Assembly (NCBI GenBank): GCA_022705045.1
Contig: JAKJFE010000023.1
Span: 1-32,601, forward strand
DNA length: 32,601 nucleotides
Reading direction: 5' to 3'
DNA from: Pseudomonadota bacterium
Lineage (GTDB): Bacteria; Pseudomonadota; Gammaproteobacteria; Xanthomonadales; Ahniellaceae
Made by a program: the position numbers and the translations under genes. Shown here piece by piece: positions 1 through 32,601 of this stretch; position 1 is the first letter of the stretch; every line of letters starts with the position of its first letter. The notes under the pieces are model-generated. The model was not told the DNA's origin. It was given only the letters and a program-made list of their open reading frames with translations, and did no database searches.

Positions 1-2
1 GC

Positions 3-257
3 ATCGACCCCGCCGCACTGCACCGCCACCGCGCCACCGCGGCCCAGTCCGATCTCGACGCCGCCGACCGCCACCGCAACGTGCGCGACGCCTTCACCGC
101 CGACCCGACCCGCGTCCACGACCGCCACATCATCCTCGTCGACGACGTCGCCACCACCGCCGCCACCGCCAACGCCTGCGCCCAAGCCCTCAAAGCCGCC
201 GGCGCCCACACCGTCACCACCCTCGTCATCGCCCGCGCACCGGCGCCTGCAAAGTAA
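3..257 (+). CDS. comF: ComF family phosphoribosyltransferase, C-terminal part (5' end outside window)
   Basis: The frame is open from the window edge to a TAA at 255-257 and gives about 84 residues. It contains a PRPP-binding loop of the form ILVDDVATTAATANACAQAL, followed by a hydrophobic strand (TVTTLVIARA) and a short APAPAK tail. This is the layout of the C-terminal half of ComF/GntX proteins, which belong to the type I phosphoribosyltransferases and are linked to DNA uptake. The usual loop is VDDVxTTGAT; here the Gly is Ala (TTAAT), a conservative change. The N-terminal zinc-finger part is not visible. A hairpin starts 17 bases after the stop codon. The same 3' end (CCTGCAAAGTA followed by the hairpin) recurs near 2353-2405. 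Family identification is fairly sure; the exact biological role is not shown by the sequence. Confidence 0.75.
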   Translation: MDPAALHRHRATAAQSDLDAADRHRNVRDAFTADPTRVHDRHIILVDDVATTAATANACAQALKAAGAHTVTTLVIARAPAPAK

Positions 258-274
258 TCGCGCCACCAAGAAAA

Positions 275-298
275 ACGGCCAGCGCGAGGGCTGGCCGT
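275..298 (-). terminator. Rho-independent terminator (shared by convergent genes)
   Basis: A perfect 9-bp stem (275-283 with 290-298) encloses the loop GCGAGG. Read on the minus strand it is followed by a run of five T, so it best terminates the DUF4279-like gene that ends at 331. On the plus strand it lies just after the comF stop. The core CAGCGCGAG recurs in hairpins at 979-1003 and 2383-2405. Confidence 0.7.
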
Positions 299-330
299 GG
301 GGTCTTGTGCGGCGAGTGTGCCCAAGGACA

Positions 331-888
331 TCAGCCGATTGAGCGCATTTCACCGGAAGATTGAGATTCGAAACTTACCAACGCGTGGCCAGAATCATTC
401 GAACTCCCGGTTCGGGAATACTTCAATTCCCAATTCGATTCCGAGCGCTGCCAATCTGCCAAGCAAACCAGGGCTGAATACATCTCCAATGTTCTGTCGT
501 CCATCCAGATCGAAATAGAGGCTGAGCGTTCCGCCTTCTTTTTTTTGATGCCCTCAAATTGCTCTGCCGCCCTCTCAATATTGACCAACCATTGTTCGAT
601 TGCAGCCGCAGGGCTTGAGTGGCCGAGTCGACTGGTGTGACTCCAGAGCGAATCTGGATGCGTTCCCGAAAGCAGCTTTCCTGAGGGCATTCTGCGTTCG
701 GCACCCTTGGCCCAGCTCAAATTCGGCGACATACCAGTCAAGACGCCGAGAAATGACAAGTCCGCACTCGGATGTCGAACGAGGAATCGAACGGAGTGGT
801 TGGCGCCCGACCCGGGTGAGTCGTCGTCAGTAGTAGCTGTTGGCGAAGCGGTCGTTGTCTTCTCTTTTTGGGTCAGGTTGTCTTTCAC
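331..888 (-). CDS. DUF4279-like protein, possible immunity protein
   Basis: The ORF encodes 185 residues from a GTG at 888; no better start lies downstream before the conserved part. The first 30 residues are polar and low in complexity. From about residue 33 the layout resembles DUF4279: a hydrophobic strand, then a Trp/Lys segment (MSPNLSWAKGAERRMPSGKL), then a SLWSHTSRLG segment, a helix (AIEQWLVNIERAAEQFEGI) and a final pair of strands (SASISIWMDD). Proteins of this family are often found beside polymorphic toxins and have been proposed as immunity proteins. Here the gene is the last of three minus-strand genes that begin with an RHS C-terminus, but a terminator hairpin (979-1003) separates it from the preceding lipoprotein gene, so it probably has its own promoter. 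The family call rests on pattern memory only; the immunity role is inference. Confidence 0.6.
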   Translation of the reverse strand: MKDNLTQKEKTTTASPTATTDDDSPGSGANHSVRFLVRHPSADLSFLGVLTGMSPNLSWAKGAERRMPSGKLLSGTHPDSLWSHTSRLGHSSPAAAIEQWLVNIERAAEQFEGIKKKKAERSASISIWMDDRTLEMYSALVCLADWQRSESNWELKYSRTGSSNDSGHALVSFESQSSGEMRSIG

Positions 889-978
889 GATCGCGCTCTT
901 CGTCTCTGCGGCTTTCTCTATCGCGGTCAGAAAAGGCTTCGAACGACATCACCCACCGCAACCCCGTGCCCAAAGAGA

Positions 979-1003
979 AACCGCCAGCGCGAGGCTGGCG
1001 GTT
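979..1003 (-). terminator. Terminator hairpin after the lipoprotein gene
   Basis: A perfect 10-bp stem (AACCGCCAGC at 979-988 with GCTGGCGGTT at 994-1003) closes a five-base loop GCGAG. On the minus strand it is followed by a T-rich tract (TTTCTCTTTG). It lies 20 bases beyond the stop of the lipoprotein gene at 1024 and shares the CAGCGCGAG core with two other hairpins of this region. Confidence 0.75.
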
Positions 1004-1023
1004 CGCAAAGACACTTGTCTTGA

Positions 1024-1443
1024 TCACTGTGAATTGGCGCTGCAGTCCGACAAGACATTGAGGCGGGTGATTTCTGACAGCAGTCCCATCGTCTCGAACG
1101 AGTGCTCGGTCGCGGCAAGAAACTTGCCTCGAACTATCACACACGAACCATCTAGCTCGAAGAACTTATCGGGTGATACCAAGCGTGCCACCTCGTCCAC
1201 CGAGATTTCGATGGTGCGTGCAGCGGCCGCATCACCTCGCTCTGTCGATGCACTCAAGTACAGATAACCGTTGTAGACCAGCTTACCGTGCAGCGTGATG
1301 GTTGTTCCTAAGTACGTGCTTGGCGATGCATCAACGGCCTCGATCCGCGTGCAGCATGCATCGCCGGGATTGACACGAGTGCTGTGACAGCCAATAACAA
1401 GAACTGCTGGTCCAAGCCAGCTCAGCGCGTTACTCAGCTTCAT
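1024..1443 (-). CDS. Small lipoprotein downstream of RHS C-terminus, candidate immunity protein
   Basis: This encodes 139 residues starting at ATG 1443; a longer frame to 1482 exists, but the 1443 ATG has a GAGGA ribosome-binding site 8 bases upstream and is immediately followed by a lipoprotein signal peptide. The signal ends in a VIGC lipobox, so the mature protein would begin at Cys-19 and be tethered to a membrane. The rest looks like a small beta-rich domain (TITLHGKLVYNGYLYLS, then SCVIVRGKFLAATEH, then EITRLNVLSD), possibly an OB-like fold. The start overlaps the end of the RHS reading frame by 14 bases, so the two are translationally linked. The position directly after a toxin-like C-terminus is the usual place of an immunity gene, and many periplasm-acting toxins have lipoprotein antidotes. 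No named family was recognised; immunity is inference. Confidence 0.65.
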   Translation of the reverse strand: MKLSNALSWLGPAVLVIGCHSTRVNPGDACCTRIEAVDASPSTYLGTTITLHGKLVYNGYLYLSASTERGDAAAARTIEISVDEVARLVSPDKFFELDGSCVIVRGKFLAATEHSFETMGLLSEITRLNVLSDCSANSQ

Positions 1444-2245
1444 GCTTGCGTCCTCGTTGGTGATCTTTCCGAAGCTTTTCAATCAATTTTTTCCGGTCAC
1501 TATTCGATTCCCGCTTTTCGCCCTGGTAGCGATGATCTTTGCCGCGGACCGTTCTTGTTCGAAGAGACCCATCTTTGCGTTCCAGAACGCGCACAGCATT
1601 CGTCGGAGTTCGGACATAGTTGGGAACCTTGACGTTCTTCAATACCGCATCGTCGCCAGGAACTGTCGGGAGTTCACGAAGTTCGTTCGTGACATATCCC
1701 ACAACACCATCGGCTGTAGTCGCCTCATGTGTGTGCGCCACAAATGAAGCGTCGCGTGTATTCACCTCAGCCGAACACCTTCTGTTCGAGCAATCGCCCA
1801 GCGGCTGCATCCCGCCATCGCGCGAGAAAAGCGCACCGTGTTCGGCCGATCCCGGTTGAGGAGCAAACTGCGAAAGGTACTCGACCGCGATTGCATCAGT
1901 GAGATCTGATCCCAAAATGTCGTCAGCGTCTCTCCCATCCGGATCCGTGAACTTGTAGGGAGAGTTGTTGGCGTACGCGTAGCGGTTGAAGTTGAAGGCG
2001 GAGGTGGTGTCCACCGCCATCGGGTCGGGGCTGAGGAAGCGGCCGAGGGTGGGGTCGTAGAAGCGGGCCTGGGCGTAAATCAGGCCGGTGGTCTGGTCGT
2101 ACTGGTGGCCGGTGTAGCTCGGTTCGCCGTTGCGCGGCGTGGTCGTCGGGGTGCCGTAGGGTTCGTACTGGGTGCGACGGCCCGCGAGCACGCTGCCGGT
2201 GCTGCTGGTGTAGGCCACCGGACTGCCGAGCGCGTCGGTGTGCAC
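1430..2245 (-). CDS. Orphan RHS repeat-associated core fragment with variable C-terminal domain
   Basis: The frame holds the end of an RHS core: VHTDALGSPVAYT, then YTGHQYDQTTGLIYAQARFY, then LGRFLSPDP and NRYAYANNSPYKFTDPDGRD, where the conserved core ends. About 165 variable residues follow. They contain an HTH motif (FVAHTHEATT), then VPGDDAVLKNV and YVRTPTNAVRVLE, an arrangement like DUF4329/JAB-type domains, and end in a very basic tail. The first usable codon is a GTG at 2245, but the frame is open to 2371, running upstream through an Ala-Gly repeat into a terminator-like hairpin, so the several-hundred-residue RHS shell is missing. It is therefore a truncated gene or a displaced C-terminal cassette, not an intact RHS toxin. 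The following lipoprotein gene overlaps its stop. Confidence 0.7.
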   Translation of the reverse strand: MHTDALGSPVAYTSSTGSVLAGRRTQYEPYGTPTTTPRNGEPSYTGHQYDQTTGLIYAQARFYDPTLGRFLSPDPMAVDTTSAFNFNRYAYANNSPYKFTDPDGRDADDILGSDLTDAIAVEYLSQFAPQPGSAEHGALFSRDGGMQPLGDCSNRRCSAEVNTRDASFVAHTHEATTADGVVGYVTNELRELPTVPGDDAVLKNVKVPNYVRTPTNAVRVLERKDGSLRTRTVRGKDHRYQGEKRESNSDRKKLIEKLRKDHQRGRKHEAE

Positions 2246-2299
2246 GTATTCGACGCTGTAGGTGACCGGACTGACGACGGCCGCGGTGGCCGTGGCCTT

Positions 2300-2357
<58 letters not shown>

Positions 2358-2382
2358 GCAAAGTAGCCGCGTCACCAAAAAA

Positions 2383-2405
2383 ACGGACAGCGCGAGGGCT
2401 GACCG
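2383..2405 (-). terminator. Imperfect terminator-like hairpin after the FG-GAP gene
   Basis: The arms CGGACAGC and GCTGACCG pair with one mismatch around CAGCGCGAGGGCTG. On the minus strand a run of seven T follows. It lies about 160 bases beyond the stop of the FG-GAP gene at 2564. Sequence and flanks are close to the hairpin after comF (251-298). The stretch between 2405 and 2563 holds nothing else that I recognise. Confidence 0.5.
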
Positions 2406-2563
2406 CGTTGTTTTTCTGAGGCGGGACAGTTTGGTCTGACGTTGCGCGCCAACACAGGCAGGACTGTCCCAGATGACGCCCACAGCACGATCGGCGGATG
2501 ACGCAAGCCATCAATCAGGGAACGACTCGGCGAATTCTCACCGATTCGGCTTTCTGTTGAAGC

Positions 2564-5101
2564 TCAGTCCTCAAATCCGTCGGCGAACAATGCCAATCGA
2601 GCAAGGTATGCCGCGCCGACGTTGGGGTTCTGCGAGATGGACTCACTGAAGTTGGGAGAACCAATTAGCAGCATGCCTTCAGAGATCGACACCGCGGCTC
2701 CGAACGCATCGGCCGATGAGGCTCCGGTAATACGACTGTCTTGGCTCCAGATTGAGCCCTGACGCGCGAAGAGATACGCAGCTCCGCTGGGGTTGAACGT
2801 GTATCCGGGGGCGCCAATGATGGCGAGATCGCCCACCACACTGACCGAGTAGCCAAAATTCTCGCCGCTGACCGGTACGTTCGGCACCAGTCGAGATGGC
2901 GCGCCCCAGTTCACTCCGCTTCGCACATAGACGTAAACCGCACCGGAAGCATCCGCCATCGAGTTGTCCGCTGACGGGAACCCTACCATGGCGGTATTGC
3001 CGGACACGGATACCGAACGACCAAATCCGCCTTCCATGACATCTTCGGCAGTGAGTTCGGCTTGGAAGGTCCACGCCGTTCCGGATCGCGCAAATACATA
3101 GACCGAGCCGACGCCCGGATTCGTTGGCGAGCCGCCATTTTTTGCACTGACAAGCGCGGTGTCGGAGGACAACGCGACCGCGCTTCCGAGAGAGTCATTC
3201 AATGCCGCATCAGGAGCGACAAGTTTCGCTTGCTGTACCCACGCCGCACCACTGCGCGTGAATACGTATGCAGAACCTTCTTTGTTGCTTATTGCCGAAC
3301 CCTCCCGCCACGCACCCACGAGAATCGTGTCGCCATTGATGGCGACCGCGTTGCCAAACTCGTCACCGGTCTGATTGTCGCTGGCGGTCAGTTTGGCTTG
3401 CTGTGTCCAAACACTACCGTTGCGCACGTACACATAAACCGCGCCGACATCCGGCTGGAAGGAATTCGGAATCGAGCCATCCTTGAGCGGAGACCCGATG
3501 ATCGCCGTGTCCGCCGTCAGCGCAATCGATGAACCGAATTTGGCATCTTCTTCGGCGTCGGCGGCGGTCAGTCTGGCCTGTTGAGTCCATGCGCTGCCGT
3601 TACGAACAAAGACATAGACCGCGCCCGCATTGACCGCGGTGGGTGCATCGGCACTGGGCGCTCCGACCAAGGCGGTGGTGCCACTGAGCGATACGGACAA
3701 ACCGAAGCGATGTTCAGCCGCACCGTTGCCGGCGCTGAGCTGTGCTTGCTGAGTCCAGACGCCGGAATTGCGGACGAATACCCCGGCAGTTCCGGCGCTG
3801 TTTCCAGCAATGGTGTCGTCAAAGGGTGCGCCCGCCAGAAGCGATTCGCCGGAGATCGCCACAGACGTGCCAAATTCATCACCCCCGTCGACGTCTGCGG
3901 GCTGCACTCTGCCTTGGAGTGTCCACGTTGAACCACCCGAGACGTAAATATAGGCCGCTCCACGCTTCGTGCTTTGTGAGGGTGACGAAAAATAGTGCGA
4001 TCCCGCCACGAGCGTATTGCCCGACAACGCGATGTCATGTCCGAACTCGTGGAAGTTGCTGCCATCGCCGGGCGTCAACTTGGCTTGCCATGTCCAAGTG
4101 CTGCCACTACGGACATACGTTGAAACCGAGCCGATGTCCGCGAACGTGTCCGTATCGTCGAGCCTCGCGCCAACCGCTGCAGTATTTCCTGAAATGGCAA
4201 CCGACGATCCGAATTTATCGTCCGCTTCCCCACCGGGAGCCGGTAACGTGCTCTGCCAAATCCAGTCGGCACCCATCTGCACAAAGACATGGGCCGAACC
4301 AACGCCGCCTCCGTTCGGAGCACCAACGATCAATGATCCGCCGGATATCGCCACCGAGTGGCCGAAGTGCGAGAACTCCACTGCAGTTGGTGCAAAGAGC
4401 TGATCTTGCTGCGCCCACTGCGTGCCGTTGCGTGCGAAGACATAAGCCGTGCCGGTGAAAAACAAGTTGCCAGCATTTCGCTCAGGTGCGCCCACTACGA
4501 CGAGGTCACCGTCCACAGCGACATCCCAACCAAACCGGTGTGCCCAAGCGGTATCCGCACCGACCAACTTCGCCTGCATATTCCAAGTCTGTGCACTTCG
4601 CACGAACACGTACGCCGCGCCGCCTTGCGGCGTACCGGGTGCAGAGATCACCGCTGTATCGCCAGACAGAGCCACGGCGGAACCGAATTGATCATTGAAC
4701 TCGCCGTCGGGTGCGACAAGAGTCGCCTGGAGCGCCCACTGGCCTCCGGAACGCACGAAAACATAAGCTGAGCCCAAGGCTGAGCTCAGTGCGTGCCTAT
4801 TTTGCTTGGCACCGACCAGAGCGGTCTCTCCCGAGATCGCGACGGAAGAGCCGAAATAGTCGCCACCTTCGCCGTCGCCATTGACCGGATCGTCTGCAGG
4901 ATTTACCAGCCGCACTGTTCCGGAAAGGGCATTGCTCACCGATTTCTCAAACGCGCGCTGATCGTTGGCAGATTCGAACTGCCCCCGAGAGAGGCGCATC
5001 GGGAGATCTGTGAATGCCAAGGCATCATCCGTCAAAAGCGTGCTCAACGTGACGATGAATAAACTGGCGCGCGCCGCCAGTCGGCAAAGTTTGCAAAGCA
5101 T
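2564..5101 (-). CDS. Exported FG-GAP repeat beta-propeller protein with DGFE-type C-terminus
   Basis: This 845-residue protein begins with a Sec signal peptide (hydrophobic LFIVTLSTLL, cleavage probably after DDALA). It then carries 14 FG-GAP-like repeats about 55 residues apart, each of the form xxFGxSVAISGxTxLVGAP followed by GxAYVFVRxGxxWxxQAxL. Fourteen repeats would fit two seven-bladed propellers. The protein ends ALFADGFED. A C-terminal (I/L)FxDGFE motif is, to my recollection, common on secreted proteins of this bacterial order; its function is unknown to me. The likely role is extracellular or surface binding; no catalytic residues were seen. GC content is clearly lower than that of the neighbouring metabolic genes. 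A promoter is visible at 5186-5214, giving a leader of about 80 bases. Transcription runs towards the RHS fragment but probably stops at the 2383 hairpin. Confidence 0.85.
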   Translation of the reverse strand: MLCKLCRLAARASLFIVTLSTLLTDDALAFTDLPMRLSRGQFESANDQRAFEKSVSNALSGTVRLVNPADDPVNGDGEGGDYFGSSVAISGETALVGAKQNRHALSSALGSAYVFVRSGGQWALQATLVAPDGEFNDQFGSAVALSGDTAVISAPGTPQGGAAYVFVRSAQTWNMQAKLVGADTAWAHRFGWDVAVDGDLVVVGAPERNAGNLFFTGTAYVFARNGTQWAQQDQLFAPTAVEFSHFGHSVAISGGSLIVGAPNGGGVGSAHVFVQMGADWIWQSTLPAPGGEADDKFGSSVAISGNTAAVGARLDDTDTFADIGSVSTYVRSGSTWTWQAKLTPGDGSNFHEFGHDIALSGNTLVAGSHYFSSPSQSTKRGAAYIYVSGGSTWTLQGRVQPADVDGGDEFGTSVAISGESLLAGAPFDDTIAGNSAGTAGVFVRNSGVWTQQAQLSAGNGAAEHRFGLSVSLSGTTALVGAPSADAPTAVNAGAVYVFVRNGSAWTQQARLTAADAEEDAKFGSSIALTADTAIIGSPLKDGSIPNSFQPDVGAVYVYVRNGSVWTQQAKLTASDNQTGDEFGNAVAINGDTILVGAWREGSAISNKEGSAYVFTRSGAAWVQQAKLVAPDAALNDSLGSAVALSSDTALVSAKNGGSPTNPGVGSVYVFARSGTAWTFQAELTAEDVMEGGFGRSVSVSGNTAMVGFPSADNSMADASGAVYVYVRSGVNWGAPSRLVPNVPVSGENFGYSVSVVGDLAIIGAPGYTFNPSGAAYLFARQGSIWSQDSRITGASSADAFGAAVSISEGMLLIGSPNFSESISQNPNVGAAYLARLALFADGFED

Positions 5102-5185
5102 CGAGGACTCCGAAGGCTGCTGTGCGAAAACACAACTCGGGAATTCGCCGCAGCACTCCCCCGAGACTTCGGCAACGAAGCGCGC

Positions 5186-5214
5186 ACCTTAGCCGCCGTG
5201 ACAGGGTGTGACAA
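5186..5214 (-). promoter_or_regulatory. Predicted sigma-70 promoter of the FG-GAP gene
   Basis: On the minus strand a -35 element TTGTCA (5209-5214) and a -10 element TAAGGT (5186-5191) are separated by exactly 17 bases. The -35 lies in a direct repeat TGTCAC-ACCC-TGTCAC, which could also be a regulator site. The rest of 5215-5351 shows no gene that I can support. Confidence 0.5.
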
Positions 5215-5351
5215 CCCGCCATGCCCTGAGGAGTTCAGCTGACCATGGGTAACAACGTCAACGCCATGCTCAGCTGTGACGCCGTACCAGCCCAATCGTT
5301 CAGCTCATCGGTAGCGCCGCCTGCAAGAGATATGCCCGCCCGGCGAGCGCG

Positions 5352-5519
5352 CTACTCGAACCCGTCACTGAACATCGCATCCGGCACTTCGGCGACCAGT
5401 GTCAGTTGATGCAGACCGGGTGCGAGTTGGGGGGCGATGCAATCGACGGTGTGGGCATCGGGATCGAATCGGCAGCGGTCGTCGAGATCGCGGGTGGCGC
5501 CGAGGCACCCGGCCAGGGA
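5352..5519 (-). pseudogene. C-terminal remnant of a DGFE-ending exported protein
   Basis: The minus-strand frame from the in-frame stop at 5520-5522 to the TAG at 5352-5354 encodes about 55 residues with no start codon except one Met seven residues from the end. The sequence contains Cys residues and reads ...CIAPQLAPGLHQLTLVAEV then PDAMFSDGFE at its end. The final FSDGFE matches the (I/L/M)FxDGFE ending of the neighbouring FG-GAP protein, which ends ALFADGFED. Immediately upstream lies the end of ubiA, in a different frame. The most economical reading is that only the 3' end of an exported-protein gene survives here after a deletion or insertion. Confidence 0.55.
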
Positions 5520-5536
5520 TCATGGTCCTTCGCGGA

Positions 5537-6517
5537 TCAGACGGCCTCGGCCGTGGCGCGCGCGAAATCCACCGCCATGCCCACCCACAGCGCCGCGCCA
5601 GCCCAGTGGCTGAGCCGGAAGGCGCGGAAACAGGCATCGCGGTCGCGGCTGCGGGCGAGCCAATGCTGCAGGACGATGACCGCGAGCGCGGCGCACCAGC
5701 CGATGGTGTAGGCACCGCCCAGTTGCAAGCGCGCACCGACCAGCCACATCGCATACAGGAAGCCGGCGTGGATCAGTCCGATGGCAACGAGGTCCATGTC
5801 GCCGAACAGGATGGCGGTCGACTTCGAACCGGCCTTGAGATCGTCGTCGCGGTCGACCATCGCGTACAGGGTGTCGTAGGCGGTGCTCCACAACACGTTG
5901 GCGAGAAACAGCAGCCACGCCACCTGATCGACCTCGCCCTTCTGCGCGGCATAGGCCATCGGCACCGACCAGCCGAACGCAGCACCTAGCCACAGCTGCG
6001 GCAGATGCGTGTGGCGCTTGAGATACGGATAGGCGATCGCGAGCGCAGCACCGCCAAACGCGAGTTGGATGGTGAGCGTGTTCGTGAACGCGACCAGCAC
6101 CAGTGCGACCAGCATCAACGCGCCGAACACCATCAACGCTTCGCGCGGCGTCACGCGACCATCGACCAGTGGTCGTTGCGCCGTACGTTTGACTTGGCCG
6201 TCCAGCCAGCGGTCGGCGTAATCGTTGATCACGCAGCCAGCCGAACGCATCACGATCACGCCCAGCGAGAAGATCACCAGCAGCGACCACGACGGCATGC
6301 CCTTGGCCGCCGCCCAAAGACCCCAATACGTCGGCCACAGCAGCAGCAGCCAGCCGACCGGCTTGTCGAGACGCATCAGCAAGGCGTAGTTGCGCGCCCG
6401 CTCGCGCCAGTCGCGCGGCGGCGATACGGCCAGCGATGCCTGCGCCGGCGTCGACGCCGGTGTGCGTGACGCGGGATGCGCCACCCGGCGCGCCTGCGAT
6501 TTCGGTGCCTTGCTCAT
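5537..6517 (-). CDS. ubiA: 4-hydroxybenzoate octaprenyltransferase UbiA
   Basis: UbiA attaches the polyprenyl tail to 4-hydroxybenzoate, the first membrane step of ubiquinone synthesis. The sequence shows both Mg-prenyl-diphosphate motifs of the family: NDYADRWLDGQVKRT and, in the second half, DTLYAMVDRDDDLKAGSKST. Multiple hydrophobic segments give the usual polytopic inner-membrane protein. I chose the ATG at 6517 (326 residues); an upstream TTG at 6547 would overlap the previous gene. Even so the protein has about 35 more N-terminal residues (Pro/Ala/Arg rich) than the E. coli enzyme. It is the third gene of a minus-strand run behind the glutamine amidotransferase (26-base gap), so it is probably cotranscribed, although the products are not in one obvious pathway. 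Identification is secure. Confidence 0.95.
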   Translation of the reverse strand: MSKAPKSQARRVAHPASRTPASTPAQASLAVSPPRDWRERARNYALLMRLDKPVGWLLLLWPTYWGLWAAAKGMPSWSLLVIFSLGVIVMRSAGCVINDYADRWLDGQVKRTAQRPLVDGRVTPREALMVFGALMLVALVLVAFTNTLTIQLAFGGAALAIAYPYLKRHTHLPQLWLGAAFGWSVPMAYAAQKGEVDQVAWLLFLANVLWSTAYDTLYAMVDRDDDLKAGSKSTAILFGDMDLVAIGLIHAGFLYAMWLVGARLQLGGAYTIGWCAALAVIVLQHWLARSRDRDACFRAFRLSHWAGAALWVGMAVDFARATAEAV

Positions 6518-6543
6518 GCCGCGATTGTGCGGCGACGCGTCGC

Positions 6544-7320
6544 TCAACGCGAGCAGGCGGAGAGAAACGATTGCATCAGCGGGGCGCGGTCCATGAGTTG
6601 CGGGTCGCGGCCGTCATGGAATTCCGGGTGCCATTGCACGCCGACGACGAAACGCGACCGGTCCATGCACGAAATCGCCTCGATGACGCCGTCGTCGGCC
6701 TGGGCTTCGACGACAAACCCGGGCGCGACCACCTTTGCGGCCTGGTGATGGATCGAATTGATGCGGAAACGGCTGCCGGCGCCGTACCAGTCGGCGAAGC
6801 GACCGCCGTCGCGGATGGTCAGGGCGTGACCGTGTTCGTCGTAGCGTTCGCTGATGACATGCGATTCGGTGGTGACGCCGTCGATCAGCAGGTCCTGATG
6901 CAAGCTGCCGCCGAAGGCGATGTTGATCAGCTGCATGCCGCGGCAGATGCCGAGCACAGGCTTGCCGGCGCGATCGAACGCGCGCAGCAGATCGAGTTCG
7001 AAACGGTCGCGCACCGGGTCCACCCCGATCGTGCACGGCCGAGGTTCTTCGCCGTACAGGCGCGGGTCGAGGTCGGCGCCGCCCTGCAGGAACAGGCCGT
7101 CAAAGCGTTCCGCGATGCCGTCGACATCGAGATCGGCACGACGCAATTCACCGCCGCGTTCGATGGTCGGCACCATCGCGACGATCGCGCCAGCATGCGA
7201 CAGCCAGTGCGACACCGACTGTTCGAGGAACTGCAGTTTCTTGCCGCGGAAGCCGAGCTCGCTCGGCACCTGGTGCAACAGTCTCGGGGAAATGGCGATC
7301 AGCGGGACGCGGTCACTCAT
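6544..7320 (-). CDS. Class I glutamine amidotransferase, gamma-glutamyl-GABA hydrolase (PuuD) type
   Basis: This 258-residue protein has the fold and triad of PuuD-type peptidase C26 proteins: a GLFLQGGADLDPRLYG loop, the nucleophile elbow GICRGMQLINIAFGG with Cys-126, and His-231/Glu-233 in VQWHPEF. Known members hydrolyse gamma-glutamyl amide bonds, for example in gamma-glutamyl-GABA during putrescine breakdown. The start ATG (7320) overlaps the stop of the upstream ligase gene in an ATGA arrangement, implying coupled translation. The neighbour is a carboxylate-amine ligase of the glutamate-cysteine ligase 2 family, so the pair could make and break gamma-glutamyl or similar amides. The rest of the putrescine pathway is absent nearby, so the exact substrate is open. 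Confidence 0.85.
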   Translation of the reverse strand: MSDRVPLIAISPRLLHQVPSELGFRGKKLQFLEQSVSHWLSHAGAIVAMVPTIERGGELRRADLDVDGIAERFDGLFLQGGADLDPRLYGEEPRPCTIGVDPVRDRFELDLLRAFDRAGKPVLGICRGMQLINIAFGGSLHQDLLIDGVTTESHVISERYDEHGHALTIRDGGRFADWYGAGSRFRINSIHHQAAKVVAPGFVVEAQADDGVIEAISCMDRSRFVVGVQWHPEFHDGRDPQLMDRAPLMQSFLSACSR

Positions 7321-8495
7321 GCACTCGGTTGCGGTTTGAATTCCGGCTGGAATCGCGCCGAAGTATGCGCCGGCAACGAATGCGCCGCCAGCCAGCGCGC
7401 GACCTCGCGGCAGGCCTCGGCGCGCGTCGCGCCCTGGTCGCGGACACGCTTGAACTCGGCGACCTGGAGGTCGGCACTGGTGCCACGCGCCAGAATCCGT
7501 CGCGCATGCGCAACCGCGTCCTCGCAACCGAAATGCGCCACGTCCTCGGCGATCAGTGCCAGCAGTTGTTCGAGTCGATCGGCGAACGACAGCCTTTCGC
7601 CCGTGCCGAATTCGTCGATGAATTGTGCCGCGATACCGTGGCGCTTGGCCTGCCAGCGGTTTTCCTCGATCAGCAGGCGCGTGGTCGACATGCGTGCACG
7701 GCCGAGCGACGGATTGCGCACGGCAGCGCGCACCACGCAGCGGAACAGGTTGGCGATGCAGAGTGCGTCGCGCACGTCGGTGCAGGCGTCGGCGATGCGC
7801 AGCTCGATGGTCGGATAGTTCGCCGACACACGCACCGCCCACCACAGGAAACTGGCGTTCTCGATCACGCCCGCCTGCACCAGTTGATGCACGAAGGCGT
7901 TGTAGTCGGCCTCGCCGGCAAAGAATTCCGGAATGCCGGTGCGCGGCCATTCGTCGTAGGCGGCCTGGCGATAACTCATCAGCCCGGTGCCCTGGCGATT
8001 CCAGAACGGCGACGAGCACGACAGCGCCAGGAAGATCGGCATGTAGGCGAGGATGCGGTTCATCACGTCGACGCGGTCCTGTTCCGGCGGCGGCGCCACG
8101 TGCACGTGCAGGCCACACAGCAGGTTGCGTCGTCCGACGATCTGGAAGTCGGACACCAGTTGCCGGTAGCGCGGCTTCTGCGTCAGGTTCTGTTCGCGCC
8201 ATTCGGCGAGCGGATGTGTGCCGGAGGCGACCAGCGCGAGGTCGTAGCGTTTGGCGATCTCGCCGACGATGCGACGGTTGCCGATCACCGCATCGGCGAG
8301 TCCGCCGACATCGCTGCAGATCGGCGTGACCATTTCGATCTGCGACTGCAGCAGTTCGTTGCTCGCGCGTTCGCCGAGGCGACGCCGCACTTCGTGCAGA
8401 AAGGCCTGCGGCATGCGTGTCGCGATGGCGCCGCTGTCGGCCTGCGACAGGAAGAATTCCTCTTCGACGCCGTAGGTGTAGATGTGCTCGCTCAT
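7317..8495 (-). CDS. ybdK: Carboxylate-amine ligase, YbdK/GCS2 family
   Basis: This 392-residue protein starts at ATG 8495, which has a clear ribosome-binding site (CGGAGGA, 5 bases upstream). Diagnostic segments include YTYGVEEEFFL near the N-terminus, NELLQSQIEMVTPIC, the LLCGLHVHVAPP motif and NYPTIELRIADACTDVRDAL. These are the ATP/Mg and substrate motifs of the GCS2 family; E. coli YbdK has weak glutamate-cysteine ligase activity, but most members have unknown substrates. It heads a minus-strand operon with the amidotransferase (4-base overlap) and ubiA. The family is sure; the true substrate is not. Confidence 0.88.
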   Translation of the reverse strand: MSEHIYTYGVEEEFFLSQADSGAIATRMPQAFLHEVRRRLGERASNELLQSQIEMVTPICSDVGGLADAVIGNRRIVGEIAKRYDLALVASGTHPLAEWREQNLTQKPRYRQLVSDFQIVGRRNLLCGLHVHVAPPPEQDRVDVMNRILAYMPIFLALSCSSPFWNRQGTGLMSYRQAAYDEWPRTGIPEFFAGEADYNAFVHQLVQAGVIENASFLWWAVRVSANYPTIELRIADACTDVRDALCIANLFRCVVRAAVRNPSLGRARMSTTRLLIEENRWQAKRHGIAAQFIDEFGTGERLSFADRLEQLLALIAEDVAHFGCEDAVAHARRILARGTSADLQVAEFKRVRDQGATRAEACREVARWLAAHSLPAHTSARFQPEFKPQPSA

Positions 8496-8693
8496 GTCGT
8501 CCTCCGTTCCACCATCACGCAAGGACCGCGTCATGGGGGAACAGAGAAACACTCTCGGAGTTAAGAGCACGTTACTGCGATGAACTCGTGTTCAGGATCA
8601 TGTGCGGATTTCGGGGTGGCGATCCGGATTCCCATTCGCACGCCATTACAGCAAGAGCCCCGGCATGCACGGTTGCGGCAGTTCTTCTCGAAA

Positions 8694-8883
8694 GCCCCGA
8701 AGGGGCGTACGAATGGGAGCCCGGGGCATCGCCCCGGGAACGTCCGCGGTGACGTCCGCGCGACGCAACGTCCACCCGGGGCGATGTCCACACCATGTGG
8801 CACGCACACGGTGGAACGCGCACCCAACGTGACGCCCACCCGGGGCGTTGCCCCGGGCTCCCATTCCCGCGCCCCGTTGGGGC
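8694..8883. repeat. Large imperfect inverted repeat made of GC-rich double hairpins
   Basis: Two 46-base arms (8694-8739 and 8838-8883) are reverse complements with about eight mismatches. Each arm contains two small hairpins, GCCCC-GGGGC and CCCGGGGC-GCCCCGGG, joined by GAATGGGA. The centre (8740-8837) holds a further CCCGGGGC half-copy. It fills most of the 404-base gap between ybdK and lpd; the rest of that gap (8496-8693) contains no gene that I can support. It may terminate lpd transcription and has the look of a dispersed palindromic element different from the GTAG-type REPs. Confidence 0.75.
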
Positions 8884-8899
8884 TGACACAACGTGCGGA

Positions 8900-10705
8900 C
8901 TATTTCTTCTTCGGGATGTACAGGTCCGTGACCGTGCCTTCGCAGACTTCGGCGGCGAGACCCAGGGTTTCGCCGAGCGTCGGATGCGGATGGATGGTCA
9001 GGCCGATGTCGGCGATTTCGGCCTGCATCTCGATGGCAAGTGCGGCTTCGGAAATCAGGTCGCCGGCATGCGGACCGACGATGCCGACGCCGATGACGCG
9101 ATGCGTGGTCTCGTCGTACAGCATCTTGGTGAAGCCTTCGGTGCGACCGATGCCGATGGCACGACCCGACGCCGCCCACGGGAACACGCCCTTGCCGTAA
9201 GCGATGCCTTTCGCCTTCGCTTCGGTTTCGGTGAGTCCGACCCAGGCGATTTCCGGATCGGTGTAGGCCACGCTCGGGATCACCCGCGCGACGAATTCGC
9301 TCTTGTGGCCGCTGGCATTCTCCGCAGCAACTTTCGCTTCGTGCGTGGCCTTGTGCGCGAGCATCGGCTGGCCGACGATGTCACCGATCGCGAAGATGTG
9401 CGGCACGTTCGTGCGCATCTGCTTGTCGACGGCGATGAAGCCGCGTGCATCGACGTTCACACCCGCCGCTTCGGCGTTGAGCTTCTTGCCATTCGGCGTG
9501 CGCCCGACCGCACACAACACGCGATCGAACACCGTCGTTTTCGGCATCGACTCGCCTTCGAAGGTGGCGTGCAGACCATCCTTCTGCGCATCGAGCGCGG
9601 TGACCTTGGTCTTCAGATGGATACCGGCGTAACGCTTCGCGAGTCGCGTCTGCAGCGGCTTGACGAGATCAAGGTCGGCACCCGGCATCAGCTGGTCGGC
9701 GAGTTCGACGACGGTGACTTCCGAACCGAGCGCATCGAATACGCAGGCCATTTCCAAGCCGATGATGCCGCCGCCGATGACGAGCAGGCGCTTCGGGATA
9801 TCGGCGAGCGCCAAGGCATCGGTCGAGTCCATCACGCGCGGATCGTCCCAGCGCAGGCCCGGCAGTTTCACCGGCTGCGAACCGGCGGCGATGATGGCTT
9901 TCTCGAAGCGCACGAGCTTGGCACCGTCCGCGGTCGCGACTTCGACCTCGTTCGCCGAAACGAACTTCGCGACGCCGGTCACGCGCGTGACCTTGCGCTG
10001 TTTCGACATGCCGGCGAGGCCGCCGTTCAAGGTCTTCACGACCTTTTCCTTGTACGCGCGCAGCTTGTCGAGTTCGATCTTCGGCGCACCGAAGCTGATG
10101 CCGTAGTCCGAGGCGTGGCTGGCTTCGTCGATCACTTTCGCGGCGTGCAGCAATGCCTTCGACGGAATGCAGCCGACGTTGAGGCAGACGCCACCGAGTT
10201 CGGCATAACGCTCGATCAGCACGACGTTCTGGTCCAGATCCGCCGCGCGGAACGCCGCGCTGTATCCGCCCGGCCCGGCGCCGATCACGACGATCTGGCA
10301 CTCGATGTCGGCTTTGCGGCCGCTCGCGGGCGATGCGACCACGGCCGGAGCCGACACAGCGATCTTCGCTGTTGGAGCGGCTTCAGCCGCGATGCTCTTC
10401 TCCACCGCGACGGGCTTGGCCGCATTTGGATTCGCGGCTGAAGCCGCTCCAACAGCCGCGGATGCAACAGTTTCCAACACCGCCACCACCATGCCCTCGC
10501 TGAGCTTGTCGCCGAGCTTCACCCGCAACTCGCGCACGACGCCGGCCGCGCTCGATGGCACTTCCATCGTCGCCTTGTCCGACTCCAGTGTGACCAGGCC
10601 CTGGTCCTTCTTGATCGTGTCGCCAACCTTGACCAGCACCTCGATCACCGGCACCTCGCTGCTGCCGCCAAGGTCGGGGACTTTCACTTCGATCGTGTTC
10701 GACAT
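8900..10705 (-). CDS. lpdA: Dihydrolipoyl dehydrogenase (E3) with N-terminal lipoyl domain
   Basis: This 601-residue flavoprotein reoxidises the dihydrolipoyl arm of the pyruvate dehydrogenase complex and passes electrons to NAD. Residues 1-80 form a lipoyl domain with the lipoylation site DKA (Lys-44), an arrangement found in several proteobacteria and neisseriae. Residues 80-130 are an Ala-rich linker. The enzyme follows: FAD motif GAGPGG (142-147), redox disulfide GGVCLNVGCIPSK (Cys-174/Cys-179), NAD motif VIGGGIIGLE, and the active-site HPHPTLGE near the C-terminus. The start ATG at 10705 is preceded by GGAGGA; an upstream GTG at 10723 would overlap aceF. The gene begins 14 bases after the aceF stop, so the two form an operon. 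Oddity: the linker is built partly of two REP elements (10371-10393, 10431-10454). Confidence 0.97.
   Translation of the reverse strand: MSNTIEVKVPDLGGSSEVPVIEVLVKVGDTIKKDQGLVTLESDKATMEVPSSAAGVVRELRVKLGDKLSEGMVVAVLETVASAAVGAASAANPNAAKPVAVEKSIAAEAAPTAKIAVSAPAVVASPASGRKADIECQIVVIGAGPGGYSAAFRAADLDQNVVLIERYAELGGVCLNVGCIPSKALLHAAKVIDEASHASDYGISFGAPKIELDKLRAYKEKVVKTLNGGLAGMSKQRKVTRVTGVAKFVSANEVEVATADGAKLVRFEKAIIAAGSQPVKLPGLRWDDPRVMDSTDALALADIPKRLLVIGGGIIGLEMACVFDALGSEVTVVELADQLMPGADLDLVKPLQTRLAKRYAGIHLKTKVTALDAQKDGLHATFEGESMPKTTVFDRVLCAVGRTPNGKKLNAEAAGVNVDARGFIAVDKQMRTNVPHIFAIGDIVGQPMLAHKATHEAKVAAENASGHKSEFVARVIPSVAYTDPEIAWVGLTETEAKAKGIAYGKGVFPWAASGRAIGIGRTEGFTKMLYDETTHRVIGVGIVGPHAGDLISEAALAIEMQAEIADIGLTIHPHPTLGETLGLAAEVCEGTVTDLYIPKKK
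10371..10454. repeat. REP doublet inside the lpdA linker
   Basis: Two inverted copies of GTTGGAGCGGCTTCAGCCGCGA (10371-10393 direct, 10431-10454 inverted) lie in frame in lpdA. In the protein they read AVGAASAAN and SIAAEAAPT. The same element, often with the head GTAGGAGCGGC, occurs in aceF. Confidence 0.85.
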
Positions 10706-10719
10706 GGTCCGTCCTCCGC

Positions 10720-12057
10720 TCACAACATCGCCCGCCGGAAATCGGCGAGCAGTTGCGCGAGGTAGCTGGTGAAGCGGGCGGCGGCGGCGCCGTCGATGAC
10801 GCGGTGGTCGTAGCTGAGCGAGAGCGGCAGCGTGAGGCGCGCGTCGAAGCTGGTGCCGTTCCAGACCGGTTTCATCGACGATTTGGAAACGCCGAGGATG
10901 GCGACTTCAGGGGCGTTGATGATCGGCGTGAATGCGGTGCCGCCAATGCCGCCGAGCGAGCTGATCGAGAAGCAGCCGCCCTGCATGTCGGCCGGTCCGA
11001 GCTTGCCCTCGCGCGCCTTCGCGGCGAGTTCGGAGGTTTCCTTGGCGAGCGCGAACACGCCCTTCTGGTCGACGTCGCGGATCACCGGGACCACGAGGCC
11101 ATTCGGCGTGTCGGCGGCGAAGCCGATGTGGAAATAATTCTTGAGCGTGAGGTTCTCGCCGGACGCATCGAGCGAGGCGTTGAAGTCCGGGAATTTCTTC
11201 AGCGCCGCGACCGCGGCCTTCATCAGGAAGGCGAGCATGGTGAGCTTCAGCCCCGCCTTCTCGTTTTCCTTGTTGAGCTGCACGCGGAAGGCCTCGAGCT
11301 CGGTGATGTCGGCATCGTCGAACTGGGTGACGTGCGGAATCATCGCCCAGTTGCGCGCGAGGTTCGCACCCGAGATCTTCTTGATGCGCGACAGCGGCTT
11401 CGATTCGACCGGACCGAACTTGCTGAAGTCGACGTTCGGCCACGGCAACAGGCTCAGGCCGAGACCGACGCCGCCCGATGCAGCGGCCGCCGGTTTCGCG
11501 AGCGCGTTCTTGACGTAGTTCTGGACGTCATCGCGGGTGATGCGACCGCCGCGCGCCGAACCCGTCACCTTCGTCAGATCGACGCCGAGCTCGCGCGCGA
11601 ACAGGCGCACCGACGGCGAGGCATACGGCAAGGCATTGCCCGCGAGTTGCGTGGCATCGTGGGTATGGGCCGTTGTAGGAGCGGCCTCCGGCCGCGATGG
11701 CGCGACAGGTGCAGGTGCAGCCACCGTCGGCGCCGGCACAACCGCCGCCGTCGCTGTGGGAGCGGCTTCAGCCGCGATGCTTGGAATCGCGGCTGAAGCC
11801 GCTCCAACAGAAGCGGAGGCCTCCTCGATGATCGCCACCAGCGACCCCTCGGACAGCTCGTCGCCGAGCTTGACCTTGATCTCGCGCACGATGCCGGCGA
11901 AGGCCGACGGCACTTCCATCGTCGCCTTGTCGGATTCGAGCGTGACCAGACCCTGGTCCTTCTTCACCGTGTCGCCGACCTTGACCAGCAACTCGATGAC
12001 GGGAACCTCGCTGCTGCCTCCGAGATCGGGGACGCGTGCTTCCTTCAGATCGGCCAT
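10720..12057 (-). CDS. aceF: Dihydrolipoamide acetyltransferase, E2 of pyruvate dehydrogenase
   Basis: The protein forms the core of the pyruvate dehydrogenase complex and moves acetyl groups from its lipoyl arm to coenzyme A. Domains in order: one lipoyl domain (1-80, Lys-44 in ESDKATMEV), a long Ala/Pro linker (80-140), a peripheral-subunit-binding domain (143-180: SPSVRLFARELGVDL, ARGGRITRDDV), a second linker, and the catalytic domain ending with the HxxxDG motif SYDHRVIDG (His-418, Asp-422). It has 445 residues from ATG 12057, which follows GTGGAGGAAAC. The E1 gene aceE is not adjacent, since ohr lies upstream. The first linker contains three REP copies in frame (11673-11700, 11756-11780, 11785-11809). 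Confidence 0.97.
   Translation of the reverse strand: MADLKEARVPDLGGSSEVPVIELLVKVGDTVKKDQGLVTLESDKATMEVPSAFAGIVREIKVKLGDELSEGSLVAIIEEASASVGAASAAIPSIAAEAAPTATAAVVPAPTVAAPAPVAPSRPEAAPTTAHTHDATQLAGNALPYASPSVRLFARELGVDLTKVTGSARGGRITRDDVQNYVKNALAKPAAAASGGVGLGLSLLPWPNVDFSKFGPVESKPLSRIKKISGANLARNWAMIPHVTQFDDADITELEAFRVQLNKENEKAGLKLTMLAFLMKAAVAALKKFPDFNASLDASGENLTLKNYFHIGFAADTPNGLVVPVIRDVDQKGVFALAKETSELAAKAREGKLGPADMQGGCFSISSLGGIGGTAFTPIINAPEVAILGVSKSSMKPVWNGTSFDARLTLPLSLSYDHRVIDGAAAARFTSYLAQLLADFRRAML
11673..11700 (+). repeat. REP element inside the aceF linker (single)
   Basis: The sequence TTGTAGGAGCGGCCTCCGGC then CGCGATGG has the GTAGGA head and a GCGGCC-GGCCGC hairpin. In the aceF frame it encodes APSRPEAAPTT. 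Confidence 0.8.
11756..11809. repeat. REP doublet inside the aceF linker
   Basis: The copy at 11756-11780 (GTGGGAGCGGCTTCAGCCGC...) and its inverted partner at 11785-11809 are separated by only four bases and can form one long cruciform. In the aceF frame they encode SVGAASAAIP and SIAAEAAPTA, nearly the same peptides as the REP doublet in lpdA. Confidence 0.85.
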
Positions 12058-12078
12058 GTTTCCTCCACCCAGGCATTT

Positions 12079-12093
12079 GCCCCAGAGTGGGGC
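12079..12093 (-). other. Short hairpin in the aceF leader
   Basis: GCCCCA-GAG-TGGGGC forms a six-base-pair stem about 20 bases upstream of the aceF start, next to the GGAGGAAAC ribosome-binding site. It may be a weak terminator or a leader structure. Confidence 0.35.
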
Positions 12094-12113
12094 AGACAGA
12101 CCCACATTGTTGC

Positions 12114-12137
12114 GGCTTCCCGGTGCAACGGGAAGCC
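12114..12137 (-). terminator. Hairpin between ohr and aceF
   Basis: A perfect 9-bp stem (GGCTTCCCG at 12114-12122 with CGGGAAGCC at 12129-12137) with a six-base loop lies 26 bases beyond the ohr stop. There is no strong T-run on the minus strand, so termination may be partial. Confidence 0.5.
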
Positions 12138-12163
12138 ACGAGCGTTTGAAGACGTATGCAAAG

Positions 12164-12580
12164 TCAATCGACGACGCTGAGCTTCACCTCGATGTTGTTG
12201 CGCGTCGCCTTGGAGTACGGGCAGACCTGATGCGCGGCTTCGACGATTTCCTGGGCCACGGCGCGATCGATGCCGGGCAGGCGCACGTCGAGCTGGGCGC
12301 CGAGACCGCCGGCGTCGAGCATGCCGATATCGACATGGGCGGTGACGAAGATGCCGTTCAACGCGATCTTCTTCTGGGCCGCGACGAAACCGATGGCACC
12401 GGCGAAGCAGGCGGAATAGCCGCTCGCGAACAGTTGCTCCGGGTTGGTGGTACCGGGCGCTTCGTTGCCGCCGAGGGCCTTCGGCTTGTTGAGCTTCACG
12501 TCGATCATGCCGTCCGACGACTTCACCGAACCATCGCGGCCACCATCGGCCGTGGCATGGGCGGTATAGAGCACTTTCAT
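12164..12580 (-). CDS. ohr: Organic hydroperoxide resistance protein (Ohr/OsmC family)
   Basis: Ohr is a cytoplasmic thiol peroxidase that reduces organic and fatty-acid hydroperoxides, using lipoylated proteins as electron donors. The 138-residue sequence has the family length and both catalytic cysteines: Cys-58 in YSACF and Cys-120 in HQVCPYS, together with Arg-15 and Glu-48 (NPEQLFA). The start MKVLYTAHA is typical of the Ohr subgroup. An OhrR repressor gene is not adjacent. The next genes downstream make lipoyl-bearing E2 and E3, which is notable because lipoylated enzymes support Ohr in characterised bacteria, but a hairpin separates them. Confidence 0.93.
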   Translation of the reverse strand: MKVLYTAHATADGGRDGSVKSSDGMIDVKLNKPKALGGNEAPGTTNPEQLFASGYSACFAGAIGFVAAQKKIALNGIFVTAHVDIGMLDAGGLGAQLDVRLPGIDRAVAQEIVEAAHQVCPYSKATRNNIEVKLSVVD

Positions 12581-12696
12581 GGTCGCGCCTCCTCGTTGTG
12601 GAACCCGATCCTAGCCACAACGGTCCCGGACACAAAAGCTGACGATGGCGGCAAGCCGCTACACTGGCCGGTCCAACGAACGAAACGACCCTATCC

Positions 12697-13284
12697 GTGA
12701 CCACTGCCCATCGCCTGTTGCCCGACCTCGCCACCCTGCCCGTGCTCGAATCCGAGCGCCTGACGCTGCGCCCCATCCACGAGGACGACCTGCCCGACCT
12801 CTACGCCGTGTTCGCCGATCCGGATGTGATGCGTTACTGGAGCACGCCGCCGATGCGCGACATGGACGAGGCCCGCGCCTACCTCGCCGGCATCGAACGC
12901 AACTTCGCCGAACGCACCGGATTCAAGTGGGCGATCACGCGCCGCGGCGGCGACCGCCTGATCGGCACGACCTCGCTGTTCCGACTCGACGGTCCGCACA
13001 ACACCGGCGAGATCGGCTACGCACTCGGCTCTGCCCACTGGGGCAACGGCTACGCCGCCGAAGCCGTGCACCGTACCTGCCAGTTCGGTTTCGAAGCACT
13101 CGGCCTGCGGCGCATCGAGGCCGACATCGACCCGCGCAACCACGCTTCGATCCAGGTCATCGAGAAAGCCGGCTTCCAGCGCGAAGGCGTGCTGCGCGAG
13201 CGCTACATCTACAACGGCGAGATCCAGGACGTCGTCTATTACGGGCTGCTGGCGCGGGAATTCGGCACGTCGGTCGCGCGATAA
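12697..13284 (+). CDS. GNAT N-acetyltransferase, RimJ/RimL type
   Basis: This 195-residue protein starts with GTG at 12697. It shows the RimJ/RimL layout: LESERLTLRPIHEDDLPDLY at the N-terminus, DPDVMRYWS, then GEIGYALGSAHWGNGYAAEA with the acetyl-CoA loop, and NHASIQVIEKAGFQREGVLR near the end. Such enzymes acetylate N-terminal or side-chain amines of proteins, or small molecules; the substrate cannot be told here. Its last codons and stop (GTC GCG CGA TAA) are the first bases of a REP doublet at 13272, so the C-terminus SVAR is contributed by the repeat. It is divergent from ohr. Confidence 0.88.
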   Translation: MTTAHRLLPDLATLPVLESERLTLRPIHEDDLPDLYAVFADPDVMRYWSTPPMRDMDEARAYLAGIERNFAERTGFKWAITRRGGDRLIGTTSLFRLDGPHNTGEIGYALGSAHWGNGYAAEAVHRTCQFGFEALGLRRIEADIDPRNHASIQVIEKAGFQREGVLRERYIYNGEIQDVVYYGLLAREFGTSVAR

Positions 13285-13339
13285 ACCGCGCTCCTACAGA
13301 ACAGAGGTACGTTGCAGGAGCGCGGTTTGTCGCACGACC
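13272..13339. repeat. REP doublet (BIME) at the end of the GNAT gene
   Basis: Arm 13272-13298 begins GGTCGCGCGATAAACCGCGC and arm 13312-13339 is its inverted partner with three differences. Head CTCCTAC/GTAGGAG on the inner side. It supplies the GNAT stop codon and may serve as a terminator. Confidence 0.88.
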
Positions 13340-13396
13340 GCGTTACCCGACCGCGCCCGATCACGATTCGTGACCTTGGGCACAGGCCGGTTGTGA

Positions 13397-13425
13397 TTCG
13401 ACCCGGGATGATGCAGGTGTTATAT
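13397..13425 (+). promoter_or_regulatory. Possible promoter of the ABC operon
   Basis: A -10-like TTATAT (13420-13425) lies 17 bases after a weak -35-like TTCGAC. It is the only AT-rich hexamer in the gap before the ATPase gene, whose ATG at 13461 has GGGGGAA upstream. Confidence 0.35.
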
Positions 13426-13460
13426 CCAACCAGCACACCTATGTCCCCGGGGGAACCACG

Positions 13461-14345
13461 ATGCTTTCGATCCGCAACCTGTCCAAGACCTATCCGAACG
13501 GCGTCCAGGCGCTGAAGTCGGTCACGCTCGACATTCCCAAGGGCATGTTCGGCCTGCTTGGCCCGAACGGCGCCGGCAAATCCAGCCTGATGCGGACGTT
13601 GGCCACCTTGCAGGAAGCGGACAGCGGCGAGGCGAATCTCGACGAGATCGACGTGCTGCAGAACAAGGACGCGGTACGTCGCGTGCTCGGTTACCTGCCG
13701 CAGGATTTCGGCGTCTACCCGAAGGTGTCGGCCGAAGACCTGCTCGACCATTTCGCCGCGCTCAAGGGTTACGTGAACCGCAAGGAGCGCGCCGACGTTG
13801 TCGCCTCGCTGCTGCAGCAGGTGAACCTGTGGGCGGTACGCAAGCAGAAACTCGGCGGCTTCTCCGGCGGCATGCGCCAGCGCTTCGGCATCGCTCAGGC
13901 CCTGCTCGGGTCGCCGCGCCTCGTCATCGTCGACGAACCGACCGCCGGCCTCGATCCCGAGGAACGCAACCGCTTCCTGAACCTGCTCGCCGAGATCGGC
14001 GAGAACGTGGTCGTGATCCTGTCGACGCACATCGTCGAGGACGTGACCGATCTGTGCCCACGCATGGCCATCATCAACAAGGGCCAGGTGCTGCTGACCG
14101 GCGAGCCGCTGGAAGCGATCCGTTCGCTCGAAGGCCGCGTCTGGAAGAAGGTGGTCGACAAGATCGAGTTGCCCGATGTGCAGAATCGACTGACGGTGTT
14201 GTCGACGCGTCTCGTCGGCGGTCGCCCGGTCGTGCATGTGTTGTCGGATGCGCAGCCGGAAGCCGGCTTCGAACCGATCGCTGCCGGCCTCGAAGACGTC
14301 TACTTCGGCCAGCTCTCGCGCCATCGCGCGACGCTCGCGGCCTGA
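13461..14345 (+). CDS. ABC transporter ATP-binding protein
   Basis: This 294-residue nucleotide-binding subunit has Walker A GPNGAGKS (34-41), Q-loop YLPQDFG, signature FSGGMRQR, Walker B LVIVDEPTAGLDP and switch His in LSTHIVED. A C-terminal tail of about 85 residues follows the core. It is of the ABC-2/drug-export class. The stop is 13 bases before the next gene, which encodes a permease fused to a metallopeptidase, so the two very probably form one complex at the inner membrane. The ribosome-binding site GGGGGAA is 5 bases before the start. Confidence 0.93.
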   Translation: MLSIRNLSKTYPNGVQALKSVTLDIPKGMFGLLGPNGAGKSSLMRTLATLQEADSGEANLDEIDVLQNKDAVRRVLGYLPQDFGVYPKVSAEDLLDHFAALKGYVNRKERADVVASLLQQVNLWAVRKQKLGGFSGGMRQRFGIAQALLGSPRLVIVDEPTAGLDPEERNRFLNLLAEIGENVVVILSTHIVEDVTDLCPRMAIINKGQVLLTGEPLEAIRSLEGRVWKKVVDKIELPDVQNRLTVLSTRLVGGRPVVHVLSDAQPEAGFEPIAAGLEDVYFGQLSRHRATLAA

Positions 14346-14358
14346 AGGACGACGCCCC

Positions 14359-17300
14359 ATGTTCACTGAATTCCTGAAGTTCGACCTGCGCTTCCAGTGG
14401 CGCACGCCCTTGTTGTGGATCGGCATCGCCGTGTTCGCCCTGGTCGCGTTCGCGATCACGCGTTCGGACGGCGCCCAGCTCGGCGGTGCCATCGGCAACG
14501 TTCACCGCAACGCGCCCTTCGTGATCGTGCAATGGATGACGATCTTCACCGTGCTCGGCCTGTTCATCGCCGGTGCCTTCGTCGGCGGCACGCTGCTGCG
14601 CGATTTCGAGATGGGCACATCGGAGCTGTTCTTCTCCAAACCCATTGGCGCGAAGTCCTATCTGCTCGGCCGCTACACCGCCGGCGTCATCGTCTCGCTG
14701 ACGATCTATGTCGCGATCGCGCTGGCGCTGATCCTCGCCATTCTCGTGCCCGGCATCGATGCCGCCCGCCTCGGTCCGTTCTCGTTTTCGCCCTACCTCT
14801 ACGCGCTCGCGGTGTTCGTCATTCCGAACCTGATCTTCACCAGTGCGCTGATGCTGCTGTTCGCGGCGACGATGCGTTCGATGCTCGGCGTCTATCTGGC
14901 GATCATGGCTTTCCTGGTGATGTGGGCGGTGGCCGGCTCCTACACGCGCGACATCGACAACCTCTGGGTCGCCGCGCTGGTCGATCCGTTCGGTGCACGC
15001 GCGTTGAGCATCACCACGCGCTACTGGACCACCGAGGACCGCAACACGCTGTTGCCGGCGGTCAGCGGCTACATCCTCGCGAACCGCGCCTTGTGGCTGT
15101 CGATGGCAGCGGTGCTGATCGCGGCCACCCTGGCGCTGTTCAAGGCACAACGCGCCGGCACCAGCGCGCGCAAGCCCTGGTTCGCGAAGCGCGCCAAGCC
15201 CGCGCCGGCGGCGGCCGACAACACACTCGCACCGGTCACGCATCGCGCCATCGCCGCACCCGCGCCCAGCAGCTTCGGCGGTGCCGTGCGCCAGTATTTC
15301 AAGCAGACGCTCTTCGACACCCGCCACGTGCTGCTGTCGGTGCCCTTCCTGGTGATGCTGGCGTTCGGCGTGCTGAACCTGGTCGGCTCGCTGGAACAGA
15401 CCGGCATGTACGACACGCCGCTGTATCCGACCACCTCGCAGATGCTCGGCGCGATCCAGGGCTCGTACACCTGGATCCTGATGATCATCGTGATGTTCTA
15501 CGGCGGCGAACTGGTCTGGCGCGAGCGCACCGCCAAACTCGATGGCGTGATCGACGCCTTCCCGGTGCCGAACTGGGTGCCGCTGGCCGCGAAGGCCACG
15601 GCCCTGGTCGCGGTCGTCGCGGTGTTCATGACCGCGGCCGCGTTGTGGTGCATGGGCTACCAGTTGATGCAGGGCTACACGCAGCTGGAACCGCTGCTGT
15701 ACCTCAAGGGTCTGGCGCTCTCGGCCGCGCTGTATGTCCTGACCGGCTGGCTGGCGATCGTGTTCCAGGTGATCAGCAACCACAAGTTCGTGGGTTATCT
15801 CCTGACCATCGGCATCATGATGTCGTGGATCGTGCTCGGCACGCTCGACTTCGATCACAACCTGGTCGCGTTCGGCAGCGCACCGGCGACGCCGTATTCG
15901 GACATGAACGGCTACGGCCACTTCATCACCGGCTGGGCCTGGTTCACCGGCTACTGGACGCTGTTCACGCTCGCGGCCCTGCTCGTGGCCGCCGCGTTCT
16001 GGGTGCGCGGCACCCCGGAAGTGCTGCGTACGCGCGTCGCGGTGGCCAAGTCTCGTCTCGCCGGCCGTGGTGGCGTGCTGTTGGCCAGCCTCGTCGTCGC
16101 CACGCTCGCGACCGGCGCGTGGATCTTCTACAACACGACCGTGTTGAACCACTACGCCGCGTCCGACACGCAACTCGACCAGCAGGCAGAGTACGAAAAA
16201 CGCTGGCGCAAGTTCGACGACCTTCCGCAGCCGCGCATTCTCGCCACCGACAACGAGGTGCAGATCTACCCGGCCGAACGCCGCGTCGTCATCGACGGTC
16301 ACTACCGCATGAAGAACAAGACCACGCAGCCGATCATGGAGCTGCTGGTTTATCTCGATCCGGACTTCGCGACGGTGCGTTTCGACATTCCGGGCGCCAC
16401 GCTAAAAGAACATGATGAGGTCAGCGGCATGCGCGTCTATGCGCTGGCCGCGCCGCTCGCACCCGCGGCCGAGTTCGACTTCGGTTACCACATCGATGTG
16501 CAGAATCACGGCTTCACCAACAGCGGTGCGCCAGGCAAGGTGTATTACAACGGCACCTTCTTCAACAACATCGACTACTTCCCGCAGTTCGGCTATCAGC
16601 CCGGCGGCGAGATCAAGGACCGCAACGAACGCCGCGACCGCGGCCTTGGCGAACCGCGACGCATGCCCAAGCTCGAGACCGCGCCACGTACCGAAACCTA
16701 TCTGAGCGACGACTCCGACTGGATCGACTTCAAGAGCACCGTCTGCACCTCGCCCGACCAGATCGCGATGGCACCGGGCTATCTGCAGCGCGAATGGGAA
16801 GAGAACGGTCGCCGCTGCTTCCGTTACGAAATGGACTCGCCCATCCTCGGTTTCTGGGCCTACCTCAGCGCCGATTGGGAAGTGAAGCGCGACCGCTGGA
16901 ACGATGTCGCGATCGAGGTCTATTACGACAAGAAACATCCGTACAACGTCGACCGCATGATCGCGGCCACGAAGAAGTCGCTCGACTACTTCACCGCGAA
17001 CTTCGGTCCCTACCAGCATCGCCAGTTCCGCATCCTGGAATTCCCGGGCTACGCGCAGTTCGCCCAGGCCTTCCCGAACACGATTCCGTATTCCGAGGCG
17101 ATCGGCTTCATCACCAACCTCGAGGGCGAGGACGCGGTGGACTACGTGTTCTACGTCACCGCGCACGAACTCGCGCACCAGTGGTGGGCGCACCAGGTCA
17201 TGGGTGCGGACGCACAGGGCTCGACGCTGATGAGCGAGACCATGGCGCAGTATTCGGCGCTGATGGTGATGGAGCAGGAATACGGCCCCGAGAAGATGCG

Positions 17301-17958
17301 CAAGTTCCTCAAGCACGAACTCGATGCCTACCTGCGCGGTCGCGGCGGCGAAATCATCGAGGAACTGCCGCTCGACCACGTCGAGGACAGCCAGGGTTAC
17401 GTGCATTACCGCAAAGGTTCGCTGGTGATGTACCGCCTGAAGGAAGCACTCGGCGCCGACGCCATCAATCTCGCGCTGCGCAACTACATCGCCAAGGTGA
17501 AGTACCAGGAACCGCCGTACACGGTCTCGACGGAACTGGTCGCGGAATTCCGCGCGGTCGCGCCGCCCGAGCAGCAACAGCTGATCACCGATCTGTTCGA
17601 ACGCATCACCTTCTACGACAACCGCGCCGACGAGATCAGCGCGAAGAAGCGTGCTGACGGCAAGTACGACGTCACGATTGCGTGGAAGGCTGCGAAGAAG
17701 CTGTCGGACGGCATCGGCAAGGAGAGCGAGCTCGCACTCGGCGACGACATCGACATCGGCGTGTTCGCGCGCGCGAAAGGCGGCGACGAGAACGACGAGA
17801 AGGTGCTGTACCTGAAGAAGCACCGGATCGATCAGCCGGAAGGCAAGATCACGGTCGTCGTCGACGAACTGCCCTACGACGCCGGCATCGACCCGCTCAA
17901 CAAGCTGATCGACCGGGTCTCCAGCGACAACCGCAAGCGCGTCTCGCTGGAAGACTGA
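14359..17958 (+). CDS. ABC-2 permease fused to an M1-family metallopeptidase
   Basis: This large protein of 1199 residues starts at ATG 14359. Residues 1 to about 260 form one ABC-2 type membrane module with six hydrophobic segments (starting TPLLWIGIAVFALVAFAI). A basic Pro/Ala linker follows (about 260-310). A second six-segment module runs from about 320 to 560 (VPFLVMLAFGVLNLVG onwards), then a last membrane segment near 575-600 (VLLASLVVATLATGAWIF). The remaining 600 residues are an M1 aminopeptidase-like domain, predicted to be periplasmic, with the zinc site HELAH (936-940), Glu-960 in LMSETMAQYS, and a probable catalytic Tyr-1017 in YVHYRKGS. The Glu is one residue farther than in the classic HEXXH-x18-E. 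Similar ABC-2/M1 fusions occur in other Gram-negative bacteria, but their substrate is, to my knowledge, not known. Its ATPase is encoded directly upstream. Confidence 0.92.
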   Translation: MFTEFLKFDLRFQWRTPLLWIGIAVFALVAFAITRSDGAQLGGAIGNVHRNAPFVIVQWMTIFTVLGLFIAGAFVGGTLLRDFEMGTSELFFSKPIGAKSYLLGRYTAGVIVSLTIYVAIALALILAILVPGIDAARLGPFSFSPYLYALAVFVIPNLIFTSALMLLFAATMRSMLGVYLAIMAFLVMWAVAGSYTRDIDNLWVAALVDPFGARALSITTRYWTTEDRNTLLPAVSGYILANRALWLSMAAVLIAATLALFKAQRAGTSARKPWFAKRAKPAPAAADNTLAPVTHRAIAAPAPSSFGGAVRQYFKQTLFDTRHVLLSVPFLVMLAFGVLNLVGSLEQTGMYDTPLYPTTSQMLGAIQGSYTWILMIIVMFYGGELVWRERTAKLDGVIDAFPVPNWVPLAAKATALVAVVAVFMTAAALWCMGYQLMQGYTQLEPLLYLKGLALSAALYVLTGWLAIVFQVISNHKFVGYLLTIGIMMSWIVLGTLDFDHNLVAFGSAPATPYSDMNGYGHFITGWAWFTGYWTLFTLAALLVAAAFWVRGTPEVLRTRVAVAKSRLAGRGGVLLASLVVATLATGAWIFYNTTVLNHYAASDTQLDQQAEYEKRWRKFDDLPQPRILATDNEVQIYPAERRVVIDGHYRMKNKTTQPIMELLVYLDPDFATVRFDIPGATLKEHDEVSGMRVYALAAPLAPAAEFDFGYHIDVQNHGFTNSGAPGKVYYNGTFFNNIDYFPQFGYQPGGEIKDRNERRDRGLGEPRRMPKLETAPRTETYLSDDSDWIDFKSTVCTSPDQIAMAPGYLQREWEENGRRCFRYEMDSPILGFWAYLSADWEVKRDRWNDVAIEVYYDKKHPYNVDRMIAATKKSLDYFTANFGPYQHRQFRILEFPGYAQFAQAFPNTIPYSEAIGFITNLEGEDAVDYVFYVTAHELAHQWWAHQVMGADAQGSTLMSETMAQYSALMVMEQEYGPEKMRKFLKHELDAYLRGRGGEIIEELPLDHVEDSQGYVHYRKGSLVMYRLKEALGADAINLALRNYIAKVKYQEPPYTVSTELVAEFRAVAPPEQQQLITDLFERITFYDNRADEISAKKRADGKYDVTIAWKAAKKLSDGIGKESELALGDDIDIGVFARAKGGDENDEKVLYLKKHRIDQPEGKITVVVDELPYDAGIDPLNKLIDRVSSDNRKRVSLED

Positions 17959-17970
17959 GGTCGGCAGGAA

Positions 17971-18738
17971 TCAGGCGCCCGACGCGAACAGGCGTCGCGC
18001 GCCACGCACCAGCGCCACGCCGATGGCGCAGCCGACGAACACCGACAGCCACAGCGGCAGGACGTGCGCGAATGCCCACGTCCAGCCTTTGCCGACCACG
18101 GCAATCGCACCGAGCAGCAGGATCAGTGCGACCGACAATCCATACGCACGACCGATGACACTCGCCAGCGCGATCGACCAGGGTGCGTCGCGACCGTAGA
18201 CGGCATCGACAAAGGCCTCAGCCTCCCGGCTGACCACCAGCGCGCTGTCCGCACCGAAACCGGCCCGCACCACCGCGATGCTCTGACGCAGGTCGCGCAA
18301 CAGCAGTGACGCGATGCGTAGCGCCCGCCAGAAGCCGAACGGCGGCTTCAGATGCCTGGCCAGATCGTCGTAGTGCATCTGCAGATCGCGCGGCAGCGCG
18401 TGGTGGGCGATCAGCTCGCGCAGGTGGCGGCGCCGGATGAAGGCCTGCAGCGTGGAAACTTCCTCGCGCGTCATGCCGGGCGTCGCCGAAACCGCCGCCC
18501 AATCGAATCGCTCGACCAGGGCCGCCAGCATCGGCCAGCGCATGTCCTCGTGGTCCTGCACAGACTTCGCCAGCACCCGCCCGACCCGATCGACATCTTC
18601 CAGTCTCTGCAAGGCCGGCAACGCGTCGAGGAAGGCCATCAACGCATCCGAATGCTCGAGCCGTGCGCAGGCATCGAGGATTTCGTCGACCGTCTGGACG
18701 ATGTCGGCTTCTTCGGACGTGGTCACGGCGAACGTCAC
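17971..18738 (-). CDS. Uncharacterised membrane protein behind an Hsp70 relic
   Basis: This 255-residue protein starts with GTG at 18738. The first 160 residues look helical and soluble, rich in Leu, Asp and Arg (ILDACARLEHSDALMAFLD; TPGMTREEVSTLQAFIRRRH). Two membrane helices lie near the C-terminus (GLSVALILLLGAIAVV; LPLWLSVFVGCAIGVALV). No J-domain HPD motif or other known signature was seen. The start codon overlaps the stop of a 23-codon ORF with an Hsp70 N-terminus in a GTGA arrangement. In organisms with an intact HscC-type Hsp70 a neighbour of this kind could be its membrane partner, but that is inference. It ends convergently with the ABC-2/M1 gene, 12 bases apart. Confidence 0.7.
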   Translation of the reverse strand: MTFAVTTSEEADIVQTVDEILDACARLEHSDALMAFLDALPALQRLEDVDRVGRVLAKSVQDHEDMRWPMLAALVERFDWAAVSATPGMTREEVSTLQAFIRRRHLRELIAHHALPRDLQMHYDDLARHLKPPFGFWRALRIASLLLRDLRQSIAVVRAGFGADSALVVSREAEAFVDAVYGRDAPWSIALASVIGRAYGLSVALILLLGAIAVVGKGWTWAFAHVLPLWLSVFVGCAIGVALVRGARRLFASGA

Positions 18739-18806
18739 CCGTCGTGGAGCGCACTGGCGTCGTCGATCAGCGAGTTCGTGGTGCCGAGGTCGATGCCGAC
18801 AATCAT
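18735..18806 (-). pseudogene. Relic of an Hsp70 (HscC/DnaK-like) gene
   Basis: From ATG 18806, with a GGAG ribosome-binding site, the frame encodes 23 residues: MIVGIDLGTTNSLI then DDASALHDG and a TGA. The first fourteen are the ATP phosphate-binding start of Hsp70 proteins, closest in memory to the HscC type. The last nine do not match that part of Hsp70 and could be the original C-terminus after an in-frame internal deletion. The stop overlaps the GTG of the next gene, as would be expected if an intact operon once existed. Confidence 0.6.
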
Positions 18807-18913
18807 GCCGACGCTCCGTGTCGTTTCGCGGGCGGGCAGACTAACAGCGCTTCCGGGCGTTTTCAGCGCGGCGCGCTTCTGCTTCGATGGCGACCCGCCC
18901 ACCGGAGTCGCCC

Positions 18914-19546
18914 ATGCTCACCCTCTATTACGCCCCTGGCACCGCCAGCCTCTGCGTGCACCAGTTCCTGATCGAACTCGGAATCGAACATCGCCTGGAG
19001 AAAGTCGACACCGATGCGAAGCAGCAGAAGTCGCCGGAGTACCTGAAGCTCAATCCCGCCGGCGTGGTGCCGACCCTGATCGTCGACGGCGCACCGATGG
19101 TCGAATCGAGCGCGATGCTGATGTGGCTGGCCGAACAGGATCCGCAGGCGCGCTTCGTGCCGGGTGAAGGCAGCCGCGGACGTCGCGACTACCTGCAATG
19201 GTTCCTCCTTCTCGCCAATGGCCTGCAGCCGCCATTCCGCGCCTGGTTCTATCCCGCCGAACCGGCGGGCGAAGCGGCCATCGATGCCGTGAAGGCGAAC
19301 GCACGCGTGCGCATCGAAGCGATGTGGGACCGCATCAACGCGCATCTCGAACAGAACGGACCCTATGTCTGCGGCGCACAGCTGACCGCGGTCGACTTCT
19401 TCCTGTTCATGCTCTGCCGCTGGTCGCGCAACATGCCGAAGCCGGCGACCGAATGGCCGTATCTGGCGATGTTCATCGCGTCGATGAAGGCGCGGCCGTC
19501 GTTCAAGACGCTGTATGCGCGGGAAGGTCTGACGGAGTGGGCTTGA
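18914..19546 (+). CDS. Glutathione S-transferase
   Basis: This 210-residue protein starts at ATG 18914 (GGAG 6 bases upstream); a longer frame begins at 18887 but adds nine residues that fit no GST. The N-terminal thioredoxin-like domain has YAPGTASLCVHQFL (glutathione-binding/catalytic region), NPAGVVPTLIVDG with the cis-proline, and VESSAMLMWLAEQ with the ESxAI-type gamma-glutamyl site. The C-terminal domain is all helical (TAVDFFLFMLCRWS). The class is beta-like or the bacterial GSTs related to GstA; the substrate is unknown. It overlaps the convergent CPBP protease gene by 44 bases at its 3' end. Confidence 0.9.
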   Translation: MLTLYYAPGTASLCVHQFLIELGIEHRLEKVDTDAKQQKSPEYLKLNPAGVVPTLIVDGAPMVESSAMLMWLAEQDPQARFVPGEGSRGRRDYLQWFLLLANGLQPPFRAWFYPAEPAGEAAIDAVKANARVRIEAMWDRINAHLEQNGPYVCGAQLTAVDFFLFMLCRWSRNMPKPATEWPYLAMFIASMKARPSFKTLYAREGLTEWA

Positions 19547-20510
19547 GCCTCGACCAGAACGGTTTGCGGATGCGCCCGGCGAGCAGCGCGCGCCGGGTCG
19601 CATAGATCGACAGCGCAAGGCAGAGCAACACGGTCAGCACCGAGGCCTCGGCACCGAACTCGCCGCCCGACAACCATTCCGGACCATGCGTTGTCGCCTT
19701 GAACAGGCTGGGCAGTTCGAAGCCGGAGACGGCGATGTCGAGCACACCGCCCTGTGTGAAGTTCCAGGCGGCGTGCAGGCCCATCACGAAGTACAGCGAG
19801 CGCGTCCACGCGTAGAGCATGCCGAGCAGGATGCCGGCCTCGAGCGCGATCGCGGCGCTGCTCCACCAGGTCGCATTCGGGTTGCCGAGATGGACCAGCC
19901 CGAAGAACGCACCGGAAATCGCGATGGCGATCCAGGTGCCGAGCGAGTCCTCGACGACACGGAACAACACGCCGCGGAAGATCAGTTCTTCGGTGATGCC
20001 GGGCACGATGCCGACCATCAGCAGCGGAAACCACAGATTCGCCGAAGCGTCGACGCCCTCGATGCGATAACTGCCGGTCGCGGCCATCAGGGCAGCGGCC
20101 AATCCCATCAGGCCGGCGCCGGCCAGCAGACCGAACGCCGAATGCGGCAACAGCTTGGGCCACGCCAGTTCGTCGATGCGTCGCCCCTCGATGACACGCA
20201 CCAGCAGCACATAGGCGAGCACGATCGGCACGCAGGCCCGCAGGGTCTGTCCGAGCATGGCCAGCGGCGATGCGGTCGCCATCTCGCGCAGACCCACGCG
20301 CTGCCCGCCCGTGATCCAGCGCGCCAGCAGACTGAATACGGCCGCCAATGCAACGAAGATCAGGATGCGCAGGATCGGGTTACAGGCGATACGTCGCCAG
20401 CGCGGCACTACCGGCGGCACTGCGACCTCATCCTGCGGCAGCGGCGCCGCTGCGACTTCTGCTTCCGCCGGTACTTGCGTCGTGTGTTCCGTCGTGTCTT
20501 CCGTCGTCAT
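19503..20510 (-). CDS. CPBP family intramembrane metalloprotease
   Basis: This 335-residue polytopic protein of the CAAX-protease and bacteriocin-processing (CPBP/Abi) family has the three conserved motifs: EELIFRGVLF (Glu-174, Glu-175, Arg-179), FFGLVHLGN (His-207), and HAAWNFT (His-246, Asn-250). Eight or so hydrophobic segments follow a 40-residue acidic cytoplasmic N-terminus. Family members cleave or process membrane substrates; some provide bacteriocin immunity. I chose ATG 20510; the frame continues upstream only by reading through a REP and part of the RAYT gene. The 3' end overlaps the GST gene. Cellular role unknown. Confidence 0.88.
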   Translation of the reverse strand: MTTEDTTEHTTQVPAEAEVAAAPLPQDEVAVPPVVPRWRRIACNPILRILIFVALAAVFSLLARWITGGQRVGLREMATASPLAMLGQTLRACVPIVLAYVLLVRVIEGRRIDELAWPKLLPHSAFGLLAGAGLMGLAAALMAATGSYRIEGVDASANLWFPLLMVGIVPGITEELIFRGVLFRVVEDSLGTWIAIAISGAFFGLVHLGNPNATWWSSAAIALEAGILLGMLYAWTRSLYFVMGLHAAWNFTQGGVLDIAVSGFELPSLFKATTHGPEWLSGGEFGAEASVLTVLLCLALSIYATRRALLAGRIRKPFWSRLKPTPSDLPAHTAS

Positions 20511-20569
20511 GGGTGTATTCCGCAAAGAGTCCGGACCATGCCATGCACTCACGTCACCGGCAATGTGTC

Positions 20570-20596
20570 TGTAGGAGCGCGGTTTATCGCACGACC
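20570..20596 (+). repeat. Single REP at the 3' end of the RAYT gene
   Basis: The 27-base copy begins TGTAGGAGCGCGGTTTATCG. Read on the minus strand it provides the RAYT stop codon (GTC GTG CGA TAA). It is the left flank of a REPtron. Confidence 0.88.
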
Positions 20597-21066
20597 CGAA
20601 ACAGTCCATCTCCCGTAAACGCATAGTCCTCGCAACGCGCACACAAACCTGCACGAACCGGATTTTCAGCGATGTAACGACGCGCCTTGTCGATGTCGCC
20701 AACGCTCCGAATCGCACGATCGTGAAATGCTCGCGCCCAAATTGGCCCCGTTCTTCCGAGACAGCGATTCACGGTGTAGGCGCTGATGTTCTTGAAACGA
20801 TTCATGGCCAGGGACAGTGATACGGGCACATCCAACTCGATCAGGCCATGCCAGTGGTCGGGCATCAGCACCCAAGACAGAATTCGTGCGCCTGCGAACG
20901 TCGCTGGCTCGGCGTGGCGCATCGCCAAGGCCTTGGCGACAACCGGGTCCGAAAACCATGGCGTTCGCCCGAGCGTGACGGTGGTGACGAGGTAGGTGCG
21001 ATCAGGCTCGCTGACGCGACCGATGCGTAGTGCCCGATGACCGGATGGAAGATCGCGAGAGGACAT
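20584..21066 (-). CDS. REP-associated tyrosine transposase (RAYT)
   Basis: This 160-residue protein is a Y1 single-strand transposase of the IS200/IS605-related RAYT group. It has the HUH metal-binding motif LMPDHWHGLIEL (His-71, His-73) and the catalytic tyrosine in KARRYIAENPVRAGLC (Tyr-131), a segment characteristic of RAYTs. RAYTs bind and nick GTAG-headed REP hairpins. The gene is flanked by REP copies on both sides (20570-20596; 21166-21233), giving a typical REPtron. Its C-terminus VVR and stop are encoded by the left REP itself. Likely domesticated and single-copy rather than a classic insertion sequence; no terminal inverted repeats or target duplications were seen. Confidence 0.93.
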   Translation of the reverse strand: MSSRDLPSGHRALRIGRVSEPDRTYLVTTVTLGRTPWFSDPVVAKALAMRHAEPATFAGARILSWVLMPDHWHGLIELDVPVSLSLAMNRFKNISAYTVNRCLGRTGPIWARAFHDRAIRSVGDIDKARRYIAENPVRAGLCARCEDYAFTGDGLFRVVR

Positions 21067-21165
21067 GCGACCAGCGTGACGTCACAGCACATTGGGAGCG
21101 ATGGGCACGGTCTGAACGGGGCGTGGGAGATGTCGCAACTTGGGGCGTGCGGTGGGTCGAGCGTT

Positions 21166-21233
21166 GGTCGCGCGATAAACCGCGCTCCTACAGGACAGGG
21201 GCACCTTGTAGGAGCGCGGTTTATCGCGCGACC
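21166..21233. repeat. REP doublet (BIME) upstream of the RAYT gene
   Basis: Two 27-base arms (21166-21192 and 21207-21233) are perfect reverse complements, GGTCGCGCGATAAACCGCGC... with the GTAGGAG head facing inward, separated by 14 bases. This is the cleanest copy in the window. Confidence 0.92.
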
Positions 21234-21238
21234 GGATC

Positions 21239-21263
21239 CGCCGGCCGGTTTCGCCGGCCGGCG
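21239..21263 (-). terminator. Hairpin after the DUF2884 gene
   Basis: A perfect 10-bp stem (CGCCGGCCGG / CCGGCCGGCG) with loop TTTCG begins 9 bases after the stop of the minus-strand gene that ends at 21273. No T-run follows, so its function as a terminator is uncertain. Confidence 0.45.
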
Positions 21264-21272
21264 TGATCAGGA

Positions 21273-22043
21273 TTACATCAGGTCGAGCTTGCTGCCGTTC
21301 GCGACTTCGACTTCGAAACCGGCGTTCAGCTCCGCGAGCGCTTGCACGCGCGGGCAGAGGTCCTGGGCGCGGGCTTCGAGTTTCTTCGCGGCGCCTTCGA
21401 CCTTGTCTTCGATGGTGCGTTCGAGGCGCTTGGCCTTGGCTTCGATCTCCTTGGCGCGCGATTCGTCGCCCGAGAGCGCCATCGCGATGGCGTCGCCGGC
21501 CACGTTCGCAGCAATCGAGGACACCAGTTCCTTCACCAGCGGCTCGACCACTCGGTCGACGACGCGATCGATCTCTTCGTCGGTCGGGCGACCGTGCGAC
21601 AGATCGGTGCGCACGGCTTTGACCATGTCGACGCGCAGCTTGTCGAGGCGCTGGTTGAATTCGGCGACGCGGTCGGCGTCTTCCTCGAACGCGGCATTCA
21701 CTTCGCGCACCGCCATCAGGCCGAGTTCGATGCCTTCGAGCGCGATGCCGATGGCTTCCTCGCGGATGCCGAGCACTTCGTCTTCAAAGCGCATCAGGCG
21801 GGTGCGGTCGGCGGCATTGACCGGCACTTCGCGACCGTCGACATACAGGTGACCGGCGTCGACGCGGATCTTGGCGCCGCTGCCAGATTCCGGTGCGAAG
21901 CTGAGGCCGTCGCCATCGATGCGCAGGTCGTAGGCGCTGTTCACGCGCACATCGCAGTCGTGATGGAAATTGCCGGCGTGGGCTGCGCCGAAGGGCAGCA
22001 GGCTGGCGGCGGCGAGAGCGAGGGCAGTCAGGCGGTGCTTCAC
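21273..22043 (-). CDS. DUF2884 (YggN-like) periplasmic protein
   Basis: This 256-residue protein starts at GTG 22043 (CGGAGAA upstream) with a clear signal peptide (LTALALAAASLLPFGAAHA). The mature part has the DUF2884 layout: a Cys-containing start (HHDCDVRVNSAYDLRIDG), a strand with VDAGHLYVDGREV, a long charged helical region that may be coiled coil (GDESRAKEIEAKAKRLERTI), and a late Cys (QDLCPRVQAL). E. coli YggN is the reference for this family; its function is not established. The gene is single, with a REP doublet and a palindromic operator-like sequence upstream. Confidence 0.8.
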   Translation of the reverse strand: MKHRLTALALAAASLLPFGAAHAGNFHHDCDVRVNSAYDLRIDGDGLSFAPESGSGAKIRVDAGHLYVDGREVPVNAADRTRLMRFEDEVLGIREEAIGIALEGIELGLMAVREVNAAFEEDADRVAEFNQRLDKLRVDMVKAVRTDLSHGRPTDEEIDRVVDRVVEPLVKELVSSIAANVAGDAIAMALSGDESRAKEIEAKAKRLERTIEDKVEGAAKKLEARAQDLCPRVQALAELNAGFEVEVANGSKLDLM

Positions 22044-22108
22044 GTCAGTTCTCCGTTGATCGCGCCCGGGATGGGCCGCGTTTGAGATGCGGGAGGAACT
22101 GTAATGGT

Positions 22109-22130
22109 TTAATAGGTGTATTGGAACACC
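22109..22130 (-). promoter_or_regulatory. Palindromic operator-like site upstream of the DUF2884 gene
   Basis: GGTGT-ATTGGA-ACACC (22115-22130) is a perfect 5-6-5 inverted repeat in the only AT-rich stretch of this gap, next to a -10-like TATTAA on the minus strand (22109-22114). It could be a repressor site; no regulator gene is adjacent. Confidence 0.35.
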
Positions 22131-22175
22131 ATAACACTATGACTGACGACCTATGTGGCTGGTGGTCGATCGGTC

Positions 22176-22242
22176 GGTCGCGCCATTAACGGCGCTCCTA
22201 CAGGGCGCGGTGCATTGTAGGAGTGCCGTTAATGGCGCGACC
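22176..22242. repeat. REP doublet (BIME), GTTAAT-core variant
   Basis: Arms 22176-22202 (GGTCGCGCCATTAACGGCGC...) and 22216-22242 are reverse complements with one difference. Same head (GTAGGAG) and foot (GCGACC) as the other copies, but the hairpin core is GCGCC-GTTAAT-GGCGC. It begins right after the stop of the gene that ends at 22244. Confidence 0.9.
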
Positions 22243-22243
22243 G

Positions 22244-22807
22244 TCAATAGCCAACCGGCGACGCCGACCGGAACTCGTCACGGATCTCGGGCCGCGCCAG
22301 CTTCCAGGCCGTCCAGCCGAAGGCGGCAGCGAGTGCCAGCGTGGTGACGACACTGGTGATCTGGATCGGCCAGTACATCGACTGCAGGCTCTGCGCGATG
22401 AAATCCGCGGGGCCCGACAAGACGTTGTCGCGCCAGGCCGCAATCTGCAGCCACTGCCACGGCACCGCGGCGGCATGCAGAACTGCAAGTGCCCAGCAGA
22501 TCCAGACGCTGGCCGCACGCGCCCATTCGCGGCGCTGCTTCATCGCGAAGCCAAGCGGAATCGCGACGATGCCGATACCCAGCACGACGCCCGCGACCAG
22601 ACCGAGATGGCGCATCGTCCACTGCATGGCCGGCGGCAACAGCGCGAAATTCGGCACGTCGGCCAGGACCAGGTCGGTGCCCAGCGCATCCAGCATCCAC
22701 GCGAACAATCCGATCAGCGGTGCGAACAGCACACACAACACGCCGAGCACGATCAGCGACCACGCCGTGGCATTGACCGTCAGTGCACGCGTGGTGGGCG
22801 TGGACAC
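22244..22807 (-). CDS. Small four-helix membrane protein downstream of gspE
   Basis: This 187-residue protein starts at GTG 22807, two bases after the gspE stop, so it is probably translated from the same message. Four hydrophobic segments are visible (WSLIVLGVLCVLFAPLIGLF; LGLVAGVVLGIGIVAIPLGF; ASVWICWALAVLHAAAVPW; VVTTLALAAAFGWTAWKL). The family was not recognised. Position at the end of a type II secretion operon suggests an accessory role, but many such genes are unrelated. The stop is directly followed by a REP doublet. Confidence 0.7.
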   Translation of the reverse strand: MSTPTTRALTVNATAWSLIVLGVLCVLFAPLIGLFAWMLDALGTDLVLADVPNFALLPPAMQWTMRHLGLVAGVVLGIGIVAIPLGFAMKQRREWARAASVWICWALAVLHAAAVPWQWLQIAAWRDNVLSGPADFIAQSLQSMYWPIQITSVVTTLALAAAFGWTAWKLARPEIRDEFRSASPVGY

Positions 22808-22809
22808 GT

Positions 22810-24285
22810 TCAGTCCTCGCGGGTCACACGCAAGACTTCGTCGACCGAGGTGATGCCGGCCACGCACTTGGCCCAGCCGTCCGCCGACATCGACGGCGTG
22901 CGCTTGCGCGCTTCGGCGTCGAGTGCGGCTTCCGATGCGCCTTCGTGGATGAGCTTGCGCATCGCGTCGTCGACCATCACCAGTTCGTACACACCGGTGC
23001 GGCCCTTGTAGCCCGCGTATTTGCCGGGCAAGCCGGCGCGCGGGCGATACAGCGTCGCCTGTGTGCTTGGCGGCAGGCCGAAGGCAGCGAGTTCGGTCGG
23101 CGTCGCGGCATAGGCTTCGCGCGTGTCCGGATCGAGCACGCGCACGAGACGTTGCGCCAGCACGCCGATCATCGAGCTCGACAGCAGGAACGGTTCGACG
23201 CCCATGTCGCGCAGACGCGTGACTGCGCCGACCGCGGAATTCGTGTGCAACGTCGACAGCACCAGATGCCCGGTCAGCGAGGCCTGGACTGCGATCTGCG
23301 CGGTTTCGAGGTCGCGGATTTCGCCGACCATCACCACGTCCGGGTCCTGACGCAGGATGGCGCGCAGGCCGCGCGCGAAACTCATGTCGACCTTGGTGTT
23401 GACCTGGGTCTGGCCGATGCCGTCGAGGTAATACTCGATCGGATCTTCGACGGTGAGAATGTTGCGCGTGGCGTCGTTCAATCGCGACAGCCCTGCGTAC
23501 AGCGTCGTGGTCTTGCCGGAACCGGTCGGGCCGGTCACCAGCAGGATGCCGTGCGGGCGCGCGATCAACTCGTTCAACTGCCCCAGCATCTGCGGCTGCA
23601 TGCCGAGCTTTTCGAGATCGAGGCGACCGGCCTGCTTGTCGAGCAGGCGCAGCACCACGCGTTCGCCGTAACCCGCGGGAATCGTCGACACGCGCACGTC
23701 GACCGGACGCCCGGCAATGCGCAGCGCGATGCGGCCGTCCTGCGGCAGGCGTTTCTCGGCGATGTCGAGCTTGGCCATGACCTTGATGCGCGACACGATC
23801 GGCGCCGCGGCCGCGCGTTGCGGCGCCAGCACTTCGCGCAACACGCCGTCGACGCGGAAGCGCACGACCAGTCGATTCTCGAACGGCTCGATGTGGATGT
23901 CGGAGGCGTTTTCCTTCACCGCCTGCGTCAGCAGCGCATTGATCAGGCGGATGACGATGGCGTCGTCGTCGCTCTCCATCAGGTCTTCGGGCTCGGGCAG
24001 TTCCTCGGCCAGCGAACCGAGATCGACGCGCCCGTCCATGTCCGCGACCATCTGCCGCGCGTCATCACCGCCCTGCTCGTACAGGTCGCGCAACAGACGC
24101 TCGAACGCGGTCGCGTCCATTTCCTGCAATGCGATCGGCGCATCGCAATAACGCCGCATCTCGGCCAGCGCCTCGACGCGCACGTCCGGACGATGCGCGA
24201 TCACCGCCGCATCGCCGCGCCACTCCAGAATCGTCACGCCATGGCGTTTCGCGAACGCGAAGGGCGGGCGCGCGACCGCTTGCAT
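22810..24285 (-). CDS. gspE: Type II secretion ATPase GspE
   Basis: GspE is the cytoplasmic hexameric ATPase that drives pseudopilus assembly. The 491-residue protein has an N-terminal domain that would contact GspL, then the ATPase core: Walker A GPTGSGKT (about 252-259), Asp box TVEDPIEY, Walker B RQDPDVVMVGEIRD, and His box STLHTNSA. ATG 24285 overlaps the gspD stop (TGATG); a GTG lies one codon earlier. The zinc-binding CxxC...CxxC module usual for this family is missing: the first pair is replaced by VLDPDT near residue 385 and the second by GLPGKY near 419, although the flanking RTGVYELV block is intact. Function is otherwise well supported. Confidence 0.95.
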   Translation of the reverse strand: MQAVARPPFAFAKRHGVTILEWRGDAAVIAHRPDVRVEALAEMRRYCDAPIALQEMDATAFERLLRDLYEQGGDDARQMVADMDGRVDLGSLAEELPEPEDLMESDDDAIVIRLINALLTQAVKENASDIHIEPFENRLVVRFRVDGVLREVLAPQRAAAAPIVSRIKVMAKLDIAEKRLPQDGRIALRIAGRPVDVRVSTIPAGYGERVVLRLLDKQAGRLDLEKLGMQPQMLGQLNELIARPHGILLVTGPTGSGKTTTLYAGLSRLNDATRNILTVEDPIEYYLDGIGQTQVNTKVDMSFARGLRAILRQDPDVVMVGEIRDLETAQIAVQASLTGHLVLSTLHTNSAVGAVTRLRDMGVEPFLLSSSMIGVLAQRLVRVLDPDTREAYAATPTELAAFGLPPSTQATLYRPRAGLPGKYAGYKGRTGVYELVMVDDAMRKLIHEGASEAALDAEARKRTPSMSADGWAKCVAGITSVDEVLRVTRED

Positions 24286-26237
24286 CACTGCGACTCGTCC
24301 AGCGGCGCGGTCGGTGCGGCGGGCATCAGCGGTTGCTCGCGGTCCGGGGTCATGTTGCCGGGCAGTGCATTGACGCGCAGTTGCTCGGCGCGCAGGAAGT
24401 TGTATTTCTCCTGCGAGATCACCGCTTCCTGATGGGCATCGCGGAGGATGCGCGGGCGCAGGAAGATCATCAGGTTGCGCTTGATCATGTTGGTCTTGCG
24501 GTACTTGAACAGGTTGCCGAGCAGCGGGATGTCACCGAGCGCCGGCACCTTCGAGATGCTTTCGCTGGTCTCATGCGTGGTCAGGCCGCCGAGCACGAGC
24601 ATGCCGCCGTCCTTCACCAGCACCGAGGTGCTGATCTCGCGCTTGTTGGTGACGAGATCGGACGCACCATCGACCGACGGCGCCAGCGACGACACTTCCT
24701 GATGCAGGTCGAGCGCGACCTCGTCGCCTTCGTTGATGTGCGGCGTGACCTTGAGCATCAGACCGACATCCTTGCGTTCGATGGTCTGGAACGGATTGGT
24801 CGGCTGGCTGCTGCCACCGCCATTGCCGCCGGTGTTGGTGTATTGCCCGGTCAGGAACGGCACTTCCTGGCCGACCTTGATCGTCGCTTCCTTGTTGTCG
24901 AGGGTGACGATGCTCGGTTCGCTGAGGATGTTGGTGCGACTGTCACCGCGCAGCAGTTTCGCGAGCGCGCCGACTTCGTACACGTTGATCGTGCCGGTGC
25001 CGTTCGGATTCGGAATGGTGGTGGTGCCGGTGATGTAGCCGAGGTTGAGACCGGCACCGAGCGCGCCGAGCGGATTGGTCACGGCACCGACGATGCCGCC
25101 GTTGCCCGTGCTCGGAAAGTTGGTGCCGCCGACCAGGCCTTCCTGGGTCAGCCCGTCCGTGCCCTGCCATTGCACGCCGATTTCGCGCGCGGTCTCGTCG
25201 CTGACTTCGGCGATCACCGCTTCGATCAGCACCTGGGCGCGGCGCACGTCGAGATTGCGGATCACGCCCTGCAGCGAGCGGAACACCGCCGGCGCCGCCG
25301 TGATCACCAGTGCATTGGTTTCCTTGTCGGCCTGGATCGTGGCCGGACGTGCGGCGTCCTTGGCCGAGCTCGCACCGGTGAGCGTGGACGCGACGCTGTC
25401 CAGCACCGCCACCAGCTGTTCGGCGTCGGCGTAGCGCAGGTACACCACCTGCGTGCTCTCGCCGGCATCGAGCGGCGTGTCGAGGTGGGTGATCATCGCG
25501 CGCGCTTTCAATCGCGCGCTGCTTTCACCCGACAGCAGGATCGAGTTGGTGCGTGCATCCGCCACCACCATCGCCGGCTTGGCGCCATTGCTCTCGCCGC
25601 CGCTGAGCTTGTTCAGCGTGCTGGCCACTTCCTGCGCGTTCGCGTGCTGCAGCGGAATGGCTTCGACGGCACTGTCGCTGACCGTGTCGATGCGGCCGAT
25701 GATGCTCTCGATGCGGCCGACATTGCCGGCGCGATCGGTGACGATGATGGCGTTGCCGGACGGGCTGGCGACGATCTGGCCACTCTGCGGAATCAGCGGG
25801 CGCAACACCGTCAGCAGCGCATTCGGCGACACGTACTTGAGCGGGATCACGCGCGTCGTCAGCGAATCCGGCCCGACCACCGGCGATTGCGCCGCACCGT
25901 CCTGCACCGCCACCGCTTCCGGCAGCACCTTGATCACGTCGCCCGCCGGCACCAGCGCGAAGCCGTGCACGCGCAACACCGATTCGAAGACGCGATAGAC
26001 CTCGTCCTTGTCCATCGGCTGGGTCGAGATGATGTTGACCTTGCCCTCGACGCGCGGGTCGACGATGAAGTTCTTGCCGGTGATCTCGCTGACCGTGCTG
26101 ATGAAGGTGCGCACGTCGGCGTCCTTGAGATTCAGCGTGTTCTTGCCATTCAGCAGCGGCGCACCCGGCGCTTCCTGGGCGGCCAGCGGCGCGGCAAGGA
26201 CGAGGGCGATCAGCAGGGCCAGCGGACGTGGGCTCAT
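24285..26237 (-). CDS. gspD: Type II secretion secretin GspD
   Basis: GspD forms the outer-membrane channel of the type II system. The 650-residue protein has a signal peptide (ALLIALVLAAPLAA), an N0 domain (LNLKDADVRTFISTVSEITG), three N1-N3 KH-like domains (ISTQPMDKDEVYRVFESVL; VIPLKYVSPNALLTVLRPL; VVYLRYADAEQLVAVLDSV), and the secretin core with the VPFLTGQYTNTGG gate region and VPALGDIPLLGNLFKYRKT. A Gly/Asn-rich loop is visible near residue 470. The last residues (PLDESQ) overlap gspE. SD GGAG is 6 bases upstream of the ATG. No pilotin gene is seen in the window. Confidence 0.96.
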   Translation of the reverse strand: MSPRPLALLIALVLAAPLAAQEAPGAPLLNGKNTLNLKDADVRTFISTVSEITGKNFIVDPRVEGKVNIISTQPMDKDEVYRVFESVLRVHGFALVPAGDVIKVLPEAVAVQDGAAQSPVVGPDSLTTRVIPLKYVSPNALLTVLRPLIPQSGQIVASPSGNAIIVTDRAGNVGRIESIIGRIDTVSDSAVEAIPLQHANAQEVASTLNKLSGGESNGAKPAMVVADARTNSILLSGESSARLKARAMITHLDTPLDAGESTQVVYLRYADAEQLVAVLDSVASTLTGASSAKDAARPATIQADKETNALVITAAPAVFRSLQGVIRNLDVRRAQVLIEAVIAEVSDETAREIGVQWQGTDGLTQEGLVGGTNFPSTGNGGIVGAVTNPLGALGAGLNLGYITGTTTIPNPNGTGTINVYEVGALAKLLRGDSRTNILSEPSIVTLDNKEATIKVGQEVPFLTGQYTNTGGNGGGSSQPTNPFQTIERKDVGLMLKVTPHINEGDEVALDLHQEVSSLAPSVDGASDLVTNKREISTSVLVKDGGMLVLGGLTTHETSESISKVPALGDIPLLGNLFKYRKTNMIKRNLMIFLRPRILRDAHQEAVISQEKYNFLRAEQLRVNALPGNMTPDREQPLMPAAPTAPLDESQ

Positions 26238-26257
26238 GAATGCTCCGGAACGAAAAC

Positions 26258-27214
26258 TCAGCGGGGAATATCGACGGTCAGGGTTTGCGATTGGCCGTTG
26301 CGGCGCACCTGCACTTCGATGCGCGAGGCCTGCGACAGACCGGCGACGGCGGCACCGATGCGCGACGGATCGGTGACCGGCACACCATTGATGGCGGTGA
26401 CCACGTCTTCAGGCTGCAGGCCGAGCTTGCCGAGCACGGCCGCGTGCTGGCCGGCATTCAGACGCACGCCGACGAACTTGCCGTTCTCCATCACCGGAAG
26501 CGGCGTGATCTGGTTCGCCAGCACGGCCGGGTCGACGCCCAGTTGCTGCTTGACCTTGTCCATGTCGACGCCCTGCATCGGCAGGTTCGGCGCCGTGACC
26601 TGTCCGAACAGCGTGCGGTCGATCGGCGCGCTCGAGGTCGCGGCCGGGGCCGTCGTGCCCGGGGCCGTGAAGGGCGTGATCGCCACAGCCGGTCTCGCAC
26701 TCGAACCACTCGCGGTCGACGGTGTTTGTGTGGCTGCGCCTGTGGGCGCCCGCAACTTCAGGATCTCGATGGCACCGCCACGCGACAGCGCGACCCGATC
26801 CGCATAGACGGCATCGAGCACGACGCCGGGCGCCACTTCCTGGCCGACGTTGTAGCCGCGTTCGCCGTTCGCGTCCGCGATGAAGGCGCGACCGCGTTTC
26901 GGATCTTCACCGGCAAGCACGCCGCGCAGGTCGATCGGCAACTGCGTTTCGGGTGCGTTGGCGAGCGCGCGGTTGTCGACCGGCAGGGTCGCATTGCCGA
27001 ACAGATGCCAGTTCGACAGCGACGGCGGAGGCGGCTGCACGGATTCGAGCGCAGCCACCGGCCCGGCGCTGGGCAAGGGCGCGTTCCAGTCCAGCGCCAG
27101 CCAGAGGAACCGCGTCAACACAAAGACGATCGACGCCGCCAGCAGCGCATTGATCACGGCGGCCAGCGGTTTGGAGATCGGATGTCGGGCGTAGGACGCG
27201 AGGACGGTGGACAT
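26258..27214 (-). CDS. gspC: Type II secretion inner-membrane protein GspC
   Basis: This 318-residue protein has one N-terminal membrane helix (AVINALLAASIVFVLTRFLW), a homology region (WHLFGNATLP, then LPIDLRGVLAGEDPKRGRAF, VGQEVAPGVVLDAVYADRV), a Pro/Ala/Thr-rich spacer, and a C-terminal PDZ domain (GVRLNAGQHAAVLGKLGLQP then DVVTAINGVPVTD). GspC links the secretin to the inner-membrane platform and helps recognise substrates. The gene starts at ATG 27214 with no visible Shine-Dalgarno; a stable hairpin ends 3 bases before it. gspD follows after 20 bases. The remaining gsp genes (F-N) are not in this window. Confidence 0.92.
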   Translation of the reverse strand: MSTVLASYARHPISKPLAAVINALLAASIVFVLTRFLWLALDWNAPLPSAGPVAALESVQPPPPSLSNWHLFGNATLPVDNRALANAPETQLPIDLRGVLAGEDPKRGRAFIADANGERGYNVGQEVAPGVVLDAVYADRVALSRGGAIEILKLRAPTGAATQTPSTASGSSARPAVAITPFTAPGTTAPAATSSAPIDRTLFGQVTAPNLPMQGVDMDKVKQQLGVDPAVLANQITPLPVMENGKFVGVRLNAGQHAAVLGKLGLQPEDVVTAINGVPVTDPSRIGAAVAGLSQASRIEVQVRRNGQSQTLTVDIPR

Positions 27215-27217
27215 GGG

Positions 27218-27246
27218 CTGCTACGTGCGATGCGCAAGCGTAGCAG
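27218..27246 (-). promoter_or_regulatory. Hairpin abutting the gspC start codon
   Basis: On the minus strand CTGCTACG and CGTAGCAG (8 bp, perfect) enclose 13 bases that can pair further (GCGCATCGC). The hairpin ends 3 bases before the gspC ATG, where a ribosome-binding site would be expected but is not seen. It may attenuate transcription from upstream or control gspC translation. Confidence 0.5.
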
Positions 27247-27269
27247 TGACGCCTACGGGTCGGGAAAGT

Positions 27270-27461
27270 TCAGGCGGGGCGCTTGCCGCGCGCACGCAGC
27301 AACGCGTCGGCGTATTCGTAGGCGCGATCGGCCATCTGGTCGATGCTGAGCGGCAATACGCCGGGACGACTGGGCATGGGCAACATGCCGACCAGCGCCT
27401 GGCCGGCGAAGTAGTCGCGCAGTTCGGCCGCGCTGAGGGGAATGGCGACGGGATTTGACAT
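27270..27461 (-). CDS. Small 63-residue protein between dinB and gspC
   Basis: ATG 27461 has a GGAG ribosome-binding site 6 bases upstream and starts 28 bases beyond the dinB stop, so cotranscription with dinB is likely. The protein reads as a short soluble domain: ELRDYFAGQALVGMLPMPSR followed by a helix with MADRAYEYADALLRARG. Similar short ELRDYFAAQAL...AYxxADAML proteins are, from memory, frequent in phages and prophages; their function is unknown to me. It might therefore be a domesticated phage gene. Confidence 0.65.
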   Translation of the reverse strand: MSNPVAIPLSAAELRDYFAGQALVGMLPMPSRPGVLPLSIDQMADRAYEYADALLRARGKRPA

Positions 27462-27489
27462 GAGACGCTCCGGATGGCCGCAGAGCGTA

Positions 27490-28563
27490 TCAGTCCGGCG
27501 CGAACAGTTCCGGCTGCACCAGCGCGTCGTGGCGGTCGACGAAGCCACCGAGGCCGACGCCGACGAGTCGGTAACGCGTGCGCTCGGGCAAGTCGACGCG
27601 CTCGCGCAAGGACAGCGCGATGCGGGTCAGCGTGGCCGCATCGGCCGGCGGCAAGGGCGGCGTCAGGCTGCGCGTGAGGATGCGGAATTCGCGCGTCTTC
27701 AGCTTCAGCACCACCGTGCGCGCGACACGCACGGATTCGCGTTCCGCGGCGCGCCAGACCTTCTGCGCCAGTGCCTCGATCATCGGCCCGGTCGCCGCCA
27801 GCGGCACGTCGTCGGCGAAGGTGTCTTCGGCCGAAATCTGCTGGGTCGGGCGTTCCGATACGACCGCATGCTCGTCGATGCCGAGTGACAGTTCGTGCAG
27901 GCGTCGCCCGTAGCGCCCGAAACGTGCCTCCAGCGCCGGCAATTCGAACGCACGCAATTCGGCCACCGTGTGGATGCCGAGCGCGGCGAGCTTGGCTTCC
28001 ATGACCTTGCCGACGCCCGGGATGCGCCCGACCGCGAGTGGCGCCAGGAAATCCAGCACCTGCTCCGGTCGCACGACGAACAGGCCGTCCGGCTTGTGCC
28101 AGTCCGAAGCGATCTTGGCGATGAACTTGTTCGGCGCCACGCCTGCGGAGGCGGTCAGTCCGGTTTCGGCACGGATGTCGGCGCGGATCGACGTCGCGAT
28201 CGCGGTGGCACTGGGCAAGTTCTGCTTGTTCGCGGTCACGTCGAGATAGGCCTCGTCCAGCGACAGCGGCTCGATCAGATCGGTATGCCGCGCGAAGATC
28301 GCCCGCACCTGCCGCGACGCCTCGCGGTAGCGAGGGAAGTCGGGCGGCACGAACACCGCGTGCGGACACAGGGCTTCGGCGCGCAGTGCCGGCATCGCCG
28401 AGCGCACCCCGAACCGGCGTGCCTCATAACTCGCGGCGCAGACCACCGAACGCGCGCCTTTCCAGGCCACGACCACCGGTCGGCCGCGCAGGGCCGGGTC
28501 ATCGCGCTGTTCGACCGATGCGTAGAAGGCGTCCATGTCGACGTGGATGATCTTGCGCAGCAT
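27490..28563 (-). CDS. dinB: DNA polymerase IV (DinB)
   Basis: This Y-family translesion polymerase has 357 residues. Catalytic carboxylates are Asp-9 and Asp-11 (HVDMDAFYAS) and Asp-103/Glu-104 (PLSLDEAYLD). Further signatures are SYEARRFGVRSAMP, the SAGVAPNKFIAKIASD segment, the helix-hairpin-helix RIPGVGKVMEAKL and a little-finger domain. The C-terminus QPELFAPD fits a beta-clamp binding motif. I chose ATG 28563, directly before HVDMD; longer frames upstream read back through the luxR gene and are spurious. No LexA box (CTGT-N8-ACAG) was seen in the 63-base gap to luxR, although the gap is too short to exclude a weak one. Confidence 0.95.
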   Translation of the reverse strand: MLRKIIHVDMDAFYASVEQRDDPALRGRPVVVAWKGARSVVCAASYEARRFGVRSAMPALRAEALCPHAVFVPPDFPRYREASRQVRAIFARHTDLIEPLSLDEAYLDVTANKQNLPSATAIATSIRADIRAETGLTASAGVAPNKFIAKIASDWHKPDGLFVVRPEQVLDFLAPLAVGRIPGVGKVMEAKLAALGIHTVAELRAFELPALEARFGRYGRRLHELSLGIDEHAVVSERPTQQISAEDTFADDVPLAATGPMIEALAQKVWRAAERESVRVARTVVLKLKTREFRILTRSLTPPLPPADAATLTRIALSLRERVDLPERTRYRLVGVGLGGFVDRHDALVQPELFAPD

Positions 28564-28589
28564 GGCTACCGCCGGCCGGGGGAGGGCTA

Positions 28590-28617
28590 TTGTCGTGTCA
28601 AACCTCCGCGCTAGCAT
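28590..28617 (+). promoter_or_regulatory. Possible luxR promoter
   Basis: TTGTCG (28590-28595) and TAGCAT (28612-28617) are 16 bases apart. Transcription would start only a few bases before the luxR ATG at 28627, giving a nearly leaderless message, which agrees with the lack of a clear ribosome-binding site. Confidence 0.35.
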
Positions 28618-28626
28618 CGGCTGGCC

Positions 28627-29388
28627 ATGAACCTGCGCGCCCCGCCCCCGGTACGACCGCTGGTCAACATCGACACGCTCGTGCGCATTGCCTCGGCCGA
28701 CAGCGTCGAGGCCTTGACGCGTTCGGTGAATGTCATCGCGCGCGAGCTCGGCTTCGAACACTGGATCTACGGCGCCCTGGTGGCGGTCACGCCGACCCGC
28801 AGCGAGCAGTTCGTGCTCAGCGGCTATCCGGATGACTGGCGCAACCACTACCTCGACGCCGGTTACACCTTCCGCGATCCGACCGTGAACTACTCGCGCA
28901 CCCATGTCGTGCCGACGCTGTGGGACGAACTGGCGCGCTCGCCGGACGAACTCGCGCGCCCCGATCCGGTCGGTCAGCGCATCGTCGACGAAGCCCGCGA
29001 ATTCGGCCTCGCCAAAGGCCTCAGCGTGCCGCTGCACGGGCTCGGCTGCCAGTTCGGCATGATGTCCTACGCCGCCACCGATCCGAACCATCCGATCACC
29101 GAATCGACCGTCTGCGCCGAAGCGATGCTGCTCGCGACCTATGTCCACCAGGCGGCCTCGAACCTGATGTTCGGCAGCCGCATGCGCGACATCCGCGCGC
29201 TCAGCAGCCGCGAGCGCGAATGCCTGAAATGGGCGGCCGAAGGCAAGAGCGGCTGGGACATCGCGCACCTGCTCGCCATCAGCGAGCGCACTGTCGTCTT
29301 CCACCTGCGAAACGCCTGTTCCAAACTCGGCGTCGCCACCCGCCAGCAGGCGGTCGCCAAGGCCATGGTGCTCGGTCTGCTGGACTGA
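28627..29388 (+). CDS. luxR: LuxR-family quorum-sensing regulator
   Basis: This 253-residue protein has an N-terminal autoinducer-binding domain and a C-terminal LuxR helix-turn-helix. The ligand-pocket residues conserved in acyl-homoserine-lactone receptors are present: Trp-71 and Tyr-75 (DDWRNHYLDAGY), Asp-84/Pro-85 (RDPTVNYS), Trp-99 and Gly-131 (KGLSVPLHG). The DNA-binding part (192-250) reads LSSRERECLKWAAEGKSGWD and ERTVVFHLRNACSKL. It is followed by a luxI homologue in the same direction, so it should sense the lactone made by that enzyme and bind the lux box at 29457. The gene diverges from dinB. Confidence 0.93.
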   Translation: MNLRAPPPVRPLVNIDTLVRIASADSVEALTRSVNVIARELGFEHWIYGALVAVTPTRSEQFVLSGYPDDWRNHYLDAGYTFRDPTVNYSRTHVVPTLWDELARSPDELARPDPVGQRIVDEAREFGLAKGLSVPLHGLGCQFGMMSYAATDPNHPITESTVCAEAMLLATYVHQAASNLMFGSRMRDIRALSSRERECLKWAAEGKSGWDIAHLLAISERTVVFHLRNACSKLGVATRQQAVAKAMVLGLLD

Positions 29389-29456
29389 AATTCGACCGAA
29401 TTCCGCAAGCACGCCGACCGCGCCGAAGCAGGGATTTTCGTCACCAAAATCCGTCA

Positions 29457-29476
29457 ACCTGTCAAAACTGACAGCT
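29457..29476 (+). promoter_or_regulatory. lux box upstream of luxI
   Basis: ACCTGTCAAAACTGACAGCT is a 20-base site with a perfect CTGTCA-N4-TGACAG core, close to the lux-box consensus (ACCTGT-N8-ACAGGT). It is centred about 73 bases before the luxI ATG, as expected if it overlaps the -35 region. LuxR-lactone activation of luxI, a positive feedback loop, is inferred. Confidence 0.7.
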
Positions 29477-29539
29477 GCCCAATCCGACAGCTTGACGCTG
29501 TGATCACTCCGCGCCTTTCCCCGCCACGGAGTGATTGCC

Positions 29540-30157
29540 ATGCAAGAGATCCTGATCGGTCGGCCCAGCTGGAAGAACATCTCCGCCCCCCTGCTGGACA
29601 GCATGTACGCGTTGCGCCACGAGATGTTCGCCGAGCGCCTGCAGTGGCAGGTGCAGAGCCACAACGGCAAGGAAAAGGACTGGTTCGACCGCCTCGAGCC
29701 GACCTATATCGTCGCCCGCCACCCCGAAGATGCCCGTCGCGCCACCGGCAGCTGGCGGCTGCTGCCGACCACCGGCCCGTACATGCTGAAGGACGTGTTT
29801 CCGGAACTGCTGCACGGCCAGGCGGCGCCGAGCGACCCCGAGGTCTGGGAGGCGAGCCGCTTCGCCGTCGCCCGCCACGATCAGGGCGCGCACTTCGGCA
29901 TGAATGAAACCCCGGTGGCGATGATCCGCGAGATGTTGCGCTTCGTGCGCCGCAACGGCATCCGCGAAATCGTCACGGTCACCAGCGTCGGCGTGGAGCG
30001 CCTGATCCGCAATCTCGGCCTGAAGACCGAACGCTTCGGACCGGCGCTGCAGATCGGCGACGTGCGCACCGTGGCGCTGCGCATCCCGATGGACGACGCC
30101 GCCGAAATCGCGCTCTGGGGCTGGCTCGAAGCCGACGCCGCACGCGAAGCCGCCTGA
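29540..30157 (+). CDS. luxI: LuxI-family acyl-homoserine-lactone synthase
   Basis: This 205-residue enzyme makes N-acyl-homoserine lactones from S-adenosylmethionine and acyl-ACP or acyl-CoA. All conserved residues of the family are present: Arg-26, Phe-30 and Trp-36 (YALRHEMFAERLQW), Asp-47 and Asp-50 (EKDWFDRLEP), Arg-73 (GSWRLLPTT), Phe-87, Glu-104 and Arg-107 (VWEASRFAV). I chose ATG 29540, with GGAG 8 bases upstream, over the GTG at 29531. It lies 151 bases behind luxR with a lux box between. The acyl chain cannot be predicted from the sequence. Confidence 0.95.
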   Translation: MQEILIGRPSWKNISAPLLDSMYALRHEMFAERLQWQVQSHNGKEKDWFDRLEPTYIVARHPEDARRATGSWRLLPTTGPYMLKDVFPELLHGQAAPSDPEVWEASRFAVARHDQGAHFGMNETPVAMIREMLRFVRRNGIREIVTVTSVGVERLIRNLGLKTERFGPALQIGDVRTVALRIPMDDAAEIALWGWLEADAAREAA

Positions 30158-30174
30158 TCCGTTTTGCATGGAAG

Positions 30175-30190
30175 CCGGGCTCCGGCCCGG
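30175..30190 (+). terminator. Short GC-rich hairpin after luxI
   Basis: A CCGGGC-TCCG-GCCCGG hairpin begins about 17 bases after the luxI stop. No T-run follows. The remaining bases to 30402 contain further short inverted GGATCC/CCGGG repeats but no gene that I can support. Confidence 0.4.
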
Positions 30191-30402
30191 AAGGAACACG
30201 ATGCAGGACGGCATCGGGGTTCCGGGATCCCCGCCAGGACGGCGAATTCCCGGTGTGTCGACGGCCCGTACCGGATCCCAGGACCCCCGGCCTGATCCGG
30301 TCGGGCCGAAGCCACACGAACGATGTGCCTGCGGCGATGTGGGTGATGTCCCCACGGCGAAGGACTGCGCAGGTCGCGGGCGACGCACTAAGCTAGCGCG
30401 CT

Positions 30403-30816
30403 GTGAAACCGCACCCGCTGATCCCGCGCTGGGCCTATGTCGTGTTCGCCTGGGCCATGCTCGCGCTCGGCGTCATCGGCATCGTCTTGCCCGGCCTGCC
30501 GACCACGCCCTTCGTCCTGCTCGCCGCCTGGGCCGCCGCCCGCGGCTCGAAACGCCTGCACGACTGGATGCACGCCAATGCCACCTTCGGCCCGATGATC
30601 CGCGACTGGGAAGCCAGCGGCGCCGTCAGCCGCCGCGCCAAGTGGGCCGCCACGATCACCATGCTCGCCTGCGCCGCGATCATGTTCCTCACCGCCCCGA
30701 AATGGTGGATGGCCGCCATCGGCACCGCCATCATGACCCTCACCGGCACCTGGCTGTGGTTGCGGCCGGAGCCGACTGCTCGCACCTCCGGCGAAGCTCG
30801 CCCACCGTCTTCATGA
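30403..30816 (+). CDS. DUF454 (YbaN-like) inner-membrane protein
   Basis: This 137-residue protein starts with GTG at 30403. It matches the DUF454/YbaN layout: a membrane helix (VVFAWAMLALGVIGIVLPGLP) followed by the signature GLPTTPFVLLAAWAAARGS, then KRLHDWMHANATFGPMIRDW with a basic stretch, and two further helices (ITMLACAAIMFLT; AIGTAIMTLTGTWLWL). The function of this family is unknown to me. It is transcribed alone, away from luxI. Confidence 0.85.
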   Translation: MKPHPLIPRWAYVVFAWAMLALGVIGIVLPGLPTTPFVLLAAWAAARGSKRLHDWMHANATFGPMIRDWEASGAVSRRAKWAATITMLACAAIMFLTAPKWWMAAIGTAIMTLTGTWLWLRPEPTARTSGEARPPSS

Positions 30817-30898
30817 TCTCCGAGCGGCCCGCCCCGCCCGGACACCGGCAAAGACCGTGAGTGCGATACTGCACCCTTGTCTCCGTGGTCCATCGCCG

Positions 30899-32601
30899 AT
30901 GCGATTTCTTCTGGCTTCTGCCTCCCTGTTGCTTCCGCACATCGCGCAGCTCGCGCACGCCGAAGCCTTCAACCAACCCAAGGTCCACGTCGACCCGGCG
31001 CTCAGGCTCTATGACAGCGCCGGAGTGACCCAAGCGGCCAATTTGCCGGATGGCGGGGTCGTCCTCGTCGGTGACTTCGACGAATACGCTGGCGTACGCG
31101 TGGATGGCATCGTCAAGCTCTTTCCCGACGGTAGCGTCGACCTGTCGTTCAAGCCGTCACTGGAAATGCAAGACATCGGACCTGCACACCCCAATGGGGT
31201 CGCGCTTGTGGGCGACGATTTGTATGTCTCCGGAGCATTCAATTTGGTGGACGGGGTCGAGACGATTGAAATCGCGCGATTCCAACTGCCTGAGCTCTCA
31301 CTCACCCCCAACTCGATCGGTGCCTCAGCGCAGATCGACGCCATCAGGGACATCGACGGAGACCTGTTGGTGGCCGCCGGCAGCTGGATTTCCCGGTTCG
31401 ATCTGGATAACGACGGATCGCTTACCCAATGGAACGACATCCAATTGCCGCAAGGGACCTACGGCACAACCGCGCTCAAGATTTCACCAGAGGGGAACAT
31501 CGGTGTCTTGACGGTGGCCATGAGGATCCTCGTCTACTCCGGAAGTACGGGCGGTTTTCTCTTCGAAGCACCCGTTCCCACCCCTGACTGGAACTTCGGA
31601 CTGCAGTTCGATTTCGCGTCCGACGGCGACCTGCTGATCTCTGGCGATTTTCATGTGATGGAAACCACAGGTCCGGCAAACCTGATCAGAGTCGACGGGT
31701 CAACCGGGCAAGTCGATCCGACCTGGACATTCCATAGCGATGATCCGGACGCTGCTTTCGGCGGCGTCCTCGCGCTTCCAGACGGCGGCGCAATCGTCAC
31801 CGGCGGCTTCACGCAGATCAATGACACGCCCACACCCGAAGGAATCGCACGAATCGACGAAGACGGAACCGTGCGGCCCCATTGGGGAAACACCCACGCA
31901 AGCGTGAAGTCCGAGTTCCTGCACGCACTCGGAAATGGCCTGTTCCTGATCGGCGAAAAGCCGATCGACGGAGGCGCCTGCACCGTTCAGTTCGCGAGGA
32001 TCCAAGATGGAGCGAACTTGCCGCCAGTACCTGCCGGCAGCGTGCTTTCGAAGGACGCATCGATCAGGCAAATTCTGGGAGATTCCGGAGATGTGTTTGT
32101 CGGCGGACAGATGACACGTACCGCAGGCTTTTCGACCGATGGCGTTCTCAAACTGGACCGCACACTCACGATCGACGAGTCTTTCTCGGCACAGCTTGTC
32201 GGCCACTTTTTTGATCCTCCGGCCATCAGAAAATTCGCCGTCGGCGGTGGTCATCTCTACGCGCTCGGCTCATTGCCGACCTTCGAGAGCAGTGACGACC
32301 CTGAAGAACCTTATTGGATCTTCGACCACCATATTTCCTCTTTGACCGGCCAGGAGTGGGCGCCAGGGTCCTACGACAACCAGCCGTCTATGTTCGGCTT
32401 TAGGACAGTTCCGACCTACAACCCAACCGACGGAGCTTTCTATCTGGTTCAGGCTTACGGCGGACAAACCCTGCCGTACCGAACTGCATTTAGATATTTG
32501 CCCGAAGCGCGCGCCACGGATCCCGCCTGGATGCTCAATGTGGCCAACCTCACCTACACCAGAACTTCGGTCGTCGTCGGCGACCATCTCTACTACGGCG
32601 G
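30899..32601 (+). CDS. Exported delta-60-like repeat protein, N-terminal part (runs off the window)
   Basis: From ATG 30899 the frame stays open to the window end (567 codons, no stop). The protein starts with a signal peptide (FLLASASLLLPHIAQLAHA). The mature part shows repeats like the delta-60 or beta-propeller type: AANLPDGGVVLVGDFDEYAG then RVDGIVKLFPDGSVDLSF, later ALPDGGAIVTGGFTQINDTP and GIARIDEDGTVRPHW, and SGDVFVGGQMTRTAGFSTDG then VLKLDRTLTIDESFS. Such proteins are extracellular and of unknown function. Codon choice and lower GC resemble the FG-GAP gene at the other edge. Whether it also ends in DGFE cannot be seen. Confidence 0.85.
   Translation, partial: MRFLLASASLLLPHIAQLAHAEAFNQPKVHVDPALRLYDSAGVTQAANLPDGGVVLVGDFDEYAGVRVDGIVKLFPDGSVDLSFKPSLEMQDIGPAHPNGVALVGDDLYVSGAFNLVDGVETIEIARFQLPELSLTPNSIGASAQIDAIRDIDGDLLVAAGSWISRFDLDNDGSLTQWNDIQLPQGTYGTTALKISPEGNIGVLTVAMRILVYSGSTGGFLFEAPVPTPDWNFGLQFDFASDGDLLISGDFHVMETTGPANLIRVDGSTGQVDPTWTFHSDDPDAAFGGVLALPDGGAIVTGGFTQINDTPTPEGIARIDEDGTVRPHWGNTHASVKSEFLHALGNGLFLIGEKPIDGGACTVQFARIQDGANLPPVPAGSVLSKDASIRQILGDSGDVFVGGQMTRTAGFSTDGVLKLDRTLTIDESFSAQLVGHFFDPPAIRKFAVGGGHLYALGSLPTFESSDDPEEPYWIFDHHISSLTGQEWAPGSYDNQPSMFGFRTVPTYNPTDGAFYLVQAYGGQTLPYRTAFRYLPEARATDPAWMLNVANLTYTRTSVVVGDHLYYG

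Follow-up and report, generated by a model that had tools for sequence, protein, structure and literature searches.

What is a 23-codon reading frame that begins like an Hsp70 chaperone doing directly in front of a membrane-protein gene? The question is raised by the minus strand of a 32,601-nucleotide stretch of DNA from a member of the Ahniellaceae, the whole of which is called the window here. The initial annotation had described an Hsp70 ATP-binding start with a ribosome-binding site at 18735-18806, in a frame that ends nine codons later with a TGA overlapping the next start. The Hsp70-type start is real, as a census of its pattern in related genomes bears out; it lies on the minus strand, and the frame end and the overlap can be read directly from the letters: the stub TGA shares GTGA with the GTG (18738-18736) of the downstream membrane-protein frame. 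The stub extends from the ATG at 18806 to the TGA at 18737-18735, and its full translation up to the stop is MIVGIDLGTTNSLIDDASALHDG. Behind the GGAG, the layout from 18806 to 18735 is thus MIVGIDLGTTNSLI-DDASALHDG and the stop.

18735..18806, minus strand: hscC stub ORF of 23 codons, with the HscC N-terminus MIVGIDLGTTNSLI as codons 1-14 and DDASALHDG as codons 15-23
18814..18817, minus strand: Shine-Dalgarno-like GGAG, 7 nt 5' of the stub ATG by sequence

The phosphate loop IGIDLGTT[N/H]SL[I/V] follows directly after the stub start, and 14 of 14 residues are as in intact relatives. The degenerate pattern M-[hydrophobic]-[V/I]-G-I-D-L-G-T-T-N-S-L was present in just 16 of the 398 genomes of the order. 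Apart from the window, all 15 matching genomes displayed it at the starts of full-length Hsp70 genes, and the reversed control pattern had zero matches in the 398 genomes. Therefore, the stub N-terminus is not a chance resemblance. A broader N-terminus pattern was found at 90 places in 89 genomes of the order. Where enough downstream sequence was present (one start ends at a contig edge, leaving its frame incomplete), these starts opened Hsp70 frames of at least 511 codons, except in the window and in three genomes of another genus (G030, G045, and G085). The complete Hsp70s behind such starts are 559-571 aa long. Three of them that were compared displayed 43-48% identity to E. coli HscC versus 33-37% to the DnaK of the window genome, and by this comparison the Hsp70s behind these starts are HscC. 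The stub itself does not qualify as an HscC protein because its frame stops at 23 codons, without the ATPase and substrate-binding domains of an expected 550-580 aa; judged by its residues, it is an HscC relic. No Hsp70 resemblance was found beyond codon 14, and codons 15-23 do not extend the HscC N-terminus.

In E. coli, HscC is a specialised Hsp70 that functions with its membrane J-domain proteins DjlB and DjlC (PMC8215388). Little is known of the task of HscC, whose J proteins are regarded as targeting factors for it (PMC8215388). The likeness of the present locus to this system lies in the HscC type of the stub start and in the pairing of HscC with a J-like membrane protein in the intact relatives. 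The initial annotation had suggested a comparison with relatives for an intact hscC-like gene upstream of the membrane protein, and such relatives were found: a gene for a J-like homologue of this membrane protein lies directly 3' of intact hscC, mostly with a -4 or -1 overlap. The -4 overlap, as in GTGA, is the commonest junction (34/73). This arrangement differs from that of E. coli, because hscC and its partner are co-oriented and overlapping in the relatives, whereas djlC and hscC converge in E. coli. Furthermore, the post-J region gives no match to DjlB/DjlC. The window differs in addition by keeping only 14 hscC codons and a partner without the J-like domain.

In this order, the HPD of the partner J-like domain reads RPD in 43 of 79 cases and is degenerated further in others, which makes it questionable that these partners (loci L066-L080 and L161-L217) stimulate Hsp70 in the usual way. 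The family to which loci L066, L079, and L080 belong includes Dokdonella, Oleiagrimonas, and Rudaea. J-like partner genes occur as tandem pairs behind a single hscC at three loci (L069, L076, and L078), and two J-less post-J paralogues lie in tandem at another (L158). The partner part of the hscC operon is variable and duplicated. Outside this group, HscC-like Hsp70s with the same N-terminus were seen in Lachnospiraceae (L084, L090, L097, and L106), where the gene overlaps a macro-domain-like gene in place of one for a J protein.

The gene downstream of the stub encodes a 255-aa protein, P0003, with the following features.

17971..18738, minus strand: gene for P0003, a J-less HscC-partner membrane protein of 255 aa, whose GTG start overlaps the stub TGA
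18187..18708, minus strand: residues 11-184, a helical domain with homology to the post-J region of HscC partners (45.2 bits by hmmsearch, 97% by hhalign, all-helical model)
18091..18147, minus strand: transmembrane segment 1, residues 198-216, predicted from hydropathy
18007..18063, minus strand: transmembrane segment 2, residues 226-244, predicted from hydropathy
18724..18726, minus strand: alternative GTG start of P0003, 8 nt after GGGTGA (18740-18735)

The gene is real: its codon-position GC (0.72/0.47/0.83) is similar to that of neighbouring genes. The GTG at 18738 is the first possible start of the frame; the true start may instead be a second GTG at 18726, 12 nt further on, which stands behind GGGTGA with an 8-nt gap. 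P0003 was unrecognised by Pfam and NCBIfam, and a PDB structure search with its AlphaFold model (pLDDT 77) gave no meaningful match. No convincing direct sequence relative was found in 10 genomes of the family, 398 of the order, and 369 of the class, nor among genome contigs, viral contigs, plasmids, and phages.

What kind of protein is P0003? It adjoins the hscC stub downstream on the same strand, a position typical of HscC partners. More direct evidence comes from a profile built from 79 HscC-partner post-J regions, with P0003 left out. The profile matched residues 11-238 with 45.2 bits and an hhalign probability of 97%, against 8.9 bits for the best of 1000 shuffles and 8.3 bits for the best unrelated control ORF. 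A smaller, earlier partner profile had given 16.6 bits, and an alignment of full-length partners with P0003 was too noisy; the homology showed by partner profile only. The AlphaFold model is all-helical, with the first helix at residue 8. P0003 begins at the edge of the post-J domain, and the profile alignment starts where that domain starts. The N-terminal J-like domain (KRAYA..RPDDDP..F) and the linker are missing from P0003, which has no DnaJ match. Based on the profile comparison, P0003 corresponds to the post-J part of an HscC-partner J-like membrane protein. Its first residues, VTFAV, were considered as the original N-terminus of the partner and were not distinguishable from controls, 13-50% of which were equal.

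These observations converge on a model in which the stub is the remnant of an hscC-partner operon, the deletion having taken HscC from codon 15 onward plus the front of the partner; its probability is roughly 0.78. One deletion would have started after hscC codon 14 and run on as far as the linker in the partner gene downstream, thereby removing the entire Hsp70 body and the J-like domain of the partner. What would have survived is the 5' end of hscC (ribosome-binding site, start, and 14 codons) and the post-J helical domain of the partner with its membrane anchor. The partner front was probably removed along with HscC because P0003 lacks the J-like domain and starts at post-J, and a single event is favoured because it accounts for both losses together. 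The membrane protein would now be expressed behind the old hscC translation-initiation region, and what functions in the surviving locus is most likely the post-J domain of this protein. In this best explanation the event would have been single, the stub would be translated, and its translation would aid the downstream gene. The locus resembles gene remnants left by operon deletions in that a start region was kept, the body is gone, and the downstream gene was brought under it. It differs from them because the same operon was hit independently in two lineages and because the downstream half is under purifying selection (tested in the other lineage only).

The nine codons at the end of the stub fit this history less simply. 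No source was found for codons 15-23 among the HscC N-terminus, HscC C-termini, and the partner linker. As a candidate linker of the partner gene, DDASALHDG is not clearly linker-like, unlike VTFAVTTSEEAD, which follows the GTG and is linker-like. Since codons 15-23 are neither HscC-like nor clearly linker-like, the junction may have formed in two steps and contain filler, and smaller changes may have come after the main deletion. The breakpoints are not directly visible because no relative of P0003 close enough for DNA comparison was found.

Further evidence for such truncation comes from the three genomes of another genus noted above. G085 has a stub of 24 codons, MIAGIDLGTTHSLIGVKRADGAVL, followed after its stop by ~100 nt and a J-less partner with its own ribosome-binding site. 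In G030 and G045, the same J-less partner begins with 12 hscC codons, MIAGIDLGTTHS, joined to it in frame. The G030 fusion was found by profile search; its junction reads MIAGIDLGTTHS-TGPSAAEALADRIV, and the N-terminal peptide predicted from the fused start is MIAGIDLGTTHSTGPSAAE. A 126-nt in-frame deletion converts the G085 arrangement into the G030 state, and the G085 arrangement is the older of the two. A fourth genome of that genus, G227, carries intact hscC and partner at the syntenic locus, with flanks ~95% identical. No other HscC was found in G030, G045, and G085, and G227 has one. The truncation in these genomes is taken to be independent of that in the window, because the stub endpoints differ and the genera belong to different families.

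Purifying selection acts on the J-less protein in the G030/G085 lineage, the only one in which dN/dS was tested. In the comparison of G030 with G085, dN/dS was 0.43 (Fisher p 0.0014), from 30 synonymous and 40 nonsynonymous differences. A second J-less paralogue lies behind the first, and its dN/dS was 0.31. The Hsp70 and the J-like domain were lost, yet the rest of the partner is under purifying selection, which indicates a separate function for the post-J membrane domain. In other words, a co-chaperone can outlive its chaperone. The J-less protein opens a direct test of its own role and of whether HscC normally acts on or through it.

How is P0003 translated? Ribosomes leaving the stub may re-initiate at the GTGA overlap, so that the two frames are coupled, or translation may begin at the second GTG, 12 nt downstream behind GGGTGA. 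The stub is a possible translationally coupled leader, as the initial annotation had it, and resembles such leader ORFs in being short, in having a Shine-Dalgarno sequence, and in having a stop that overlaps the next start. It differs from them because it is the remnant of a long gene and because the second start has its own SD-like sequence; the coupling is putative. No terminator or special RNA structure was found between the stub and the P0003 gene, and the RNA fold at this region is unremarkable (z -0.01). An attenuator would not fit into the 4-nt overlap, and, given the average fold and the lack of a terminator, translational coupling is the sole leader role left. Nothing relevant was found in the literature on Hsp70 relics as leaders.

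The strongest competing view accepts the same origin and treats the stub as an untranslated or irrelevant relic, with P0003 expressed alone from the GTG at 18726 behind GGGTGA. It is a somewhat doubtful but serious contender. GGGTGA at 8-nt spacing is a good independent ribosome-binding site that would permit independent initiation, the featureless RNA fold is in keeping with this view, and the J-less partner of G085 also has its own ribosome-binding site past the stub stop. However, the window stub has kept a good SD and start, and in G030 and G045 the stub start now serves as the start of the protein, having become its own N-terminus rather than a separate leader. The region from -150 to +36 around the stub start displayed 2 differences between G030 and G085. 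Of the windows compared, 2-7% reach this value, which is only suggestive of constraint on the start region in that comparison. A broader statement, that HscC loss repeatedly leaves a J-less membrane partner with a chaperone-independent function and with the hscC start kept as its translation start (fused N-terminus or coupled leader), is offered tentatively, at a little under even odds.

The initial annotation had proposed an in-frame deletion of nearly the whole Hsp70 gene, with a relic that may act as a coupled leader. Such a deletion, confined to the Hsp70 gene, would have kept codons 1-14 and the final nine codons and left the downstream gene otherwise intact. The hscC relic stands, whereas a clean in-frame event within the Hsp70 gene is improbable. 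The GTGA overlap is the commonest intact hscC/partner junction, as if the original had been kept, but a G before any TGA yields GTGA. The tail, only nine residues long, did not match the Hsp70 C-terminus: compared with HscC C-termini, it scores no better than random frame ends do, and 14-23% of these do equally well. Furthermore, the J-like domain of the downstream gene is missing, so that a second deletion would be needed.

The 14 N-terminal residues of an Hsp70 make up one hairpin of the ATPase. It is therefore very improbable that the stub is a functional micropeptide, such as a competitor for HscC or DnaK partners: the phosphate-loop sequence is intact in the first 14 residues, but a lone ATPase hairpin is not expected to fold or bind, and stub length and tail vary (23, 24, and 12 codons fused) with no common sequence beyond codon 14. 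An assembly artefact is just as hard to credit. The window is one contig out of a 242-contig draft, but the genes on both sides are intact and keep the gene order of the congeners. In addition, a like truncated architecture is seen in a different family, in genomes that are near-complete and of which one is a single contig.

The surroundings of the locus in the window are as follows.

17953..18877, strand not assigned: block made up of the stub and the membrane gene alone, missing in congeners G004 and G005, where the flanks adjoin
14236..17958, plus strand: left flank, ABC-2 permease/M1 peptidase-like gene common to congeners
18887..19546, plus strand: right flank, glutathione S-transferase gene common to congeners

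In the simplest reading, the block was gained in the window lineage, and a P0003 relative is absent from all ten genomes of the family; alternatively, the block may have been lost twice. Hsp70 matches in the window genome consist of DnaK and one weak, partial match of a kind present in nearly all genomes of the family. No other HscC or HscC body was found in this 86%-complete draft of 242 contigs, and an intact hscC may lie on a contig missing from it. Another member of the family (G003) encodes a 790-aa Hsp70-like protein with a TPR-like C-terminus (L041, 5987-8359) that is unrelated to the stub locus.

The left flank (14236-17958) is one long frame of 1240 aa in which segments of an ABC-2 type permease are linked to an M1-type metallopeptidase; it is kept in both congeners. 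Elsewhere in the window, a REP-associated tyrosine transposase is encoded at 20584-21066 on the minus strand (NF047646, 110 bits). The palindromic repeat CGCGATAAACCGCGCTCCTA occurs near 13270, 20570, and 21140, with copies beside the transposase, and together they constitute a RAYT/REP system.
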